A DNA stretch of 64,000 nt from Salinisphaeraceae bacterium (GTDB taxonomy: Bacteria; Pseudomonadota; Gammaproteobacteria; Nevskiales; Salinisphaeraceae). This document shows positions 1 to 64,000 of the stretch, in pieces. Both the position numbers and the translations under genes were made by a program. The stretch covers positions 1-64,000 of the forward strand of contig NYTH01000052.1 of assembly GCA_002683405.1 (NCBI GenBank). The letters run 5' to 3'. The stretch's first letter is position 1. Every line of letters begins with the position of its first letter. Under the pieces are notes generated by a model. That model saw nothing but the letters and a program-made list of their open reading frames with translations, was not told where the DNA came from and did no database searches.

Positions 1-228
1 AGTGGCATGCAGCCAAGTCGCAACTGACGATACAATTCGGGGAACGTTTCGTCCTGAACCACTAATCCTAAACCGGCTCACACACAGAATTCAGGACACC
101 CCCCCCAAAGCGCTGCGAACGGCCGCCGGAATCGTGATTTGCCCTTTGGAAATGAGAGTTGCCGTACTAATATCCTTTCGTGAGCTTGTATCTTGCATCA
201 CCGTTAAGGATACAGCCCTCAGGCTGCA

Positions 229-250
229 AATAGTTTCAACAGAAACTATT
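229..250. repeat. Perfect inverted repeat, 9-bp stem
   Basis: AATAGTTTC and GAAACTATT flank a 4-nt loop (AACA). There is no T-tract after it, so it may be an operator or a structural remnant rather than a terminator. Confidence 0.5.
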
Positions 251-256
251 CATCGT

Positions 257-280
257 TAGGCGACGCTCGACGCCTATTTT
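257..280 (+). terminator. Terminator-like hairpin
   Basis: TAGGCG (257-262) pairs with CGCCTA (271-276) and is followed directly by TTTT. The stem is short, so this is a weak candidate. No upstream gene is visible inside the window. Confidence 0.3.
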
Positions 281-646
281 CTCGGTCGACGGGTATTATT
301 GTTGCTCAATAGCGCTGGCTTGCGGTGGAAGGTTTCGCAACCTTATGAGCCATCTTTCGTTGTATGGGCTTTAGAGGGTCATCTCCTGACCCTAGGCACC
401 TGATACCATAGCGCCATGTAAAATTGCCACGCTGCATCCCGTCCATGCGGCAGCATTGACGTTTATAGCCAGGTGATTTTCGCTAATCTCAATTTTTATG
501 TCGCGTTTTATTCTCAATCTCACGAATGGTGTCTAGCCAATTCTCAAGATGATGGCGAAAATATGAGTAACTTGCTGATTTTGAAGAGAGTGCGTTTGCA
601 TTAATTATGACGCGCTACGAATCGCTTCATTTATTCACGTCACGCG

Positions 647-892
647 TTGACGAGAATATTTGACCGTGCGATCGCGCCGAGTGAGTTGGAAGAGGCTGTC
701 AGTACGGGGGAAGTCATTGTCGATTCCCCCGACGACCAGCCGTTCCCCAGCTCGCTCATTCTTGGTTTTGTGGGTGGCAGGCCGATACACGTGGTAGTGG
801 GGCGGGATAACGGCGACTGCGTTATCGTAACTGCCTACGAACCGGACCCTTCAGTCTGGGACGAAACCTATAGAAACCGGGTGGATCGATGA
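647..892 (+). CDS. DUF4258 domain protein, putative toxin (start codon doubtful)
   Basis: This small protein fits the DUF4258 family, a RelE-like group usually found as the toxin partner of YgiT-type zinc-finger antitoxins. The body keeps the family pattern: acidic helix, VIVDSPDDQPFPSS, a LILGFVGGRPIHVVV strand, and the EPDPSVWDE end. The stop overlaps the next start (ATG at 889, ATGA arrangement), so the two genes are coupled. The start is odd. The first usable start codon is TTG at 647, but family-like sequence continues upstream in frame as IYSRHA from 629, with no ATG, GTG or TTG before the stop at 608. Where family members would have an N-terminal Met there is TTC-ATT. Either ATT is used, or the toxin has lost its start and is silent or truncated. 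Confidence 0.75.
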   Translation: MTRIFDRAIAPSELEEAVSTGEVIVDSPDDQPFPSSLILGFVGGRPIHVVVGRDNGDCVIVTAYEPDPSVWDETYRNRVDR

Positions 893-1113
893 AATGCTCA
901 ATTTGTAAAACGGGTGCTACTGCGCCGGGCAAGGCGGACGTGGTATTGCAGAGGGCGGGCGCGACAATCGTTTTGAAAGGCGTCCCGGCTGACGTCTGTG
1001 ATAACTGTGGCGAGTACTACCTGGCGCAGGACGTGGCGGCTCGTACTTATGCGCTTGCGGATACCGCTGTTAATCAGGGTGCTGAAGTCGAGATTATGCG
1101 GTTTGCGGCCTGA
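889..1113 (+). CDS. YgiT-type zinc-finger antitoxin (MqsA-like N-terminal domain)
   Basis: This 74-residue protein begins MKCSICKTG and carries a second CxxC (CDNC), giving the four-Cys zinc site of YgiT-type/MqsA N-terminal domains. It lacks the C-terminal helix-turn-helix of full MqsA, as is usual for the short antitoxins paired with DUF4258 proteins. It overlaps the upstream DUF4258 gene by 4 bp, so the two form a type II toxin-antitoxin operon. The role as antitoxin is inferred from family and context. Immediately after its stop the sequence enters a truncated transposase, so the operon's downstream flank was lost to an insertion or rearrangement. Confidence 0.8.
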   Translation: MKCSICKTGATAPGKADVVLQRAGATIVLKGVPADVCDNCGEYYLAQDVAARTYALADTAVNQGAEVEIMRFAA

Positions 1114-1783
1114 ATCGTGGTCTGTCCCTGATTATTTATCGATCAAGCCGGACTGGATGACCCGCTCCGAGTACGATCAGGCGCCCAAGCAACTGACTGT
1201 CCGAGAGCTATCAGCGGGCGGCAAAATATTAGTGACTACCCTGACCGATCCCAAGGCCTGGGCCAAGACGCTGATTCGTCGCGGCTATGCCCGGCGCTGG
1301 GAGGCCGAGATCAACTTGCGCCACATCAAAACAACACTCGGCATGCATAACCTGCGATGCCGCACGCCGGCGATGCTTGAAAAGGAATTCTGGGTCTACC
1401 TGCTGGCCTATAACCTGATCCGATGGCTGATGGCCGACTCGGCTTCTCATGCCGAGGTGCTGCCTCGCCAACTCTCTTTCAAACACGCGGTGACGCTCTG
1501 GCAGGGATGGCACGCCGCCGGCGCAGCCCAGCGAAAGCCAGATGTAGAGCCGCTGCTGAAACTCGTGGCGCAACGGCGGGTGGGTAATCGCCCCGGCCGG
1601 GTCGAGCCCAGGCAGGTGAAACGAAGGCCCAAACCCTACGGTTTATTGTCGATACCCCGAGAACAGGCCAGAGCAATAATCAGACGCCACGGTCATCTCA
1701 ACAGGAAAACGGGCGAAAGCTTTACATCAATGGCAGAAAAAGCCAGCAACGCCAGCCAAAACAGCAAGTTACAGGTTAAGTAA
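1114..1783 (+). pseudogene. IS4-family transposase, 5'-truncated remnant
   Basis: From about 1124 the frame reads as the C-terminal part of an IS4-type DDE transposase. It includes the ARRWEAEINLRHIKTTLGM block with the catalytic Glu region, then FWVYLLAYNLIRWLM, and a basic C-terminus ending at 1783. The N-terminal two thirds, including the first catalytic Asp residues, are missing. The frame merely runs back into the antitoxin gene in another frame and has no start of its own. The fragment abuts the stop of the zinc-finger antitoxin. The sequence just after the stop (about 1784-1800) may include the original right end of the element, but no matching left end is present. The element is dead. 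Confidence 0.85.
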
Positions 1784-1825
1784 GTGCCATTCGGGTCAGA
1801 GCCCTTTAGCAGCAGGCCCTGGTAC

Positions 1826-2125
1826 TCATGGGCAGTACTCGGATACTTCCTCGGCGATCTTGCCGCCTACATCGGCTTCAGCGGTGCGCAACTCAAAGGC
1901 CATCTGCAAGTTCAGCCAGAAGCGTGGCGTCGTGTTGAAGTATCGTGCCAGGCGCAGTGCGGTATCGGCAGAGACGCCTCGTCGCTCGCGAACAATGTCG
2001 TTGATGCGTGGAGCGGGCACGTTCAGGGCCCTGGATAACGCATTGGCGCTCATGCCAAGCGGGGCCAGATATTCTTCGCGGAGTATTTCGCCGGGGTGGA
2101 TCGGTCGCATGCCGTTCGTTGCCAT
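1826..2125 (-). CDS. higA: HigA-type antitoxin, XRE family
   Basis: This 99-residue helix-turn-helix protein has the HigA signature HPGEILREEYLAPLGMS, an XRE domain (about residues 15-70: ANALSRALNVPAPRINDI...RRGVSADTALRLARYF), and the FWLNLQ motif that follows it in this family. Start: the open frame extends further upstream, but the ATG at 2125 fits the family length and lies 11 nt after the stop of the HigB-like sequence. HigA normally neutralises the mRNA-interferase HigB and represses the operon. Here the partner toxin (2137-2414) is frameshifted, so HigA may be an orphan kept for regulation or for protection against related toxins. Confidence 0.88.
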   Translation of the reverse strand: MATNGMRPIHPGEILREEYLAPLGMSANALSRALNVPAPRINDIVRERRGVSADTALRLARYFNTTPRFWLNLQMAFELRTAEADVGGKIAEEVSEYCP

Positions 2126-2136
2126 GTTCGGTCCTG

Positions 2137-2414
2137 CTAATGGTAGTCGACTATCTCCACTTGCTCGGGGCCCTGCGGCGTCCAAACAAAGCAGACCCTG
2201 AATTGATCGTTGATCCGGTTACTGTGCTGCCCTCGTCGCTTACCCTGGAGTACTGCCAGGCGATTCCCGGGAAAAGATGCGAGATCTCGAATTCCTCTCC
2301 GCTGTCGAGTTGGACAAGCTTCCGAGTAGCCACCTGCATGATGCTGTTGAAAGCGCCGGATCGACTTTGTTCGAACAATGCCCCGATTCTACGGCAGCGG
2401 AAGCTCGGAATCTT
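2137..2414 (-). pseudogene. higB: HigB-type toxin, frameshifted and lacking a start codon
   Basis: Read on the minus strand, two frames together give a HigB/RelE-fold protein. The N-terminal half reads IPSFRCRRIGALFEQ and then VATRKLVQLDS. After a frame change near 2285-2295 the C-terminal half reads PGNRLAVLQGKRRGQHS, INDQFRVCFVW and VEIVDYH, ending at 2137. These are hallmark blocks of HigB. No single frame covers the gene, and the position where the initiator Met is expected (2412-2414) is AAG followed by ATT. It ends 11 nt before higA. The toxin is therefore predicted to be inactive. A sequencing indel could explain the frameshift but not the missing start. Confidence 0.75.
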
Positions 2415-2541
2415 TTGGCAAAAAAATAACGGTTAACGTGGAACGACAAGTCTAGATCCCAGCAAGGTCCAGGTCCGCAGCTTCATGCCGATAACCTGGT
2501 GCACGCGGATTGGCACATTCTTTCGAATTCAAGGCACCACA

Positions 2542-3273
2542 ATGACCGTTTTGCTGTTCACCCTGGCTCTGATCGTCGTCTTTGTTGTCCTGGGCAATCT
2601 CCTATTTCTAAAGCCTTCCAGAACCCGGGGGGATCGGGCATCGGCTTCGAACTACCGAGCGCGAAGCCATTTTTTATCGCCGGCAGAGCGGTCGTTCTAC
2701 GGTGTACTGAAGCAGGCCGTGGGTGATCGCGTTGCAGTGTTCGCGATGGTGCGTGTTGGCGATGTTCTGACACCGGCGCAGAAGCGGTCTGCAAACCGCA
2801 GTCGGTGGCAATCGGAATTCAATCGCGTATCGGCCAAGCATTTTGATTTTGTGCTGTGCTCACCGGATGGCGGCCGGGTGCTTCTGGCGATCGAGCTTGA
2901 TGATCGATCACATCAGCAGAAGGTGAGACAGGCGCGAGATGGGTTTCTGGACGCAGCCATGGCATCCGCCGGTCTACCCTTGGTCCGCGTTCCGGCCAAG
3001 CGTGGCTATTCCATACTGCAACTTCTTGAGTTGTTGGGCCCGCATTTGGGACTGGATTCCGCTGAGCAGGAAAAAGCTCCGATAGGTGCTGCAGGAGGCC
3101 CGGCTGAGGGTAGCTGCGGGCAGTGCGGGGCACCCGTGGTGCTACGTCGTGGCAGGAAGGGCGCAATGGCGGGCCAGCAATTCCTGGGTTGTAGTACCTA
3201 CCCTGCCTGTCGATGGGTGCAGCCGATGAGCCCGACGCCCGAGCCATCTCCGGCATCAATTGAAGTTCAGTGA
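2542..3273 (+). CDS. Membrane-anchored DUF2726 protein with C-terminal zinc finger
   Basis: About 243 residues with three parts. An N-terminal transmembrane anchor (MTVLLFTLALIVVFVVLGNL) comes first. Next is a DUF2726 domain (about 45-170) with FDFVLCSPDGG and LLAIELDDRSH, the conserved acidic/His pattern of this nuclease-like fold. Last is a topoisomerase-type C4 zinc finger (CGQCGAPVVLRRG...FLGCSTYPACRW). The ATG at 2542 was chosen because it begins the membrane segment; the frame is open a further 57 bases upstream. DUF2726 proteins are thought to be related to PD-(D/E)XK endonucleases, but the substrate here is unknown. The stop overlaps the next start (TGATG at 3271-3275), so it is coupled to the downstream membrane protein and probably to the helicase gene after that. 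Confidence 0.8.
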   Translation: MTVLLFTLALIVVFVVLGNLLFLKPSRTRGDRASASNYRARSHFLSPAERSFYGVLKQAVGDRVAVFAMVRVGDVLTPAQKRSANRSRWQSEFNRVSAKHFDFVLCSPDGGRVLLAIELDDRSHQQKVRQARDGFLDAAMASAGLPLVRVPAKRGYSILQLLELLGPHLGLDSAEQEKAPIGAAGGPAEGSCGQCGAPVVLRRGRKGAMAGQQFLGCSTYPACRWVQPMSPTPEPSPASIEVQ

Positions 3274-3941
3274 TGCGGCGCCGCAACTCACCGTTCGATG
3301 ACAATGACTGGGCCAGCGTGTTGTTGGCGCTGCTGGTCGTTGGTGGTGTCGTTGCCGCCGTCCTGGTGTTTGGGCCGAGATCGATAGAACGACCGCTAGA
3401 AACAGCCAAAGCTCCTGCGCCGTCAGCATCGCCGCCTCATGCTATTCGCTCACTCGATGGCCATAGGGAGGTTCGGCCGGTTGAGCGTATCCAGATACCC
3501 CGTCACCGCGAAGAGCAAGCCGCTCGAATCAACGAACAACGTCGTCGTCTGGCGTCCTTGAAGCAGACTTGTGATCACTGGACCCGCAAGAACACACAGG
3601 GGCAGTACGAGGCTCTGCAGCGGTCAGCGTGTTCGGATATGCAGAGACTGGCCGCCTCAATGGGTGAATCGACGCACGTGGTGATTCGTAAGGCGCCATC
3701 CGTACAAAGACCCTCCAGCCGGTCTGGAAAAGGAATAGCCCGTGCCGATGAATGCACCCGATACCGAGAAGGCAGCATCGATTATCGGCGTTGTCGCGCT
3801 ATAGCCAAGGACAAATTGGCGAACACTTGTAGCCACTACAGGCGCGAACTTTACGTGTCGACCGGCTCGGATAGGCAGCGCGTGCGTGAGCTAGAGGCGG
3901 CCTGGTGCGAGGCTTACAACAGCTATCAGGTCGTTCGTTAG
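3273..3941 (+). CDS. Membrane-anchored hypothetical protein
   Basis: No family is recognised. The protein has a short basic N-terminus, one transmembrane helix (about residues 15-35, SVLLALLVVGGVVAAVLVFG), a Pro/Ala-rich linker, and a charged, Arg-rich, probably helical region containing EEQAARINEQRRRLASLKQ. Its C-terminal half has Cys residues that could pair. The topology suggests a single-pass protein with most of its mass on one side of the inner membrane. Start: ATG at 3273 overlaps the stop of the DUF2726 gene; a GTG directly before it (3270) is also possible. The tight overlap, and the 18-nt gap to the helicase gene downstream, argue for one operon. Confidence 0.7.
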   Translation: MRRRNSPFDDNDWASVLLALLVVGGVVAAVLVFGPRSIERPLETAKAPAPSASPPHAIRSLDGHREVRPVERIQIPRHREEQAARINEQRRRLASLKQTCDHWTRKNTQGQYEALQRSACSDMQRLAASMGESTHVVIRKAPSVQRPSSRSGKGIARADECTRYREGSIDYRRCRAIAKDKLANTCSHYRRELYVSTGSDRQRVRELEAAWCEAYNSYQVVR

Positions 3942-3959
3942 CGAGGCCTGCTTTTTCTT

Positions 3960-5987
3960 ATGACTGAATGGACTCAGCCAACCGGATTGTCCGCCTACTA
4001 CGGCGCGAGCATCTCCGAATTTCTAAGGAGTACGGAGAACGAAATCCTGGGCCAACTAGCGCGCGCCGGCGTAGACCTGGCGCAGGCACAAAAGAATGCC
4101 TTCATAGAGGAGATAGGCATTCTGCATGATGCGCTCCAGGACCTGGATGGCCGTATCTACATGGAGTTTGAGGTGCCGCGACTGGCCAGCCGCATTGATG
4201 CAGTGGTCACAATGGGTACGGCGTTATTCGTTATCGAGTTTAAGTGTGGTTCCGATCAGTTCAATCGCGCCGATATCAATCAGGCCTGGGATTACGGGCT
4301 GGACCTTAAGAACTTTCATGCGGGGAGCCATCAGGCGGACATCTTTCCCATCCTCGTGGCCACCGCGGCCGAGCGATCTGAAAGCTATTGGAAAGAGGCC
4401 CATGCAGACGGGGTTCGTCCGCCAGCCTGTTGCGGTGCCAGCGGGCTACGCTATTTGATCGAATCGGCCCTTGCTGCCTGTGGAGCCGGCCCGAGAATCG
4501 CCGAGTCGTGGGCGGCGGCAGCCTATCAACCCACGCCCACGATTATTGAAGCCGCGCAGGCGATGTTTGCACGGCATTCGGTGGACGCAATATCACGCAG
4601 CGATGCCGGCGCAAAAAATCTCGCAGTGACGTCCAGGCGTGTCGACGAAATTGTTTTGCAGGCACGCGATGAAGGGCGCAAATCAATCGTCTTCGTCACG
4701 GGTGTGCCCGGAGCCGGCAAGACGCTGGTGGGCTTGGATATCGCCACCCGCCGACGGGAAACCGACAACCCCACGCATGCTGTATTTCTTTCCGGCAACG
4801 GGCCACTGGTCGCCGTGCTGCGCGAGGCGCTTACGCGGGATGAACTGGCGCGCTGCAAGCAGACCGATAAGTCCGTGCGCAAGGGCGATGTAGCGCAACG
4901 GGTAAAGCCGTTCATTCAGAACGTGCATCACTTCCGGGATGACGGGGTGCGGGACACTGTTTCGCCGCCACACGATCACGTGGTGATATTCGACGAAGCG
5001 CAGCGCGCCTGGAGCCGCGAGCAGACGTCCAATTTCATGCGCCGCCGCAAAAATGTAGCGGACTTCGACCAGTCGGAGCCCGAGTTCCTTGTTTCCTACA
5101 TGGACCGGCATAAGGACTGGGCGGTCATTGTTTGTCTGGTGGGTGGCGGTCAGGAGATCAACACGGGAGAAGATGGCATCGCCGGTTGGCTTAATGCCGT
5201 GCACGAACGCTTTTCCGATTGGCAGGTTTTCATTTCACCTCGGCTGACCGATTCGGAATATTCCGCGGGCGAAGCGCTGGAGTTGTTAAGCAGCAAGCAG
5301 GACGTCTCGGGTGAGCCGGACCTCCATCTGGCCGTCTCGATGCGTTCCTTCAGGGCCGAAAAACTCTCGGCTTTCGTTAAAGCGGTGCTGGATTCGGAAG
5401 TAGCGGCAGCCCGTGATATCGCCTCGGAGCTCATCGAGCGGTATCCGTTGGCCGTTACCCGTGATCTCGATGAGGCAAAACGCTGGATTCGGCGGCAGGC
5501 TCGCGGCAACGAACGCTTTGGTCTTGTGGCGTCGTCAGAAGCCCATCGCATGAAGCCGCACGCGGTAGATATCCGCGTGGATATCAATCCGGTGCACTGG
5601 TTTTTGAATGACGCCAGCGATACTCGGTCCAGTTACTACCTGGAAGACGCCGCCACCGAGTTTCAGATACAGGGCCTGGAACTCGATTGGGTATGCATGA
5701 CCTGGGACGCGGATTTCAGGCGGCACAACAATAGCTGGCGCTACCGCAGCTTTCGCGGCGCGAAGTGGCAGAACATCAAGAAGCCAGAGCGGCAGCGCTA
5801 TCTTCTCAATGCCTACCGCGTGCTCTTGACGCGCGCGCGGCAGGGCATGGTGATTTTTGTGCCGCCGGGCGACGACTCTGACCCGACCCGCCAGACGGTG
5901 TACTACGACGAGACTTTTGAGTATTTGAAGGCGACTGGGGTGCCCACCCTGACCTATCGCGGCCGGGCGACCTTCGGCCAAGCCTGA
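3960..5987 (+). CDS. DUF2075 / Schlafen-3-like helicase with N-terminal nuclease-like domain
   Basis: A 675-residue protein. Residues about 60-115 contain a PD-(D/E)XK-like pattern: a Glu/Arg strand (MEFEVPRLASRID), an Asp, and LFVIEFK, i.e. D-x(n)-E-x-K. From about residue 240 there is a superfamily-1-type ATPase of the DUF2075 kind: Walker A GVPGAGKT, Walker B VVIFDEAQRAW, a GGGQEINTGEDG motif, and a C-terminal NAYRVLLTRARQGMVIFVPP motif VI-like block. This architecture is seen in proteins annotated DUF2075 or Schlafen group 3, some of which lie in defence islands. It follows the two membrane-linked genes by 18 nt. A role in attacking or processing foreign nucleic acid is an inference from architecture and its toxin-antitoxin neighbours. 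Confidence 0.85.
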   Translation: MTEWTQPTGLSAYYGASISEFLRSTENEILGQLARAGVDLAQAQKNAFIEEIGILHDALQDLDGRIYMEFEVPRLASRIDAVVTMGTALFVIEFKCGSDQFNRADINQAWDYGLDLKNFHAGSHQADIFPILVATAAERSESYWKEAHADGVRPPACCGASGLRYLIESALAACGAGPRIAESWAAAAYQPTPTIIEAAQAMFARHSVDAISRSDAGAKNLAVTSRRVDEIVLQARDEGRKSIVFVTGVPGAGKTLVGLDIATRRRETDNPTHAVFLSGNGPLVAVLREALTRDELARCKQTDKSVRKGDVAQRVKPFIQNVHHFRDDGVRDTVSPPHDHVVIFDEAQRAWSREQTSNFMRRRKNVADFDQSEPEFLVSYMDRHKDWAVIVCLVGGGQEINTGEDGIAGWLNAVHERFSDWQVFISPRLTDSEYSAGEALELLSSKQDVSGEPDLHLAVSMRSFRAEKLSAFVKAVLDSEVAAARDIASELIERYPLAVTRDLDEAKRWIRRQARGNERFGLVASSEAHRMKPHAVDIRVDINPVHWFLNDASDTRSSYYLEDAATEFQIQGLELDWVCMTWDADFRRHNNSWRYRSFRGAKWQNIKKPERQRYLLNAYRVLLTRARQGMVIFVPPGDDSDPTRQTVYYDETFEYLKATGVPTLTYRGRATFGQA

Positions 5988-5988
5988 G

Positions 5989-6837
5989 CTAGTTTTTCTC
6001 GCGCTTGCCCCTCGAAATTTCATTCATCGCCGCCAGCACGTTCGCATACCGTGACGGCTTGTCGCCGGTGCGGGCTGGGGCGGGAACGGGTTCCCAGTCG
6101 TCGTCGAACAGGGTGGGGAATTCGGCGATGACGCGTTTGGCGATGACTTTCGTGTCGAGCACGGACTGCTGAAACGCTTTGTCGGCCAATAGCTTGCCGC
6201 CACTTTTCCAGGCACCACCGCCGAAGGCGCGCACGGCCCAGTACACGAGCACGCGCTGCAGCGGGGCCATGCCGTCGCGGCGGCAGAGCTTGAGCAGGGT
6301 CTGGTCCCAGGCCTTTTTCTGTTTGGCGCTGCGGTCGGGGTCGCAGCGATAGCCCCAGTCGTGGGCGATGGCGGCGCGCACGATCTTGCCGGTGGGCTCG
6401 CCCACCAGGCCGCGGGCAATGCCGGGAATGGAGGCGAAGTCGGTCAGCACGCCGGGGCCGAGCTGGCCGGAGTATGGGTCGGGTGCGTCGCCGTGAATAA
6501 GATCGTAGGCCAGGTCCAGCGTCCAGGTGACGGGGGTGAGGGTAACGAACTGTTTGTCGTCTATGCGTACATCCAGCGTCTTGGCGCCTTCCACATTGGT
6601 ACGACGCAGTTCGGCAAAGGGCACCACGAAGATGGGCTCGCCGCGCTGGCCGCGGGCGCCCTTGATCAACTCTTGGATGGACAGCCGCCGGGAGGTTTCC
6701 GGGATGAGGCCGTAGTCGCGCTGCACCTGGGCCGCCTCGATTTCCAAGGCGTAGGCCCGGGCTTCGCGCCAGGCCAGCAAAAGCAGGCCGATGGGCAGGC
6801 ACGCCAGACAGGCTGCGCTGATTGCAATAACCCACAT
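5989..6837 (-). CDS. DUF1353 family protein with N-terminal membrane segment
   Basis: The protein starts with a hydrophobic segment (MWVIAISAACLACLPIGLLL) and then has a DUF1353-type region with LTDFASIPGIARGLVGEPTGK and AAIAHDWGY, the conserved Asp/His-containing core of that family. DUF1353 proteins are common in phages and near cell-wall functions, but their activity is not established. ATG at 6837 was chosen over the TTG two codons upstream because a GAGAG sequence lies about 10 nt before it. It is convergent with the helicase gene, with only 1 nt between stops, and marks the right edge of the island. Confidence 0.75.
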   Translation of the reverse strand: MWVIAISAACLACLPIGLLLLAWREARAYALEIEAAQVQRDYGLIPETSRRLSIQELIKGARGQRGEPIFVVPFAELRRTNVEGAKTLDVRIDDKQFVTLTPVTWTLDLAYDLIHGDAPDPYSGQLGPGVLTDFASIPGIARGLVGEPTGKIVRAAIAHDWGYRCDPDRSAKQKKAWDQTLLKLCRRDGMAPLQRVLVYWAVRAFGGGAWKSGGKLLADKAFQQSVLDTKVIAKRVIAEFPTLFDDDWEPVPAPARTGDKPSRYANVLAAMNEISRGKREKN

Positions 6838-6991
6838 AAGCAAGCTCTCGCCGTTACTCGCCGGGGTCTACTAGATTATTCGCTTTGGGCAGGGCAGGCC
6901 ATAGGGCTGCGACAGGCGCAAACGGCGCTCTGTGGAAGCGGGCTTGCCTATGCTCCTACCGCGGGGGGCGGGAGCCGGTGTGATCTGGAAA

Positions 6992-7022
6992 CCCTGCCCG
7001 CCGGTCTGGCCGGCGGGCAGGG
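6992..7022 (-). terminator. Strong hairpin downstream of the RRM gene
   Basis: A perfect 13-bp GC-rich stem (6992-7004 with 7010-7022) and 5-nt loop lies 18 nt beyond the stop of the RNA-binding protein gene. On the minus strand it is followed by TTTCC, a short T-run, so it probably acts as an intrinsic terminator for that gene. Confidence 0.7.
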
Positions 7023-7039
7023 AGGGGCAGCGGCGCTGT

Positions 7040-7324
7040 CTACCAGCGGCTGCGGCCGCCGCGACGGTCGTCACGGCCCTTTTCGGTGGCCACGTTCACC
7101 TTCAGCGGGCGACCGCCCAGGTCGTTGCCGTTCAGCTCCAGCGCCTTTTCGGCGGACTGCTGCTGGGCAAAGGTGATGAAGCCGAAGCCCTTGGGGCGGC
7201 CGGTTTCGCGGTCCATGATCATGGCCAGGTCGGTGATTTCGCCGTACGGCTCGAAAAGATCGCGAAGCTGATCTTCGGTCACGCTGTAGGGGAAGTTACC
7301 AACATACAATTTGTTCTGAGACAT
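7040..7324 (-). CDS. RRM-type RNA-binding protein
   Basis: A 94-residue single RNA recognition motif protein. RNP2 is LYVGNF near the N-terminus and RNP1 is KGFGFITF around residues 45-52, with the expected aromatic residues for RNA contact. The tail is short, basic and Gly/Arg-rich (GRDDRRGGRSRW). Such proteins are widespread in cyanobacteria and proteobacteria and are often cold- or stress-responsive. The long untranslated stretch upstream with a hairpin at 7346-7366 suggests post-transcriptional control. It ends in a strong hairpin terminator. Confidence 0.93.
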   Translation of the reverse strand: MSQNKLYVGNFPYSVTEDQLRDLFEPYGEITDLAMIMDRETGRPKGFGFITFAQQQSAEKALELNGNDLGGRPLKVNVATEKGRDDRRGGRSRW

Positions 7325-7655
7325 TCAATTTCCAAAAGTTGAGACGCCTGCCTTGAAACGGCAGGCAAGAAGATCGCGTCCAGGGTTTACTTGCCAGCGC
7401 CGGACGCGCGACGCGGGCCGGCAGCCGGGCCGGTGGCCTGGCTGCCAGATTGGGTTCTCGCTTGTGGGATGGCTCGGTGACGCCGGACGGCGTTACCAGC
7501 AAAGCTTCGAAGAGGGCGATAGCGTAGCAGCAAATGCGGCGTGGCGATGAAAAATTTTCGGATTCCCGTTCGCCGGCGAAAATCCGGCGGTCAACGGGCC
7601 GCATACAGCAGGCCTCGGGCTATCGCCACGGCTGCAATTGGCCTTCGCGCCGAGG
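7325..7655. other. Non-coding leader region of the RRM gene
   Basis: No convincing gene lies between the RRM gene and the metallopeptidase gene; both are on the minus strand. The notable feature is an inverted repeat GCCTGCC/GGCAGGC (7346-7352 and 7360-7366) 22 nt upstream of the RRM start codon. It would form in the mRNA leader and might modulate translation. Confidence 0.5.
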
Positions 7656-8621
7656 TTACCGCCCCTGCGCGCCGCGCCGCAGCCAGTCGTGCACGAAGGC
7701 CAGCTTGCCGTGGGTGGCGGGGGCCATGAGAAAGGGGTAAAGATCGGCCAGGCCCATCGCCCGATTGACGTGGTTGATGCCCACGGCAATGGAGGCCGCC
7801 ACGTGCAGCAGCTTCGCCGAGTCGGTTTCGCTGTAGGGGTTCCAGCCGGGTGAGGGCAGTTTGTCGCAGTCCAGACCGGCGGCAATGAAGCTGTCGGTAA
7901 TATCGGTCAGGTGCAGCAGGTGGGCGGTGGTTTCGGCCCAGTCCTCGTGCGGATGCGCCGAGGCGTAACGGGTCAGATAGTGCTGCTGCCAGTCGGCCGG
8001 CGGGCCGTTCTGATAGTGCCGCTCCAGCGCCTGGCCGTAGTCCGCCCGCTCGTCGCCGAACAGGTTGCGGAATGCCGCCAGGAAATCCTCGCGCGCGCTC
8101 AGGCGCCACCAGAGCATGTGGGCAATCTCGTGGCGCATGTGGCCGATCATGGTGCGGTAGCGCTCGCCCAGGCTCTCGCGCCGGCTGGTGCGGACCACCG
8201 GGTCGGCCTCGGCCACGCTGATGGTGACTACGCCGTTGGCGTGCCCCATGGGCGCGGGGCCGTCGTATTCGGCCAGCATGTGAAAGACCGGCGGCGGGCC
8301 GATGTCTTCGGGCCGGAACCAGTGCCACTGGCCCAGGTTGTCCAGCACCCAGCGCTTGGCGGCTTCGGTGGCGGCCCACTGGGGGATCGAGTCTTCCACC
8401 GTGGGGTCGGGGGCGAGTTCGGTCATGGCGCAGGCGCGGCAGAAGTGCCCGGCCTGCGGCGCAATCCAGTTGCAGCCGATGCGCTCCCGATTGATGCAGA
8501 AGGCGCCCATGGGGAGAAACGCGCGGGCCTGAGGGTCGTAGCCCACGGCCGTGCCGTTCGCGGTGGAGAGATTGTCGAACCACAGGGCACCGGGCCCGGC
8601 CGGATTGTCGAACACTTGCAT
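7656..8621 (-). CDS. Putative zinc-binding metallopeptidase (Peptidase_Mx type)
   Basis: A 321-residue protein with an N-terminal zinc-ribbon-like segment (FCINRERIGCNW ... FCRACAMTELAPD) and a central gluzincin-type HEIAH motif inside MIGHMRHEIAHMLWW. A later EDWAETTAHLLHL block could supply the third ligand. This combination is typical of the cytosolic putative zinc peptidase family with a zinc ribbon. The substrate is unknown. It is monocistronic on the minus strand, 110 nt from the DUF2231 gene upstream. Confidence 0.85.
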   Translation of the reverse strand: MQVFDNPAGPGALWFDNLSTANGTAVGYDPQARAFLPMGAFCINRERIGCNWIAPQAGHFCRACAMTELAPDPTVEDSIPQWAATEAAKRWVLDNLGQWHWFRPEDIGPPPVFHMLAEYDGPAPMGHANGVVTISVAEADPVVRTSRRESLGERYRTMIGHMRHEIAHMLWWRLSAREDFLAAFRNLFGDERADYGQALERHYQNGPPADWQQHYLTRYASAHPHEDWAETTAHLLHLTDITDSFIAAGLDCDKLPSPGWNPYSETDSAKLLHVAASIAVGINHVNRAMGLADLYPFLMAPATHGKLAFVHDWLRRGAQGR

Positions 8622-8731
8622 AAAAGGGGACTCGCAGAAGCGGTGTGTCGGAAGTGAACACCGCCACCATACTTGCGGTCGCTTGGTGAATTCAGCAATC
8701 CGCAGTTATCGCGACAGGGCGTGGACGCGGG

Positions 8732-9232
8732 TCAGTGAATCTCTGGCGGCGTGACGGCCGCACCCTGCTGATAGACCAGCGAAGCGCCCAGATGGCCGAC
8801 GTGCGCCAGCAGCCCGCAGCAGACCAGCAGCAACGCGGCGACCGCCGTCAGGCCGGCGCGCCGCAGCGTGGCGCCGGCGCTCACGCGGCGCAGCAGCAGG
8901 TTCAGCGCCGCGGTGACGCTGAGTAGCCAGGCCAGCAGCGTGGCGCGATTTTCGTGGGTTTCGACCACGCGCGGGTCATACAGATGCCGGCCCACCACGG
9001 CGTCGGCCCAGCCGCCGCTGATGACGGCAGCCCAGGCAGACAGGGCCGCCAGCGTGATCAACGCAGCGGCCGCCGGCGCCAGCCATGCCAGCGCCGGGCG
9101 TCCGCGCGCCGCGAGGGCGCAGAACCAGAAGGCGGCGCCCACGAGCGTGAGCGCCACCGGAAAATGCACCAGGGCGGGATGCAGCAGCTCGATACGCCAC
9201 AGCGTGACCAGCACCGCGTCCGCATCCGTCAT
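8732..9232 (-). CDS. DUF2231 family membrane protein
   Basis: A 166-residue integral membrane protein with about four hydrophobic helices. It opens with the family feature ELLHPALVHFPVALTLVGA, in which the HPxLVHFP motif is characteristic of DUF2231. The function is unestablished; the conserved His residues in the first helix suggest cofactor or metal binding. It starts 7 nt after the lipoprotein gene at 9240-9563 ends, so the two are probably co-transcribed. Confidence 0.8.
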   Translation of the reverse strand: MTDADAVLVTLWRIELLHPALVHFPVALTLVGAAFWFCALAARGRPALAWLAPAAAALITLAALSAWAAVISGGWADAVVGRHLYDPRVVETHENRATLLAWLLSVTAALNLLLRRVSAGATLRRAGLTAVAALLLVCCGLLAHVGHLGASLVYQQGAAVTPPEIH

Positions 9233-9239
9233 GCCGGAC

Positions 9240-9563
9240 TCAGCGCGTGCGGATTTCGACCTTCTGCGGCTTGTTCGCGTTGCCCTCTCGGCTCACGGTC
9301 ACGCTGACGGGCGTGCCTTCGGACAGCTCCGCGAATTGAGCCGGCTTGTCGTCACGCATGAGCTGGGTCTGCTCGGTGAAGTACAGCTCCAGCCGCTTGC
9401 CGTTGTCCAGCGTCACGTAGATTTCCTGCTCGTCAGGCACGGCCTTGTCCACAGTGCCGGTGTAGGTGCCGGCGTCCACCAGGTCGATGCTCGAGCCGCA
9501 GGCGGCCAGCAGCAGCGACAGACTCATGACGGCGGCAGTCAACAGTTTTTGCATTCCCTGCAT
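9240..9563 (-). CDS. Small lipoprotein of unknown function
   Basis: A 107-residue protein with a lipoprotein signal peptide (SLSLLLAACGSS, lipobox LAAC). The rest is a small beta-rich domain (TGTVDKAVPDEQEIYVTL...LYFTEQTQLM...VSVTVSREG) resembling small OB-like periplasmic domains. The ATG at 9563 has a good Shine-Dalgarno (GAGGAG 8 nt before); the longer open frame upstream lacks one. The C-terminal Lys after the lipid-modified Cys region does not match the Asp+2 inner-membrane retention signal (CGS), so it is likely sorted to the outer membrane. Confidence 0.75.
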   Translation of the reverse strand: MQGMQKLLTAAVMSLSLLLAACGSSIDLVDAGTYTGTVDKAVPDEQEIYVTLDNGKRLELYFTEQTQLMRDDKPAQFAELSEGTPVSVTVSREGNANKPQKVEIRTR

Positions 9564-9754
9564 GATGTTTCTCCTCGGATAGTCTTGAACCCTGTCCCTC
9601 GCGTCCGGCGCGAGGCGAGTGAGTAGCCTAGACGCAGCGAGCGGCTGCAACAATAAGGATTCCTCGCAATCGGCCCGTGACGCCACCGGCCGGCGCAGGG
9701 CCCGGTACAATCGGCCGCCTCGCGCCACGCCTATTTCATAACAAGGAACGAGCC

Positions 9755-10750
9755 ATGACGCAGGTCGTGCGACTGACGAACACGGACGGGCCCTCAGGTC
9801 TGGAAATTCGCGACGAGACGGTGGGCGAGCCCGGCGCCGGGCAGCTGCGTATCGACATGCGGGCGGCGGGGCTGAATCGCTCCGAGCTGATGTTCATGCA
9901 CGGCCGGTACATCGTGGCCCCGGTGCCGCCCGCGCGCATCGGCGTGGAAGGTGCCGGCGTGATCTCGGCGGTGGGGCCGGGTGTGGACGGTCTGCAGGTG
10001 GGCGACGCCGTCTGCATCTTCCCCGGTTTTGACCTGACCGAATATGGCGTGATTGCAGAGCAGATCATCCTGCCCGCAGACGCCGTGGTGCCCAAGCCGG
10101 CCAACCTGTCCTTCGAGGAAGCGGCGGCCGTGGGCATGGCCTATCCCAGCGTGTACGGCGGGCTGGTTCAGTGCGGCCGCATGCAGTCGTCGGATGTGGT
10201 GGTGATCGTGGCGGCCAGCTCGGGTCTGGGGCTGGCGGCGGTAGAGTTTGCCAAGGCGCACGGCGCCACGGTGATCGGCACCTCGCGCACGCTGGACAAG
10301 GCCGACGCCATCAAGGCGGCCGGCGCCGACCATGTGATAGCCACGGACGAGGAAGACTTCGTGGAACGCGTGCGCGAATTGACCGGCGGACAGGGGTTCG
10401 ATCTTGCGTTGGACTCGCTCTCCGGGCCGTTTGTCGAAAAGCTCGTGGAGGCCGCGGCCCACGAGGCGCGCATCATCGAGTTCGGTGCGCTATCCATGAC
10501 GCCCGGCAGCTTCGGGCCCTACCCGGTTATCGCCAAGGGCCTGAGCATCATCGGCTTCCACGTGGTGTACAACCTGTTCGACTACCCCGACCGCCGCGAA
10601 ACCGCCATGGAGTACGTGATGGCGCGCGTGGCCAGCGGCCAGTTCAAGCCGCGCATCGACCGGGTTTTCAGCCTGAACGAGACCGTGGCGGCCTATGAAT
10701 ACCTGGCCGGCAATACCCAGGAAGGCAAGGTCATCATCCGGCTGGGATAG
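9755..10750 (+). CDS. Quinone-oxidoreductase-like MDR superfamily reductase
   Basis: A 331-residue medium-chain dehydrogenase/reductase. The GroES-like N-terminal half has GLNRSELMFMHGRY and GVEGAGVISAVG; the Rossmann half has VVVIVAASSGLGLAAVEFA for NAD(P)H binding. The catalytic-zinc Cys of alcohol dehydrogenases is Asn here (GLNRSE), which points to the zinc-independent quinone/enone reductase branch. The ATG at 9755 follows AAGGAACG. It is divergent from the lipoprotein gene. The substrate is not predictable; a role in detoxifying quinones or enones fits the nearby PRISE-like reductase, but this is inference. Confidence 0.88.
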   Translation: MTQVVRLTNTDGPSGLEIRDETVGEPGAGQLRIDMRAAGLNRSELMFMHGRYIVAPVPPARIGVEGAGVISAVGPGVDGLQVGDAVCIFPGFDLTEYGVIAEQIILPADAVVPKPANLSFEEAAAVGMAYPSVYGGLVQCGRMQSSDVVVIVAASSGLGLAAVEFAKAHGATVIGTSRTLDKADAIKAAGADHVIATDEEDFVERVRELTGGQGFDLALDSLSGPFVEKLVEAAAHEARIIEFGALSMTPGSFGPYPVIAKGLSIIGFHVVYNLFDYPDRRETAMEYVMARVASGQFKPRIDRVFSLNETVAAYEYLAGNTQEGKVIIRLG

Positions 10751-10810
10751 GCGCGGGCAGCCTCCCCGGCACCGACGCGGCCGGGCAGGCCGCGCCGGTC
10801 GCGGGTGCGG

Positions 10811-11905
10811 TCAGGGGGTGGGCAGCAGCTTCTCGGCCTCGAACACGCGAAACCACTTGTCGAACATGGCTTCGGTATCCATGACCTCGGTAAAGCCGGC
10901 CTGACGCAGCTTGATGGTGGATACCAGCGCCGGCGGCACGGTGTTGGGCTCGGCGCCGTAGGCCATGCAGAAGTCGGCGTAGTGGAATGATTCGCCGATG
11001 TACTCCACCAGCCCCGGCGCCACCAGCCCCTGCGCCTGGCGAATGCCGTCCCATACGTTTGCTTCGGCCGGCATGGTTTCGCCCAGCGAGCGCGGCTCGG
11101 CCGGGCCGGCCTCCATGTTCAGCATGTCGGCGATGCGCGGCCACAGGTACTGCCAGGTGAACACGTCGCCGTTGGTCACGTTGAATATCTCGTTGCGCGC
11201 CGCGTCGGCCTCGCCGCCCCACACGATGGCGCGGGCCAGCAAATCGGCATCCACGGCCTCGAACAGGTTGGAGGGGCCGCCCGGGTAGATCAGCGGCTTG
11301 CCCTGTTCGCGCAGAATGGCGCCGTAGGCACCGATGGCCGGGATGAGGTTCATGGCGCTGCCCAGCGACAGACCGAAGATGATCTGCGGGCGGTAGATGG
11401 TCCAGTGCCAGTCCTTGCCCTGCTGTTTCTCCTTCAGATAGCGCTCGTGGAGCCAGTAGAAATTGTCGATGTCGTGGCGCTCGGCGCGGTTCTCGCGGGC
11501 CGGTATTTCGATGGGCTCCACATGCACGCCGTAGGCCTTGGTCCCCTGCAGGATGGCGACATGCTCCAGCGTGGCGCCGCAGGAAGCCTCCAGCGGTTCG
11601 AGAAAATTGCGCAGCATGCGGCCGTTGGTCTCGATGTGGTCGGCCTCCACCCAGGCCGGCATGAGGCCGGGTTTTTCGAACAGGGCGGCGTACACCACGT
11701 GGGTCACTCCGGACAGGCTGCCCAGATATTCGGCGCAGGCGGCCTCGTCCTGAAGGTCCAGCGCTACGTGCTCGGCGCCGTAGGTCTTGAACGGCGGTCG
11801 GCGCGACAGCGCGATCACCTCGGCGCCCGCCTCGGCGTATTCACGCATCACGGCGTGCCCGACCAATCCGGACGCGCCGGCCACGATGACTTTCTTTCGG
11901 CTCAT
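10811..11905 (-). CDS. SDR family reductase, PRISE-like (progesterone 5-beta-reductase/iridoid synthase type)
   Basis: A 364-residue extended SDR. The N-terminal cofactor site is VIVAGASGLVGHAV. The mid-region LQGTKAYG has the Lys, and DNFYWLHERYL the Tyr, that in PRISE enzymes replace the usual YxxxK pair; TIYRPQIIFGLSLG follows. These enzymes reduce activated C=C bonds of enones. The ATG at 11905 begins the Rossmann motif and follows a GAGGAG-type site; upstream in-frame sequence looks non-coding. It is convergent with the MDR reductase, and the two together suggest enone/quinone reduction, though substrates are unknown. Confidence 0.82.
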   Translation of the reverse strand: MSRKKVIVAGASGLVGHAVMREYAEAGAEVIALSRRPPFKTYGAEHVALDLQDEAACAEYLGSLSGVTHVVYAALFEKPGLMPAWVEADHIETNGRMLRNFLEPLEASCGATLEHVAILQGTKAYGVHVEPIEIPARENRAERHDIDNFYWLHERYLKEKQQGKDWHWTIYRPQIIFGLSLGSAMNLIPAIGAYGAILREQGKPLIYPGGPSNLFEAVDADLLARAIVWGGEADAARNEIFNVTNGDVFTWQYLWPRIADMLNMEAGPAEPRSLGETMPAEANVWDGIRQAQGLVAPGLVEYIGESFHYADFCMAYGAEPNTVPPALVSTIKLRQAGFTEVMDTEAMFDKWFRVFEAEKLLPTP

Positions 11906-12048
11906 GATCTCCTCCTCGCAACCGATGCCGGGGCGCGGACGAATGCCTGCGGCGCCGGAGGGTCCTGTTGTTGTGTGAAGTCGCAACATTGCCAGTCTGT
12001 CCGGCCGGGCGGAAGTCCTGTTGCCGTGCGCGTCGTGCTGCGGGTTGT

Positions 12049-13938
12049 TCAGCCCGCGGCGTCGCGGTCCGGCACCACGCGCAGCGGGAGCAGGTCGCTG
12101 TCCTTGTCGATGACCGGCGTGGCGTCGATGCGCACGCAGCTACCGGCATAGGCGGCGTTGACCGAAAAGCTGCATAGCTGGGCGTGGTAGCCGCCCAGTC
12201 GCGGCAGCGGCCAGAGCGCCTGATAGACCGTGTCCTGCCAGTCGAAGCGGCCGCTGGTGGCTTTCACCACGCCGGCCTGCGGATCGACGATGCTGATATT
12301 CGCACCGCAGCGCCCGGCGATGGGTTTGGCCACGTAACCGCCGGCCTCGAGCGCGGGCGTCAGACTGCTGCCGGTTTCGAGCAGATAGGGGCTTTCGGGG
12401 AACAGCGACCACAGCACCGGCAGAATGGCCTTGTTGCTGGGGATGAGCGTCCACAGTGGCTCGTACACCATGACGTCCTTGCGCAGCAGCACATCCACCA
12501 GCCGCGGCGGCCCGTCGTGCACGGCGCCGGGCTGGTAGGTGGTCAGCAGCGCTTCATCGTCGTTGCACTCGGCGCGTATCTGGTCCAGCGCGGACTCCCA
12601 GGCCCAGGTCTTCCAGACCCAGCGGATGGTCTCGCCCGCGGCGTCGACAATATTGCCCGCCGCGTCCCAGGCCAGGCCGTCGACGCCCTGGATCACCGTG
12701 CTGCGTATGCCGGCGCGCTCCATGGCTTCCTGCATGAACAGGGCGTGGTAGGTCTCTTCGGGGTCGTCGTCCTGCATGATGTGCAGCAGGCCGTCCACGG
12801 CGCTGTTGCGCCAGGCGGCCACCAGGGCCTCGTGCAGATCTTCGCCGGCGTCATCGCCATGATCGCAGTCGAAATGCCGGGCCCACTTGCCCTGCACCTT
12901 GCCGGTTTCCATGTAGCAGGAGGCCGAATCGCAGTTGTATTCGTAGACCTTGATGCCGCGCGCCGACACCGAAAAGTCGAAGCGCCCGGTAATCATCTGG
13001 TTGCGGCGGCTGTTCCAGGAACGGTGGATGTTGGGCCAGAGCGCGCGGGGGATGTTGAAATTCTCCAGCAGATGTTCGTTGTGCAGCACGTGATGCGTGG
13101 CGTGCATGAACTGGGCGTGCAGGGCGTTGCCAGCGCGCTTGATTTCGTCGCGGCAGGATTCGGTCATCGCGAAATAGCGCCGCGCGTTGGTCGGCTCGGA
13201 CGACATGCGATGGCCGCCCATCGTGCTGATGTAGGCGGCTTCGTCGGGGTTGGCGGGGTTGAGCCAGGCGCGACCGCCGCGGCCGTTGTCCGGGCATTCG
13301 TGCAGCTGCAGGTCCAGTAGCGAGGGTGGCGGTGGCTCGAAGGTTTCGGCCTGCGCGTCATCGTCGGTCTGCAGCATCCAGCCCAGGAAGTTGGCGTCGC
13401 CGAAGGAACACTCCACCCAGTAGCCGCCGTCCTCGCTCACCCGGGCCGTCAGCTCGCGGGCGTAATCCTGTCCGTCCGGCCAGGGCTGGTGATCGTAGTT
13501 CTGCTCGGCAAAGCGGATGTACTCCGGCGTGACTTCGGTGGCAATGGCCACGTGGCCGGTGTGCTCGAACTCGCCGCCTTCCTCCCAGATGAGCAGGCAG
13601 CCGGGTTCCGGATGGCGGGCGGCGCCGTTTCGAAACGCGCGCAGCGGCAGCAGGGCGCTGTCCGACAGCCGCTTGATATGGCGCAGCTGGAAGATGTCGA
13701 AGGCCATGGGCACATCTTCGAACAGCCAGCCGCGGTTCACGTACAGCCAGCGGCGCGCGAACTCCACGCACTGCCACTTGTAGCCCATGTAGTGGGCGCC
13801 CACGTAGTGGCGGAAATCATCACGCTCGGTCATGCCGGCGGCCTCCGCGCCGGCATAATCGCTGGCGTAAGCCTGCACGCCGCCGGGGGCGGTTCCGATA
13901 ACGCTGCCAAAAGCGGGCGCGGGTGGCTTGAGGGTCAC
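12049..13938 (-). CDS. gss: Bifunctional glutathionylspermidine amidase/synthetase
   Basis: A 629-residue protein, close to the roughly 620 of the Escherichia coli enzyme. Residues about 1-200 form the CHAP-type amidase, with the nucleophile Cys in YKWQCVEFARRWL and the His in EFEHTGHVAIA. The remainder is the ATP-grasp synthetase (VYEYNCDSASCYMETGKVQG, KPIAGRCGANISIV). It joins glutathione to spermidine and hydrolyses the conjugate, buffering thiols under oxidative stress. The start is GTG at 13938. A perfect palindrome containing a TATAAA -10-like element lies 28 nt upstream. A YghU-type GST, the usual gss partner in E. coli, is encoded separately at 41314-42195. Confidence 0.95.
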   Translation of the reverse strand: MTLKPPAPAFGSVIGTAPGGVQAYASDYAGAEAAGMTERDDFRHYVGAHYMGYKWQCVEFARRWLYVNRGWLFEDVPMAFDIFQLRHIKRLSDSALLPLRAFRNGAARHPEPGCLLIWEEGGEFEHTGHVAIATEVTPEYIRFAEQNYDHQPWPDGQDYARELTARVSEDGGYWVECSFGDANFLGWMLQTDDDAQAETFEPPPPSLLDLQLHECPDNGRGGRAWLNPANPDEAAYISTMGGHRMSSEPTNARRYFAMTESCRDEIKRAGNALHAQFMHATHHVLHNEHLLENFNIPRALWPNIHRSWNSRRNQMITGRFDFSVSARGIKVYEYNCDSASCYMETGKVQGKWARHFDCDHGDDAGEDLHEALVAAWRNSAVDGLLHIMQDDDPEETYHALFMQEAMERAGIRSTVIQGVDGLAWDAAGNIVDAAGETIRWVWKTWAWESALDQIRAECNDDEALLTTYQPGAVHDGPPRLVDVLLRKDVMVYEPLWTLIPSNKAILPVLWSLFPESPYLLETGSSLTPALEAGGYVAKPIAGRCGANISIVDPQAGVVKATSGRFDWQDTVYQALWPLPRLGGYHAQLCSFSVNAAYAGSCVRIDATPVIDKDSDLLPLRVVPDRDAAG

Positions 13939-13965
13939 CGGCAGGAGCCTGATGAGTGGTGGAGA

Positions 13966-13983
13966 AGCGCTATTTATAGCGCT
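13966..13983 (-). promoter_or_regulatory. Palindromic operator over the putative gss -10 box
   Basis: AGCGCTAT and ATAGCGCT form a perfect 18-bp palindrome with a 2-nt centre. On the minus strand its centre reads TATAAA, a good -10 element, about 35-40 nt before the gss GTG. A dimeric regulator binding here would block the promoter. No good -35 is visible, so this assignment is tentative. Confidence 0.45.
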
Positions 13984-14046
13984 ACGCCGGGCCGGAAGTA
14001 CACGACTATTTCGACCGGATAACTGGCGCGGTAGCGGCGTCTTGAC

Positions 14047-14211
14047 CTAGTGTAGTGCGCCACTCTGTCTGGCACTTATACCGGCCCCATTTTCCGCCAT
14101 GCGGCGTTGCACCTCCTCGCCATAGCGACGGCTATGACTCGTCGGCGCGCCTTGCCTGACGAAAAATGGAACTCCGTCTAATGTGCCATCAAATGTGACG
14201 CACTACACTAG
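14047..14211. repeat. Palindromic MITE-like element, type 1a
   Basis: A 165-bp element bounded by CTAGTGTAGTGCG (14047-14059) and its exact reverse complement (14199-14211). The similarity of the two arms continues imperfectly for about 50 bp inward. The centre carries a small hairpin (CATAGC-GACG-GCTATG) flanked by GCGGCGTTGC and GCGCCTTGCC, which also occur in the element at 60021. Both ends carry CTAG, which could be a 4-bp target duplication. It has no coding capacity. It fills most of the gap between gss and the thiolase gene; the remaining intergenic bases (13984-14046, 14212-14320) hold nothing recognisable. Confidence 0.75.
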
Positions 14212-14320
14212 CGCATCAGGCCGGCCACCGTGCGCGCCTGTTTCACTCGCGCCGGGCGGCCCGTATGCAGGTCGCAATTGCGGCAGGCGCCCCTGGCATT
14301 GTTCCCGGAGCACATATCGA

Positions 14321-15634
14321 ATGACCGCCTACCAGCACGTCAAGGCATCCCGTCAGCCGGTGATCGTGGCGGCGGCCCGCACGCCGTTTCGCAACGCCGG
14401 CGGGGCCTATGCCGACCTGCCCAATCACGAGCTTGGCGCGCTGCCGCTGCGCGCCGTCATGGCGCGGGCCGGTGTGGAGCCGCACGAACTGCAGTCGGTG
14501 GCGCTGGGCTGCGTGGTCCAGGATGCAGCCACGACCAACGTCACGCGCGAGGCCATGCTGGCGGCCGGCTGCCCCAGCTCGATTCCGGCCTACACCATAT
14601 CCATGGCGGGGGTGTCGCCCGAAGCCTGCGTAACCACGCTCTGCGATCAGATCGCGCTGGGGCAGATAGACATTGCCGTGGGCGGCGGCACGGAGAACTT
14701 CTCCGATCTGCCCATCCGCGCCGCCCGCAACGTGCGCAAGCGGGCGGTGAAGCTGATGACGGCGCGCACACTGGGACAGCGACTGCGAATTCTGTCCGGT
14801 CTGCGCCCGCGGGATCTGCTGCCCGAGTTGCCCAGCGCGACCGATCTGACCACCGGCCTGAACATGGGGCAGGCCTGCGAGGCCATGGCGCGCCGCTTTG
14901 GCGTGACGCGCGAAGCCGCTGACGCCTACGCCGTGCGCAGCCATCAGCGGGCCGCCGGGGCCTGGCAGAACGAGCAGTTCGGGGATGACGTGATCCCCGT
15001 GCAGGCGCCGGACGGGTCCACCGTCAGCCGCGACGAGGGCGTGCGCGCGGACAGCAGCGAGCCGGCGCTGGCGCGGCTGAAGCCGGCGTTCGATCGCCAG
15101 GCCGGCATCATCACTGCCGGCAATGCATCCGGCCTGACGGACGGGGCGGCGGCGCTGTTGCTCATGAGCGCCGATACCGCCCGGCAGCGGGGCCTGATGC
15201 CGCTGGCGCGCGTGCGCGATCACGTCTTTACCGGCGTGGCCGACATGCACACCGAAATGCTCATGGGGCCGGCCGTGGCCATCCCGCGTCTGCTGGCCCG
15301 CAACGGACTGAGCCACGACGACGTGGACGTTTACGAAGTCCACGAGGCTTTTGCGGCGCAAATTCTCGCGAATCAGGCGGGTCTGGCCGACCCGACATAC
15401 GCGCGGCGCGAGGCCGGGGTTCAGGCGCCCGCGGGGGCCATACCGCTGGGCAAGCTGAATATCTGGGGCGGGTCGCTGGCGCTGGGTAACCCGTTCGCGG
15501 CCACGGGCGGGCGCCTGCTGGCCACCGCGGCCCGGCGCATGCGGCAATCGCAGGCGCGCTACGGCGTGATCGCCACCTGCGCTGGCGGCGGGCTGGGCGC
15601 AGCGATGCTGCTGGAGAATCCCGAGGTCAGCTGA
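14321..15634 (+). CDS. Thiolase-fold protein with degenerate active site
   Basis: A 437-residue thiolase closest in pattern to trifunctional-enzyme beta subunits (GGTENFSDLPIR; YEVHEAFAAQIL; GGSLALGNPFAATG; CAGGGLGAAM). Two catalytic residues are changed. The nucleophilic Cys of the usual C-x-S block is Gly97 (SMAGVSPEA), and the His of the GHP motif is Asn390 (GNP). The second Cys, Cys420 in CAGGG, is kept. Loss of the nucleophile should abolish classical thiolysis or Claisen condensation, so the real reaction or binding role is uncertain. The ATG at 14321 begins the family-length protein. Its 3' end overlaps the convergent histidine-kinase gene by 8 bp. Confidence 0.85.
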   Translation: MTAYQHVKASRQPVIVAAARTPFRNAGGAYADLPNHELGALPLRAVMARAGVEPHELQSVALGCVVQDAATTNVTREAMLAAGCPSSIPAYTISMAGVSPEACVTTLCDQIALGQIDIAVGGGTENFSDLPIRAARNVRKRAVKLMTARTLGQRLRILSGLRPRDLLPELPSATDLTTGLNMGQACEAMARRFGVTREAADAYAVRSHQRAAGAWQNEQFGDDVIPVQAPDGSTVSRDEGVRADSSEPALARLKPAFDRQAGIITAGNASGLTDGAAALLLMSADTARQRGLMPLARVRDHVFTGVADMHTEMLMGPAVAIPRLLARNGLSHDDVDVYEVHEAFAAQILANQAGLADPTYARREAGVQAPAGAIPLGKLNIWGGSLALGNPFAATGGRLLATAARRMRQSQARYGVIATCAGGGLGAAMLLENPEVS

Positions 15635-17969
15635 CGGCGTCGGACGGCGGTGCGGGCCAGGTGAAGGAGAAGGTCGTGCCGCGGCCGGGTTCGCTGTCCA
15701 CCTCGATCCGGCCGCCGTGCGATTCCACGATCCGCTCGCAGATCGCCAGGCCGATGCCCTGACCGTCGCGGCCGTCATCGGTATTGATGCGGTGGAACAG
15801 CTTGAACAGCTGCGAGTGCAATTCGGCCGGAATACCGATGCCGTTGTCGGTCACCGCAACACGCCAGAACGAACCCTGTCGGTCGGCGTCGAGGCGCACG
15901 CGGCAGTGCTCGTCGCCGCTGAACTTTATGGCGTTGCCCACGAGGTTCTGCAGCAGCAGATCGAATTCCAGCCGCACGCCGTAGAGCCGCGGCAGCGGGC
16001 CGGCCTGGATATCGGCCTGCTTCTCGGCAATTTCGGCATGCAGGTTCTGGCGCACCCGCGCCAGGCTGTCTTTTGCGGCAAACAGTTCCCGCTCGCCGTT
16101 GCGGCCCACGCGGGAGAGCGTGAGGATGCCGTCAATCATTTCGTGCATGTCGCCGGCAGCCCGGGCGATGAGGCCGAAGAAATCGCGGGCGCCCTCGGGT
16201 AGCTCGGCCTCGTGACGGCGGCGGATGATGCCGATGAAGCCGTTGATGGTGCGCAGCGGGGCCTTCAGGTCATGCGACACCACGTAAGCGAATTCCTGCA
16301 GCCGCTGGTTGCTGCGCTCCAGCTCGCCGGTGGCGCCGCGTAGCTCATCGGTGCGATCGAGCACGATGTCCTCGATGGTGCTCTGCCGCCCCATGAGCAT
16401 GATGAGGAAAACCCCCAGCAGCGCCGTGAACAGCAGGGCGCCCACCAGCAGGCCCCAAGCCTGCCAGGACCGGTTGGCGAGCAGGTGATTCTCGGACACG
16501 TACAGCCGCAACTGCAGGTTTCGGCCGGCCCAGTCGAAGCGATGCAGCGCCTCGAAGCCCACCGGCTCATCCGCGTCGTCGCGGCTGCCGGCGTAGACCA
16601 TGGGACTGGCGGGGTCGGTCACGTCGAGGATCTGGAATCGGACATCCCAGCGCGCCGCGGAGGACAGGGCCGCGTCCAGCGCCTGCTCGATTTCGAAGAT
16701 GGCCACCGCGAAGCCCAGCGGCTGCCGAGGATCCGTGGCCGACAGATAGGGACGCCCCTGCAGGCCGCTGTCGATGCGCTGGAACAGCAGCACGCTCGTG
16801 GCGGGCCGGACCGGCTGCACCAGCTGCAGGCCGCGAGTGGCCACGACCCGGTCGCTGGCCAGCGCATTGCGAAGCGCTTCGCGTCGCCGGCGCTCGCTGT
16901 TCACGTCCAGACCGGTCGCCTGCTGGTGCAGCGCCTGCGGCTGTATGTAGCGCACCACGACGGCGCGCTCGTCCACGCGATCGTCAATTGTCCAGACCTT
17001 GAAGGACGTATCTTCGCCGGCGCGGATGTGCGCTTCGAAGGCCGGCAGGTCGGCGACAGCCAGCAGCTCGTTGAACGCCAGCGCCGACACGGCCCGGTTT
17101 TTCTCCAGCAGCGGCAGCGTGAAATCGCGGAATTCCTGGCGCGTAACCTCGCGCGAGGACTCGAAATAGGCCTCGACCGGTACCAGCACGTTGGTGGCCG
17201 ATTCCAGCGCCATTTCCACCCGCTCCTGCAGTTCCGTGGCGCGCGAGTCGAACAGATGCGCCACGCGCGCCTGGTCCAGCCGGCTGACGACCAGAAAGAC
17301 GCACACGGACAGCATGAGCAGGGCCATCAGCGGTATGGAGATGAGCAGCTTGCGTGGCCACTGGTCGCGCGCCGGCCGCTGCAGCCAGAGCAGCGTCAGC
17401 GGCGTGGCAATGAGCACGCCGATGGAATCGCCGACCCACCAGGTCAGCGCGCTGTAGGGCAGACCATCGAGCTGGACAGTGCCGGTCAGGCCCAGCCAGG
17501 CGGCCGCACAGCCCGCGCTGATCAGACAGGCCAGCGGCCCGCCGATCAGCAGAAGCTGAGCCACCCGCCATTCCATCTTCAGCACGTCGAGCGAGCCGAT
17601 GCAGCGACGAATCAACACCGCGCCGATGAGCGCCTGGAGCGTGGCACCCAGCGCGATACCGCCCGGCGCCACGGCGCTGTCGAGCATCGACGCCTGGCTG
17701 GACCAGTCGGCATGAAGATCGAAATTGACGAGTAGTGAGCCGGTGAATACCGCCGGCCACAGGCGCAGGCCGCCCAGCAGCAGCGCCGCCAGCGCAATGC
17801 CGGCGGCCGGCCAGACGGGCGTGGCATAGCCGGGCGGTATGGCCAGCAGCAGCGACGCACGCCCCACGAGGGCATAGGCGAGCGTCAGCGCCGCCAGCCA
17901 GACCAGCAGGTTCATGCGGCGCGGCGCGGCTGGCCCGTTGCTGTTCAATTGGGAATTCGCTGTCGGCAT
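15627..17969 (-). CDS. MASE1-CHASE sensor histidine kinase
   Basis: A 780-residue membrane sensor kinase. Residues about 20-230 are a multi-helix MASE1-type sensor. A periplasmic CHASE domain (about 265-475) sits between membrane segments, with a further helix near 505. The HisKA domain has the phospho-acceptor His566 in YVVSHDLKAPLRTI. The HATPase domain has the N box (NLVGNAIKFS), DNGIGIP and GQGIGLAICERIVESHGG. The HisKA/HATPase pair resembles phytochrome-type kinases. No response regulator is adjacent, so its partner is unknown. Its C-terminus overlaps the convergent thiolase gene by 8 bp. A DUF4124 protein gene lies 111 nt upstream on the same strand. Confidence 0.92.
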   Translation of the reverse strand: MPTANSQLNSNGPAAPRRMNLLVWLAALTLAYALVGRASLLLAIPPGYATPVWPAAGIALAALLLGGLRLWPAVFTGSLLVNFDLHADWSSQASMLDSAVAPGGIALGATLQALIGAVLIRRCIGSLDVLKMEWRVAQLLLIGGPLACLISAGCAAAWLGLTGTVQLDGLPYSALTWWVGDSIGVLIATPLTLLWLQRPARDQWPRKLLISIPLMALLMLSVCVFLVVSRLDQARVAHLFDSRATELQERVEMALESATNVLVPVEAYFESSREVTRQEFRDFTLPLLEKNRAVSALAFNELLAVADLPAFEAHIRAGEDTSFKVWTIDDRVDERAVVVRYIQPQALHQQATGLDVNSERRRREALRNALASDRVVATRGLQLVQPVRPATSVLLFQRIDSGLQGRPYLSATDPRQPLGFAVAIFEIEQALDAALSSAARWDVRFQILDVTDPASPMVYAGSRDDADEPVGFEALHRFDWAGRNLQLRLYVSENHLLANRSWQAWGLLVGALLFTALLGVFLIMLMGRQSTIEDIVLDRTDELRGATGELERSNQRLQEFAYVVSHDLKAPLRTINGFIGIIRRRHEAELPEGARDFFGLIARAAGDMHEMIDGILTLSRVGRNGERELFAAKDSLARVRQNLHAEIAEKQADIQAGPLPRLYGVRLEFDLLLQNLVGNAIKFSGDEHCRVRLDADRQGSFWRVAVTDNGIGIPAELHSQLFKLFHRINTDDGRDGQGIGLAICERIVESHGGRIEVDSEPGRGTTFSFTWPAPPSDAVS

Positions 17970-18080
17970 GATCGGTCCCGGTGCACACCCGGGTTAACGG
18001 CCGAACCGCTCGATCATTAAACCCGCGGCCGCGGGCTGTCGCGCCTGTTCTGCCCGGGGCTGGGCGCGCCTTGAATGCCG

Positions 18081-18647
18081 TCAGCGGGACGGACGGTGGG
18101 CGCCGGAGACGCGCCCCTGGCGGTCGAAACGAATATGCCCCTGGCTGCGTTGGTTGCGGCGATACAGCCAGCGTTCCCCCGCGCGGCTTTTCCGGATCGT
18201 GCTGGGCGGCCCCCAGGCCTGGCGGGCTTCGCCGCGGGTCATGCCCGGGATGACCCGCTGCCCGCGAATGGCACGCTCGATGGCCCGCCGTCGCTCGACT
18301 CGGGCCTTGAGGTGGCGACCCGCGCGGGTGCGCGCCTTGACGCCGGCATTCACGCGCGCGGCGTGCCGCTCCGACAGGCCGTAGGTGCCGGGCGCCAGTC
18401 CGGCACCCTTCGTCGCCGGTCGGGGCTGGTGGGTCTGAATGTCGGTGGCTTTGCCCTGGCCGGGGCAGGGGGCGTCCTGGAACCGGCGTTCGCCGGTGTC
18501 GGTTTGGCACTCGTACACCTCGGCCGGCGCGGCGGTGGCCAGCGCCCACAGCATCAGCGCGAGGCTGGCGCAGAGGCGTAATTGGCGGGCTCGCGTGGGA
18601 GCAGGAGCACGGCGAAATACCCACCGCGCCGGGTCATTGTGGTGCAT
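18081..18647 (-). CDS. DUF4124 domain protein, exported
   Basis: About 188 residues: a basic N-terminus and signal peptide (LRLCASLALMLWALATAAPA), then a DUF4124 domain (EVYECQTDTGERRFQDAPC), a basic Arg/Lys-rich middle, and a C-terminal BamE/SmpA-like motif (IPGMTRGEARQAWGPPSTI). This combination is common in periplasmic or envelope proteins of gammaproteobacteria whose function is not defined. ATG at 18647 is preferred to the TTG at 18668. The protein is very basic, which may reflect binding to an acidic polymer. Confidence 0.75.
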   Translation of the reverse strand: MHHNDPARWVFRRAPAPTRARQLRLCASLALMLWALATAAPAEVYECQTDTGERRFQDAPCPGQGKATDIQTHQPRPATKGAGLAPGTYGLSERHAARVNAGVKARTRAGRHLKARVERRRAIERAIRGQRVIPGMTRGEARQAWGPPSTIRKSRAGERWLYRRNQRSQGHIRFDRQGRVSGAHRPSR

Positions 18648-18848
18648 GGCATGGTCCGGGTCTCTCAAGTCGCCCCTGCATTACGCCCAATTCCGTGGGG
18701 GCAGTTCAAACGGCCCCGCCGAAATCGCGCCCTGATCTGGCGCCCAAGTCAATGGACTGGCAGTGATTTGCCGCTGGTCGGACTGTGGACCTGCGGCGTC
18801 ATTCGGAGCGCGGCAAGCGCCATGGGTCTGGACGTTCGACCGGCCCGC

Positions 18849-19832
18849 TCAACCCTTGCGGCGTTTCTTGGCCTCGTACATCTGCTGGTCGGCGCGGCCG
18901 AGCAGGTCGTCTGCATCAACCGGGTCACCCGGTGTCCAGGTGACCACGCCGACGCTGGCCCCGCCAAAGCGGAGGGTTCGACCCTCGTACTCGAACTCGG
19001 GGCTTACCTTGTTGCTCAGCCGCTGCTCGAGCTGATCGCCTTCGCCGCCGGGCGAGAGCACCACGAATTCGTCGCCGCCGAAGCGGGCCACCAGGTCGCT
19101 GCGGCGCACGGCGCGCAGCAGCTGCTCGCTGACGTGGATCAGCAGCCGGTCGCCAGCATCATGGCCGAACTCGTCGTTGACCTGCTTGAAACCGTCCAGA
19201 TCGATGAAGGCAATCTGCACGGTCTGGCTGTTCCGATCGGCCTGCTGCAGCGTGCGGGCCAGTTCGTCCTCCAGCGCGTGCCGGTTGGCCACGCCCGTCA
19301 GCGCGTCGGTCATGGCGCGGCTCATCAGTTCGGAATTGGACTGGCGCAGGTTGGCCAGCAGCTGCTCGCGTTCGATCTGGTGCGCGATGAGCTGGGCGAA
19401 CATGTTGAGCACGCTCAGCGCGCCCGGCGGCAGCGGTCGGCTGTCGGTGCTGGCGCCGCAGAGCGTGCCGTAAAGCGCGCCGTTGAGCCGACGCACGGGC
19501 TGGCTTACATAGGTCTTGATGCCCAGTTCGCGGGCGGCTGCGGAGTCGCCCCAGCAGGTGGATACGTCATCGGTATAGGGCCGGTTTTCGTCCATGGCGC
19601 GCTTGCACAGCGTGTCGTGCCACGGCACGGCGAGGCCTTCGGGAATCTGCATATCGCTGTCGTTGTTCGAGAACAGGATGTGCTGCAGCCCGTTCACCTC
19701 GTCGACCATGGTCAGATAGGTCGACTCCAGGCCGGTGAGGTTGTTGAGCAGGGAAAGCAGCGGCCGCGTCAGGCTTTCCAGGCTATCGGCCTTGCTGGTC
19801 GAGTCGGCCAGTTGCGTAAGCGCGTTGTCCAT
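18849..19832 (-). CDS. GAF-GGDEF diguanylate cyclase
   Basis: A 327-residue cytosolic protein. A GAF domain (about 15-165) precedes a GGDEF domain (about 170-325) with the intact active site RFGGDEF and an upstream RRSD, five residues before it, that matches the RxxD product-inhibition I-site. It should therefore make c-di-GMP and be feedback-inhibited. No membrane segment is present, so the GAF domain probably senses a small cytosolic ligand or redox state. It is monocistronic; the 180 nt upstream of the DUF4124 gene show nothing else. Confidence 0.93.
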   Translation of the reverse strand: MDNALTQLADSTSKADSLESLTRPLLSLLNNLTGLESTYLTMVDEVNGLQHILFSNNDSDMQIPEGLAVPWHDTLCKRAMDENRPYTDDVSTCWGDSAAARELGIKTYVSQPVRRLNGALYGTLCGASTDSRPLPPGALSVLNMFAQLIAHQIEREQLLANLRQSNSELMSRAMTDALTGVANRHALEDELARTLQQADRNSQTVQIAFIDLDGFKQVNDEFGHDAGDRLLIHVSEQLLRAVRRSDLVARFGGDEFVVLSPGGEGDQLEQRLSNKVSPEFEYEGRTLRFGGASVGVVTWTPGDPVDADDLLGRADQQMYEAKKRRKG

Positions 19833-19965
19833 GAAACAGGCGTGTGCCGTTGATCCGGATTCCTGCCGGCGTATCTAAACGCGTTCGTCCGGCATTTTCC
19901 AGCTTGCGCCGGGACAGAGCCGCCGGGCGGGCTGTCTGCCCGGGAACCGGCGGCGGGCGGGTCGA

Positions 19966-20247
19966 TCAGTCGCTGCGGCTGGTCACTTCGAGCAGGTGGT
20001 AGCCGAACTGGGTCTTGACCGGCCCCTGGACGGTGCCAACATCGGCCGAGAACACGACCTGGTCGAATTCCGGAACCATCTGGCCAGGGCCGAACTCGCC
20101 CAGTTCGCCGCCGTTGCGGCCGGAGGGGCAGGGGGAATGGTTTCGGGCGAGTTCGCCGAAGTCGGCGCCGTTCTCGATGTCCTGCTTGAGGTTGAGACAG
20201 TTCTGTTCGTCTTCAACAAGAATATGCCGGGCGGATGCTTTAGCCAT
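19966..20247 (-). CDS. ppiC: Parvulin-type peptidyl-prolyl isomerase PpiC
   Basis: A 93-residue single-domain parvulin: ARHILVEDEQ at the N-terminus, CPSGRNGGELGEFGPGQMVPEFD in two consecutive conserved blocks, and a C-terminal VKTQFGYHLLEV. The length matches E. coli PpiC. There is no signal peptide, so it acts in the cytosol on Xaa-Pro bonds. It is on the minus strand and divergent from the region upstream of the 2-hydroxyacid dehydrogenase. Confidence 0.95.
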   Translation of the reverse strand: MAKASARHILVEDEQNCLNLKQDIENGADFGELARNHSPCPSGRNGGELGEFGPGQMVPEFDQVVFSADVGTVQGPVKTQFGYHLLEVTSRSD

Positions 20248-20642
20248 GCGGGAGAAGTCCTGTGTGTTTGATCGGGCAGACGAACCTTAGTCGCAATTCC
20301 CGAACGGGGCAAAGCGCAGCCGGCCGGCCCGACCCCGTACGCCGGCCGATTGTGGTTGCGTCGGGACTGGCCGAGCCCGCATATTGCATGAGGACGATCG
20401 TCGCTCGCTCGTAAGGAGCTGAAACGAATGGGTGATAAGCTGATTTTCAAGCCATTTTCTTCGGTACAGGGTGGTTATCGCGCCAATCTATCGCGGCGCC
20501 TTGCGTTTCTCGCGGCGTATCGCTTGGCTTTCGCTAAAACCCTAGCTACGGCTAGGGTTTACGCTCCAAGCCGGCGCGCCACTTGCTGCGAAATCGCAAA
20601 TCGCTCGCGATCCCCACGCAACATCCGGGCGAGGCTGCCAGC
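20248..20642. other. Intergenic region with a possible leader ORF and a strong hairpin
   Basis: The gap between ppiC (minus) and the dehydrogenase (plus) contains an excellent Shine-Dalgarno (TAAGGAGCTGAAACGA) before an ATG at 20428. It opens a 72-codon frame, MGDKLIFKPFSSVQGG..., with no recognised family. Within that frame lies a perfect 10-bp hairpin (20537-20560). The ORF runs to 20646, overlapping the dehydrogenase start. It could be a small gene, a leader peptide or a degraded 5' end; the evidence does not decide. Confidence 0.35.
20537..20560. terminator. Perfect 10-bp hairpin, possible bidirectional terminator
   Basis: AAACCCTAGC and GCTAGGGTTT pair around a TACG tetraloop. The A-rich 5' side and T-rich 3' side make it terminator-like in both directions. 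It lies 83 nt upstream of the dehydrogenase start, so it could also act as an attenuator there. Confidence 0.5.
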
Positions 20643-21767
20643 ATGAACACGAAGCCCCTCGCGCTGACTGCCGGCGCACTCATGGCCCTGACCCTGGCTG
20701 CGCTGCCCGGTCACGCCCAGCCGTCCTTCCCCGACTATGACCCCGACCAGTTGGTGCGGGATTTCGGTCTCTCCGAAGCCGATCAGCCGGTGCGCGAGCA
20801 GGCCGACTGGGGCAAGCCGAACCTGGTTCTGGTAGCGGACGCCAGCCCGGCGCGGCTGGCCTGGCTGCAGTCGGTGGCCCCCGGTGTGCAGCTGCGCGCC
20901 TACGAGGGGTTCGATCTTGCCGCTGACGGGGACCAGGTCGATGCCGTTCTGGGCGTCTGCAGCGCGCCGGTGCTCGATCTGGCCCAGCTGCGCTGGATAC
21001 AGATATACACCGCCGGCGCGGAGAAGTGCCTGCGGTTGCCGGCCTTCGATGAACGCCGGCCGCTGCTGACCAACATGCAGCGTATCTCTGCGCCCGTCAT
21101 TGCCGAGCACGCCGTCAGCCTCATGCTGGCGCTGTCGCGCCAGCTTCCGGCCTTTCTGGATCAGCAGCGCGATCGGAACTGGTCCCGCAGCACGCCGCCC
21201 GTTGCGAAAATGCGGGTGGTGCACGGCAAGACGCTGCTGGTGGTGGGTCTGGGCGGCATCGGCACCCAGACGGCCCGCCGCGCCCACGCGCTGGGCATGC
21301 GCGTGACCGCCACGCGGGACAACAGTCGCGAGGGGCCGGCATTCGTCAGTGAAGTGGGCCTGCCCGACGATCTGCCGCGGCTGCTGGGTGAGGCGGATAT
21401 CGTGCTGAATTCGCTGCCCCTCACGCCCGACACGAAAGACCTTTTCGACGCCGCCGCGTTCGGGCAGATGAAGCGGGGCGCGCTGTTCGTGAACGTGGGC
21501 CGTGGCGGCACGGTCGTTACCGAGGACCTGCGCGCCGCGCTCGAAAGCGGCCGGCTGGGCGGGGCGGGGCTGGACGTGACCGACCCGGAACCCCTGCCGG
21601 CGGATCACCCGTTGTGGCAGGCCCCCAATCTGATCATCACGCCGCACGTGGCCTGGAGTACCGACCTGGATCGCGAGGCCCGCTGGCAGGTGGTGCGCGA
21701 GAATCTGCGCCGCTACGTCAACGGCGGAAAAATGCTGTCGGTGGTTGATCCGGACGAGGGCTATTGA
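20643..21767 (+). CDS. D-2-hydroxyacid dehydrogenase family protein with signal peptide
   Basis: A 374-residue protein. Residues 1-25 look like a Sec signal peptide (ALTAGALMALTLAALPGHAQ). The mature part is a D-2-hydroxyacid dehydrogenase: Rossmann motif VVGLGGIGTQTARRA, catalytic Arg in VNVGRGG, Glu in DPEPLP, His in TPHVAW. Such enzymes reduce 2-keto acids with NAD(P)H, normally in the cytosol; export to the periplasm, where NAD(P)H is scarce, would be unusual. The ATG at 20643 gives the signal peptide, and no internal start would both remove it and keep the fold's N-terminal strand well placed. It could be a secreted enzyme, or the signal may be a false positive. Confidence 0.85.
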   Translation: MNTKPLALTAGALMALTLAALPGHAQPSFPDYDPDQLVRDFGLSEADQPVREQADWGKPNLVLVADASPARLAWLQSVAPGVQLRAYEGFDLAADGDQVDAVLGVCSAPVLDLAQLRWIQIYTAGAEKCLRLPAFDERRPLLTNMQRISAPVIAEHAVSLMLALSRQLPAFLDQQRDRNWSRSTPPVAKMRVVHGKTLLVVGLGGIGTQTARRAHALGMRVTATRDNSREGPAFVSEVGLPDDLPRLLGEADIVLNSLPLTPDTKDLFDAAAFGQMKRGALFVNVGRGGTVVTEDLRAALESGRLGGAGLDVTDPEPLPADHPLWQAPNLIITPHVAWSTDLDREARWQVVRENLRRYVNGGKMLSVVDPDEGY

Positions 21768-21789
21768 CCCGTCGGTGCGCGGTGCCTGC

Positions 21790-22374
21790 TCACCGGTTGC
21801 TGCGCCAGGTGGCGTGGTTGTCCCAGAAGGCCACGCTGGCCTGATAGGCCTCGCGATCCAGCGGCACACCCGAGCCGCCTTCTTCCACGCCCAGCGCATT
21901 GCGCAGCATGGTGATCGGCGCTAGCGGTGTCTCCTGCGGCTCGGCCGTACCCAGACAGCCTACCACGCCCCAGTCGGCGTCGATGGGGTCGCCTTCCTTG
22001 TGCATCTGCTCGCGGTCGTAAACGATCACCAGCAGATAGCGCGCTATGGGCGGCGCGTGTTCGCCCTCGAGCCCCTCGAACCAGCGGGTGAGCACCGGCA
22101 GCTCGGCGGGCACGCGGGCCTGGTAGGCCGAGCGCAGCAGATGCCGGTTGCCCCGCGTGATGGGCACCGCCATCAGGCGCGTGTCGGTCCAGTTTTCGAA
22201 GACCAGCAGTTTGCAAAAGGGGGCGTAACCGTCGAGCACGTCCAGCGGCTCGTGCTGGTTGATCCACTGCTCGAAGGCCTCCGGGTCGGTGCCCTGGAGC
22301 TTGTCGAGCCGGTCTGGGCCGGGAAAAAGTCGTTGCCGGGCGAAACGGCTCAGGACGATGCGCGAGTCTTGCAT
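21790..22374 (-). CDS. DUF3228 family protein
   Basis: A 194-residue soluble protein. It matches the pattern I recall for DUF3228: an N-terminal FPGPDRLDKLQGTDPEAFEQW, HEPLDVLDGYAPFCKLLVFEN, and a central PVLTRWFEGLEGEHAPPIARYL. The function is unknown. It is convergent with the dehydrogenase gene (22 nt apart) and divergent from the transporter gene. Confidence 0.7.
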   Translation of the reverse strand: MQDSRIVLSRFARQRLFPGPDRLDKLQGTDPEAFEQWINQHEPLDVLDGYAPFCKLLVFENWTDTRLMAVPITRGNRHLLRSAYQARVPAELPVLTRWFEGLEGEHAPPIARYLLVIVYDREQMHKEGDPIDADWGVVGCLGTAEPQETPLAPITMLRNALGVEEGGSGVPLDREAYQASVAFWDNHATWRSNR

Positions 22375-22627
22375 GCGGGTGGCGGGTGTGAAATGACGCT
22401 GCGCAAGGTATCAGAGGTAGTCGGCGGCCTCCGTACAAACCCGGCTACCCGTGGGCGCCACCCTGCCATAGTACTGCTAAGAGGGGCCGACCCCGGCCAT
22501 TTCGGGCCGCCGGCAATGACCGATACACTCGCCGACCGTCCCGAGCCTCGCCAGGCGGACCGCAGCGTGACTGCTCGGCGCGTAGCGCAGCGGCGCGGCT
22601 GGGCCATCTGAAGTTTCCCGGAGTCTC

Positions 22628-23929
22628 ATGAAGACCGACCTGCTGCCCCGATTGCTCAAGCTCGAACGCAGTGAACTCGCGCCGGTGCTCTGGGCCTTCA
22701 GCTATTTCTTCTGCCTGCTGTGCGGCTACTACATCGTGCGGCCGCTGCGCGACGAAATGGGTATCCAGGGCGGCGTGGACGCGCTGGCCTGGGTGTTCAC
22801 CGCCACCTTCGTGCTCATGCTGCTGATCGTGCCGCTCTTCGGCTGGGCGGTCGGCCGGTTTTCCCGCCCGGTACTCGTGACCGTGAGCTACGGGGTATTC
22901 ATTGCCCAGATGCTCGTTTTCTTCGGGATCATGCAGGCCGGGCTGGCGCCGGAATGGACGGCGCGCGCGTTCTTCGTGTGGGTAAGCGTGTTCAACCTGT
23001 TCGTGGTGTCGCTGTTCTGGTCGGTCATGAACGACGTGTTTTCGCAGGATCAGGCGCTGCGGCTGTTCGGGCTCATTGCGGCGGGCGGCAGCCTGGGCGC
23101 CATCGCCGGGCCGGGTCTGACGGCGCTGCTCGCCAGCCGCCTGGGGCCGGTGAACCTGCTGCCGCTGTCGGCGCTTCTGCTGGCGCTGGCGCTGCTCTGC
23201 GCGCACGGCGTGCTGCGCTACAGGCCGCAGAACATGGCCGCGCCGGCGTCGTCCGCAGCGCTGCGGGCCGGTCTGTGGGCCGGCGCTACGCGGGTATTGC
23301 GGTCGCCCTACCTGCTAGGAATCTGCGTGTTCATCCTGTTCTATTCGGGGCTGTCGACCTTTCTGTATTTCCAGCAGGCGCGCATTGTGGAGTCCGCATT
23401 TTCGGACAGCGCCAGCCGCACCCGGGTGTTCGCGCTGATGGATCTGGCCACGAACGTGCTGACGCTCGGGCTGCAGTTCTTTGCAACGGCGCGGCTGGTG
23501 GCCTGGCTGGGTCTGCCGGCGGTGCTGGCCATGATTCCCCTCGCGGTTGCGGCCGGGTTCGGCGCGCTGGGCCTGGTACCCACGCTGATCGTGCTCGTGG
23601 GCTTCCAGGTCGTGCGTCGGGCCGGGAATTACGCCCTGACCAAGCCTGCCCGCGAGATGCTTTTTTCGGTGCTCTCGCCCGAAGACAAGTACAAGTCCAA
23701 GAATTTTATCGATACGGTGGTGTATCGCGGCGGCGATGCCGCCAGCGGCTGGGTTTACACTGGGCTCGCCGCGGCCGGCCTGGGTTTGTCCGCCATTGCC
23801 TTTGCGGCCGTGCCGCTGGCGCTGATGTGGGCCCTGCTGGGTATTGCCCTGGGGCGCGCCCGTCAGCGTCGGGCAGAGGAAAGCATTACAAACGGGCGCC
23901 AGTCGCCCCACGCGCAGACAGGAGTCTGA
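22628..23929 (+). CDS. NTP/NDP exchange-type transporter (MFS-like)
   Basis: A 433-residue polytopic membrane protein with about 12 hydrophobic segments and the family hallmark YYIVRPLRDEMG near residue 35. It also has SVMNDVFSQDQALRLFGLIAAGGS and RRAGNYALTKPAREMLFSVL in the second half. These features place it with the AAA-family-related transporters often labelled NTP/NDP exchanger or MFS. In free-living bacteria the substrate is undefined, so nucleotide exchange should not be assumed. It is followed after 2 nt by the Tat aldo/keto reductase gene and is likely co-transcribed with it. Confidence 0.85.
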   Translation: MKTDLLPRLLKLERSELAPVLWAFSYFFCLLCGYYIVRPLRDEMGIQGGVDALAWVFTATFVLMLLIVPLFGWAVGRFSRPVLVTVSYGVFIAQMLVFFGIMQAGLAPEWTARAFFVWVSVFNLFVVSLFWSVMNDVFSQDQALRLFGLIAAGGSLGAIAGPGLTALLASRLGPVNLLPLSALLLALALLCAHGVLRYRPQNMAAPASSAALRAGLWAGATRVLRSPYLLGICVFILFYSGLSTFLYFQQARIVESAFSDSASRTRVFALMDLATNVLTLGLQFFATARLVAWLGLPAVLAMIPLAVAAGFGALGLVPTLIVLVGFQVVRRAGNYALTKPAREMLFSVLSPEDKYKSKNFIDTVVYRGGDAASGWVYTGLAAAGLGLSAIAFAAVPLALMWALLGIALGRARQRRAEESITNGRQSPHAQTGV

Positions 23930-23931
23930 AC

Positions 23932-24882
23932 ATGAGTATCGGCAGGAAAACGGATTTCACGCGACGGAATGTTTTGACGGCCGGCCTGGTCGGTGCGGGC
24001 TGGGCACTCACGCCCACCCTGTTGCGGGCCGCCGCGGCCCGGATGCCCGAGAACCCGAGGCAGGCCATGCGCCGCCGCGTGATTCCGGGCACGGATGAGC
24101 AGCTGCCCGTGGTCGGCATGGGCTCGTCGGGTTCGTTCGAATCGGTGCGCTCGTCCAGCGCCGAGGCGCTGAAGGAGGTCATGCGCGAGTTCGTGCGGCT
24201 GGGCGGCGAATTGCTGGATACTTCGCCGACCTACGGCAACGCCGAGACCAATATCGCCGAGATGGCGAAGGCGCTCGGGCTGCGCGATCAGCTTTTCATG
24301 GCCACCAAGGTCAATGCGCCAGGCGCGCAGGCCGGCAAGCAGCAGATGGCGCGCTCGCGGGAACTGCTGGATCCGATCGACCTGATGCAGGTGCACAATC
24401 TGGTCGAACTGGAAGCGCAGTGGCCGACGCTCAAGGCCATGCAGGCCGACGGCGCCGTGCGCTACATCGGTTTTACGCACTACCAGACCGACGCTTTTGA
24501 TCATTTGGCCCGGCACATGCAGGAGAAGGCGCCGGATTTCGTGCAGCTCAACTATTCGATCATGACGCCCGAGGCCGAAAAACGCCTGCTGCTGCTCGCC
24601 CAGGACCAGGGCATCGCGGTCCTGGCCAACCGCAACTTCAACGACGGCCAATTCTTCAGCCAGGTCAAGGACCAGCCGCTGCCTGATTACGCCGCCGAGA
24701 TCGATTGCCACTCCTGGGCCCAGTTCGCGCTCAAGTACGTGCTGGGGCATCCGGCCGTGACGGGCGTGATTCCGGCCACCAGCAAGCCCAAGCACCTGCG
24801 CGACAACATGCAGGCCGGCTACGGCGCGCTGCCGGACGCCGACTTGCGCAAGCGCATGCGCAAGACGCTGGCGTCCCTCTGA
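23932..24882 (+). CDS. Tat-exported aldo/keto reductase
   Basis: A 316-residue protein with a twin-arginine signal (FTRRNVLTAGLVGAG, residues about 9-35) followed by an aldo/keto reductase barrel: DTSPTYGNAE with the Asp and Tyr, MATKVNA with the Lys, LMQVHNL with the His, and IPATSKPKHLRDN for the cofactor phosphate. Tat export implies folding with bound cofactor in the cytosol before transport. The ATG at 23932 follows GGAGTCTGAAC. It lies between the transporter and a porin gene, then cytochrome b561, suggesting a periplasmic redox or solute-processing cluster. Confidence 0.9.
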   Translation: MSIGRKTDFTRRNVLTAGLVGAGWALTPTLLRAAAARMPENPRQAMRRRVIPGTDEQLPVVGMGSSGSFESVRSSSAEALKEVMREFVRLGGELLDTSPTYGNAETNIAEMAKALGLRDQLFMATKVNAPGAQAGKQQMARSRELLDPIDLMQVHNLVELEAQWPTLKAMQADGAVRYIGFTHYQTDAFDHLARHMQEKAPDFVQLNYSIMTPEAEKRLLLLAQDQGIAVLANRNFNDGQFFSQVKDQPLPDYAAEIDCHSWAQFALKYVLGHPAVTGVIPATSKPKHLRDNMQAGYGALPDADLRKRMRKTLASL

Positions 24883-24923
24883 CCGGTCGCCCAGCCCGCC
24901 ACCCGCCATCATCAAGGGAGTCT

Positions 24924-26015
24924 ATGAGTTTCAGAAGATCGCCGCGCCGCATCATCAAATCCATTCTGTCGATGGCGCTGTCCTGCGCTTTGGCGGCCGC
25001 GGTCACGCCGGCCACGGCGCAGCAGGCCACCCTGTACGGGCATGCGCAGGTCACGGCGGAAGAATTCGGCCGGGGCGGCGACAACGGCCTGGGCTTCGAT
25101 CGCATGCGGCTGGGCGGCCGCTACAGCCAGGGGGCCTTCGACTCGCATCTGCAGCTCGATTTCAATGCCGAACCCACGCGGCGGCGCCAGACCGGTACGC
25201 TGCTGCGGGCCGTGCAGCAGGTGTACGCCAGCTGGCAGCTGCGTGACGGGCCGAAGCTCACCGCCGGCCAGATGAAGACGCCGCTGGGCATGGACTTCAA
25301 CCGGCCGGGCGCCGACCTGGACATTACCAAGCGAGGCCTGGACGCCGCGCTCGTGCTCAACCGCGCCGTCGGGGTGATGGCCGGCCAGCGCGATCTGCCT
25401 TTCGGCCTGGGCTATGACGTTGGCGTATTCGGGCCCGCCGGGCGGTCGGCGGCCGTATTCGGCGTGGACGGCGATCCGTTCGACCAGGAGGGCGAAGACT
25501 TCACCTACGTGGCCCGCCTGCACTGGCAGCCGGTTGCGCCGCTGGAGCTGGAAGCGTCGGCCGGCCGGGCCGAGGATGCCGGTGGCGCGGACGCCAGCTC
25601 GGATTACGAAGTGTTCGATCTGGGCGCAAAGTTCCAGCAGGGGCCGCTGACGCTGCGGGCCGAATATATCGATGGCCAGCAGCTGCGGGGCACCGAGGGG
25701 CGCGATCAGGACGCCTGGTACGCCCACGCCGGCTGGCAGGTAGCCGAGCGGCTGGAGCTGGTGTCGCGGCACTACGAGGGCGAGTCACGCACGCCCCTGG
25801 GCAGCAGCGAACTGGAAAACACCGTCTACGGCGTGAACCTGTATCTGGGACCCGATGCCGAGCGGCGTAATCTGCGCGTTCAGATCAATTATCTCGATGC
25901 CAGCCCCGGCCCGGGCGGCTGGAACGGCGTGGGCGGCTTCACCAGCGATGCCTGGCTGGTGCAGCTGCAATTGTTCGATAGCCTGAACCTGCTGGATTAT
26001 CTGGCGGCCCGCTGA
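24924..26015 (+). CDS. Outer-membrane porin, OprO/OprP-like
   Basis: A 363-residue protein with a signal peptide (IKSILSMALSCALAAAVTPATAQ) and alternating amphipathic strands typical of a trimeric porin, including MRLGGRYSQGAFDSHLQLDF and LTAGQMKTPLGMDFNRPG. It ends in a hydrophobic/aromatic terminal strand (DAWLVQLQLFDSLNLLDYLA). The GQMKTPLG block resembles the phosphate-selective porin O/P family. The ATG at 24924 follows AAGGGAG. The anion selectivity cannot be confirmed from sequence. It lies 41 nt after the aldo/keto reductase and 40 nt before cytochrome b561. Confidence 0.82.
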   Translation: MSFRRSPRRIIKSILSMALSCALAAAVTPATAQQATLYGHAQVTAEEFGRGGDNGLGFDRMRLGGRYSQGAFDSHLQLDFNAEPTRRRQTGTLLRAVQQVYASWQLRDGPKLTAGQMKTPLGMDFNRPGADLDITKRGLDAALVLNRAVGVMAGQRDLPFGLGYDVGVFGPAGRSAAVFGVDGDPFDQEGEDFTYVARLHWQPVAPLELEASAGRAEDAGGADASSDYEVFDLGAKFQQGPLTLRAEYIDGQQLRGTEGRDQDAWYAHAGWQVAERLELVSRHYEGESRTPLGSSELENTVYGVNLYLGPDAERRNLRVQINYLDASPGPGGWNGVGGFTSDAWLVQLQLFDSLNLLDYLAAR

Positions 26016-26055
26016 GCCCGCCGGCAGCGTTTTCGTTCACCTGGAGAGCCTGGCC

Positions 26056-26610
26056 TTGAGTATCGAACTGTTTGACCATTCACGCGGCTACGGCCGGGTG
26101 TCCCGCCTGCTGCACTGGGGCATGGCGCTGCTGCTGCTGTGGCAGTTCATCTCGGCCCTGCTGCACTACTTCTACGACGACACGCCGATCACCGATTTCT
26201 TCTTCGGCTGGCATTTCACCAATGGCGTGCTCATTCTGGCGCTGGCCCTGCTGCGCGGCCTGTGGGGGCTGATCAACCTCTCGCGCCGGCCGCCCCACGA
26301 CACGCCGATCCACCGGCTGGCCGCCCTGGGTCAACTGGCCATGTACGCCCTCATGGTGGCCGTGCCGGTCATCGCGCTGATCAGGGCCTGGGGCTCGACC
26401 CGGCCGTTCTCGGCGTTCGGCATCGAGCTGTTCGCCGGCCAGCCGGAAAAGATCGAGTGGATGGCGAACCTGGGCGGACAGTGGCACGGGCTGCTGGGCT
26501 GGACGCTGTTCGTCTTGATCGGCGGCCACATTGCCATGGCCTTTGTGCACACCTACTGGTGGCGTGAGCCCGTGCTGCAGCGGATGACACGGGGCCGCGA
26601 AACGGGCTGA
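26056..26610 (+). CDS. Cytochrome b561 family protein
   Basis: A 184-residue four-helix membrane protein of the bacterial b561 family. Histidines suited to bis-His heme ligation occur in RLLHWGMALLLLW and in the last helix (FVLIGGHIAMAFVHTYWW), with another in FFFGWHFTNGV. These proteins pass electrons from quinol to periplasmic acceptors. The start is TTG at 26056. It is the last gene of a row with the Tat reductase and the porin, so it might supply electrons to a periplasmic partner; that link is inference. Confidence 0.9.
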   Translation: MSIELFDHSRGYGRVSRLLHWGMALLLLWQFISALLHYFYDDTPITDFFFGWHFTNGVLILALALLRGLWGLINLSRRPPHDTPIHRLAALGQLAMYALMVAVPVIALIRAWGSTRPFSAFGIELFAGQPEKIEWMANLGGQWHGLLGWTLFVLIGGHIAMAFVHTYWWREPVLQRMTRGRETG

Positions 26611-26654
26611 AGCGACTGGGCAGGGCTTGGACTCGGGCGGGTCGCCCCCGCGTT

Positions 26655-26683
26655 TTGACATTGCCGGTGAAATCCGCCATCTT
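26655..26683 (+). promoter_or_regulatory. Sigma-70-type promoter of the fur-katG unit
   Basis: A consensus -35 TTGACA (26655-26660) is followed after 17 nt by CATCTT (26678-26683) as -10. The predicted start of transcription falls inside the palindromic operator directly downstream, about 40 nt before the regulator's ATG. Confidence 0.6.
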
Positions 26684-26686
26684 TAG

Positions 26687-26709
26687 TTTTCTGGAGTGAT
26701 TCCAGAAAA
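26687..26709 (+). promoter_or_regulatory. Palindromic operator, probable Fur/PerR-family box
   Basis: TTTTCTGGA (26687-26695) and TCCAGAAAA (26701-26709) form a perfect 9-bp inverted repeat with a 5-nt spacer, just downstream of the -10. Its position suits autorepression by the Fur-family protein encoded 22 nt further on. Confidence 0.65.
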
Positions 26710-26730
26710 GCAATCCACCGACGAACGCGA

Positions 26731-27192
26731 ATGACGCAATCGAGCGACAGCACGGCCATTAATGAACTACGCGCCGCAGGGCTGCGGGCCACTTCCCAGC
26801 GCTCGACCGTGCTGGAGTGGCTGCACGAGCATCCCCACGCCACGGCAGACGACGTGTTTCGCGGCGTCAAGGCGCGTCTGGGCGGCGTTTCCGTGCAGGC
26901 GGTCTACGACGTGCTGGCCGCCTGCGTGTCGGCCGGTTTGATCCGGCGTATCGAGCTGGCCGGCCATCCGGCACGCTTCGAGCGCCGCGCCGGTGACAAT
27001 CACCATCACGTGACCTGCCGCGGCTGCGGCCGGATCGAAGACGTGGACTGCGCCGTGGATGCCAGGCCCTGCCTGACGCCGAGCCAGTCGCACGGCTTCG
27101 AGCTGGACGAGGCCGAGGTGGTGTTCTGGGGCCTGTGCCCGGACTGCCAGACGGCGGGCGAGCGCCCGGCCGCGCATCACGGACACGACTAA
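26731..27192 (+). CDS. Fur-family transcriptional repressor (PerR/FurA-like)
   Basis: A 153-residue Fur-family protein. The winged helix covers about residues 10-85 (ATSQRSTVLEWLHEHPHATADDVF, SVQAVYDVLAACVSAGL), and the dimerisation/metal domain holds DNHHHVTCRGCGRIEDVDC plus CPDC, giving the two CxxC structural zinc sites. Being upstream of katG and behind a palindromic operator, it most likely represses itself and katG and releases them under peroxide or iron change, as FurA does in actinobacteria. The peroxide-sensing His/Asp ligands cannot be verified without alignment. Confidence 0.9.
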   Translation: MTQSSDSTAINELRAAGLRATSQRSTVLEWLHEHPHATADDVFRGVKARLGGVSVQAVYDVLAACVSAGLIRRIELAGHPARFERRAGDNHHHVTCRGCGRIEDVDCAVDARPCLTPSQSHGFELDEAEVVFWGLCPDCQTAGERPAAHHGHD

Positions 27193-27307
27193 AGGGTCAG
27201 GGCAGAACGAACACCGGGCGGCACGGCCCCGGTCTGTCAAAGCCGTGCAACAAGATTGAACGAGGCTTTCGAGCCCACTGCTGAAATAACGCATTAACAG
27301 GAGATAG

Positions 27308-29542
<2,235 letters not shown>

Positions 29543-29573
29543 TCCCGTCCACGGGCTCATTGCCTGACGACAG

Positions 29574-29603
29574 CGCCCCGGCCCCGGCCGGGGCGTTTTT
29601 TTT
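29574..29603 (+). terminator. Intrinsic terminator of katG
   Basis: A 10-bp GC stem (CGCCCCGGCC with GGCCGGGGCG) and minimal loop is followed by eight T residues (29596-29603), 32 nt after the katG stop. Confidence 0.92.
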
Positions 29604-29734
29604 GCGTATCCGGTACGGGCCTGCCGGGGTAAACCGTCGGCTGCCGTGGATAAGGAACAGGCGCGCAAGGCCCTGAGCTGAGCCAGACGCCCGGCGGTGA
29701 GGAAAAAGTACCTTTCTGGCGTTCTTTGGACAGT

Positions 29735-29757
29735 AAAAAGCCCCGCAGAGCGGGGCT
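29735..29757 (-). terminator. Intrinsic terminator of the EF-hand gene
   Basis: AGCCCCGC and GCGGGGCT form an 8-bp stem (29739-29757). On the minus strand this is followed by TTTTT, 40 nt past the EF-hand gene's stop. Confidence 0.85.
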
Positions 29758-29797
29758 GAATCAAATCATTTACCGGTGCGGTGCACCGCTTGGCCGA

Positions 29798-30499
29798 CTA
29801 ACTGCCGCCGGCCGAGGTCTTCGCCTTTACGCCGGCCTTCGCGGCTGCCACGAATTCCTGGGCGTCAAGCTTGCCGTCATCGTTGCCATCGTGCGCGTCG
29901 AATACGCCGATGATGATGGGGTCGGCCTTGGCCTCGCTCCGCGTGATCATGCCGTCGTCGTTGTTGTCCAGGCCGCGAAACCGGGTTTTCATGGGCTTGG
30001 ACAGCGACTTGCCCGCTTCCTTTCCGGCCGAGGCCGAGCCCTCGGCGCCGATACCGGCGGCGACCTTTTCGCCTTTCTTTTTCATGCCGGAGGGGTTCAT
30101 GCCCTTGCCGGTATCGATTTCGGTATCCGTCCCGGCGCCCACGGTGGCCATTTCGCCGTCAAGGCTGCCGTCTTCGGCGCTTTCACCAGCGTTCATGTTG
30201 CCCTTGCCGGAGGCGCGCGCCTTCAGGCCGGAACGGTATTCCTTGAGGGTGAGCTCGCCGTCGCCGTTGTCCAGGCTCTCGAACGCTCGCTTGGCGCTTT
30301 CGTTGGCGCTGGCTTCCTGCATGCTGATCATGCCGTTGCCGTCTGCGTCCAGCTTCTTGAACTGCTGGTCGATGCTCATGCCGGTGTCCACGCCGATTTC
30401 CATCCCGGCGGACGCCTTGGCGTTATCCTTGTGTTGGCCCGCAAAGGCCGCGCCGCTGGCGATGCTCAAGCCCAGCGTGAGCGCAATTGATCTGTACAT
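29798..30499 (-). CDS. Exported EF-hand calcium-binding protein
   Basis: A 233-residue protein with a signal peptide (ALTLGLSIASGAAFAG) and four EF-hand-like loops in two pairs. The loops are DADGNGMISMQE and a degenerate DNGDGELTLKE in the N-terminal half, then DNNDDGMITRSE and DGNDDGKLDAQE near the C-terminus. Between the pairs is a Gly/Lys/Met-rich low-complexity linker (about residues 95-165). It is probably periplasmic or secreted and binds calcium; the biological role is unknown. The second loop lacks one acidic position and may not bind tightly. Confidence 0.88.
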   Translation of the reverse strand: MYRSIALTLGLSIASGAAFAGQHKDNAKASAGMEIGVDTGMSIDQQFKKLDADGNGMISMQEASANESAKRAFESLDNGDGELTLKEYRSGLKARASGKGNMNAGESAEDGSLDGEMATVGAGTDTEIDTGKGMNPSGMKKKGEKVAAGIGAEGSASAGKEAGKSLSKPMKTRFRGLDNNDDGMITRSEAKADPIIIGVFDAHDGNDDGKLDAQEFVAAAKAGVKAKTSAGGS

Positions 30500-30643
30500 G
30501 GTGTCTCCTGCCGATTATTTCGGTATTTCATCCGTGATTGTGTCCCGGCCCCGCGTCAGCGACCTTAACGCGCTGCCGCAGAATGCCTATCAGGAGAAAT
30601 ACGGCCCGGCGGCGGCGCCGGCGGCCGGGCAGAGACGCGGCCG

Positions 30644-31330
30644 TCAGCCGGCCGGCGTCTGCTCGTCCCCCGCGGCCAGCAGAAATTTGCCCAGGTTTGG
30701 CTGGAAGCTCTCGGAAATGTTGTCGGGCGAGAAATGCAGCGCCAGGCTGCTGCCCACCAGAGAGATTTCCAGCTGTTCGGCCTGCGCCATCGCGGCAAAC
30801 TGCGCGTGACTGATCTGGAACGCGGCGTTCTGTCGGTTGGCGTGGTGGATATAGGTTCGGGTGACCTTGTCTTCGCGGGGGGTGGACGAGAGCAGCAGGT
30901 CGTGCCGCAGATAGCCGTCATCGCTGGCCTGGACGCTGAACGGCGCGCCGTCGGCGACCACGTCCATGCGCAGCAGCCGGTTCAGGCGGGCTTCGCGGTC
31001 ACCGCGCTGACCCTCGTGCAGCACCACTTCCACGACCAGAAACCAGTTCTGCCCGACGTAGGCCGGATTGGCGAACACGCCGCGCACGTCCTGTTGCACC
31101 GCGCTGCTGGCCGAGTGATTGGACAGCCGGTTGTTGCGCGACAGCAGAAACGGCCGATCGCTGTGAATGGCGCCCTGACCGACAATATCGAAGCCCGGCG
31201 TGCTGAACGTGGCGCAGCCGCTGGCCGTCAGCATCAGGCCGACCCACAGGACCATCTGGCTGGCGGATCGCGAGAACAACGCGGCGCCGGCCGCATGGAG
31301 GGTCGGCGGTCGGGGCATTGAAGCTTTCAT
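30644..31330 (-). CDS. Putative lipoprotein of unknown function
   Basis: About 228 residues with a hydrophobic signal ending in a lipobox (LMLTASGCATF). The rest is a mixed domain (HSDRPFLLSRNNRLSNHSAS, FLVVEVVLHEG, TRTYIHHANRQNAAFQ) that I do not recognise. The start is uncertain: ATG at 31330, an in-frame ATG at 31318, or a TTG far upstream; 31330 leaves a plausible n-region. The protein should be envelope-anchored. It is monocistronic on the minus strand. Confidence 0.65.
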   Translation of the reverse strand: MKASMPRPPTLHAAGAALFSRSASQMVLWVGLMLTASGCATFSTPGFDIVGQGAIHSDRPFLLSRNNRLSNHSASSAVQQDVRGVFANPAYVGQNWFLVVEVVLHEGQRGDREARLNRLLRMDVVADGAPFSVQASDDGYLRHDLLLSSTPREDKVTRTYIHHANRQNAAFQISHAQFAAMAQAEQLEISLVGSSLALHFSPDNISESFQPNLGKFLLAAGDEQTPAG

Positions 31331-31428
31331 GTTGCAAGCGGTTGTAAGAGCAATGCGGGTTTGCGCTGCAATTAGCACGCCAATCGGGTGAGCGGGCTGC
31401 GCAATTTGATGCCGAGGCTAGACGGCGA

Positions 31429-32700
31429 TTATGACGACGGCGTGATACGCCGGGCGCGATACCGCATCAGCGGTGATGCACTGATTCCGTGCAGGCAGAC
31501 CGAAATCAGCACGGTCAGGCCGCAGATCGCCCAGAGCAGATCGGGCCGGCTGAACGGCGATTGCTGGAGCGCATAGGCCAGGTAGAACAGGCTGCCGATG
31601 CCGCGGATGCCGAAAAAGCTCGCCATGGCGCGGTCCAGCGGCGTCAGCCGCGGGCTCATGCGCAGGGCCAGCCAGGCAGTCAGAGGCCGGACCAGGAGAA
31701 TCATCAACAGGCAGAACCCGATGGCGGGGACGGTCAGCGGCGCGAGTAGCCCGCCGGCAATCGCGCCGCCCAGCAGGATGAGGATGCCGGTCATCAGCAG
31801 CTGTTCGGACTGCTCGGCAAAGACATGCAGCGAGCGATGCGACTGGTGCGTGGCTTCGTAATGCCGGATGACCAGTGCCCCGACGAAGACCGCCAGGAAG
31901 CCGTAGCCGGACAGGGCTTCGGTCACGGCGTACAGGATCAGCGTGCCGGCCAGTGCCCCCAGGCCCGTGCGCATGCGCTCGTGCTCCTGGCGCACGGGCA
32001 GCCGCAGCAGCAACCGCGCGAGCAGAGCGCCCAGCAGCGCGCCCGTGATCAGGCCCACGCCCAGCCGGTAGCCCACATCCCAGATGAGCCAGCTTTCCAG
32101 CCAGGCCGTCGACGCCCAGACCGACGCCGGCAGCGCCAGCGCCAGATAAACGAAGGGGAAGGCCAGCGCGTCGTTCAGGCCCGCCTCGGAGGTCAGCGTG
32201 AAGCGCAGCTCGTCCTCCTTCTCGGCCGGATGAACCGTCTGCTGGCTATCTTCCGGCTCGCCCACCTGAACGTCGGAGGCCAGCACCGGATCGGTGGGGG
32301 CCAGCACCGCCCCCAGCAGCAGGGCGGTGGCTGGCGCCAGGCCCAGCATGCTCCAGCCCAGCCAGGCGCCGCTCAGGATCGTCAGCGGCATGGCCAGACC
32401 CAGCAGCAGCCAGACCGAAGACCAGCTGCCCAGATTCGGGAAGCGATCGATCTTCAGACCGACCCCCATCAACGACACGATCACGCCCAGTTCCGTCAGA
32501 TGCAGCGTCCAGCGGCCCTGGATCAACGGGTCCGGGGCGCTCAGACCCAGGGGCAGCGAGAACACCAGCCAGCCGAATCCCAGGGCGAGAATGGGGAACG
32601 AGACGGGCCGGTCGGCGAAGCGGTGGAGGAGCGTCGCGATACCCAGCACGCCCAGGCCAGCCACCAGCAAATACAGGTTGTAGGGCTCGAAGAACGACAT
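31429..32700 (-). CDS. CPA1-type sodium/proton antiporter
   Basis: A 423-residue protein with about 12 membrane helices. The cation:proton antiporter core shows LLLGAVLAPTDPVLASDVQVG and the ion-binding TSEAGLNDALAFPFVYLAL, both typical of CPA1 exchangers. The extra charged loop EPEDSQQTVHPAEKEDE lies between these motifs. It exchanges Na+ (or K+) for protons at the inner membrane, supporting pH and salt homeostasis. It is divergent from the lipoprotein gene at 32878. Confidence 0.93.
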   Translation of the reverse strand: MSFFEPYNLYLLVAGLGVLGIATLLHRFADRPVSFPILALGFGWLVFSLPLGLSAPDPLIQGRWTLHLTELGVIVSLMGVGLKIDRFPNLGSWSSVWLLLGLAMPLTILSGAWLGWSMLGLAPATALLLGAVLAPTDPVLASDVQVGEPEDSQQTVHPAEKEDELRFTLTSEAGLNDALAFPFVYLALALPASVWASTAWLESWLIWDVGYRLGVGLITGALLGALLARLLLRLPVRQEHERMRTGLGALAGTLILYAVTEALSGYGFLAVFVGALVIRHYEATHQSHRSLHVFAEQSEQLLMTGILILLGGAIAGGLLAPLTVPAIGFCLLMILLVRPLTAWLALRMSPRLTPLDRAMASFFGIRGIGSLFYLAYALQQSPFSRPDLLWAICGLTVLISVCLHGISASPLMRYRARRITPSS

Positions 32701-32877
32701 GTCTGCACCGGTACGGGGCGTGAGTCAAACGGACTGCTGGAAGGCGGCGAAGGGTACGCAACCGCGGGGCATCGATAGAACCGTAAAGTTACGCAATAGC
32801 CGCAGTTGGGCAGCATTACGGACAGCCAGCGGCGCGCCCGCGGCGTTAGCCTTGGCCAAATTTCCCGGGAGCGTTTC

Positions 32878-33309
32878 ATGCGAGCCTTGAGCTACGGACT
32901 GGCCATGCTTTGCGCCGCGGCCGTTGCCGCCTGCAGTACCGGACTGCCCCGCGGCCCGGGTCCGGCCGAAGCCAGCATGGCCGTCAGCGAAGACCATTTC
33001 GATCTGGCCAACGAGCTGAATCGCCGGCTGACAGCGCTGGACTGGCGGCTGGTGCCCTATACGCCGGAGTCGGTTACGGGCGCGGATGCGGCGCTGGCCG
33101 AACGCGCCCGCTACCGCCTGGAAAACATCAGCAGCCGCGTGGGTAGCTGCGGCGCCGCGGTGGATCAGTTTGCCTACCATTTGCGCGTCATCGACAACCG
33201 GTCCGGCGACGCCGTGCTGACCCTGAAGGGCAGCGGCTGCGAGGGCCAGGTGGGCGACCGGTTCGAGCGCTATATGCGTCGTGAAGGGCTGCAGCCGGCG
33301 CCGCGCTGA
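32878..33309 (+). CDS. Small lipoprotein, unknown function
   Basis: A 143-residue protein with a lipoprotein signal (LAMLCAAAVAACSTG, lipobox VAAC). The mature part contains two Cys residues (VGSCGAAVDQ, LKGSGCEGQ) that could form a disulfide. It has no recognised family. The ATG at 32878 follows CGGGAG; the longer frame upstream has no comparable site. It lies between the antiporter and the patatin gene. Confidence 0.72.
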   Translation: MRALSYGLAMLCAAAVAACSTGLPRGPGPAEASMAVSEDHFDLANELNRRLTALDWRLVPYTPESVTGADAALAERARYRLENISSRVGSCGAAVDQFAYHLRVIDNRSGDAVLTLKGSGCEGQVGDRFERYMRREGLQPAPR

Positions 33310-33525
33310 CGCGTCGCTGCGGCGGCGGCGTCGGCCTGAAAATCGCGGCCGTTTGGCCGATAACCTTCCAGTGCGGGGGCCCTGCGCGCTGGCGCCTGCG
33401 GCATTGCATCGGGCCGGTAAACGCGGTTAACTGACACTCGGGTCAGGCACCCCGCGCCACCGGTGACCCCCGCGGACCGCCTCGGGCGCTGCTCCGTTCG
33501 ATCCAGAATCGACAGGCTGACCAAG

Positions 33526-35025
33526 ATGTCTACTTCACGACGAAAACTCGAAAAGCAACTGGAGCGCGCCTCCAACTATGCGGAATGGCGCGCTGCGGCG
33601 CTGACGCTGGACCGCAAGACCGGCGCCGAGCGCTGGAAGCTCATGGACCGGTCGCGGCGCTACGACTACACGTCCATCCGCATTCGGCTGGATCGTCTGC
33701 GCGAGTTGCGGGCGCGGCAGGACAATATCGGGCTCTTGTTCAATCTGAACGAGGGCATTCACGGCAACATGGGTGGCATGGGCAGCTCCCGGCTTTACGG
33801 CCGCGCCCTGTACGGCACCAAGAAGCTGGTGTCCGACTACGTGAAAGAAATCAACGACGCGCTGCTCTATCTGGCGCGCCCCGAAGTTGATGACGTCAGC
33901 CTGGCCGAGAAGATCGACTTCTTTCACCGCGCCAGCCAGTGCTACGGCAGCAGCGCGCTCATGCTCAGCGGGTCCGGGTCGCTGCTGTATTTCCACGTTG
34001 GTGTAGTCAAGGCGCTGTGGGAAAACGGCCTGCTGCCCAAGGTGCTGTCCGGCTCGAGCGGCGGGGCCATGATTGCCGCTATCGCGGGCACGCATCGGCC
34101 AGACGAACTGCAGCACATGTTCGAGCCGTCGTTCCTGCTCGAGGAGGTCAAGCGTGAATCGAGTCTATGGGACCGTCTGTCGTCCCTGCGTCCGCAGCCG
34201 CTCGCCCCGGAACGACTGCGGGAAGTGCTGGAGCGCCTGGTGCCGGACCTGACCTTTCAGGAGGCCTATAACCTGACCGGTCTGCAGATCAACGTGTCGG
34301 TGGCGCCGGCGGAAACCCACCAGAGTTCGCGCCTGCTCAACGCCATCGCCTCACCCAACGTGTTCATTCGCGATGCGCTCATGGCCACCACCGCGGTGCC
34401 CGGGGTGTATCCTCCGGTCATGCTCACGGCCAAGAACGTGCACGGCGAACGCCAGCCCTATCTGCGCACGCGACGCTGGGTGGACGGCGCTGTCAGTGAC
34501 GATCTGCCCGCCCGGCGGCTAGGCCGGCTGTACGGGGTCAACCATTTCATCGTCAGCCAGACCAATCCGCTGGTGCTGCCGTTCGTGCGTGACGACGACG
34601 GCCGGCCCAGGAACTTCCTGTCCGGCTACGGGTATGCCGCGGGCGTGGCGGCGCGCGCCTTCATCAACGCCGGTCTGGACAGCATGAGCGGCATGCTGGC
34701 GCGAGTGCCCACGCTGGAGCGCATGGCCAACGTCTCGCGCTCGGTCATCAACCAGCGCTATACCGGCGATATCAACATCATGCCGTCCTACCGGCTGGTG
34801 GACCCGCGCAAGCTGCTTGCCCTGCGTTCGGAAGAAGAAGTCATGGAGCTGATTCGCGCCGGCGAGCGCGCCGCCTGGCCAAAGCTGGAAATGATTCGCC
34901 TGCAGTCGATGATCGGCCGCACGCTAGACGGAATACTGGTCGATATCGAGCAGGGGCTCATCGACGATGCCGGTGTCGAGCCGCAGATGCCCGCCGCCGC
35001 CCGGCTTCAGGTCGCCAACGGCTGA
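33526..35025 (+). CDS. Patatin-like phospholipase with DUF3336 N-terminus
   Basis: A 499-residue protein: a DUF3336-type N-terminal region (about 1-125; RASNYAEWRAAALTLDRKTG) and a patatin domain (about 145-340). The patatin domain has the oxyanion loop SGSGSLLYFHVGVV, the nucleophile elbow VLSGSSGGAMIAAIAGT (GxSxG) and the catalytic Asp in RRWVDGAVSDDLP. Such proteins are lipid acyl hydrolases, sometimes acting on triglycerides, as yeast TGL lipases share this arrangement. The ATG at 33526 was chosen as the start of the family-length protein. It is convergent with the AEC transporter, with stops 1 nt apart. Confidence 0.93.
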   Translation: MSTSRRKLEKQLERASNYAEWRAAALTLDRKTGAERWKLMDRSRRYDYTSIRIRLDRLRELRARQDNIGLLFNLNEGIHGNMGGMGSSRLYGRALYGTKKLVSDYVKEINDALLYLARPEVDDVSLAEKIDFFHRASQCYGSSALMLSGSGSLLYFHVGVVKALWENGLLPKVLSGSSGGAMIAAIAGTHRPDELQHMFEPSFLLEEVKRESSLWDRLSSLRPQPLAPERLREVLERLVPDLTFQEAYNLTGLQINVSVAPAETHQSSRLLNAIASPNVFIRDALMATTAVPGVYPPVMLTAKNVHGERQPYLRTRRWVDGAVSDDLPARRLGRLYGVNHFIVSQTNPLVLPFVRDDDGRPRNFLSGYGYAAGVAARAFINAGLDSMSGMLARVPTLERMANVSRSVINQRYTGDINIMPSYRLVDPRKLLALRSEEEVMELIRAGERAAWPKLEMIRLQSMIGRTLDGILVDIEQGLIDDAGVEPQMPAAARLQVANG

Positions 35026-35026
35026 G

Positions 35027-35926
35027 CTACACCGCAAGCGCCCACAGGGGCACGGTCAGCAGCGACAGAGCGATGCCGCTGCCGACAATTGCCGTGGACA
35101 GCGGCGGCTCCAGACCGGAGTCGCTGGCGAGAATACCGGCGGTGATCATCGGCGCCATCGCACATTGCAGCAGCGCCACGGCGGCCACCTCGCTGCCGGG
35201 CTGAAACACGCGCGCCAGCAGCAGCACGACCAGCGGCGCCAGCGCAAGCTTCCAGGCGAGCGCAACGCCGATGGGCGTGCGGAAGCGCGGCACGTCCCGT
35301 AGCCGCAGCGCGTATCCCACTGCGAACAGCGCCACCGGCGTAAGCGTGTCGGCCAGCCGGTCGAGCACGGTAACCACGGCCGCCGGCCAGCCGGGGCTGA
35401 ACAGCGCGACGACGAAGGCCACGCACAGCGCAATAAAGGGCGGAAACAGCAGCACGCGGCGGGCGATCTGCGAGGCGCGGATGGTCTGGCCGCTGCAGGT
35501 CGCGGCCACCAGAATGCCCAGGGTCGACAGGGCCAGAAAGGAGCCGAGCTGATCGGCGATCACGGCGGTGCCCATGGCCGTCTCGCCGCGCAGCGCCAGA
35601 ATCATCGGCAGCCCCATGAAGGACGTGTTGCCCAGTCCCGCAGTCAGCAGCACGCAGCCGATCCGGCGGCGGCTCCAGCCCAGGGCGCGGCCGAGCGGCA
35701 CGATCAGCGCGATGGCGCCGAGCATGACGATCCAGGGCCCTACGGCAGCGAACGCCAGGGAGGGGTCGAAATCGATCCGCGGTATTTCCACCAGCACCAG
35801 CGCGGGCAGGGCGATACGCAGCACCCAGGCGTTCAGCACGGGGCCGGTGTGGTCAGGCATCCAGCGCTGACGCGCGAACAGAACGCCCAGCCCCAGGGCG
35901 CAGATCAGCAGTGCGAAATTTCCCAT
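35027..35926 (-). CDS. AEC family transporter
   Basis: A 299-residue protein with ten hydrophobic segments in two five-helix repeats, as in auxin-efflux-carrier family members. It includes LTAGLGNTSFMGLPMILALRG, the Asn/Pro-rich crossover region, in the first half and MAPMITAGILASDSGLE in the second. In bacteria these carriers move small organic anions such as malate or malonate; the substrate cannot be named. It is convergent with the patatin gene. Confidence 0.9.
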   Translation of the reverse strand: MGNFALLICALGLGVLFARQRWMPDHTGPVLNAWVLRIALPALVLVEIPRIDFDPSLAFAAVGPWIVMLGAIALIVPLGRALGWSRRRIGCVLLTAGLGNTSFMGLPMILALRGETAMGTAVIADQLGSFLALSTLGILVAATCSGQTIRASQIARRVLLFPPFIALCVAFVVALFSPGWPAAVVTVLDRLADTLTPVALFAVGYALRLRDVPRFRTPIGVALAWKLALAPLVVLLLARVFQPGSEVAAVALLQCAMAPMITAGILASDSGLEPPLSTAIVGSGIALSLLTVPLWALAV

Positions 35927-36058
35927 GCGGGCCCGTTTTCGGCGTGGAAGGCAGGCGGCACTGTACTGAATTTCGCGGCGGATGGAAGGGCCTACGGCCG
36001 CGCTGGAGCGGCCGACGCGCTAGACTTGAACCATAGCCAGCCGTCCGGAGACGACATC

Positions 36059-36526
36059 GTGCAATCAGAGCCCGTCACGCAAGGCCAGTGCCCCTGCGGC
36101 GAAACGCGCTTCACGCTCCGGGGTGGTCCGGTGCTACGCTTTCTGTGCCACTGCACCATCTGCCAGGCCTTCAACAACAGCGCCCAGGCCGATATCTGCG
36201 TGTACACCAACGGGCAGGTCCGCCTGCCGGACGATCACCCGGTCGATTTTCAGACCTACCGCCGACCGCCCGCCGTGGATCGCGGCAAGTGCCGGGCCTG
36301 CGGGCAGCCGGCGATCGAGTATTTTCGCCTGCCGCTACTTCCCGACATCGTCTTCGTGCCGAGCGCGAATCATCCCGATCCGGCCGCGCTGCCGGCGCCC
36401 GCCATGCGCATGTTCTACAACAGCCGCGTGGCCGACGCGGAAGACGATCTGCCTCGGCACGAGGGCTACTGGCCCAGCCAGCTCGCCTTCCTGCGTGGCT
36501 ACCTCGCGGGGCTGATCCGGCGCTAA
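36059..36526 (+). CDS. GFA-family (glutathione-dependent formaldehyde-activating-like) protein
   Basis: A 155-residue protein with the CENP-V/GFA zinc-binding pattern: CPCGETRF, LCHCTICQAFNNS and GKCRACGQPAIEYF. Despite the family name most members have no demonstrated formaldehyde activity. The GTG at 36059 is preferred: CCGGAG lies a few bases before it and the protein then begins at the family's usual position. It is adjacent to but not overlapping the minus-strand gene at 36554. Confidence 0.85.
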   Translation: MQSEPVTQGQCPCGETRFTLRGGPVLRFLCHCTICQAFNNSAQADICVYTNGQVRLPDDHPVDFQTYRRPPAVDRGKCRACGQPAIEYFRLPLLPDIVFVPSANHPDPAALPAPAMRMFYNSRVADAEDDLPRHEGYWPSQLAFLRGYLAGLIRR

Positions 36527-36553
36527 GCGCCGGACCCGCGTCGCCTCGTCACG

Positions 36554-36979
36554 TCAGCCGCGGCGGTCCTCGCCGGAACGGCGATCTTCGAAACCGAGCT
36601 CGGATGACGGACGATCCTCCAGCCGGCGCGGACCGCGGCGCCGCTCGAGCACCCGCTGGAATTCACAGCTGCAGTCCAGCGGCGCGGTGCATTTTGGCAG
36701 CGGCAGTTCCGGCTCTTCACCGGGCTCGAAACGCTGCGTCAGCGCCTTGCAGGCGGCGCCGCAGAACTGCTCCCCGGGCATGAGCGCCAGGATGGCGTGC
36801 CTGGGGCAGGCGGACCCCGAGCGCCATTGCACGACTTCGTCCAGCTCCTGCGCGCGCTCCTCGTCGGACTTGAAGCCAAGCGCGCGAATTTTCAGGGTAC
36901 GGTTCATCCTCAGATACAGGGCCATGCCGACCAGCATGACGAAAACAGCAACTTCAGCAATCACTCCAAACGTAGTCAT
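36554..36979 (-). CDS. Membrane-anchored Cys-rich hypothetical protein
   Basis: A 141-residue protein: one N-terminal transmembrane helix (VIAEVAVFVMLVGMALYL), then a soluble domain with several Cys residues (SACPRHAIL, EQFCGAACKALTQ, KCTAPLDCSCEF) and a strongly charged C-terminus rich in Arg/Asp/Glu (LERRRGPRRLEDRPSS). The Cys spacing suggests metal or disulfide, but I do not recognise the family. The ATG at 36979 starts the membrane helix; the open frame upstream is Pro-rich and unlikely to be coding. Confidence 0.65.
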   Translation of the reverse strand: MTTFGVIAEVAVFVMLVGMALYLRMNRTLKIRALGFKSDEERAQELDEVVQWRSGSACPRHAILALMPGEQFCGAACKALTQRFEPGEEPELPLPKCTAPLDCSCEFQRVLERRRGPRRLEDRPSSELGFEDRRSGEDRRG

Positions 36980-37367
36980 TTCATAAATCCCGACAACCGG
37001 TGCGCCTTTATTGAATAACCCATATGAGCTATTCAAGGCCGCGTTCCGGACAAGCGGTATAGGGGGGCTCCCCTGGTACATCCGGGCGACTGCCGGAATC
37101 GAGCGGGCCCCGGTTGAGGCCGCGGCCGCTGGCGCGGGTCGGTGGTAGCCCGGGGCCGGTGGCGTGGGTCGGGGCAGCTTGCCCAGTGAATTCAGTGATT
37201 TGAGCGGCCGGGCCGTCGCGCCGCAATGCATCGGTACACACCCTGTCAAAACTGACAGGGTGGTTTCGCGGCCGTCGAGATAGTCCTACGTAATTTCACC
37301 TATAGCGAAAATGTAATATTTGCCGAGCGGCTCTTTTTTCGGTCGCGTAAGCGCGTCGCCGCGCCAA
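36980..37367. other. Intergenic region with a 10-bp hairpin
   Basis: Contains the promoter region of the Cys-rich protein gene and the 3' flank of the receiver-BLUF gene. A perfect inverted repeat (CACCCTGTCA/TGACAGGGTG, 37239-37262, 4-nt loop) is the only distinct structure, followed on the plus strand by GTTTC. AT-rich bases at 37290-37325 lie just past the BLUF gene stop. No gene is seen. Confidence 0.5.
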
Positions 37368-38339
37368 TCAGACCGGGCTGGAGTCGGTTGTTGCGCTGCG
37401 CACGGGCGTCGCCACGGGCTCGCTCGCGGCGGCTGCTTCGGTGGGCTCCATGCTCTGTACCAGGGCCTGTGCGAACTGCCCGATGCCGCTTGCGCTGGGG
37501 GCCAGCGAACCGGTTTGCTCGCGTAGCCGCTCCATCCAGGCGGTCCAGAGGGCCGCCGAGCCTGCCCCGGCCGCGCGCAGATCGAAACGGCCCGTGCGCC
37601 ACACGTTGAACAGCCTTTCCGAGACGGCCTGGTCCATGATCAGCGTGAGCTGATCGTGCCGCGCGTCGGCGCGGATACGGCCCAGCAGATCGCCCGCCAC
37701 AGCGGGCGGCCCCTCGATGATCTGCAGAAAGAAATCGCCCGCCTGCGCCAGGTAGCCGGTAATGCCGAGCGTCGCGTTGCGATAGGCGAAGTCGGTAGAC
37801 ATATCCAGGCATTCGGCCAGATTCGGCGTCGTGGTGGCGCGACTGACATACAGCAGGCGCCGCAGCGCCTGGCGGCCCGGGTTGAGCGCAATGGGGCCGC
37901 TCGTCAATGCACCGAGCTGCGCCAGCAGGGCCCTGCCCTGGCCCAGGGTGGTCTGGCGTTCATCCACATGGCGGCGGATCAGCGCCCAGCGCGCGGCGCG
38001 CATGATCTGGCTTGCGCTGATGTCGTCCTTGCGCATGAAGTCGGTGGCGCCGGCGAGCAGGGCATTCTCGCCCAGGGTTTCCACGTCCTGCCCGGTGATG
38101 ACGATTACCGGCATGCGCCGACCCGTACGCCGCATCTGCCGCACGAAGTCCAGGCCGTTACGGCCGCAGAGCAGATAGTCCGAGAAGCAGATATCGAACG
38201 CCTGGCTGTCGACCAGTTCCAGCGCCTGCTCCGGCGTGCTGGCACGCGTAACGGCGAAGCCGGCCGGGCAGAATTTCCGGAAGAGCAGCGCGTCTTCGGC
38301 GTCGTCTTCCAGCAGCAGGACCCTGAGATTGAGGCTCAT
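37368..38339 (-). CDS. Response-regulator receiver fused to a BLUF blue-light domain
   Basis: A 323-residue protein. Residues 1-125 form a receiver domain with acidic pocket LLEDDAED, phospho-acceptor Asp in CFSDYLL, VITGQD and Lys in FMRKDD. Residues about 160-260 read as a BLUF flavin domain: LRRLLYVSRATT with the key Tyr, RNATLGITGYL with the Asn, DFFLQIIEGP with the Gln, then DARHDQL and a Trp in FNVWRTG, where the usual following Met is Thr. A variable Ala/Thr/Ser-rich tail follows. The protein could couple blue-light sensing to phosphorelay output. It overlaps the upstream regulator by 4 bp in a three-gene operon. Confidence 0.85.
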   Translation of the reverse strand: MSLNLRVLLLEDDAEDALLFRKFCPAGFAVTRASTPEQALELVDSQAFDICFSDYLLCGRNGLDFVRQMRRTGRRMPVIVITGQDVETLGENALLAGATDFMRKDDISASQIMRAARWALIRRHVDERQTTLGQGRALLAQLGALTSGPIALNPGRQALRRLLYVSRATTTPNLAECLDMSTDFAYRNATLGITGYLAQAGDFFLQIIEGPPAVAGDLLGRIRADARHDQLTLIMDQAVSERLFNVWRTGRFDLRAAGAGSAALWTAWMERLREQTGSLAPSASGIGQFAQALVQSMEPTEAAAASEPVATPVRSATTDSSPV

Positions 38340-38755
38340 GCGGTCGCCGCCCCGCCGGTCAGGCCGGCCGATTCAAGCATCAGCTCGATGGCCGCTCTCA
38401 TGTCCGCCAGGGATTCGGGCTTGGTGAGAAACAGCACGCCCTCCAGATGCGCAACCCAAGCGCGGTCCTCCCGCTCCACGGAGGTGGTGAACACGCAGGT
38501 GGGGATGGACTGAAGCCGCGGCTGGCGCTGCATGTGGCGCAGCACTTCCCGGCCGTCCATGCGGGGCATGTTCAGGTCGACAATGGCCAGCGAGGGCAGC
38601 GCGGTATCGGCGCAGTCGTCGAACCATTCCAGCATCTCGACGCCGTCACGCACGGCAGCCACGGCCAGGTCCGGCGCGAGCGCGCGCAGGGTGTGTCGAA
38701 TGAGAAAAAGATCGTCCGGATCATCCTCGGCAATGAGGAGCGAGGGCGGCGTCAT
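38336..38755 (-). CDS. Single-domain response regulator
   Basis: A 139-residue stand-alone receiver of the Rcp1-like type found with phytochrome-class kinases. It has the acidic pocket LLIAEDDPDD, phospho-acceptor Asp in AIVDLNMPRMDG, Thr/Ser in VFTTS and Lys in FLTKPE. It has no output domain and probably shuttles phosphate from the kinase. It overlaps the kinase gene upstream (ATGA at 38752-38755) and the receiver-BLUF gene downstream by 4 bp, which shows translational coupling of all three. Confidence 0.93.
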   Translation of the reverse strand: MTPPSLLIAEDDPDDLFLIRHTLRALAPDLAVAAVRDGVEMLEWFDDCADTALPSLAIVDLNMPRMDGREVLRHMQRQPRLQSIPTCVFTTSVEREDRAWVAHLEGVLFLTKPESLADMRAAIELMLESAGLTGGAATA

Positions 38756-40326
38756 ACCGGCTGCCCCGCGTCGGGCTGATGGGCGCGAGGCAGGCGCAGC
38801 TCGAAGCAGGCGCCGACGTCGCTGCCGCGGGCGGTGATGCTGCCGCCGTGACACTCGCAGATGCGCTTGCAGATGGACAGCCCCATACCGGCCCCCTCGA
38901 TCTGGTCGCGCGTATGCAGCCGCTGGAACACTTCGAATATTCGGTCGGCAAAACAGTTATCGAAGCCCATGCCGTTGTCCTGTACGCGGATGACGACGAG
39001 CGCCGTCTGGGTGCTGTGGACTTCGCTGATGTCGATGAACGGCGCCACGTCGCGCCGGGCATACTTGATCGCGTTTTCGATGAGGTTCTGGAACAGCTGG
39101 CGCATCTGCGCCATGTCCGCCTCGATCTGCGGCAGCGGGCCCGCGTGTACCCGAGCGCCGCTGTTCTGAATCTTGACCTGCAGGTCCGAGCAGGCATCGC
39201 TGACCGCGTGATTCAGCTCGCAGGGATCGAAGCTCCCGCCCTGCGAGGTAACGCGGTTGAGATTGAGCAGACTCGCCAGCAGCGCCTGCATCCTGTGCGT
39301 GGCCGAGGCAATGCTTCTGACGTAGCCCTCGCCTGCCTCGGACAGCGCACCGCGCTCCTCCTCGATGAGCAGGTCGCTGAACATCAATACCTTGCGCAGG
39401 GGTTCGCGCAGGTCGTGCGAGGCAATGTGTATGAAGCGCTCGAGTTCGCGATTGTTGTCGGTCAGCTCGGCCAGGCGCAGGTCGGCGGCGCGCCGCTCGC
39501 TGATATCGCGGGTGATTTTGGCGTAGCCGATGGGCTGGCCGCTTTCATCGCGAATCAGGTCGATGATGACGTGCGCCCAGAACTGGCTGCCGTCCTTGCG
39601 TACCCGCCAGCCGGTGGCCTCGTAACGACCTTCGCTCAGGGTGCGCGCCAGTGCGTTGCCGGGCATGCCGCGGTCGATGTCCTGGGGGCTGTGGAACAGC
39701 GAGAAATGCCGGCCCAGGACTTCCTCTTCGCGATAGCCCTTGAAGCGCTCTGCGCCGGCGTTCCAGCTGCTGATCTGGCCGTTCAGGTCCAGCATGTAGA
39801 TGGCATAGTCGGTGACGCCGGATACGAGCAGACGGAATCGCTGCTCGCTTTCGCGTAACGCCAGCTCCTGTTCGTAGGCCTTGCTGATGTCGCTCGTGAT
39901 CTTGGCAAAACCGATCAGCTCGTCCTGCTCGCCGCGAATGGCGTCGATGATGACGTGTGCGCGAAAGCGCGAACCATCCTTGCGCACACGCCAGGCCTTG
40001 TCCTCGAAGCGGCCGGTCGAGGCGGAAATATGCAGCGCTCGAGCCGGCCGGTCGATGGCCTGGTCCTCGGCTGGATAGAACCGCGAAAAGTGCTGGCCGA
40101 TGATTTCGTCTGCGGTATAGCCCTTGAGCCGCTGCGCGCCGCGGTTCCAGCTGCGCACGATGCCGGACGGGCTGAGCATGTAGATGGCGTAGTCGGTCAC
40201 GCCCTCCACCAGGCGGCGGTGCAGCGTGTCGGGATCGGCCAGCGACAGGTTGAAGTCGTCCTGCTGGTCGGCGCGTGCGGGTGCGGCCGGCGAGTTTGAC
40301 CCGTGTTCGATGACGGCCTGGTGCAT
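38752..40326 (-). CDS. PAS-PAS sensor histidine kinase
   Basis: A 524-residue cytosolic kinase. Two closely similar PAS domains (about 35-155 and 163-285) each contain the VTDYAIYML start and the WRVRKDGS core. The HisKA domain has phospho-acceptor His304 in IHIASHDLREPLRKV. The HATPase domain (about 400-515) has NLIENAIKYARR, DNGMGF and GAGMGLSICKRICECHGG. The paired PAS repeats suggest duplication. There is no membrane segment and no obvious LOV Cys motif, so the PAS ligands are unknown. It heads the operon with the response regulator and receiver-BLUF genes. Confidence 0.93.
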   Translation of the reverse strand: MHQAVIEHGSNSPAAPARADQQDDFNLSLADPDTLHRRLVEGVTDYAIYMLSPSGIVRSWNRGAQRLKGYTADEIIGQHFSRFYPAEDQAIDRPARALHISASTGRFEDKAWRVRKDGSRFRAHVIIDAIRGEQDELIGFAKITSDISKAYEQELALRESEQRFRLLVSGVTDYAIYMLDLNGQISSWNAGAERFKGYREEEVLGRHFSLFHSPQDIDRGMPGNALARTLSEGRYEATGWRVRKDGSQFWAHVIIDLIRDESGQPIGYAKITRDISERRAADLRLAELTDNNRELERFIHIASHDLREPLRKVLMFSDLLIEEERGALSEAGEGYVRSIASATHRMQALLASLLNLNRVTSQGGSFDPCELNHAVSDACSDLQVKIQNSGARVHAGPLPQIEADMAQMRQLFQNLIENAIKYARRDVAPFIDISEVHSTQTALVVIRVQDNGMGFDNCFADRIFEVFQRLHTRDQIEGAGMGLSICKRICECHGGSITARGSDVGACFELRLPRAHQPDAGQPV

Positions 40327-40789
40327 CGGTTCACCTTTCAGGTGAAGCGGAGAACCGGCGTCCCTGCCGGCCCCGCTTCAGGAGCAACTGGTGCAGCGTG
40401 GGGGCTGCTTCAGCAGGCTTAACGGCGCACGCGGATCAGGTTTTACTGATCCGTGCATCAAACAGACAAAATCTTTCGGATCGATAATGCAGGCCCGAGC
40501 AACGCGAGCCCGCGTAGCGGATGGCCTGCCCGCGACCGTCAGGGCGCGAGCGCATGGGCTGGACCTGCGCCGGCCAATGCGGCATTAAGAGGTGGCTGAA
40601 AAGCAGCCACCCTGGCTCTTTTCAGCGTCGCTGCGCGAAAACGCGGTTTTCACTTGCGCCCAAATCAGGCACTTGGCGTGCCTGTTTTTGGCGGTACGTC
40701 CTTGTGCCGTGCGGAAGCTGCCGAAATGCTTGGCATTTCAGCAGCCTCCTGAATCGCGAAAGGACTTCGCGTACCTGGTGAACTGCCTA
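40327..40789. other. Intergenic region occupied by nested repeat elements
   Basis: Between the PAS kinase gene and tspO, both on the minus strand. The part next to the kinase (40327-40431) should contain its promoter, but no clear boxes are visible. A hairpin CGGATCAG/CTGATCCG with a GTTTTA loop lies at 40432-40453. The remainder is the repeat element and its insertion, described separately. No gene is seen. Confidence 0.6.
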
Positions 40790-40793
40790 TTAG
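40453..40793. repeat. MITE-like element type 2, copy A, interrupted
   Basis: The left end (GTGCATCAAACAGACAAAAT) and a following block match the element at 48804 closely. The block holds TTTCGGATC, GATGGCCTGCCCGCGACCG and a partly degraded long hairpin. The match resumes at ATCGCGAAAGGACTTCGCG and the right end GTGAACTGCCTATTAG. The middle is split by about 165 extra bases. Imperfect terminal repeats of the TAGACA type are visible. The right end overlaps the tspO stop codon (40790-40792). Confidence 0.75.
40584..40751. repeat. Second palindromic element nested in the type 2 copy
   Basis: These bases are absent from the otherwise matching element at 48804. The insert has its own imperfect inverted ends (TTAAGAGGTGGCTGAAAAGC against the complement of the last 20 bases, which begin GGCATTTCAGCAG). 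Its central hairpin is CAGGCAC-TTGGC-GTGCCTG. A small hairpin (GGTGGCTG/CAGCCACC) sits at its left end. It has no coding capacity. Confidence 0.65.
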
Positions 40794-41317
40794 TACAGCG
40801 GCCCGCCAAGCAGGTCGGGGTTGGCCTGCCAGCAGGCCAGGCTGAGGGCGGCGGCGAAGCCGACCCAGCCCGCGTAGGGGAGCAGCAGCAGGCCGGAAAG
40901 CCGATTGCAGCGGAAGAATTGTCCTGTCGTGGCGCACACCAGCGCGAACAGGATCATGATTTCCACGAAGGCGAGCCCGCCCAGCCGCCATTCGAAGAAT
41001 AGCCAGGTCCACAGAGCGTTCAGGACAAGCTGCCCGCCGTACAGGCCCAGCGCCAGGCGCCGCGTCGCCAGAGAGCGAGTGATGCGCCACACGCGCCAGG
41101 CGGCTACGGCCATCATGAGATACAGCGCGCTCCAGACCGGGCCGAACAGCCAGGCGGGCGGCGACCAGACGGGGCGGTCCAGCTGGGCGTAGAAGCTGCC
41201 CGACGAGGCTGACGCCAGCGCCGCCGCGGCGGCCGCCACGCCGGTCACGGCCAGGCAGAGTCCCAGCGCCGTCAGGCTGCGGCGCAGGGGCAGGGTCGGC
41301 TGATCAGTCGCTGTCAT
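40790..41317 (-). CDS. tspO: TspO/MBR family protein
   Basis: A 175-residue five-helix membrane protein with the Trp-rich signatures of the family (RPVWSPPAWLFGPVWSALYLMM; LNALWTWLFFEWRLGG; LLLPYAGWVGFAAALS). TspO binds porphyrins and is linked to tetrapyrrole handling, light and oxidative stress. Its start overlaps the stop of the YghU-type GST gene (ATGA, 41314-41317), so the two are coupled. Its stop codon lies inside the terminal repeat of a neighbouring mobile element, so the last residues may have been altered by that insertion. Confidence 0.93.
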   Translation of the reverse strand: MTATDQPTLPLRRSLTALGLCLAVTGVAAAAAALASASSGSFYAQLDRPVWSPPAWLFGPVWSALYLMMAVAAWRVWRITRSLATRRLALGLYGGQLVLNALWTWLFFEWRLGGLAFVEIMILFALVCATTGQFFRCNRLSGLLLLPYAGWVGFAAALSLACWQANPDLLGGPLY

Positions 41318-42195
41318 TCACCGCCGTCCGGATTCAGCTTGTCCTGCGTTTTCAGGTCGAAATCGCTGGCGTCATGACGTTCATGCAGCTGGTCCTCCGG
41401 TTTGCCCCAGGCTCGATTGACCTTGCGTCCGCGGGCGGCGGCGGGGCGGGCGGCGATCTGGTCGGTCCATCGCTGCACGTTGGCGTATTCGTCCACCTGC
41501 AGGAATTCGCCGGCGTCGTACAGCAGTCCGCGGGCAAGCGCGCCGTACCAGGGCCAGATGGCCATGTCGGCAATGCTGTATTCGTCGCCGGCCATGTACT
41601 CGTGATCGGCGAGATGCCGGTCCAGGACATCAAGCTGCCGCTTGGTCTCCATGGCGAATCGGTTGATCGGATACTCCAGCTTTTCCGGCGCGTAGGAGTA
41701 AAAATGGCCGAAGCCGCCGCCCAGATACGGCGCGCTGCCCATCTGCCAGAACAGCCAGTTGAGCGCTTCGGTCCGCGCCGGTTGAGTGAAGGGCAGGAAA
41801 TCACCGAATTTCTCCGCCAGGTAGAGCAGGATCGCGCCGGATTCGAACACACGCAGGGGCGAGTCGACGCTGTGGTCCACCATGACCGGGATCTTCGAGT
41901 TCGGGTTGATCTGTACGTAGCCGCTGGAGAACTGGTCGCCTTTGGAGATATCGATGAGCCAGGCGTCGTATTCCGCGCCGCTGTGGCCCAGCGCGAGCAA
42001 CTCCTCGAGCATCACGGTGACCTTCACGCCGTTGGGTGTGCCCAGCGAATAAAGCTGCAGCGGATGTCGGCCGACCGGCAGTTCTGCCTCATGGGTCGGG
42101 CCGGCCACGGGCCGGTTCGTGCTGGCGAATTTGCCGCCGTTGTCCCTGTTCCAGGTCCATACCCGGGGCGGTGTGTAAGCGTCGTTCTGACTCAT
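41314..42195 (-). CDS. yghU: YghU-type glutathione S-transferase
   Basis: A 293-residue GST of the nu class (YghU). The N-terminal extension with PPRVWTWNRDNGGKFASTNRP is typical. The thioredoxin-like domain has PVGRHPLQLYSLGTPNGVKV and NPNSKIPVMVDH, and the helical domain has MGSAPYLGGGFGHFY. These enzymes show disulfide-bond reductase activity with glutathione. In E. coli yghU lies next to gss; here gss is about 28 kb away, and yghU is instead coupled to tspO. The ATG at 42195 fits the family start. Confidence 0.93.
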   Translation of the reverse strand: MSQNDAYTPPRVWTWNRDNGGKFASTNRPVAGPTHEAELPVGRHPLQLYSLGTPNGVKVTVMLEELLALGHSGAEYDAWLIDISKGDQFSSGYVQINPNSKIPVMVDHSVDSPLRVFESGAILLYLAEKFGDFLPFTQPARTEALNWLFWQMGSAPYLGGGFGHFYSYAPEKLEYPINRFAMETKRQLDVLDRHLADHEYMAGDEYSIADMAIWPWYGALARGLLYDAGEFLQVDEYANVQRWTDQIAARPAAARGRKVNRAWGKPEDQLHERHDASDFDLKTQDKLNPDGGE

Positions 42196-42482
42196 GCAAT
42201 GCTTTTCCTTGCCGGCGGAAATGAATTGGCGGGCGGTGGTGGATGCCGCCATCGTCGAGTTTCAATGTCCCCATTTTCGCACGCCCTCTTGGTGCACTGC
42301 GCTACAACAAGGCAGCCGCGCACACGGTTGGCCAGAACAGGTCAGCCATTCTCCGCAAAAATCCCCGTATCTACGTTGAAATGCCTGATTAATCGGGCGT
42401 TTGGAAGTTGGCCTGGTCCTTGCAGCACCCAATACCTCAAGTCTTTGTGACCACCTCCAACAAACATGGGAGTTATGTTGTG

Positions 42483-43028
42483 ATGAAACAGACAAGAAAG
42501 CTGACCACCGCCTCCGCACTGGCACTGACGCTGGGCGCGAGCGTGGCGCTGCCGGCCCAGGCAGCCGATCCGGCCGCCTACCTGGTCAGTTCGGTGACCG
42601 GCACCAGCGAATTCCTGGCCGCATCCATGAATGGCACAGCCGAGTTTCTGGCGGCCGACCTGACCGGCACCGTGGACTATCTGGCCGGCGGCGTGACCGC
42701 GACCGGTGATTTCATCGCGGCGGATATTGAAGCCGCCGAGGCGCTGCTGGCCGGCGAGAAGACCCCCGAGGAATATCTGATTGGCGGGATCGAAGGCACC
42801 TCCGATTTCATTCAGTCGGACCTTGAGGGCGGCAGCGTCTTCATTACCGACGGCATCAGCGCCACGACGGATTTCCTGGTGGCGGATATCGAAGCCACCA
42901 CCGCCTTCCTGATCGCCGACATCGAAGCTGCGCTGGCGCAGCTGCCGGCCACCCCGGGGCTGCCGGCTGCGCCGGGATTGCCTGCGCTGCCCACCTTGCC
43001 GGCCGTACCGACGCTGCCCGGACTCTGA
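42483..43028 (+). CDS. Exported protein with 11-residue amphipathic repeats
   Basis: A 181-residue protein with a Sec signal peptide ending in LPAQAADP (cleavage near residue 27). The mature part is built of about ten consecutive 11-residue units such as GTSEFLAASMN, GTAEFLAADLT, GTVDYLAGGVT, ATGDFIAADIE, GTSDFIQSDLE, ATTDFLVADIE and ATTAFLIADIE. It ends in a Pro-rich tail (GLPAAPGLPALPTLPAVPTL). Hendecad repeats with hydrophobic positions at fixed spacing form long amphipathic helices that bind membranes or lipid/polymer surfaces, as in synucleins and LEA-like proteins. The function is unknown. The ATG at 42483 follows GGGAG. A strong terminator follows, so it is monocistronic. Confidence 0.82.
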   Translation: MKQTRKLTTASALALTLGASVALPAQAADPAAYLVSSVTGTSEFLAASMNGTAEFLAADLTGTVDYLAGGVTATGDFIAADIEAAEALLAGEKTPEEYLIGGIEGTSDFIQSDLEGGSVFITDGISATTDFLVADIEATTAFLIADIEAALAQLPATPGLPAAPGLPALPTLPAVPTLPGL

Positions 43029-43060
43029 TCTCCTCCGCAAAGCCTTCATCAGGGCTCTTC

Positions 43061-43087
43061 GCGCCGCCTCGTGCGGCGCTTTTTTTT
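43061..43087 (+). terminator. Intrinsic terminator after the repeat protein gene
   Basis: GCGCCGC (43061-43067) and GCGGCGC (43073-43079) form a 7-bp stem with a CTCGT loop, followed by eight T residues. Confidence 0.9.
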
Positions 43088-43099
43088 GCCTGAAAGGAA

Positions 43100-43771
43100 C
43101 TAGAGCAGATCGGCGAGCTTGCGCCGCAGTTCCGCCATCTCCGATTCGAGCTGCGCCACACGGTTTTCCAGAGATGCCGTGGCCGGCTGCGGCGATGCGG
43201 GCGAATCGGCGGGCTCGGCAGCGGGCGCGATCTCGGCCGGGGATTCGGATCCCCCGGCCACGGCGCCGCAGAGCTGGTGCATGTATTCGTTGTCGCGCCG
43301 GCCGGCCCGGCGGGGCAGGCGCCGTACCAGGGCCTCGGCATCGCCGCTGGCCAGCGACTGCAGCGCGGTCATTACGTCTTCAACCTCACTGAATTCATGC
43401 AGCCGGCCGCTACGGGCCTTGAGTTCGCCGGGGGTCTGCGGCCCGCGCAGCAGCAGCAGGCACAGTACGGCAAATTCGGCCGGCTGGAGCTGCAGGTCGC
43501 CAAAGGTCGTGTTGCACAGTCCCTGCCGGTATTTCTCGGTGCCGCTGCGGTAATTCTCGTCGATGCGCAGCAGGCTCTTTTCCTTCAGGCTGCGCGTGGC
43601 GCGCTGCACTTCACCCTGACCCAGGTTCATGACCGGCTCGCGCGACGACTTCTGGTTGCAGGCGTTGGTCAGTGCATTGAGCGTCATCGGGTACTGGTCG
43701 GGTGTGACGACCGATTTCTCCATGAGACAGCCGATGACGCGGGCTTCGACGGCAGACAGTTCGGGGAGCAT
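43100..43771 (-). CDS. yceH: YceH family protein (DUF480)
   Basis: A 223-residue protein matching YceH: LSAVEARVIGCLMEKSVVTPDQYPMTLNALTNACNQKSSR (given here as adjoining blocks) at the N-terminus and LLLLRGPQTPGELKARSGRL in the second winged-helix domain. It has a C-terminal coiled coil (LENRVAQLESEMAELRRKL). Between them is a Pro/Ala-rich spacer. The tandem winged-helix fold suggests DNA binding, but the role is not defined. It is monocistronic on the minus strand. Confidence 0.93.
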   Translation of the reverse strand: MLPELSAVEARVIGCLMEKSVVTPDQYPMTLNALTNACNQKSSREPVMNLGQGEVQRATRSLKEKSLLRIDENYRSGTEKYRQGLCNTTFGDLQLQPAEFAVLCLLLLRGPQTPGELKARSGRLHEFSEVEDVMTALQSLASGDAEALVRRLPRRAGRRDNEYMHQLCGAVAGGSESPAEIAPAAEPADSPASPQPATASLENRVAQLESEMAELRRKLADLL

Positions 43772-43858
43772 GCGGGGGAGGTCTCCGGGCAGAAACGAGA
43801 ATCATTGGACCGTGGACAGCGGCGGCCGGTTCCGGGCCCGCGCCGTCGCGTCGCAGCG

Positions 43859-44425
43859 TCAATCGTCGAGCGAGCGGCCCGCCTGTGCTTCCACGTGCGC
43901 GCGCATGGCGGCCGGCAGCGGTCTGCACTCCGGCTCGTGGCCGCGCGCCCGCAGGAAATCCCGCAGGACGAGGCCGGTGCTCACCGGCCAGTAGAAGCCT
44001 TCGGAGAAAGGCACGCGAATGTATTCGGCCAACTCCTCGTTCAGCGTAACGGGGCCACTGGCGCGTACGTGGTAGGTGAGGATCAGCTGATTCATCACGG
44101 CGAAGCTGTGCATGCCGAGGAATTCGACCACCTCGCCGTCGAGGTCGAGCTCTTCCTTGACCTCACGCAGCACGGCGTCGGCCGGTTCTTCCTCGGGCTC
44201 GAGAAAGCCCGCGATTACGGTGAACACGTCTTCGGGCCACTGGGCGTTGCGGGCCAGCAGCAGTTCGCCCTCGTGCTCCACGATGGCGGTGACGACCGGC
44301 ACGGGATTGTTCCAGAAGACATGCCCGCAGCCTGGCGCCGGACAGCACTGTAGCTGCCGTCCATCGCGCGGCTCGCGCGAGAGTTGACTGGCGCAGACGG
44401 GGCAGTAGCGAAATTCGGCGGGCAC
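43859..44425 (-). CDS. Nudix hydrolase with zinc ribbon
   Basis: A 188-residue protein: an N-terminal zinc ribbon (YCPVCASQL ... LQCCPAPGCGHVFWNNP) and a Nudix domain with GFLEPEEEPADAVLREVKEE in the catalytic box. This resembles the C-terminal part of NADH pyrophosphatases (NudC type), so a dinucleotide such as NAD(H) is a likely but unproven substrate. The start is GTG at 44425. It is downstream of the alcohol dehydrogenase gene, with a terminator between them. Confidence 0.88.
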   Translation of the reverse strand: MPAEFRYCPVCASQLSREPRDGRQLQCCPAPGCGHVFWNNPVPVVTAIVEHEGELLLARNAQWPEDVFTVIAGFLEPEEEPADAVLREVKEELDLDGEVVEFLGMHSFAVMNQLILTYHVRASGPVTLNEELAEYIRVPFSEGFYWPVSTGLVLRDFLRARGHEPECRPLPAAMRAHVEAQAGRSLDD

Positions 44426-44457
44426 GGGAATCAGGTCGGCGCGGTGTGGCCAGTGAA

Positions 44458-44480
44458 AAGCCCCGGACGAGCCGGGGCTT
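44458..44480 (-). terminator. Terminator of the PQQ alcohol dehydrogenase gene
   Basis: AAGCCCCGG and CCGGGGCTT form a 9-bp stem with a 5-nt loop 25 nt past the stop. On the minus strand it ends in TTTTC. Confidence 0.8.
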
Positions 44481-44504
44481 GATTCGGGCTGCGCGCGTTA
44501 CGCG

Positions 44505-46697
44505 TCATCCGTCCGACCGGTTCGCCGCCTGCTGCGACGGGGCGGATTCGATCTGCGCCTTCAGGTCGTGCGCCCGCTTGATCACGTACTGATGAATGGC
44601 CGTGACCTGTTCCGGCGTGAAGCGATCCATGAAGGCCGGCATGCCCTGCTGCGAGCGCGCCCCCGCCACGATGGCGGCGAACTGGTCATGCTCTTCCGGC
44701 GTCATGTAGCGCAGGTCGGGCACCACGCTGCCGGACTGCACGTTGGGGCCATGGCAGGTGCCGCAGGCCGCGTTGTACATCTGACGGCCTTCGGCGATGG
44801 TCGCCTCGTCAGCGGTGACCTCGGGCAGCTCGGGCAGCGCCACGGTGCGGTTCTGCGGCGGCGGCAACTCGGCCTTGCCGCCCAGCTTGAAGGTCAGGAT
44901 ACGGGCTTCGGGTTCCACCTTGGCCGGTTCGGACAGACCGCCCAAGGCCAGCGGCCAGGCGCCGCCCCAGCCGGCGGCCACGGTCACGTACTGTTCTCCG
45001 TCGATCGTGTAGGTCATGGGGCCGGCCATCACGCCGGAGTTGGCGCGGTGCTCCCAGAGCTTCTCGCCGGTTTTGGCGTTATAGGCCACGAAGCGCCCGT
45101 CCGCCGTGCCCTGGAACACGAGCTCGCCGGCCGTGCTGAGCGTGCCGCCGTTCCAGATCGTATCGAAGGGCTGGCGCCAGGCTTCCTCCTGCTTGACCGG
45201 GTCCCAGGCCAGCAGGTTGCCCTTGTACATGCCCTGGAAGCCGCTCAATTCCTCCTGGTTCTCGGGCAGGGCGATGGGCTGCGAGCCCATGTGCCAGTTG
45301 CCCTTGCCGCTGAAATCCTCGTCAAGATCGGGCTCGTAATAGGCCACGGCTTCCTGCTGCGGGATATAGACCAGCCCGGTCTGCGGGTTGTAGGACATGG
45401 GCTGCCAGTTGTGCGCACCGATTGCGCCCGGCGAGACCATGGCGGGCTTGTCCTTCCAGTCGGCCTCTGGGTTTTCCACCGGCCGGCCGGTTTCCATGTC
45501 CACATGGGACGCCCAGTTGGCCGGGGCGAACTTTTCCGCCGAGAGCAACTCACCCGTCTTGCGGTCGATGACGTAGAAGAAGCCGTTCTTGGGCGCCTGC
45601 ATCAGGACCTTGCGCTGCTTACCGTCGATGCTCAGATCGGCCAGGATGATCGACTGGGTGGCGGTGTAGTCCCAGTTGTCGGCGGGCGTGGTCTGGTAGT
45701 GCCACTTGTATTTACCCGTGTCCGGATCGAGTGCAACGATCGACGACAGGAACAAATTGTCGCCGCCGCCGGGCGAGCGCACGTGCCGATTCCAGGGCGA
45801 GCCGTTGCCCACGCCGATGTAAAGCAGGTTGAGCTCGGGGTCGTAGGCCATGGCGTCCCAGGCAGTGCCGCCGCCGCCGAATTTCCACCACTGATCGCCT
45901 GACCAGGTCTTCATGGCCATTTTCATGGCCTCGCTTTCGACCGGATCGGTCGGGTTGCCCGGCACGGTGTAGAAACGCCAGACCTGATCGCCCGATTCGG
46001 CATCATAGGCCGTGACGTAGCCGCGCACACCCAGCTCGGCGCCGCCGTTGCCGATGATCACCTTGCCGTTGATGATGCGCGGCGCGCCGGTAACGGTGTA
46101 GCTCAGGTCGCGGTCGACCACGGTGTCGACTTCCCAGACCTCGTCGCCGGACTGGGCGTCCAGCGCTATCAGCCGGCCATCGTAGCTGCCGACATAGACC
46201 TTGCCCTGCCACACCGCGACGCCGCGGTTGGCCACGTCGCAGCAGCCGTTGCGGGCGTAGGCCTTGGGCACTTCGGGGTCGTATTTCCAGACTTCCTTGC
46301 CGGTCACGGGGTCCAGCGCGCTGACGATGGAGTAGGCGCCGGTGACGATCATCAGGCCATCGGCGACCACGGGGGTGGTTTCGGTGGCGCGGTCCCAGTC
46401 CAGCTTGTAGTGCCAGGCCAGGCCGAGCTTGCCGACATTGCCGGTATCGATGGTGTCGAGCGGGCTGTAGCGCTGCTCCGAGTAGGTGCGGCCATGGCTG
46501 ACCCAGTCGCCGGGCGTCTTGTCGGCCGCCTTGATACGAGCGCCATCCACGTCGGCAAAGGGTTTTTTGGCCGGCGCCTGCGTGGCGGCGGTCGATGCCT
46601 TGGCGGCATCTTTTCCGCCCTGACTGGCAGTGGTAGTTGCACCGTCACAGCCGACCAGTGCGAAGGCCAGGGCGGCCAGGGTGATTGCGTGTCTCAT
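44505..46697 (-). CDS. Quinohemoprotein alcohol dehydrogenase (PQQ, cytochrome c), lipoprotein
   Basis: A 730-residue protein. A lipoprotein signal (AALAFALVGCDG) leads into an eight-bladed PQQ propeller with the vicinal disulfide pair NGCCDVANRG, the Ca ligand Glu in NPTDPVESEAMKMA, GNGSPWNRH and the catalytic Asp in NWDYTATQ. A C-terminal cytochrome c domain has the heme site CGTCHG (about residue 655) and axial Met candidates in QQGMPAFMDRF. The Thr two residues after the catalytic Asp, rather than Asp, argues for the calcium-type enzyme, not a lanthanide one. It oxidises primary alcohols in the periplasm. The ATG at 46697 follows GAGGAGAG. No PQQ biosynthesis genes are in the window. Confidence 0.93.
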   Translation of the reverse strand: MRHAITLAALAFALVGCDGATTTASQGGKDAAKASTAATQAPAKKPFADVDGARIKAADKTPGDWVSHGRTYSEQRYSPLDTIDTGNVGKLGLAWHYKLDWDRATETTPVVADGLMIVTGAYSIVSALDPVTGKEVWKYDPEVPKAYARNGCCDVANRGVAVWQGKVYVGSYDGRLIALDAQSGDEVWEVDTVVDRDLSYTVTGAPRIINGKVIIGNGGAELGVRGYVTAYDAESGDQVWRFYTVPGNPTDPVESEAMKMAMKTWSGDQWWKFGGGGTAWDAMAYDPELNLLYIGVGNGSPWNRHVRSPGGGDNLFLSSIVALDPDTGKYKWHYQTTPADNWDYTATQSIILADLSIDGKQRKVLMQAPKNGFFYVIDRKTGELLSAEKFAPANWASHVDMETGRPVENPEADWKDKPAMVSPGAIGAHNWQPMSYNPQTGLVYIPQQEAVAYYEPDLDEDFSGKGNWHMGSQPIALPENQEELSGFQGMYKGNLLAWDPVKQEEAWRQPFDTIWNGGTLSTAGELVFQGTADGRFVAYNAKTGEKLWEHRANSGVMAGPMTYTIDGEQYVTVAAGWGGAWPLALGGLSEPAKVEPEARILTFKLGGKAELPPPQNRTVALPELPEVTADEATIAEGRQMYNAACGTCHGPNVQSGSVVPDLRYMTPEEHDQFAAIVAGARSQQGMPAFMDRFTPEQVTAIHQYVIKRAHDLKAQIESAPSQQAANRSDG

Positions 46698-46878
46698 GAC
46701 TCTCCTCACAGCACGGAATTCTTTTTTGCGTACCGGCATCATAATGCATCTTCATGCCGAACAGCAGCCGCGGACAGCCGGTGCGCGGCCAGCCGTATCT
46801 GCTGCGGCCGTTCGCGTGATCCAGTAGCGCACAGGCCGCGCCCCGGCCGATCGGGCAGTGGCTGCCTGGCGCGAATTG

Positions 46879-47382
46879 TCAGCCTGGCGGTTCGATGATG
46901 AGGGACTCGCCCTGCTGGCGAAAATCCACGTGCCGCAGAAAGGTCATGCCCAGCAGGATGGCGTCGCCCTGCATGGCGGGGTTGATCGAGCCGCGGATAT
47001 TGGTCAGGCGCAGACCGCCCAGGCTGATGCTGTCGATGAACGTGGTGTAGGCCGTGCGCAGACCGCCGGCGGTCATCACGTTGATGGCCTGGCCGCGCTC
47101 CAGCGAGAGCGTCTCGGCCAGATGCGCCGGGATGGCCACGTGGTCGGCGCCGGTATCGACGATAAAGGTCACCGGCTGGCCGTTGATCTGCCCCGGCGCG
47201 ATGTATGAGCCGCCGCGGTTGCGCTGCAGCCGCACCGTGCTGGAGGCGCCCGCGCCGGTGGTCAGGTCCAGATTCGGATTGGCGCGGCGCTCCACCAGAT
47301 GCGAAAAGCCCCAGGTCATCAGCCCCATCAGGACCAGAAAGCTCAGGATGATCGGTGTCAGCGGCCTCAGGTGTTCGGACAT
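46879..47382 (-). CDS. Membrane-anchored retropepsin-like aspartic protease
   Basis: About 167 residues: one transmembrane helix (IILSFLVLMGLMTWGFSHL) and a retroviral-type aspartyl protease domain with the catalytic FIVDTGADHVAIP, a flap region, and the C-terminal ILLGMTFLRHVDFRQQG. This is the clan AA family of proteobacterial single-domain, presumably dimeric proteases facing the periplasm. Substrates are unknown. The ATG at 47382 follows GAGAGAGA. It lies 100 nt downstream of the topoisomerase IB gene on the same strand. Confidence 0.9.
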   Translation of the reverse strand: MSEHLRPLTPIILSFLVLMGLMTWGFSHLVERRANPNLDLTTGAGASSTVRLQRNRGGSYIAPGQINGQPVTFIVDTGADHVAIPAHLAETLSLERGQAINVMTAGGLRTAYTTFIDSISLGGLRLTNIRGSINPAMQGDAILLGMTFLRHVDFRQQGESLIIEPPG

Positions 47383-47482
47383 TCTCTCTCGGGTCGGTGG
47401 CGCCGGCGGCTCTGTCGAGGGCCGGACGGCAGTCTGAAGCAGGAACATGCCACAGGCCGCGCGGTCGCGCGACGGGCTGGCT

Positions 47483-48532
47483 TCAAGGGCGCCGGTGCAG
47501 GAAATGCAGAAACCGGGCCTCGGCCTGAAGCAGCTCGCGCGGCTTGTCATCCGGCGTCTCGGGCGGCGGCCACGCGCCGGCTTCAAACGCGTCGATGATG
47601 GCCGGGTGAATATAGTACTTGCGGCAGGTGGCGGGCCGGTTTCGCAAGTGCCGGGCGGTCGCCTTCACCATGGCCACGATCTGCCGCGTGACGGCGCTGG
47701 CGCTGTCGTCGGGCATGCTGTCCGCCAGATGCTCGAAGGCATACACGCTGCCGCGCCAGGTCCGCAGCAGTTTGGCGGACACCCAGTCGGCGTCGCAGAT
47801 CTGCTTGAGGTAGTCGTTGACGTGCTGCGAATCCACGCGGGTGAAGCCGGTGCGTTCGTCGCCCGCGCGGTACTGGAACAGCGCCTGGCCGGGCAGTTCG
47901 TCGCAGCGGGCGAGCACCTGGGCGAGCTTTTGGCTGGCCAGCGCTACCGTGCTGTGGCGGCCGCCCTTGGCGTCGAACTCGAACTGTATGGCGTTGCCCT
48001 GCAGTTCCAGATGGCGCTGCTGAAGGGTGGTGACGCCGTAGCTTTCGTTTTCGCGCGTGTAGCCCCGGTTACCCACCCGCATGCCGGTGAGATCCATCAA
48101 CCGGATCACGGTAGCCAGCATCATTTCCCGGCTGAAATCATCGCGATCGATATCGCGCACCAGCCGGCGACGCAGCCGCGGCAGCAGGTCGCCGAACGCC
48201 TCGAGCCGATCGAACTTGCCGTGATTGCGGTGCGTCTGCCAGACGGGGTGGTAGCGGTACTGCTTGCGGTCACGCGCGTCCCGGCCGGTGGCCTGCAGAT
48301 GGCCGTGGGCAACGGGGGCAATCCAGACGTTGCGATAGGCCGGCGGGAGCGCCAGGGCGTTGATCCGTGCCAGGTCCGCCGGATCATCGACCTTTCGGCC
48401 CTCCGCATCGAGATAGTAGAAGCCCTTGCCGGCGCCCTTGCGGGTAAAACCCGGCTGGGTGTCAGTCAGGTGAATCAGGGCATCCGGCGGCAGGTCGTCA
48501 AAGCCGGGCAGGGGTTTGCGTTTGCGGGCCAT
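47483..48532 (-). CDS. DNA topoisomerase IB (poxvirus-like)
   Basis: A 349-residue type IB topoisomerase. The N-terminal domain has GKGFYYLDAEGRKV and YHPVWQTHRNHGKFDRL. The catalytic domain has IRLMDLTGMRVGNRGY (Arg), DAKGGRHSTVAL (Lys), TWRGSVYAFEHL in place of the usual FRTWxxS-type strand, and the nucleophile Tyr in CRKYYIHPAII. It relaxes supercoils through a 3'-phosphotyrosine. This short enzyme is sporadic in proteobacteria. It sits close to the DUF2945 gene (33 nt) and retropepsin gene; a common transcript is plausible. Confidence 0.93.
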   Translation of the reverse strand: MARKRKPLPGFDDLPPDALIHLTDTQPGFTRKGAGKGFYYLDAEGRKVDDPADLARINALALPPAYRNVWIAPVAHGHLQATGRDARDRKQYRYHPVWQTHRNHGKFDRLEAFGDLLPRLRRRLVRDIDRDDFSREMMLATVIRLMDLTGMRVGNRGYTRENESYGVTTLQQRHLELQGNAIQFEFDAKGGRHSTVALASQKLAQVLARCDELPGQALFQYRAGDERTGFTRVDSQHVNDYLKQICDADWVSAKLLRTWRGSVYAFEHLADSMPDDSASAVTRQIVAMVKATARHLRNRPATCRKYYIHPAIIDAFEAGAWPPPETPDDKPRELLQAEARFLHFLHRRP

Positions 48533-48565
48533 GCAGCGTGGAGCGCGGAGAGCCTGGGGCGGCCG

Positions 48566-48781
48566 TCAGGCGTCGGCGCGCTCGACTTCGGTAGCGAGCT
48601 TGAGCACCCGCTGCCCGTTGTCCTGCTCGATGAGATAGGCCGGCGTGTCCCGGCTGCCCTTGCGGGTGATGTCCGAGCCGTCGATCTGGCGCGTGACGGT
48701 CTCGTGAAACACGGTCTGGACCGTGCCGGTAGCTTGGCCGCTGCCCCAGACCCACTGCACGCGCGTGCCGCTTCGAATCAT
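48566..48781 (-). CDS. DUF2945 (TUDOR-like) small protein
   Basis: A 71-residue protein of the DUF2945/hypervirulence-associated TUDOR-domain type: GTRVQWVWGSGQATGTVQ at the N-terminus and TPAYLIEQDNGQRVLKLATE at the C-terminus. The domain is a small beta barrel that may bind nucleic acid or protein tails. It lies upstream of, and probably with, topoisomerase IB. The ATG at 48781 is immediately beyond the edge of a repeat element. Confidence 0.85.
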   Translation of the reverse strand: MIRSGTRVQWVWGSGQATGTVQTVFHETVTRQIDGSDITRKGSRDTPAYLIEQDNGQRVLKLATEVERADA

Positions 48782-48803
48782 GTCTGCCCCTGGAATTTAT
48801 GAG

Positions 48804-48962
48804 CCGTGCATTAAATAGACAAAATTTTTCGGATCAAAAATGCAGGCCATGGATGGCCTGCCCGCGACCGTAAGGGCGCGAGAGCATTGGCCGGACATGC
48901 GCCGGCCAATGCGGCACGCAATCGCGAAAGGACTTCGCGTATTGAGTGAACTGTCTAATAAG
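48804..48962. repeat. MITE-like element type 2, copy B (intact)
   Basis: About 159 bp. The ends read GTGCATTAAATAGACAAAAT and GTGAACTGTCTAATAAG, and are imperfect inverted repeats sharing TAGACA. Inside are three hairpins: GCAGGCCAT/ATGGCCTGC (9 bp, 48842-48861), GCATTGGCCGG/CCGGCCAATGC (11 bp, 48884-48912), and CGCGAA/TTCGCG. It closely matches the interrupted copy at 40453. It is non-coding. The rest of the gap up to 49093 shows nothing recognisable. Confidence 0.8.
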
Positions 48963-49093
48963 GGCCCTGATGGTAGCGGGCAGATGGGCGGCGGGTATCC
49001 GTCAAAACCCGCAGCGGGCCGGGAGTCTGCGTCGTGGGAATAAAAGGAGCGACGGAATCCCGCAGTCCGTTCTGGCTTCCAGGGCGCAGGCTC

Positions 49094-49339
49094 CTAAGAC
49101 CGCGTAAAGGCAGCCTCGCTGGAGCTGCCGAACGTCTTGGCTTCAATCGGCATGCCCTGACGATCGTAGCCGCTGGCGCTAAAGGGCCTGAAGCCCAGCG
49201 CGACGTACAGGCACAACATGACCAGGCCCGTAATGATCACGCCCGTGCCGTTGGCGCGCCGCAGCGCGTGCCCGGACCGGTGGGCCACTTCGCGAAGCGG
49301 CGGGGCAAGCCGGCGGCTGCGTTGGATGAGTTTCTGCAT
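49094..49339 (-). CDS. Small single-pass membrane protein, hypothetical
   Basis: An 81-residue frame with a basic amphipathic N-terminus (KLIQRSRRLAPPLREVAHRS), one hydrophobic helix (GVIITGLVMLCLYVALGF) and a short polar tail. The ATG at 49339 follows AGGTGAACG, a fair Shine-Dalgarno. No family is recognised. It is plausible as a small inner-membrane protein, but its existence rests on the ORF and ribosome site alone. Confidence 0.5.
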   Translation of the reverse strand: MQKLIQRSRRLAPPLREVAHRSGHALRRANGTGVIITGLVMLCLYVALGFRPFSASGYDRQGMPIEAKTFGSSSEAAFTRS

Positions 49340-49513
49340 GAGCGTTCACCTGTTGTCCATTCTTCGGGCGCACTTGCCTGAAGCAAGTGCCGTGCCGGCC
49401 CGCGTTGTCGCGTGCAGGCGAGGGCCATCAGGGCTTAATTTAAGGGTAGCGGGTGAATGGAAACTGAACGCATCGAGCGCCAATCGAAAGCCGGGCCGAA
49501 GCGGCCATTAAAA

Positions 49514-49544
49514 AAGGGGTGCGGCATTGCCTGCCGCACCCCTT
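49514..49544 (-). terminator. Intrinsic terminator of the crotonase-thiolase operon
   Basis: A perfect 13-bp stem (49514-49526 with 49532-49544) and TTGCC loop lies 25 nt beyond the thiolase stop. On the minus strand it runs into a T-tract. Confidence 0.9.
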
Positions 49545-49568
49545 TAGAGAACGTATCGGTGCCCGGTT

Positions 49569-50807
49569 CTATTGCAGGCGTTCGATGATCACCGCCGGCG
49601 CCATGCCGCCGGCGGCGCACATGGTGATCAGGCCATAGCGGTCATCCCGGCGCTCCAGCTCGTCCAGCACGGTGTTGATGAGTATCGTGCCAGTGCAGCC
49701 GATGGGGTGCCCCAGCGCTATTGCGCCGCCGTTGACGTTGACCCGCTCGCGGTCCAGATCCAGGTCGCGGATGAATTTCTCGGCGACCACGGCGAACGCT
49801 TCGTTGATCTCCCACAGATCGATATCGTCCTGCTTGAGTCCGGCACGCTCGAGCACCTTGCGGGCGGCCGGGCCCGGCGCGTTGAGCATGAGCGTGGGAT
49901 CGCCGCCCATGTTCGCCATGGCGACGATCCGACCGCGCGGCTTCATGCCGTGCTTCTTCGCGTAATCCGGTGAGGCCAGCAGCATGGCGGCCGCGCCGTC
50001 GACCACCCCGGACGAGTTGCCGGCGTGATGCTTGTACTCGATCTGCAGATCCGGATAGGCCTGCTTGATCAGGCTCAAATAGGTCGTGCCCTGTTCATCC
50101 AGCGGATAGTTGGCCAGCTTCTCGAACGACGGATCGAGCTGGCCCAGCGACTCGGCTGTAGTGCCCGGCCGCGGAAACTCCTCGCGGTCAAGCAGCAGGG
50201 TTCCGTCGGCATCCTTGACGGGCACCAGGCTCTTGTCGAAATAGCCGCTGCGGATGGCGTGATCGGCGCGTTTCTGCGACTCGGCGGCCAGCTCGTCGAG
50301 CGCCTGCCGGGGGATATTCTCGAGCGTGGCGATCGCGTCGGCGCACACCCCCTGATGCGGCTGCGGGTGGGACTGGCGCAGGCGCAGGTTGCCGTTATCC
50401 AGGAACATGGCGGGCTCGCTGCCCTTGATACCGAACTGCGACATCATTTCGGTGCCGCCGGCCACGACCAGATCTTCCATGCCGGACATCACCGAGGCGG
50501 CGCCGAAGTTCACACTGGTGATCCCCGACCCGCAGAAGCGGTCTAGCGTGACGCCGCTGGTCGTAATGTCGTAGCCGGCGTCCAGGGCGGCCATGCGACC
50601 CAGGTCGGCGCTCTGCTGGCCGCGCTGGCTGGACGTTGCCCAGATCACGTCCTCGACCTCTTTCGTGTCGAAGCCGACGCGTTCCTGCAGCGCCCTGAGC
50701 ACGGTAGCGCCCAGATGATGGGGATGCATTTCGGCCAGTGCGCCCTTGCCGATCTTGCCAATGCCGCGGGGCGTCCGGCAGGCGTCAATAATCCAAGCGT
50801 CGCTCAT
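49569..50807 (-). CDS. Acetyl-CoA C-acyltransferase (thiolase)
   Basis: A 412-residue thiolase with all catalytic residues: nucleophile Cys in LDRFCGSGITS, INEAFAV, the His of IALGHPIGCTG, and the second Cys in TMCAAGG. It cleaves 3-ketoacyl-CoA in beta-oxidation or condenses acetyl-CoA. It follows the crotonase gene by 34 nt on the same strand and ends at a strong terminator, so the two form a small acyl-CoA operon. Chain-length preference cannot be told from sequence alone. Confidence 0.95.
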   Translation of the reverse strand: MSDAWIIDACRTPRGIGKIGKGALAEMHPHHLGATVLRALQERVGFDTKEVEDVIWATSSQRGQQSADLGRMAALDAGYDITTSGVTLDRFCGSGITSVNFGAASVMSGMEDLVVAGGTEMMSQFGIKGSEPAMFLDNGNLRLRQSHPQPHQGVCADAIATLENIPRQALDELAAESQKRADHAIRSGYFDKSLVPVKDADGTLLLDREEFPRPGTTAESLGQLDPSFEKLANYPLDEQGTTYLSLIKQAYPDLQIEYKHHAGNSSGVVDGAAAMLLASPDYAKKHGMKPRGRIVAMANMGGDPTLMLNAPGPAARKVLERAGLKQDDIDLWEINEAFAVVAEKFIRDLDLDRERVNVNGGAIALGHPIGCTGTILINTVLDELERRDDRYGLITMCAAGGMAPAVIIERLQ

Positions 50808-50841
50808 TCAATTGCTCCTTTCAGGGGGTGTATGGCCAACA

Positions 50842-51612
50842 CTAGCGGCCCTGCCAGTTCGGCTCGCGCTTTTCGGCAAAGGCCCGGGAGCCCTCCACGG
50901 CGTCCTCACTGGAAAAAATAGGATCGGTTATGGCTCTCTGGCGCTCGAAAATCTCGCTGTCCGGCCAGCCGGCCTGCTCGACGATGACGCGCTTGCTGGC
51001 CGCGATGGCAAGCGGGCCATTGGCCACCACGCGTCGGGCCAGCGCCATCGCGCCGTCGAGCGCTTCGCCCTTGTCCACGATGCGGTTGATCAGCCCCATC
51101 TCGTAGGCGCGCTGCGCCGTGATGAAGTCGCCGGTCAGCGCCAGCTCCATGGCCAGCCGGGGCGGAATCTGGCGGGGCAGGCGGACCAGCCCGCCGGCGG
51201 CCGCGACCAGGCCGCGCTTGGCCTCGGGAATGCCGAAGCTGGCATCGCTGGCCACCACCAGCAGATCGCAGACCAGCGCCAGCTCAAACCCACCGGCCAG
51301 CGCGAAACCTTCCACGGCGCCGATCAGCGGCTTGGTAGGGGGCGCCTCCGTGATGCCGCCGAAGCCCTTGCCCTCGACGACCGGCAGCTCGCCCGTGACG
51401 AAGGCCTTCAGATCCATGCCGGCACAGAAAGTGCCGCCGGCGCCGGTGAGTATGCCCACGCGGATATCGTCGTTGGCGTCCAGCTCGTCGATTGCGGCGG
51501 CTATGCCCTTGGCCACCGCCAGGTTGACGGCGTTCTTGGCTTGCGCCCGATTGATGGTGATGGTCATTACGCCATCGCTGATGTCGGTCAATACCGCCTG
51601 CTCGTCACTCAT
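50842..51612 (-). CDS. Enoyl-CoA hydratase/isomerase family (crotonase) protein
   Basis: A 256-residue crotonase-fold protein: ITINRAQAKNAVN, the oxyanion-hole strands GAGGTFCAGMDLKAF and ALAGGFELALVCDLLV, and FGIPEAKRGLVAAAGGL carrying the usual Glu region. It probably hydrates or isomerises enoyl-CoA; some members instead hydrolyse or decarboxylate, so the exact reaction is open. The ATG at 51612 starts the family-length protein (MSDEQAVLTDIS); the frame upstream is non-coding. First gene of the operon with thiolase; divergent from the rSAM-UdgX pair. Confidence 0.93.
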   Translation of the reverse strand: MSDEQAVLTDISDGVMTITINRAQAKNAVNLAVAKGIAAAIDELDANDDIRVGILTGAGGTFCAGMDLKAFVTGELPVVEGKGFGGITEAPPTKPLIGAVEGFALAGGFELALVCDLLVVASDASFGIPEAKRGLVAAAGGLVRLPRQIPPRLAMELALTGDFITAQRAYEMGLINRIVDKGEALDGAMALARRVVANGPLAIAASKRVIVEQAGWPDSEIFERQRAITDPIFSSEDAVEGSRAFAEKREPNWQGR

Positions 51613-51693
51613 GGGGCGCCTCCGCAATAAAAGAGCGCCGAAAGCTAACACGGCGCGAATTCCGGTCACTAACCTTTCGGGCAGGGTGGGGCG

Positions 51694-51722
51694 GTGACCG
51701 GACGGTTTTGACTGTATACAAT
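51694..51722 (+). promoter_or_regulatory. Promoter of the rSAM-UdgX operon (leaderless)
   Basis: A -35-like GTGACC (51694-51699), a 17-nt spacer and TACAAT (51717-51722) as -10 put the transcription start at about 51729, the A of the ATG. There is no Shine-Dalgarno before that ATG, so the mRNA may be leaderless. Confidence 0.55.
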
Positions 51723-51727
51723 TACAG
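51712..51727 (+). promoter_or_regulatory. LexA (SOS) box
   Basis: CTGTATACAATTACAG fits the gammaproteobacterial LexA consensus CTGT-N8-ACAG exactly. It overlaps the -10 element and ends 1 nt before the start codon of the radical-SAM gene, an ideal place for repression. Confidence 0.75.
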
Positions 51728-51728
51728 C

Positions 51729-53000
51729 ATGGAGATTCTGCGCAAGCTCGAGATACTGGCGGACGCCGCCAAATACGATGCGTCCTGCGCGTCAAGCGGC
51801 AGTCAGCGACGCAATTCGCTGTCCGGCAAGGGGATCGGCTCCACGGAAGGGTCGGGCATCTGCCACGCCTATGCGCCGGATGGCCGCTGCATTTCGCTGC
51901 TCAAGATTCTGCTGACCAATTTCTGCATTTACGAATGCAGCTATTGCGTGAACCGCAACTCCTCGCCGGTGCGGCGAGCCCGGTTTTCCGTGGCCGAAGT
52001 GGTCCGGCTGACGCTGGATTTCTACAAACGCAACTACATCGAGGGGTTGTTCCTCAGCTCCGGGGTGATCCGCAATCCGGACTACACGATGGAGCAGCTG
52101 GTGGCGGTGGCGCGCGAGTTGCGGCTTACGCACGACTTTCGCGGTTACATCCATCTGAAGACCATTCCCGATGCCGACGGGACGCTGCTGGCCGATGCGG
52201 GCCGCTTTGCGGATCGTCTGAGCATCAATGTCGAGCTGCCCACGCAGGTGGCGCTGGATAGCCTGGCGCCCGAGAAGGATCACCGCACCATCAAGCTGTC
52301 CATGGCCCGCATACGCCAGCGCCAGGATGAGCACAAGGCGGAACGGGCCGAGGCCCGGCGCATCAGCAACGTCCGCCGCGGCAAGCCGCCCGTGGCCCGG
52401 TTCGCGCCTGCGGGGCAATCCACGCAAATGATCGTGGGCGCCGAGCCGTCCACCGATGCCCAGATTCTGGACACGTCGGCCCACCTGTATTCGGCCTACC
52501 GGCTCAAGCGGGTCTACTTCTCGGCGTTCAGCCCCATCCCCGATGCCTCCAGCCGGCTGCCGGTCCAGCGCGCACCGCTGATGCGTGAGCATCGCCTCTA
52601 CCAGTCCGACTGGCTCATGCGCTTTTACGGTTACCGCCACGATGAGATCACCACCGGTCCGGACGACGTGGCCAGCGACGGCATGCTCGATCTGGATGTC
52701 GACCCCAAACTGGCCTGGGCCCTGCGCAATCGGGCCTATTTTCCGGTGGATCTGAATCGTGACGAGCGGGAGCGGCTACTGCGCGTCCCGGGGCTCGGAG
52801 TGAAATCGGTGAACAAGCTGCTGCGCATGCGCCGCTGGCAGACCGTCCGCCTTGAAGACCTGGTGGCCCTGCGTGCGGGCGTGCGCAAGGCCATGCCGTT
52901 TGTGGTCTGCGCCAACCATCATCCCGGCCTGGCCGAACTGCCCAGCGACCGCTTGCGAGCACGATTCGCGCCGCCGGCCCGGCAGCTTTCCCTGCTGTGA
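51729..53000 (+). CDS. Putative DNA modification/repair radical SAM protein (UDG-linked)
   Basis: A 423-residue radical SAM protein. The N-terminus reads ILADAAKYDASCASSGS and ICHAYAPDGRCISLLKILL. The cluster motif is CIYECSYC (CxxxCxxC), followed by RNYIEGLFLSSGV. A C-terminal helix-hairpin-helix (LLRVPGLGVKSVNKLLRMR) suggests DNA binding. This is the family known to be encoded beside UdgX-like uracil-DNA-glycosylase proteins; its reaction is not established. The ATG at 51729 matches the family start. It overlaps the next gene by 4 bp (GTGA). A LexA box sits immediately upstream, so DNA damage probably induces it. Confidence 0.92.
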   Translation: MEILRKLEILADAAKYDASCASSGSQRRNSLSGKGIGSTEGSGICHAYAPDGRCISLLKILLTNFCIYECSYCVNRNSSPVRRARFSVAEVVRLTLDFYKRNYIEGLFLSSGVIRNPDYTMEQLVAVARELRLTHDFRGYIHLKTIPDADGTLLADAGRFADRLSINVELPTQVALDSLAPEKDHRTIKLSMARIRQRQDEHKAERAEARRISNVRRGKPPVARFAPAGQSTQMIVGAEPSTDAQILDTSAHLYSAYRLKRVYFSAFSPIPDASSRLPVQRAPLMREHRLYQSDWLMRFYGYRHDEITTGPDDVASDGMLDLDVDPKLAWALRNRAYFPVDLNRDERERLLRVPGLGVKSVNKLLRMRRWQTVRLEDLVALRAGVRKAMPFVVCANHHPGLAELPSDRLRARFAPPARQLSLL

Positions 53001-54463
53001 CGCAGGCGTCGCTGTTTGGTCCGGCCCAGGCGGGCAAGGGGCAGCAGGTCTGCCGGTTCCGGCCCGGCTTCGAGGCCTGGCAGCCGGCCGCACGCCGACT
53101 GCTCGCGCAGGGCATCGCGCCGCAGGACGTGTGGTGGCAGCCGGATTCGCAGGCGCCTGTCGATGACGATGCGCCCGCGCCGCCCGCGCCGCGTGTGCCG
53201 CGCGTGTTCCTGGATATGGCCCGGGCGGCCAGCTGCCACAGCCAGCCGGATCGCTGGGCGCTGCTGTACTCGTTGCTGTGGCGCCTGACCCACGGCGAGC
53301 GGCATCTGATGCAGCTGGGCGGCGATGCGCAGATCGTCCGGTTGACTGCCTATGTCAAGGCGGTGCGCCGCGATGTGCACAAGATGAAAGCTTTCGTGCG
53401 CTTTCGGGCGGTGACCGAGAACGATGGCCAGACCCGCTACGTGGCCTGGTTCGAGCCGGCGCACTTCATCGTCGAGTATGCCGCCGGTTTTTTTAGCCGC
53501 CGCTTTTCGAACATGCGCTGGTCCATCCTGACGCCGCTGGGTTGTGCCCACTGGGAAGGCGCCGACGCCGGCGGCCTGTGGTTTTCGGCCCCCGTGGATC
53601 GCGGCGCCGCGCCCGATGGCGACGCGCTCGAGGACGCCTGGCAGGTCTACTACCGCAGTATCTTCAATCCGGCCCGGGTCAAGGTGCGCGCCATGCAGTC
53701 GGAAATGCCCCGCAAGTACTGGAAGAATCTGCCCGAGGCGCGCCTGATTCCGCAGCTTCTGCGCGAGGCGGATCGCCGCGTGTCGACCATGCAGGCGCGG
53801 CCGGCGAGCGAGGAGCGGCTGCACTGCGGGCCCCGGCCTGATTCGCCTGGCGAAACACTCGCGCGGGCCACCGCATCGGCCGGCGATGCGTTGTCGGCGC
53901 TCGCGCTGCGGGCGCAGGCCTGCCGTGGCTGCCCGCTCTGGGAGCCGGCAACGCAGACCGTCTTCGGAGAAGGCCCGGCCCGGGCGCGCATCATGCTGGT
54001 GGGCGAACAGCCGGGGGATCAGGAGGACCTGGCGGGGCGGCCTTTCGTGGGGCCGGCCGGCGAACTGCTGGACCGGGCGCTGGCGGCGGCCGGGCTGGAT
54101 CGTGGCCAGCTGTACGTGACCAACGCCGTCAAGCACTTCAAGTTCGAGCCGCGCGGCAAGCGGCGTATTCACGCCAAGCCGAGCGCGCGGGATATTGCGG
54201 CCTGCCGGCCGTGGGTGGAGGCAGAGCTGCGGGCCGTCGATCCGGCGATCGTCGTCTGCCTGGGCCTGAGCGCCGGTCTGGCGATGCTTGATCGGCCGCT
54301 GACGCTCAACCGCTCGCGGGGTCAGTGGATCGAGCAGGATGCGCGGCAATATCTTCTGACGGCGCATCCCGCCTATCTGCTGCGGCTGCCGGATCGTCGC
54401 CGTCGGCAGGTCGAATACGACCGCTTCGTCAGCGAACTGGCGCTGGCCGCGCAGGCGGCCTGA
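52997..54463 (+). CDS. UdgX-family uracil-DNA binding protein fused to DUF4130 domain
   Basis: A 488-residue fusion. Residues about 65-290 match the DUF4130 domain linked to radical-SAM partners (FLDMARAASCHSQPDRWALL; VRRDVHKMKAFVRFR; FNPARVKVRAMQSEMPRKYW). Residues about 310-485 are family-4/5-like uracil-DNA glycosylase of the UdgX type: CRGCPLWE, GEQPGDQEDLAGRPFVGPAG and the loop GKRRIHAKPS, whose His becomes covalently linked to abasic DNA in characterised UdgX. An additional pair of Cys residues supports an iron-sulfur cluster. The start is GTG at 52997, overlapping the radical-SAM stop. Together they form a two-gene repair module. Confidence 0.92.
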   Translation: MTQASLFGPAQAGKGQQVCRFRPGFEAWQPAARRLLAQGIAPQDVWWQPDSQAPVDDDAPAPPAPRVPRVFLDMARAASCHSQPDRWALLYSLLWRLTHGERHLMQLGGDAQIVRLTAYVKAVRRDVHKMKAFVRFRAVTENDGQTRYVAWFEPAHFIVEYAAGFFSRRFSNMRWSILTPLGCAHWEGADAGGLWFSAPVDRGAAPDGDALEDAWQVYYRSIFNPARVKVRAMQSEMPRKYWKNLPEARLIPQLLREADRRVSTMQARPASEERLHCGPRPDSPGETLARATASAGDALSALALRAQACRGCPLWEPATQTVFGEGPARARIMLVGEQPGDQEDLAGRPFVGPAGELLDRALAAAGLDRGQLYVTNAVKHFKFEPRGKRRIHAKPSARDIAACRPWVEAELRAVDPAIVVCLGLSAGLAMLDRPLTLNRSRGQWIEQDARQYLLTAHPAYLLRLPDRRRRQVEYDRFVSELALAAQAA

Positions 54464-54509
54464 TCCGCGGGCATGCCACACTGCGCTCGCGGCCTTCAGG
54501 AGCCTGACC

Positions 54510-55064
54510 ATGAACGATGATCCGGACGAGCTGAGCCGGCTGCGCGAGAGCTGGCTGTATCGCGGGCAGCGCCGGCCCGACTTTGCCACGCCGCCCGGTC
54601 CGGGCCAGGAATCGGTCTGGGATTATCCGCGGCCGCCCGTTCTTCAGCCGGATACCCGCCGCGTCACGATTCATCTGGGCGATATCTGCGTGGCTGATAC
54701 GACGGGCGCGATGCGATTGCTGGAAACCGCCGGGGCGCCCTGCTTCTATCTGCCGCCCGGTGACGTGCAGCCTGACTGCCTGCAGCCCGCAGGTGGCAAG
54801 AGCCTGTGCGAGTGGAAGGGGCAGGCGCGCTACTTCGATGTCCTGGCCGGCAACGCCTTCGTGCCCGGCGCGGCCTGGAGCTATCCCGGGGCGCGTGAAC
54901 CTTTCGAGGCCATTGCGGGCTGGTTCGCCTTCTATCCTGCCGATCTGAATTGCCGCGTGGCGGGCGAGCGGGTCCGGCCTCAACCCGGCGGTTTCTACGG
55001 GGGCTGGGTTACCCGCGATGTGGTCGGGCCGTTCAAGGGCGAATCCGGCACGCTCGGCTGGTGA
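54510..55064 (+). CDS. DUF427 domain protein
   Basis: A 184-residue soluble protein with the DUF427 pattern RRVTIHLGDICVADTTGAMR, FYLPPGDVQPDCL, and a second half KSLCEWKGQARYFDV...WSYPGA. The fold is a small beta barrel of undefined function. It lies 46 nt after the udgX gene, but it is not clear that it belongs to the SOS operon; the family is common elsewhere without such context. Confidence 0.85.
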   Translation: MNDDPDELSRLRESWLYRGQRRPDFATPPGPGQESVWDYPRPPVLQPDTRRVTIHLGDICVADTTGAMRLLETAGAPCFYLPPGDVQPDCLQPAGGKSLCEWKGQARYFDVLAGNAFVPGAAWSYPGAREPFEAIAGWFAFYPADLNCRVAGERVRPQPGGFYGGWVTRDVVGPFKGESGTLGW

Positions 55065-55163
55065 GCGCGCGACTTTTCGTGCGCGGCGCGGCGGGTTAGA
55101 TTGCGCGTGTTGCCACGGCAGCAAACAAAAAAGCCAACCTTGATTGCGAACAGGGGGAGACAG

Positions 55164-55640
55164 ATGACTGCAGTACAACGACGGATGGTCGGGCACGGAT
55201 CGATCATCATGCTGATCGCGCTGGCGGCCGGATTTGGTCTGACGGCCAGCCTGCTCGGCGGGCTGGAATTCATTCCCGGCATCATTACCCAGTTCGAGAT
55301 TCCCGGATCGCCCGAGGCCTGGGCGCGCACGCACGCCGGCGGGCTGCTCAACGGCATCATGGTGCTCGCAGTGGCCGGCGTGCTGGCGGGGATGCAGGCC
55401 GGCGAAAAACTCAGCCGCCAGATGTTCTGGATGGTGGCGGGTGCAGGCTATGCCAACACGATCTTCTACTGGATGGCGCTGGTCTCCGAGAATCGCGCCA
55501 TCAGTTTTGCGGATAATCGGCACGGAGAGACGAGCATTTTCGCCGTCATCGGTCTGGCGCCGGCCTTCATTTTCGCCGTGGTCCTGATGGTGGCGTTCTT
55601 TCTGCTCATGCGTGAAGCGTTCAGCAGCGCCCGGGGATAA
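55164..55640 (+). CDS. Styrene-oxide isomerase (StyC) homologue, membrane heme protein
   Basis: A 158-residue protein with four hydrophobic helices, close in length and pattern to StyC: VGHGSIIMLI, LLGGLEFIPGIITQFEIPGS, PEAWARTHAGGLLNGIMV and AGYANTIFYWMAL. His57 in RTHAGG, Asn63 in LLNG and Tyr102 in IFYW correspond, from my recollection of the StyC sequence, to its heme-ligand and active-site His58, Asn64 and Tyr103; the Asp expected near 94-95 is not there. StyC turns styrene oxide into phenylacetaldehyde; no styrene genes are near. The ATG at 55164 follows GGGGGAGA. A GST gene starts 6 nt after its stop. Confidence 0.78.
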   Translation: MTAVQRRMVGHGSIIMLIALAAGFGLTASLLGGLEFIPGIITQFEIPGSPEAWARTHAGGLLNGIMVLAVAGVLAGMQAGEKLSRQMFWMVAGAGYANTIFYWMALVSENRAISFADNRHGETSIFAVIGLAPAFIFAVVLMVAFFLLMREAFSSARG

Positions 55641-55645
55641 ATGCC

Positions 55646-56278
55646 GTGAAATTGTATGACTGGTTGATCGCGCCCAACCCGCGGCGGGTCCGGATGTTTC
55701 TGGCCGAAAAGGGTATCGAGGTGGAGATGGAACAGGCCGCGGGCCCCCGCGACATGGACCTGGCGACCTGGTTTCTGGAGCTGGACCCGCGGCGCCGGGT
55801 ACCGCTGCTCGTGCTGGACGACGGCACCCATGTGGGCGAGGCCATGGCGATCTGCCGCTACTTCGATGCACAGCAGCCCGAGCCGAACCTGTTCGGCCGT
55901 GAACCGCTCGCCGTGGCCCTGATCGAAATGTGGGAGCGGGAGTCGGAGATCAACTGCCTGCAGGCGGGCGGCGAGCACGTCCGCAACAGCCACCCGGCCT
56001 TCAAGGACCGCGCGCTGCCCGGCTACAGCGAGCCCACGCCGCAGATCGCGCAGCTCGCCGAGCGGGGGAAGATGCGCTACTACGAATTCCTGTCGCGGGC
56101 CGAAGCGCAGCTTGAGCGGCACGCGTATCTGGCGGGAGAGCAGTTCAGCGCGGCGGATATCACCGCTTTTTGCGCGGTGGATTTCTGGCAGAAATTCAAG
56201 CTGCCGCTGGGCGAGGAGCACACCCGCCTGAAGGCCTGGCACGAGCGTATCGGGCAGCGGCCCAGCGCGACGGCATGA
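55646..56278 (+). CDS. Glutathione S-transferase family protein
   Basis: A 210-residue two-domain GST. The thioredoxin-like half has LIAPNPRRVRMFLAEKGIE, LDPRRRVPLLVLDDG and the glutathione-site EAMAICRYFD; the helical half contains LAGEQFSAADITAFCAVDFW. The start is GTG at 55646. It is 6 nt downstream of the styrene-oxide-isomerase homologue and overlaps tag by 4 bp (ATGA), placing it in a compact operon. Conjugation of an epoxide or other electrophile is a reasonable guess from that neighbour. Confidence 0.92.
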   Translation: MKLYDWLIAPNPRRVRMFLAEKGIEVEMEQAAGPRDMDLATWFLELDPRRRVPLLVLDDGTHVGEAMAICRYFDAQQPEPNLFGREPLAVALIEMWERESEINCLQAGGEHVRNSHPAFKDRALPGYSEPTPQIAQLAERGKMRYYEFLSRAEAQLERHAYLAGEQFSAADITAFCAVDFWQKFKLPLGEEHTRLKAWHERIGQRPSATA

Positions 56279-56856
56279 GCGAGCCCACACGATGCGGCTG
56301 GTGCGAGGGGGATGCCCTGGACACCGCCTACCACGATACCGAGTGGGGCGTGCCGGTCCGGGATGACCGGACCCTGTTCGAATTCCTGATTCTGGAGGGC
56401 GCTCAGGCCGGGTTGAGCTGGCGCACCATCCTCCACAAGCGGGCCGGCTACCGCGAAGCGTTCGACGGGTTTGATATCGAGCGCGTTGCGGGGTTCAGCG
56501 ATGCCCGGCTCGACAAGCTCAGGACATTCGACGGCATTGTCCGCCACAAAGGCAAGATCGAGTCGGCGCGCGGCAATGCGCGGGCTGCGCTGGATATACA
56601 GACCGAGTTCGGCAGCCTGAGCGCCTATCTGTGGCGCTTTGTTTCCGGCCGGCCGCTGATCAATCATCCTGCCACGCTGGCCGACATTCCCACGCAGACA
56701 GAGCTGTCGCGCCAGATGTCGATCGCCCTGAAAAAGCGCGGCTTCCGGTTTGTCGGCCCGACCATCTGCTATGCCTTCATGCAGGCTACGGGGATGGTCA
56801 TGGATCACCTCACCGGCTGCTTTCGACATGTCCAGCTGATGGAGCCGACGCGATGA
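56275..56856 (+). CDS. tag: 3-methyladenine DNA glycosylase I
   Basis: A 193-residue Tag enzyme: CGWCEGDALDTAYHDTEWG (zinc-binding Cys region and the family start), GAQAGLSWRTILHKR, the Glu-containing FEFLILEG, and a C-terminal FVGPTICYAFMQATGMVMDH with the second zinc-ligand region HLTGCFRH. It removes 3-methyladenine from alkylated DNA. It overlaps both the GST gene upstream and the exported-protein gene downstream by 4 bp, so it is embedded in the operon. Confidence 0.96.
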   Translation: MSEPTRCGWCEGDALDTAYHDTEWGVPVRDDRTLFEFLILEGAQAGLSWRTILHKRAGYREAFDGFDIERVAGFSDARLDKLRTFDGIVRHKGKIESARGNARAALDIQTEFGSLSAYLWRFVSGRPLINHPATLADIPTQTELSRQMSIALKKRGFRFVGPTICYAFMQATGMVMDHLTGCFRHVQLMEPTR

Positions 56857-57308
56857 ATAACAGGTTCAAAGGCGTGGCGCTCGGGCTGGCGCTGACCCTG
56901 GCGCAGCCGGCCGGGGCGCAGGCGCCGCTCGATGCGAAGGCGCTGTCGCAGTGCGCCGGCATGGCCCTGCGGCTGCGCAGCGAATCGCCTGAACTGCAGC
57001 GTCAGGCCGTCAACAACAACCGTCAGCGTCAGGCCCTGTCGCGCCAGCATGCGGCCATCGATTCTGGCACGGACGGCGACGCCGATCGCTGGCTGCGCTA
57101 CAACGCCGCGGCGGCCGCGTTCAATGACCACATGGCGCGCTTCAGGCATGCCGTGGTGGAGCTCAACGAGGTGAAACAGCGCTACGCGCGCGGCTGTGCC
57201 GGCCGCCCGTACGACAACGCGGATCTGGCAAATCTGCCGCTCGCCGAACAGCAGGCCATGCGTGCCGGTCTGGCCGACATCAGCGTGCCGTACCTCGCGC
57301 CGCGCTAG
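56853..57308 (+). CDS. Exported hypothetical protein
   Basis: A 151-residue protein with a signal peptide (GVALGLALTLAQPAGAQ) and a helical mature region with two Cys residues (LSQCAGMALRL; ARGCAGRPYDNADLANLP) likely to form a disulfide. It has no recognised family. Its ATG overlaps the tag stop (ATGA, 56853-56856), so it is translationally coupled to a DNA repair gene, an unexpected partner for a periplasmic protein. Confidence 0.72.
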   Translation: MNNRFKGVALGLALTLAQPAGAQAPLDAKALSQCAGMALRLRSESPELQRQAVNNNRQRQALSRQHAAIDSGTDGDADRWLRYNAAAAAFNDHMARFRHAVVELNEVKQRYARGCAGRPYDNADLANLPLAEQQAMRAGLADISVPYLAPR

Positions 57309-57401
57309 CTGTCCTGGCGGTGCCGCGGCGGCGCGTCCGGATTGGCGGTTGTGTCCGGCAACCGGTACGGTGGCCGGCCATTTTGCAACAAGGAGCCTGC
57401 C

Positions 57402-57881
57402 ATGCAGGTCGCCAAGGACACTGTTGTCAGCATCGACTACAGCCTCAAGAACAGCGCCGGAGAGGTGCTCGATACCTCCGAGGGCGCCCAGCCGCTGAGC
57501 TATCTGCACGGGCACAAGAACATCGTGCCCGGGCTGGAGGAAGCGCTGGAAGGCCACGAAGAGGGCGCCGACGTGTCGGTGACCGTGCCGCCGGAGAAGG
57601 GTTATGGCCCGCGGCATGACGAACTGGTGCAGACCGCGCCGCTGTCGGCCTTTCCCGAAGACAATCCTCCCAAGCCGGGTATGCGTTTCCAGGCCGAGAC
57701 GCAGAACGGCCCCACCGTGATCCAGGTCACCAAGGTGGAGGGCGACGAAGTGACGGTGGACGCCAATCACGTACTGGCCGGCGAAGATCTGAACTTCGAC
57801 GTCACCGTGAAGCAGGTGCGCGCCGCCACCGAACAGGAACTCGAGCACGGCCACGTGCACGAGGCCGGCGAGGACCACTGA
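57402..57881 (+). CDS. slyD: FKBP-type peptidyl-prolyl isomerase, SlyD-like
   Basis: A 159-residue protein with the SlyD arrangement: an FKBP domain (VVSIDYSLKNSAGEVLDTSEG, HGHKNIVPGLEEALEGHEEG, PPEKGYGP) and the inserted-flap domain (about 75-130; PGMRFQAETQNGP, VDANHVLAGEDLNFDV). The C-terminal metal-binding tail is short (HGHVHEAGEDH) compared with E. coli SlyD, so nickel storage capacity is probably low. It acts as a cytosolic folding catalyst. The ATG at 57402 follows AAGGAG. Confidence 0.93.
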   Translation: MQVAKDTVVSIDYSLKNSAGEVLDTSEGAQPLSYLHGHKNIVPGLEEALEGHEEGADVSVTVPPEKGYGPRHDELVQTAPLSAFPEDNPPKPGMRFQAETQNGPTVIQVTKVEGDEVTVDANHVLAGEDLNFDVTVKQVRAATEQELEHGHVHEAGEDH

Positions 57882-57950
57882 CCCGCCGTTGCGGCGACGT
57901 CAGCGGGCGCAGCCGGGCCGGGTAGCGTGCGCCCGGCCGGTCCCCGGCCG

Positions 57951-58784
57951 TCAGTCGTCCCGGGCGCGTTCTACCCGCAGGTCCTGCGCCAGCATGTGCC
58001 GCGCAAGTGACACCAGATCCGCCATGCTGTTGACCACGGCATCGGGTTCGTAGGGGTGCTTCACGGTGCCCGGAAATATCTTGTCCAGCCAGGTCTGATC
58101 CCAGCCTGCGCCATTGTAGAAGATGGCCGTGGTGTGGGCCCGCTTGGCGGCGATCACGTCGGTCGTGCTGTCCCCGACGTACCAGCAGTGCTCGTTAGCC
58201 GGCAGGTTCAGGTACTCCAGCGCCTTGAGGATCAGGTCCGGGTCCGGCTTGCGGTGCGCCACGTCGTTGCCGCAGGCCATGGTGTCGAACAGGTCGACCC
58301 AGCTGCCGTGCTCAACCATCTTGACCTCATGCTCCATGAACTCGCGGTTGCGGTTGGAGATGATGCCCAGGAACACGCCCAGCCGGCGGAGATGGATGAG
58401 CTGCTCGCCGGTATCGGGCTCGAGCGGGGAGACTTCGCCCACGTACTTGCGGTAGGCGTCGTCAAAGGCACCGTGGGCGCGCTTCTTGGCGTCGGTATCG
58501 GGCCCGAACAGCACTTCGAAAATATCCGTGCGTGAAATCTTGCGCGCCTGCTTGATCTTCGGATGCAGCCTGCGGTTGTCGCGCACGTATTTGAGCAGCT
58601 TGGCGTCCTCGATGGTCTTGGAATCCTCGGGGGACATGAGTCGATCCCAGAGGTCCAGCGCCTCCAGCTTGGGCAGCACGTCGTCCACGGCGTGATACAT
58701 GGCGTCGTGCGTGTCCACCAGCGTGGCATGCCAGTCGATCAGAATGACGTCGGGTTTGCTGTGCGGCAGATGCAGAATGGTCAT
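57951..58784 (-). CDS. HAD superfamily hydrolase with altered motif I
   Basis: A 277-residue HAD-fold protein. Motif I is LIDWHATLVDT: the nucleophile Asp17 is present, but the acid/base Asp two residues on is His19. Motif II is GIISNRN, motif III Lys lies in AHRKPDPDLILKA, and motif IV is YVGDSTTDVIAA. The cap region (about 35-125) is helical and charged. The D-x-H change may shift the reaction away from phosphomonoester hydrolysis, as seen for phosphonatases with D-x-A. It is convergent with slyD and divergent from the dCTP deaminase gene. Confidence 0.88.
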   Translation of the reverse strand: MTILHLPHSKPDVILIDWHATLVDTHDAMYHAVDDVLPKLEALDLWDRLMSPEDSKTIEDAKLLKYVRDNRRLHPKIKQARKISRTDIFEVLFGPDTDAKKRAHGAFDDAYRKYVGEVSPLEPDTGEQLIHLRRLGVFLGIISNRNREFMEHEVKMVEHGSWVDLFDTMACGNDVAHRKPDPDLILKALEYLNLPANEHCWYVGDSTTDVIAAKRAHTTAIFYNGAGWDQTWLDKIFPGTVKHPYEPDAVVNSMADLVSLARHMLAQDLRVERARDD

Positions 58785-58908
58785 GGGCGTCGGGCAGGTG
58801 GGCGGCTATACTGCGCGCCAGGCGGCGAAAGTGCCGGTCCGGCAGCGCCAGAACCGTATTCGGTCGGCTCGCCGGCTGAATGAACGGACCTCGAATTCTC
58901 GAAATCCC

Positions 58909-60024
58909 ATGAGCGAAGCAGTAGAACCCACCGCGCCGGCGTCTGGCAAGAACGAGGGGGCGATTCTCCCCAGTCAGGCGCTGCGGCGGCTGATCGGCCC
59001 GACGGGTGAGATTCGGTTGTCGCAACCGTTGGCCGACAATCAGCTGCAGCCGGCCAGCCTGGATCTGCGCCTGGGTCTGCACGCCTGGCGGGTCCGGGCG
59101 AGCTTTCTGCCGGGCGAGTCCTGCACGGTCGCCGACAAGCTCGATGCGTTCGGCATGCACCGCATGGATATCTCCCAGGGAGCGGTACTGGAGAAGGGCT
59201 GTGTGTACATCGTGCCGCTGATGGAGTCACTGGCCCTGTCGCCGGCGCACAGCGCCATGGGCAACCCCAAGAGTTCAACCGGCCGTGTGGATGTGTTCAC
59301 GCGGCTCATTACGGATCACGGCACCGAATTCGACCGCATCAAGCCAGGCTACACTGGGCCCCTGTACGCCGAGATCGCGCCGCGGACCTTCAGCGTCCTG
59401 GTGCGGGCGGGCTCCACGCTCAGCCAGCTGAGGATCCGCCGCGAGGCGGGGGCGCGCGGGCCGGAGCATGCCGCCAGCCAGGGCCTGCCGCCGCTGCCGA
59501 CAGGCCGCGTGGAGCCGGTCACCGTGGATGTGCTGGGCGCGCAGTCCGGTGGGCTGATCGGCTACCGCGCCAAGCTGCATGCCGGGCTGATCGACATCGA
59601 CAAGCGCCAGCAGCACGCCATCGAGGATTTCTGGGAGCCGGTGCACGCCAGCACCCGCGGCCAGGGGCTGGTGCTCGACCCCGGCGAGTTCTACATTCTG
59701 GCGTCCAAGGAATCAGTGGCCATACCGCCCGATTCGGCGGCCGAGATGGTGGCCTACGACACGCTGGTGGGCGAATTTCGGGTGCACTACGCGGGATTTT
59801 TCGACCCCGGCTTCGGCTACGGTGACGCCGGCGGCGGTGCCCGCGCCGTACTGGAAGTACGCTCCTACGAGGTGCCGTTCGTGCTCGAGCACGGGCAGAC
59901 GGTCGGGCGGCTCATCTTCGAGCCGCTCACCGAGGCGCCCGAAATGCTCTACGGCGGGGGTACGCTGGCGTCCAACTATCAGCGCCAGGGTCTGGCGCTG
60001 AGCAAGCATTTCAAGCCGGGCTAG
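58909..60024 (+). CDS. dcd: 2'-deoxycytidine 5'-triphosphate deaminase
   Basis: A 371-residue protein, twice the length of ordinary Dcd, matching the double-domain form common in alphaproteobacteria. The first half holds QLQPASLDLRLGLHAWRVRA and NPKSSTGRVDVFTRL. The second holds YAEIAPRTFSVLVRAGS and HYAGFFDPGFGYGDAGGGARA. It deaminates dCTP to dUTP, feeding dTTP synthesis. The ATG at 58909 starts the family-length protein. Its TAG stop lies in the CTAG end of a palindromic element. Confidence 0.9.
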   Translation: MSEAVEPTAPASGKNEGAILPSQALRRLIGPTGEIRLSQPLADNQLQPASLDLRLGLHAWRVRASFLPGESCTVADKLDAFGMHRMDISQGAVLEKGCVYIVPLMESLALSPAHSAMGNPKSSTGRVDVFTRLITDHGTEFDRIKPGYTGPLYAEIAPRTFSVLVRAGSTLSQLRIRREAGARGPEHAASQGLPPLPTGRVEPVTVDVLGAQSGGLIGYRAKLHAGLIDIDKRQQHAIEDFWEPVHASTRGQGLVLDPGEFYILASKESVAIPPDSAAEMVAYDTLVGEFRVHYAGFFDPGFGYGDAGGGARAVLEVRSYEVPFVLEHGQTVGRLIFEPLTEAPEMLYGGGTLASNYQRQGLALSKHFKPG

Positions 60025-60291
60025 GGCGTGTTAACCATTAGCACGGCGCCGCGCCGGAGACCATTTTTTGCCGAGACAAGGCGTCGCGAGCGCGGTGTAG
60101 CACAGCTACATAAGCGAGCGACAACGCCGTGTCGGGGAAAAATGATCCCGGCCCGAAGGGTTGCGCGCAAAATTGCACCATGCGGCGTTGCGCGGCTTGG
60201 CCCTGGGAATGCCAGGGTCGGCGCCACGCGCCTTGCCTGGCACAATTTTGCACTGCAACGCGGCATCGCGGTAATGGTTAACACGCCCTAG
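60021..60291. repeat. Palindromic MITE-like element, type 1b
   Basis: A 271-bp element with perfect 20-bp inverted ends: CTAGGGCGTGTTAACCATTA at 60021 and its complement ending at 60291. Two internal hairpins (GTAGC-ACA-GCTAC and CCCTGG-GAATG-CCAGGG) are each flanked by AAGGCG and CAACGCCG motifs, so the whole is built of two subpalindromes. It fills the gap between the convergent dcd and prc genes, and the CTAG at each end gives the TAG stop codon of each. It shares core motifs with the element at 14047 but has different end sequences. Confidence 0.8.
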
Positions 60292-62378
60292 CGCATCTCG
60301 CCCCGCATGACCTGTCCGGAGGACTGGTCGTCCATCTGCTTGCCGAAGATTTCGACCATGTCCAGCAGGATATGGGCGGCTTCCTTCTGGTAGGCATCCG
60401 GGTCGTCATCCTCTTCCACGGACGTGTCCGGCCGGACCGAATCCTGCGGGTCGTCTTCCTTCTCGCTGTCCTGAAAGGCCTGGAAAGTTTCGAAGGGCGG
60501 CTTCCCGGTGGCTTCGCGGAACTGGTTGACGAGAGCCAGCCGCTTTTCGCGCAGCTGTTCCTGCTGGGACTGCCGCTTGGCCAGCACGAGCGAGACGGAC
60601 TTGCGGCTGTTGCGTTCGCGCGCCAGCTCGATCCGGTCCACCATATAGCGGAACTCCGCGTCGTCGGCTGCCCGCTGCTCGTGGCGCTTTTTCAATACCG
60701 GCAGGCTGTGCTCGATAAAGGGCGCGGCCGGGAAGTTGATGGCGTCGATCTCGTCCCAGGGCAGCGCGTGGGGGAGCGTGTCCTCGCCGATGAGTTCCGG
60801 GTCGACAAACGACGGGAAATGGATGTCCGGCCGCACGCCGTGCAGCTGGGTGCTGTCGCCGGTAATGCGGTAGAACTTGGCCTGGGTCAGCGTGAGACGT
60901 CCGCGACGGTCGTCACGAGACAGCGGCATGACAGACTGCACCGTACCCTTGCCGAAGGTCTGACTGCCCAGAATGATGCCGCGGCCGTAATCCTGAATGG
61001 CGGCCGCGAAGATTTCCGAGGCGGACGCGCTCAGACGATTGACGAGGACCGCGAGCGGACCGGAAAAGGCGGCGCGCGCGCTGCGGTTGCCGGCTATCTG
61101 TACGCCGCCGTCGGCATCCTTGATCTGCACCGCCGGGGCAGCGCCCATGAACAGGCCGACCAGATCGACGACTTCGCCCAGCGAGCCGCCGCCGTTGTTG
61201 CGCAGGTCCATCACCACGCCGGTGACGTCCTTTTCCTTGAGTTCATTGAGCAGGCGCTTCACGTCGTCGGCCGTGCCGTTGTAGAACATCGGCAGCCGGA
61301 TGACGCCGACCTTGCTGGTGTGGCCGTCATGCTCGACGTCCAGCACGCGGCTGCTGGCGGCCTGCTCCTTGAGCTCGATCTTGTCGCGCACGAGGGCGAT
61401 CGTATCGATTTCGCCCCCTTCGCTGGGCAGAATCTGCAGCCGCACGGTGCTGCCGATCTCGCCGCGGATGAGGCGCACGGTGTCGTCCAGCCGCATGCCC
61501 ACCACGTCGGTGAACTCGCCGCCCTTGCCCTGGCCAACCGCGACAATCCGGTCGGTGGGGCTGAGTCGGCCGCTCTTGGAGGCCGGGCCGCCCGGGATCA
61601 ATCGCACGATTTCGGCGTAGCCGTCCTCGTAACGCAGCTCGGCGCCGATGCCGTGCAGCGAGAGGTTCATGTTGATGTCGAACTCTTCCGACTGGCGCGG
61701 TGAGAGATAGTCGGTGTGCGGGTCGTAGGTCTGCGCGTAGGCGCTCATGTAGGCGCCAAAGGCATCGGTGGCGTTGGTCTGCTCGAGCTGGTTGATCTCG
61801 TTTTCGTAGCGCTGGCGCAGCCGCTTCTGGATGTCCTCGTCATCCATGTCGCTCAGGCGCATGTCGATGACCTGGCTTTCCAGCTGCTTGAGCCAGAGCG
61901 CCCGTCGACCCGCTTCGTTGTCCGGCCAGGGCTCCTCGGCGCGGTCCACGGTAAACGACTCGGCGTTGGTCAGATCGAGCTGATTCACGCCGGCGTCTAT
62001 CTGCTCCATGAGCCACTCGTCGATTTCGATGCGGCGCTTGCGAAAGGTGTTGTAAATATCGAAGGCCGCGCCCAGGTCGCCCTTCTTGAGCTGGTTGTCC
62101 AGTTCGTTGCCGTAGCGGCTGCGGAACCGGTCGACATCCTTGGCCAGGAAGATGCTGCGGGTGCCGTCAAGACGATCAATGAACAGGTCCAGCACCTTGC
62201 GCGAGAAACCGTCGTCCAGCTCGCTTCGGGCGTAGTGCTGCTCCTGAAATTGCTCCACCACGTCCCGGTCGATCGAGGCAAAGGACTTCTCCGGTTTCAG
62301 GGACGAATAGCCCCAGGCCAGGCTGACCGGAAGACAGAGCAGAACCGCGGTCCAGAGCCGCGCTGATAGGATCGACAT
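60288..62378 (-). CDS. prc: Tail-specific (carboxy-terminal processing) protease Prc
   Basis: A 696-residue periplasmic protease with signal peptide (TAVLLCLPVSLAWGYSSL). It has an N-terminal helical region, a PDZ domain (about 225-310; LSLHGIGAELRYEDGYAEIV) and the S41 protease domain. The catalytic Ser is in NRLSASASEIFAAAI and the Lys in LGSQTFGKGTVQSVMPL. A DUF3340-type C-terminal region follows. It degrades or trims proteins with non-polar C-termini. The ATG at 62378 is preferred to the upstream frame extension because it begins the signal peptide. The stop codon lies in the terminal repeat of the element at 60021. Confidence 0.93.
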   Translation of the reverse strand: MSILSARLWTAVLLCLPVSLAWGYSSLKPEKSFASIDRDVVEQFQEQHYARSELDDGFSRKVLDLFIDRLDGTRSIFLAKDVDRFRSRYGNELDNQLKKGDLGAAFDIYNTFRKRRIEIDEWLMEQIDAGVNQLDLTNAESFTVDRAEEPWPDNEAGRRALWLKQLESQVIDMRLSDMDDEDIQKRLRQRYENEINQLEQTNATDAFGAYMSAYAQTYDPHTDYLSPRQSEEFDINMNLSLHGIGAELRYEDGYAEIVRLIPGGPASKSGRLSPTDRIVAVGQGKGGEFTDVVGMRLDDTVRLIRGEIGSTVRLQILPSEGGEIDTIALVRDKIELKEQAASSRVLDVEHDGHTSKVGVIRLPMFYNGTADDVKRLLNELKEKDVTGVVMDLRNNGGGSLGEVVDLVGLFMGAAPAVQIKDADGGVQIAGNRSARAAFSGPLAVLVNRLSASASEIFAAAIQDYGRGIILGSQTFGKGTVQSVMPLSRDDRRGRLTLTQAKFYRITGDSTQLHGVRPDIHFPSFVDPELIGEDTLPHALPWDEIDAINFPAAPFIEHSLPVLKKRHEQRAADDAEFRYMVDRIELARERNSRKSVSLVLAKRQSQQEQLREKRLALVNQFREATGKPPFETFQAFQDSEKEDDPQDSVRPDTSVEEDDDPDAYQKEAAHILLDMVEIFGKQMDDQSSGQVMRGEMR

Positions 62379-62698
62379 ATCGGATAAATCCCTTTCCACA
62401 GAAAGCCGGCATGCGTCGTACGGCCGGCATCTCGCACATTCACCCCCTGCAGACCATTATGTTGGCTCAGGGTTCAGGCGAAAACATCAGTATATATGGC
62501 GGCTTGGCGCGAACGGGAGCCGCCCGGGCCAGCCGGCTTTCACTACCACTATACGCGCCCGACCCGTCGAACGGATGGGTACCCGGCTGGAAATCGGGCG
62601 CGTCAGGCTGTATGTTGCAACGCAACACTCGTGTATTTATGCACGCTCTGCCGCACAATGTGGTAAGTCCACTTACTGTCTCAGTCGGGGAAGACTCC
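62379..62698. other. Divergent prc/phaZ intergenic region
   Basis: Contains the promoters of both divergent genes. AT-rich tracts near 62450-62500 and 62635-62645 could hold -10 elements, but no clear consensus pair is visible. A palindrome, GTAAGT-CC-ACTTAC (62663-62676), lies 23 nt before the phaZ ATG and is a candidate regulator site in its leader. Confidence 0.5.
62663..62676 (+). promoter_or_regulatory. Palindrome upstream of the PHB depolymerase gene
   Basis: GTAAGT and ACTTAC in exact inverted arrangement with a 2-nt centre, 23 nt before the start codon. It could bind a dimeric regulator or fold in the leader mRNA. Confidence 0.35.
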
Positions 62699-63973
62699 AT
62701 GCGTTACGCCCTGTTCGATCTTCAGCGAGAAGCCATGCGTCCCATGACGGCCCTGCTGGCCGTGGCCGAGGACTGGGCCCGCTCGCCCGTGTATCCGCTG
62801 TCCGACACGCCGGTCGGCCGGTTCCAGGCGGCGTGGTTCGAATCGCTGGGCCGGTTGATGCGCACCTATCCCAAGCAGTCCTGGGTCTATCCGGACGTGC
62901 AGGTGGGCGACGAGCTGTGCCCCGTGCATCGCAGCATTATCCGCCGCAAGCCCTTCGGCAATCTCATTCGCTTCCGGCGTGAAGGTCTGCCCAAGGACGC
63001 GCCCCGCGTGCTGTTCGTGGCGGCCATGTCCGGGCATTACGCGACCCTGTCCAAGGAAACATTCCAGGAGTTTCTGCCGGATCACGAGGTGTACGTTACC
63101 GACTGGGTGGACGCGCGGCAGGTGCCGCTTTCTGCCGGCAAGTTCGGCTTCGAGGAATACGTGACCTATGTCATCGAGTTCCTCCAGGTCACGGGTCCGG
63201 ACACGCACGTCGTCGGTCTGTGCCAGGCGGCCGTGCCCGCGCTGGTGGCCACCTCGGTGATGAGTCGCGACGGGGATGCCGCCCGGCCCAAGACGCTGAC
63301 GCTGGTGGCGGGGCCGGTGGATATCCGGGTGAATCCGAACCAGATGCTCAACCGCGCCCAGAACCTGAGCGTGAAACGCCTGAAGCAGGCGGCCATCTAC
63401 CGGGTGCCCAGCCGCTTTCCCGGCGCGGGTCGCCGCGTCTATCCGGGGGCGCTGCAGATCATGGGCTTCATGTCGCTGAACGTGAAGCTGCACGCCCAGA
63501 AGCATCTGGAGTTTTTCCGCAACGTCTACAAGGGCCGCGAGGACGAGGCGCAGAAACATCGCGAGTTCTACAACGAATATTTCGCCATGATGGACACGTC
63601 GGCCGACTTCTATCTGGAAACGCTGCAGCGGGTGTTCATGGATCAGCATCTGCCCAAGGGCCTTATGCAGTACAAGGGTCAGACGGTGACCTGCGAGCCC
63701 ATCGTCGATGTGCCCCTGCTCACGATGGAGGGCGCCGACGACAACATGGTGAATGTGGGGCAGACCGCCGCCGCGGTGGATCTGTGCGAAAACCTGCCCA
63801 ACCGCCTCAAGGAGGCCTATGTCCAGCAGGGCGTGGGCCACTACGGCATATTCTCGGGGTCGCTGTATCGCGCCGAGGTGGCGCCGAAGATCAAGTCCTT
63901 TCAGAAGCGGCACGCGGCACCGCGGGACGAAACCGCGCTGGCGCGCAGCCGCAAGCGGGCCGCTTCAAGCTGA
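62699..63973 (+). CDS. phaZ: Intracellular polyhydroxyalkanoate depolymerase
   Basis: A 424-residue PHB depolymerase of the intracellular type. It has RYALFDLQREAMRPM at the N-terminus, VYVTDWVDARQVPLSAGKF, the lipase-box-like VVGLCQAAVPAL with Cys as nucleophile (typical of this group), and VPLLTMEGADDNMVNVGQ with the catalytic Asp. The His is near the C-terminus in GVGHYGIFSG. It mobilises stored polyhydroxybutyrate. The ATG at 62699 is the family start; the long frame upstream is non-coding. No PHA synthase or phasin gene is in the window. The gene ends 27 nt before the window edge. Confidence 0.94.
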   Translation: MRYALFDLQREAMRPMTALLAVAEDWARSPVYPLSDTPVGRFQAAWFESLGRLMRTYPKQSWVYPDVQVGDELCPVHRSIIRRKPFGNLIRFRREGLPKDAPRVLFVAAMSGHYATLSKETFQEFLPDHEVYVTDWVDARQVPLSAGKFGFEEYVTYVIEFLQVTGPDTHVVGLCQAAVPALVATSVMSRDGDAARPKTLTLVAGPVDIRVNPNQMLNRAQNLSVKRLKQAAIYRVPSRFPGAGRRVYPGALQIMGFMSLNVKLHAQKHLEFFRNVYKGREDEAQKHREFYNEYFAMMDTSADFYLETLQRVFMDQHLPKGLMQYKGQTVTCEPIVDVPLLTMEGADDNMVNVGQTAAAVDLCENLPNRLKEAYVQQGVGHYGIFSGSLYRAEVAPKIKSFQKRHAAPRDETALARSRKRAASS

Positions 63974-64000
63974 TCACGGCGGTCCGGCGCGACCGAGCCG

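Follow-up and report, generated by a model that had tools for sequence, protein, structure and literature searches.

On the plus strand of the 64-kb window, by which we mean the whole stretch of DNA that was analysed, lie two overlapping genes that together constitute a known, uncharacterised DNA-repair gene pair. The first (51729 to 53000) encodes a radical-SAM protein of 423 amino acids in the family TIGR03916, which we take to be the same as COG4277, and probably begins at a leaderless ATG. The second (52997 to 54463) starts with GTG and encodes a protein of 488 amino acids in which a DUF4130 domain is fused to UdgX; its start codon and the stop codon of the first gene (TGA, 52998 to 53000) overlap by four nucleotides, GTGA. 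Directly ahead of the pair, a predicted LexA (SOS) box, CTGTATACAATTACAG (51712 to 51727), fits CTGT-N8-ACAG exactly and contains the -10 hexamer TACAAT (51717 to 51722), which ends 6 nt before the ATG at 51729 and is separated by 17 nt from a -35-like hexamer, GTGACC (51694 to 51699), with two mismatches to TTGACA. No purine-rich Shine-Dalgarno sequence was found upstream of this ATG on direct reading. The exact box overlapping TACAAT, the missing Shine-Dalgarno sequence and the 4-bp overlap had been claimed in a preliminary description of the locus and were confirmed when the letters were read again, as was its DUF4130-UdgX fusion with a KRRIH loop, for which both TIGR03915 and TIGR03914 score above their cut-offs.

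LexA boxes and promoter geometry

The survey of homologous operons that the preliminary description had proposed was carried out, and a strict LexA box was found in 102 of 126 operons against 0.86 expected from resampling, abutting the start codon in 63 against 0.015 expected, though these counts are not independent because Alphaproteobacteria related to one another supply many of the 126 loci. Two motifs occur according to clade, CTGT-N8-ACAG or GAAC-N7-GAAC, and alphaproteobacterial loci carry the alpha-type motif in place of CTGT-N8-ACAG. One locus, L134, is a copy of L010 and is left out of the promoter counts, and L043 and L152, which are identical upstream, are both counted; with one of these two excluded, there are 125 loci, 101 with a box and 62 with an abutting one. 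Because the nearest strict box lies elsewhere in 39 of the 126 operons, 9 to 93 nt upstream of the start, and no strict box is present in the scanned stretch of a further 24, leaderlessness is common in this operon type, not universal. Leaders are probable in six loci, including Bradyrhizobium, where the box stands 81 to 82 nt upstream. The 24 operons comprise 11 with a one-mismatch form, one (L004) with an exact box over the start codon and 12 with neither; of the four relatives examined at order level, three (L002, L003 and L005) have no strict or one-mismatch box.

The arrangement of the promoter follows the start codon closely. Among the 51 homologues whose box lies 0 to 3 nt from the start codon, -35 hexamers with at most two mismatches occur at exactly -35 from that codon in 23, against a mean of 1.55 at other positions between -60 and -18, and alignment on the start gives frequencies of 0.71 for T at -12 and 0.82 for A at -11. 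A -10 element of the form TAnnnT at -13 to -11 is found in only 22 of the 63 abutting loci, compared with 0 of 29 recA loci (a thirtieth, L215, is cut and was left out) and 7 of 556 mechanical ORFs, and Shine-Dalgarno-like 4-mers are present in 6 of the 63 as opposed to 20 of the 29. The comparative evidence thus lends good support to leaderless SOS expression across this operon type. At the window locus the LexA site sits directly against the start codon, so that the start codon is probably the very beginning of the mRNA; the leaderless transcript from the ATG at 51729 that had been proposed earlier is favored by the abutting boxes, the -35 peak and the scarcity of Shine-Dalgarno-like 4-mers alike.

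Two other readings of these data have to be weighed. An exact match to the box is by itself no proof of a LexA site, because the genome holds 26 such matches compared with 28 for the same pattern read backwards, and an enrichment of the exact box in this genome was rejected on these numbers. Within the window, two exact matches stand against 0.53 expected, a count reached in 11 of 100 shuffles, and a looser 17-mer with two mismatches gave 236 and 249 matches by strand in the genome, near the background of 214 and 209 in the controls; among the 12 looser matches inspected, the only box judged plausible lies at a gene that, from its sequence, we take to be imuA-like, though a Pfam search of its protein returned no match. 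The box at 51712 to 51727 gains its significance from its conservation in the family, since all 14 Salinisphaeraceae loci with a readable start carry a LexA box at zero or one mismatch (7 exact, 7 with one mismatch) that ends 1 to 2 nt before the ATG, and the alpha-type motif takes its place in alphaproteobacteria. A chance resemblance with no regulatory role, which the genome-wide counts would permit, is thus very improbable. It is also improbable, if appreciably less so, that the operon is SOS-controlled without being leaderless, its transcript starting further upstream or its translation at an in-frame TTG (51708) that would place the start of the radical-SAM protein upstream of the box, and the position of the box being a by-product of its overlap with the -10 element. 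LexA boxes often overlap -10 elements, and some of the 39 homologues with a more distant box do have room for a leader. However, homologues of the radical-SAM protein start at the position of the ATG and not at that of the TTG, the -35 element that holds its fixed distance from the start codon lies outside the box, few of the abutting loci have Shine-Dalgarno-like 4-mers, and the LexA boxes of recA, present in 13 of the 29 genomes, stand 44 to 131 nt from the start with none of the 29 abutting it. No exact box was found at recA in the Salinisphaeraceae loci read.

The preliminary description had taken a genome devoid of lexA as an argument against its reading; the genome of the window contains one lexA match (4.1e-24), and in Salinisphaeraceae TIGR03916 occurs in 14 of 14 genomes with a lexA match and in 0 of 3 without. 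In nine Salinisphaeraceae genomes lexA has a LexA-like box of its own 1 to 3 nt before its start, of which six fit CTG-N10-CAG and three are degenerate, and the lexA promoter of the window's genome has only a degenerate box, GTGTATATATTTCCAC. The conserved clade-type boxes and the presence of lexA support the LexA control that had been suggested for this operon, and DNA damage probably induces the radical-SAM/DUF4130-UdgX pair through LexA. That the two genes are under SOS control has already been published and is not new here: the part of PMC8565304 available to us counts COG1573-COG4277, described as a putative UDG-containing base-excision system, among the members of the SOS network inferred for Bacteroidetes, and refers to earlier reports of an SOS-controlled, uracil-DNA-glycosylase-based system in Verrucomicrobia and Alphaproteobacteria. 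The SOS operon described there is of the same two-gene kind as that of the window, whereas that part of the account mentions neither the leaderless layout seen here nor the three extra cysteines nor the optional nature of UdgX. Among the matches listed for leaderless SOS genes, as represented by their titles and the opening of their abstracts, none concerns this operon.

The radical-SAM/DUF4130 core and its optional UdgX

The radical-SAM protein scores 546.6 bits against TIGR03916 (cut-off 343.5), the sole family listed for it in an NCBIfam search at E 0.001, and profile and fold searches confirm the radical-SAM fold. Its CX3CX2C cluster motif (Cys66, Cys70 and Cys73; 51924 to 51947) is kept in 126 of 126 alignment rows. 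Three further cysteines, Cys20, Cys45 and Cys54 (codons within 51786 to 51890), are equally invariant, which suggests that they are ligands of an auxiliary Fe-S cluster. Lipoyl synthase likewise has N-terminal auxiliary-cluster cysteines, and the nearest folds among the matches listed are those of the lipoyl synthase / HydE / BioB group, tied at Z of about 14 to 16. In contrast to this group, to which its identity is 9 to 16%, the protein occurs in a DNA-repair context and carries in its C-terminal half a helix-hairpin-helix-like region, RVPGLGVKSVNKLLRMRR (52782 to 52832). This region has weak profile similarity to the ComEA-related 2duy (E 0.045), and weak similarity to RuvA (E 0.03) begins just upstream of it and runs into it; it is predicted to be a likely site of DNA contact. 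The association of DUF4130, radical-SAM and UDG proteins was described in PMC3765255 (Biol Direct 2013), which, in the part available, labels the radical-SAM protein SplB-like, whereas the profile and fold matches listed here are HydE/HydG, lipoyl synthase and BioB. SPL (SplB, COG1533) is absent among these matches, though the protein may yet be an SPL. Our literature search found no reaction assigned to the radical-SAM/DUF4130 pair.

In the fusion protein Pfam recognises both DUF4130 (PF13566, 128.7 bits; residues 84-247, 53246 to 53737) and UDG. The DUF4130 part, which adjoins the TIGR03916 gene, scores 191.4 bits against TIGR03915 (cut-off 112.25), and the UdgX domain (residues 250-483, 53744 to 54445) scores 287.9 bits against TIGR03914 (cut-off 189.95). 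An AlphaFold model of the fusion has a mean pLDDT of 90.3, and in a structure search its UdgX domain matched 6ajo with Z 28.9, rmsd 1.8 and 50% identity over 198 aligned residues. Common to this domain and the UdgX of Mycobacterium smegmatis, at the same identity and Z, are GEQPG (residues 336-340, 54002 to 54016) and KRRIH (residues 388-392, 54158 to 54172); the two differ in the fusion to DUF4130, in the operon with its LexA box and in motif B, which reads HPAYLLR here and not HPS. The consensus of that motif is HPS(S/A)(L/V)(L/V)R, the third position being S in 41 of the 47 domains and A in the other 6, and GEQPG (motif A, with Q53) and the Arg and His of the loop are kept in all 47 UdgX domains with motif A. 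Alignment of DUF4130, from which rows L014 and L012 were left out as translations in the wrong frame, gave invariant residues that include H128, R135, F166, R169, W175, R227, W242 and E247. The structure search barely probes this domain, because UDG chains fill the matches listed for the fusion; phmmer with the DUF4130 part gave nothing better than E 0.32, a PHROGs search gave one weak match (E 0.0062) and a PADLOC search none.

The 31 of 200 genomes in which TIGR03916 exceeds its cut-off are also those in which TIGR03915 does. UdgX lies directly behind 22 of these pairs, adjoins no part of 8 and stands at a contig edge in 1. Caulobacter vibrioides, one of the control genomes, gives matches to all three families. 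A clade-type LexA box is kept by seven of the eight pairs without UdgX (L023, L025, L037, L038, L044, L048 and L049), and the genome of the eighth, G134, gave no lexA match. Among 77 named loci with DUF4130, UdgX is absent from 9, and one further locus is truncated at a contig end; L146, L172 and L205, likewise truncated, stand outside this count. Eight Salinisphaeraceae loci seemed to be without DUF4130, and longer stretches placed it farther downstream in seven, with a deletion in G013. Judged by this pattern of occurrence, the core is the radical-SAM protein with DUF4130, and UdgX is an add-on whose cross-linking residues are intact.

Competing functions and a proposed mechanism

Because UdgX is dispensable, uracil is disfavored as the defining substrate, and the two-enzyme uracil pathway of the preliminary description stands only in part: the shared operon and the intact UdgX residues hold, but the partner that stays constant beside the radical-SAM protein is DUF4130. 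A pathway in which UdgX caps uracil or abasic sites and the radical-SAM protein resolves the complex or completes repair would also suit the overlap of the two genes and the proposal, in the available part of PMC10359453, that UdgX-DNA complexes in Mycobacterium smegmatis are resolved via RecA-dependent pathways or proteases, which fits SOS co-induction. Its probability is nevertheless low, given that UdgX is missing beside some of the pairs and that nearly all such pairs in the survey retain the LexA box. We consider it equally unlikely that the radical-SAM protein acts as a maturase on DUF4130, its protein substrate, with DUF4130-UdgX as the DNA-acting product. A one-to-one pairing, 31 of 31 each way, is what an enzyme and its protein substrate would show, and the fold matches listed include the protein- or peptide-acting radical-SAM enzymes LIAS, PFL-AE and SuiB; however, the radical-SAM protein has its own, weakly matched, helix-hairpin-helix-like region, and the many invariant residues of DUF4130 are often charged, like those of an enzyme or nucleic-acid binder.

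The explanation that we favor as a whole, with a probability of about 70%, is that the operon serves repair, is induced by the SOS response and has a leaderless promoter. A dimer of LexA bound at 51712 to 51727 would cover the -10 element and abut the start codon, and would thus keep RNA polymerase off until RecA stimulates LexA cleavage. Conserved promoter geometry places the putative transcript start on the ATG at 51729 or one or two bases away, so the radical-SAM message would be translated without a Shine-Dalgarno sequence, and DUF4130-UdgX would follow through coupling at GTGA. The core machine, a radical-SAM enzyme with a helix-hairpin-helix-like region and a predicted auxiliary Fe-S cluster, would act together with DUF4130 on damaged DNA, probably on a pyrimidine lesion at stalled forks; our guess is that it carries out radical chemistry on a DNA base and does not reverse dimers in the manner of SPL. 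Where present, the C-terminal UdgX may, by analogy with the Mycobacterium smegmatis enzyme, excise uracil or a uracil-like base and hold the abasic site via the His of KRRIH.

The radical-SAM/DUF4130 pair is found repeatedly in the phylum, mostly under LexA-type boxes, and the constancy of DUF4130 beside an optional UdgX redirects the hunt for its substrate, for which the six invariant cysteines offer mutant targets. With operator, -10 element and start codon fused in many genera, it also represents a clean system in which to ask why a 5' leader is missing from some SOS genes. More tentatively, leaderlessness may itself be under selection, the operator having been rebuilt inside the promoter in gamma-, beta- and alphaproteobacteria with unrelated LexA motifs while the start site was kept on the start codon, and the protein may represent a new kind of DNA-acting radical-SAM enzyme with an auxiliary Fe-S cluster and DUF4130 as its constant partner. 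If this were true, cells under damage could produce the repair enzyme through leaderless (70S-type) initiation. Elsewhere in the window, the second exact box (37243 to 37258) touches the 5' end of a minus-strand ORF of 231 amino acids.

Promoter layout and box position across homologous operons

Re-reading the window recovered every element of the preliminary description, namely the LexA box (51712-51727), the -10 hexamer, the ATG, the 4-nt overlap between the rSAM gene (51729-53000, forward strand) and the DUF4130-UdgX fusion gene (52997-54463, forward strand), and the encoded domains. The -10, TACAAT, ends 6 nt ahead of the rSAM ATG and is preceded at 17 nt by a -35-like hexamer, GTGACC (51694-51699, forward strand). 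Absence of lexA would have told against SOS control, but the genome carries one lexA match. The exact CTGT-N8-ACAG box is not enriched genome-wide (26 copies versus 28 of the reversed pattern), and the box alone is therefore insufficient as evidence.

The proposed survey of homologous operons compared the regions upstream of 126 loci (the window's own, those of 16 relatives, 30 phylum-survey loci and 79 loci from named organisms, including the identical pair L043/L152). A strict box lies within 200 nt in 102 of these and abuts the start codon (overlap of up to 3 nt or gap of up to 6 nt) in 63, where first-order Markov resampling of each region predicts 0.86 and 0.015, respectively. The commonest box-to-start distances are 2 nt (34 loci), 1 nt (10) and 14 nt (10). 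Motif type tracks clade: Salinisphaera relatives, Variovorax and Comamonas carry CTGT-N8-ACAG, and alphaproteobacteria carry GAAC-N7-GAAC; in Variovorax, Comamonas and one Burkholderiales locus the last base of the box is the first base of a GTG start. Strict boxes that do not abut the start (39/126) and regions with none in the scanned stretch (24/126) argue against universal leaderlessness. Among these 24, 11 have a one-mismatch form, seven of them family loci, and 12 have neither a strict nor a one-mismatch box, including three of the four order-level relatives; also counted there is L004, whose exact box lies over its start and fell outside the scan, with the ATG within the box and downstream of a -10, TACACT.

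When the 51 loci whose box lies 0-3 nt from the start are anchored on the start codon, T reaches 0.63 at -35 and 0.71 at -12, G 0.61 at -33 and A 0.82 at -11. A TTGACA-like hexamer occurs at exactly -35 in 23 of them, versus a mean of 1.55 at the remaining positions from -60 to -18, and because this signal falls outside the box, the LexA motif by itself does not account for the pattern. Upstream of recA, examined as a control in 29 genomes, a box was found in 13, at 44-131 nt, and was abutting in none. A -10 at -13 to -11 was present in 22/63 abutting loci versus 0/29 recA genes and 7/556 mechanical ORFs, and Shine-Dalgarno-like 4-mers in 6/63 versus 20/29 and 138/556. SOS control of the operon and a leaderless transcript, both predicted, are well supported by this comparison. 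Titles and abstract openings of the papers listed on leaderless SOS genes yielded no conserved leaderless promoter for this operon.

Elsewhere in the window's genome, CTGTATTTATATACAC (L081:1501-1532) lies shortly ahead of a gene that we take to be imuA-like. The operon's neighbors are a bacterial topoisomerase IB (47483-48532, reverse strand), a DUF427 protein (54510-55064) and a DNA-3-methyladenine glycosylase I (56170-56856).

Conservation within the family

The rSAM start was readable in 14 family loci, including that of G015, where the gene lies in two pieces on different contigs, and all 14 carry the box (seven exact, seven with one mismatch), ending 1-2 nt before the ATG. The lexA DNA-binding domain was matched in 14 of the 17 family genomes, and TIGR03916 in precisely those 14; neither was found in G002, G004 and G016, though G016 is only 81% complete and G002 and G004 represent a single genus. 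In G134, from a different family, the operon is present with no lexA match and no box. In nine family genomes (L001, L116, L117, L119, L120, L122 and L124-L126) lexA has its own LexA-like box 1-3 nt ahead of its start, so this layout is common to the operon and its regulator; six of these boxes fit CTG-N10-CAG (CTGGATATATTTACAG) and three, including the window's, are degenerate.

Seven family genomes (L244-L246, L248-L251) have about 1.6 kb between rSAM and DUF4130-UdgX, which in L245 holds a DUF3307 protein and a 216-aa gene without a family match, presumably SatD-like. In L247 (G013) the rSAM match stops at residue 244 and leads straight into UdgX; DUF4130 and the remainder of rSAM are absent, through either a natural deletion or an assembly fault.

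Composition of the unit and its proteins

Among the 200 phylum genomes, TIGR03916 was matched in 37 and TIGR03915 in 32, with 31 over cut-off for each, in an identical set of genomes. TIGR03914 lies immediately behind TIGR03915 in 22 of these 31 (in G215 its second half only), one (G254) meets a contig edge, and in eight (G083, G106, G134, G142, G159, G243, G250, G256) it does not adjoin the pair. DUF4130 is visible at 77 of 80 named loci, the other three being interrupted by contig ends; at those 77, UdgX is present in 67, absent in nine and interrupted in one. As the pairing is constant and UdgX does not always adjoin it, the unit is radical-SAM plus DUF4130. TIGRFAM notes reportedly describe the families as paired, with only partial fusion to UDG. 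The suggested two-enzyme uracil pathway is thus only partly supported: UdgX retains motif A together with the R and H of its loop, but UdgX is not beside the pair in those eight genomes.

In the excerpts consulted, PMC8565304 assigns the COG1573-COG4277 operon to the inferred SOS network of Bacteroidetes, cites earlier reports for Verrucomicrobia and Alphaproteobacteria, and suggests that it handles ribonucleotide misincorporation by SOS polymerases; on that account SOS control is not new. Similar excerpts predict DUF4130 to be mutagenesis-related together with an SplB-like radical-SAM protein and UDG (PMC3765255), describe covalent capture by UdgX via H109 and a precise physiological role that is largely unknown (PMC10359453), and call its bacterial distribution scattered (PMC10776899). 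In the literature collection searched, UdgX combined with radical SAM matched no paper, and the family names matched two.

In the rSAM protein, Cys20, 45, 54, 66, 70 and 73 are cysteine in 126/126 alignment rows, which include two row pairs from the same genomes; the only further cysteine of the window's protein, Cys394, is variable. Cys66, Cys70 and Cys73 form the CX3CX2C motif, and the conservation of Cys20, Cys45 and Cys54 suggests an auxiliary cluster like that of lipoyl synthase. The predicted model (mean pLDDT 78.0, much of residues 20-54 below 50) adopts a radical-SAM fold. Among the matches listed, the nearest are lipoyl synthase, HydE, MqnE and HydG, all with a Z of about 15.

The UdgX domain superposes on 6ajo with Z 28.9 (198 aligned residues, rmsd 1.8, 50% identity). 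Motif A is present in 47 of 48 fused rows (L028 is the exception), and all 47 keep GEQPG along with both loop residues, R and H. In six of them (L041, L042, L045, L136, L181, L198) three conserved cysteines, 309, 312 and 403 as numbered in the window's protein, presumably Fe-S ligands, are lost jointly with GEQPG, the loop His and the motif B ends retained, and these domains apparently carry no cluster.

A palindrome in Xanthomonadaceae

Four Xanthomonadaceae loci (L035, L139, L164, L191) have no LexA box of the CTGT-N8-ACAG or GAAC-N7-GAAC kind upstream of rSAM and carry GTCTCA-N5-TGAGAC 22 nt ahead of its start codon; L254 and L256 are further stretches belonging to this observation. G154, the genome of L035, holds three copies versus none of the reversed control, with an estimated 0.29 expected by chance (12 fixed bases, 4.8 Mb). 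These three precede uvrA, the rSAM operon and a TIGR03817-like helicase gene, uvrA and the helicase each being read as a partial protein, and the palindrome may be a candidate non-LexA operator of a separate damage regulon.
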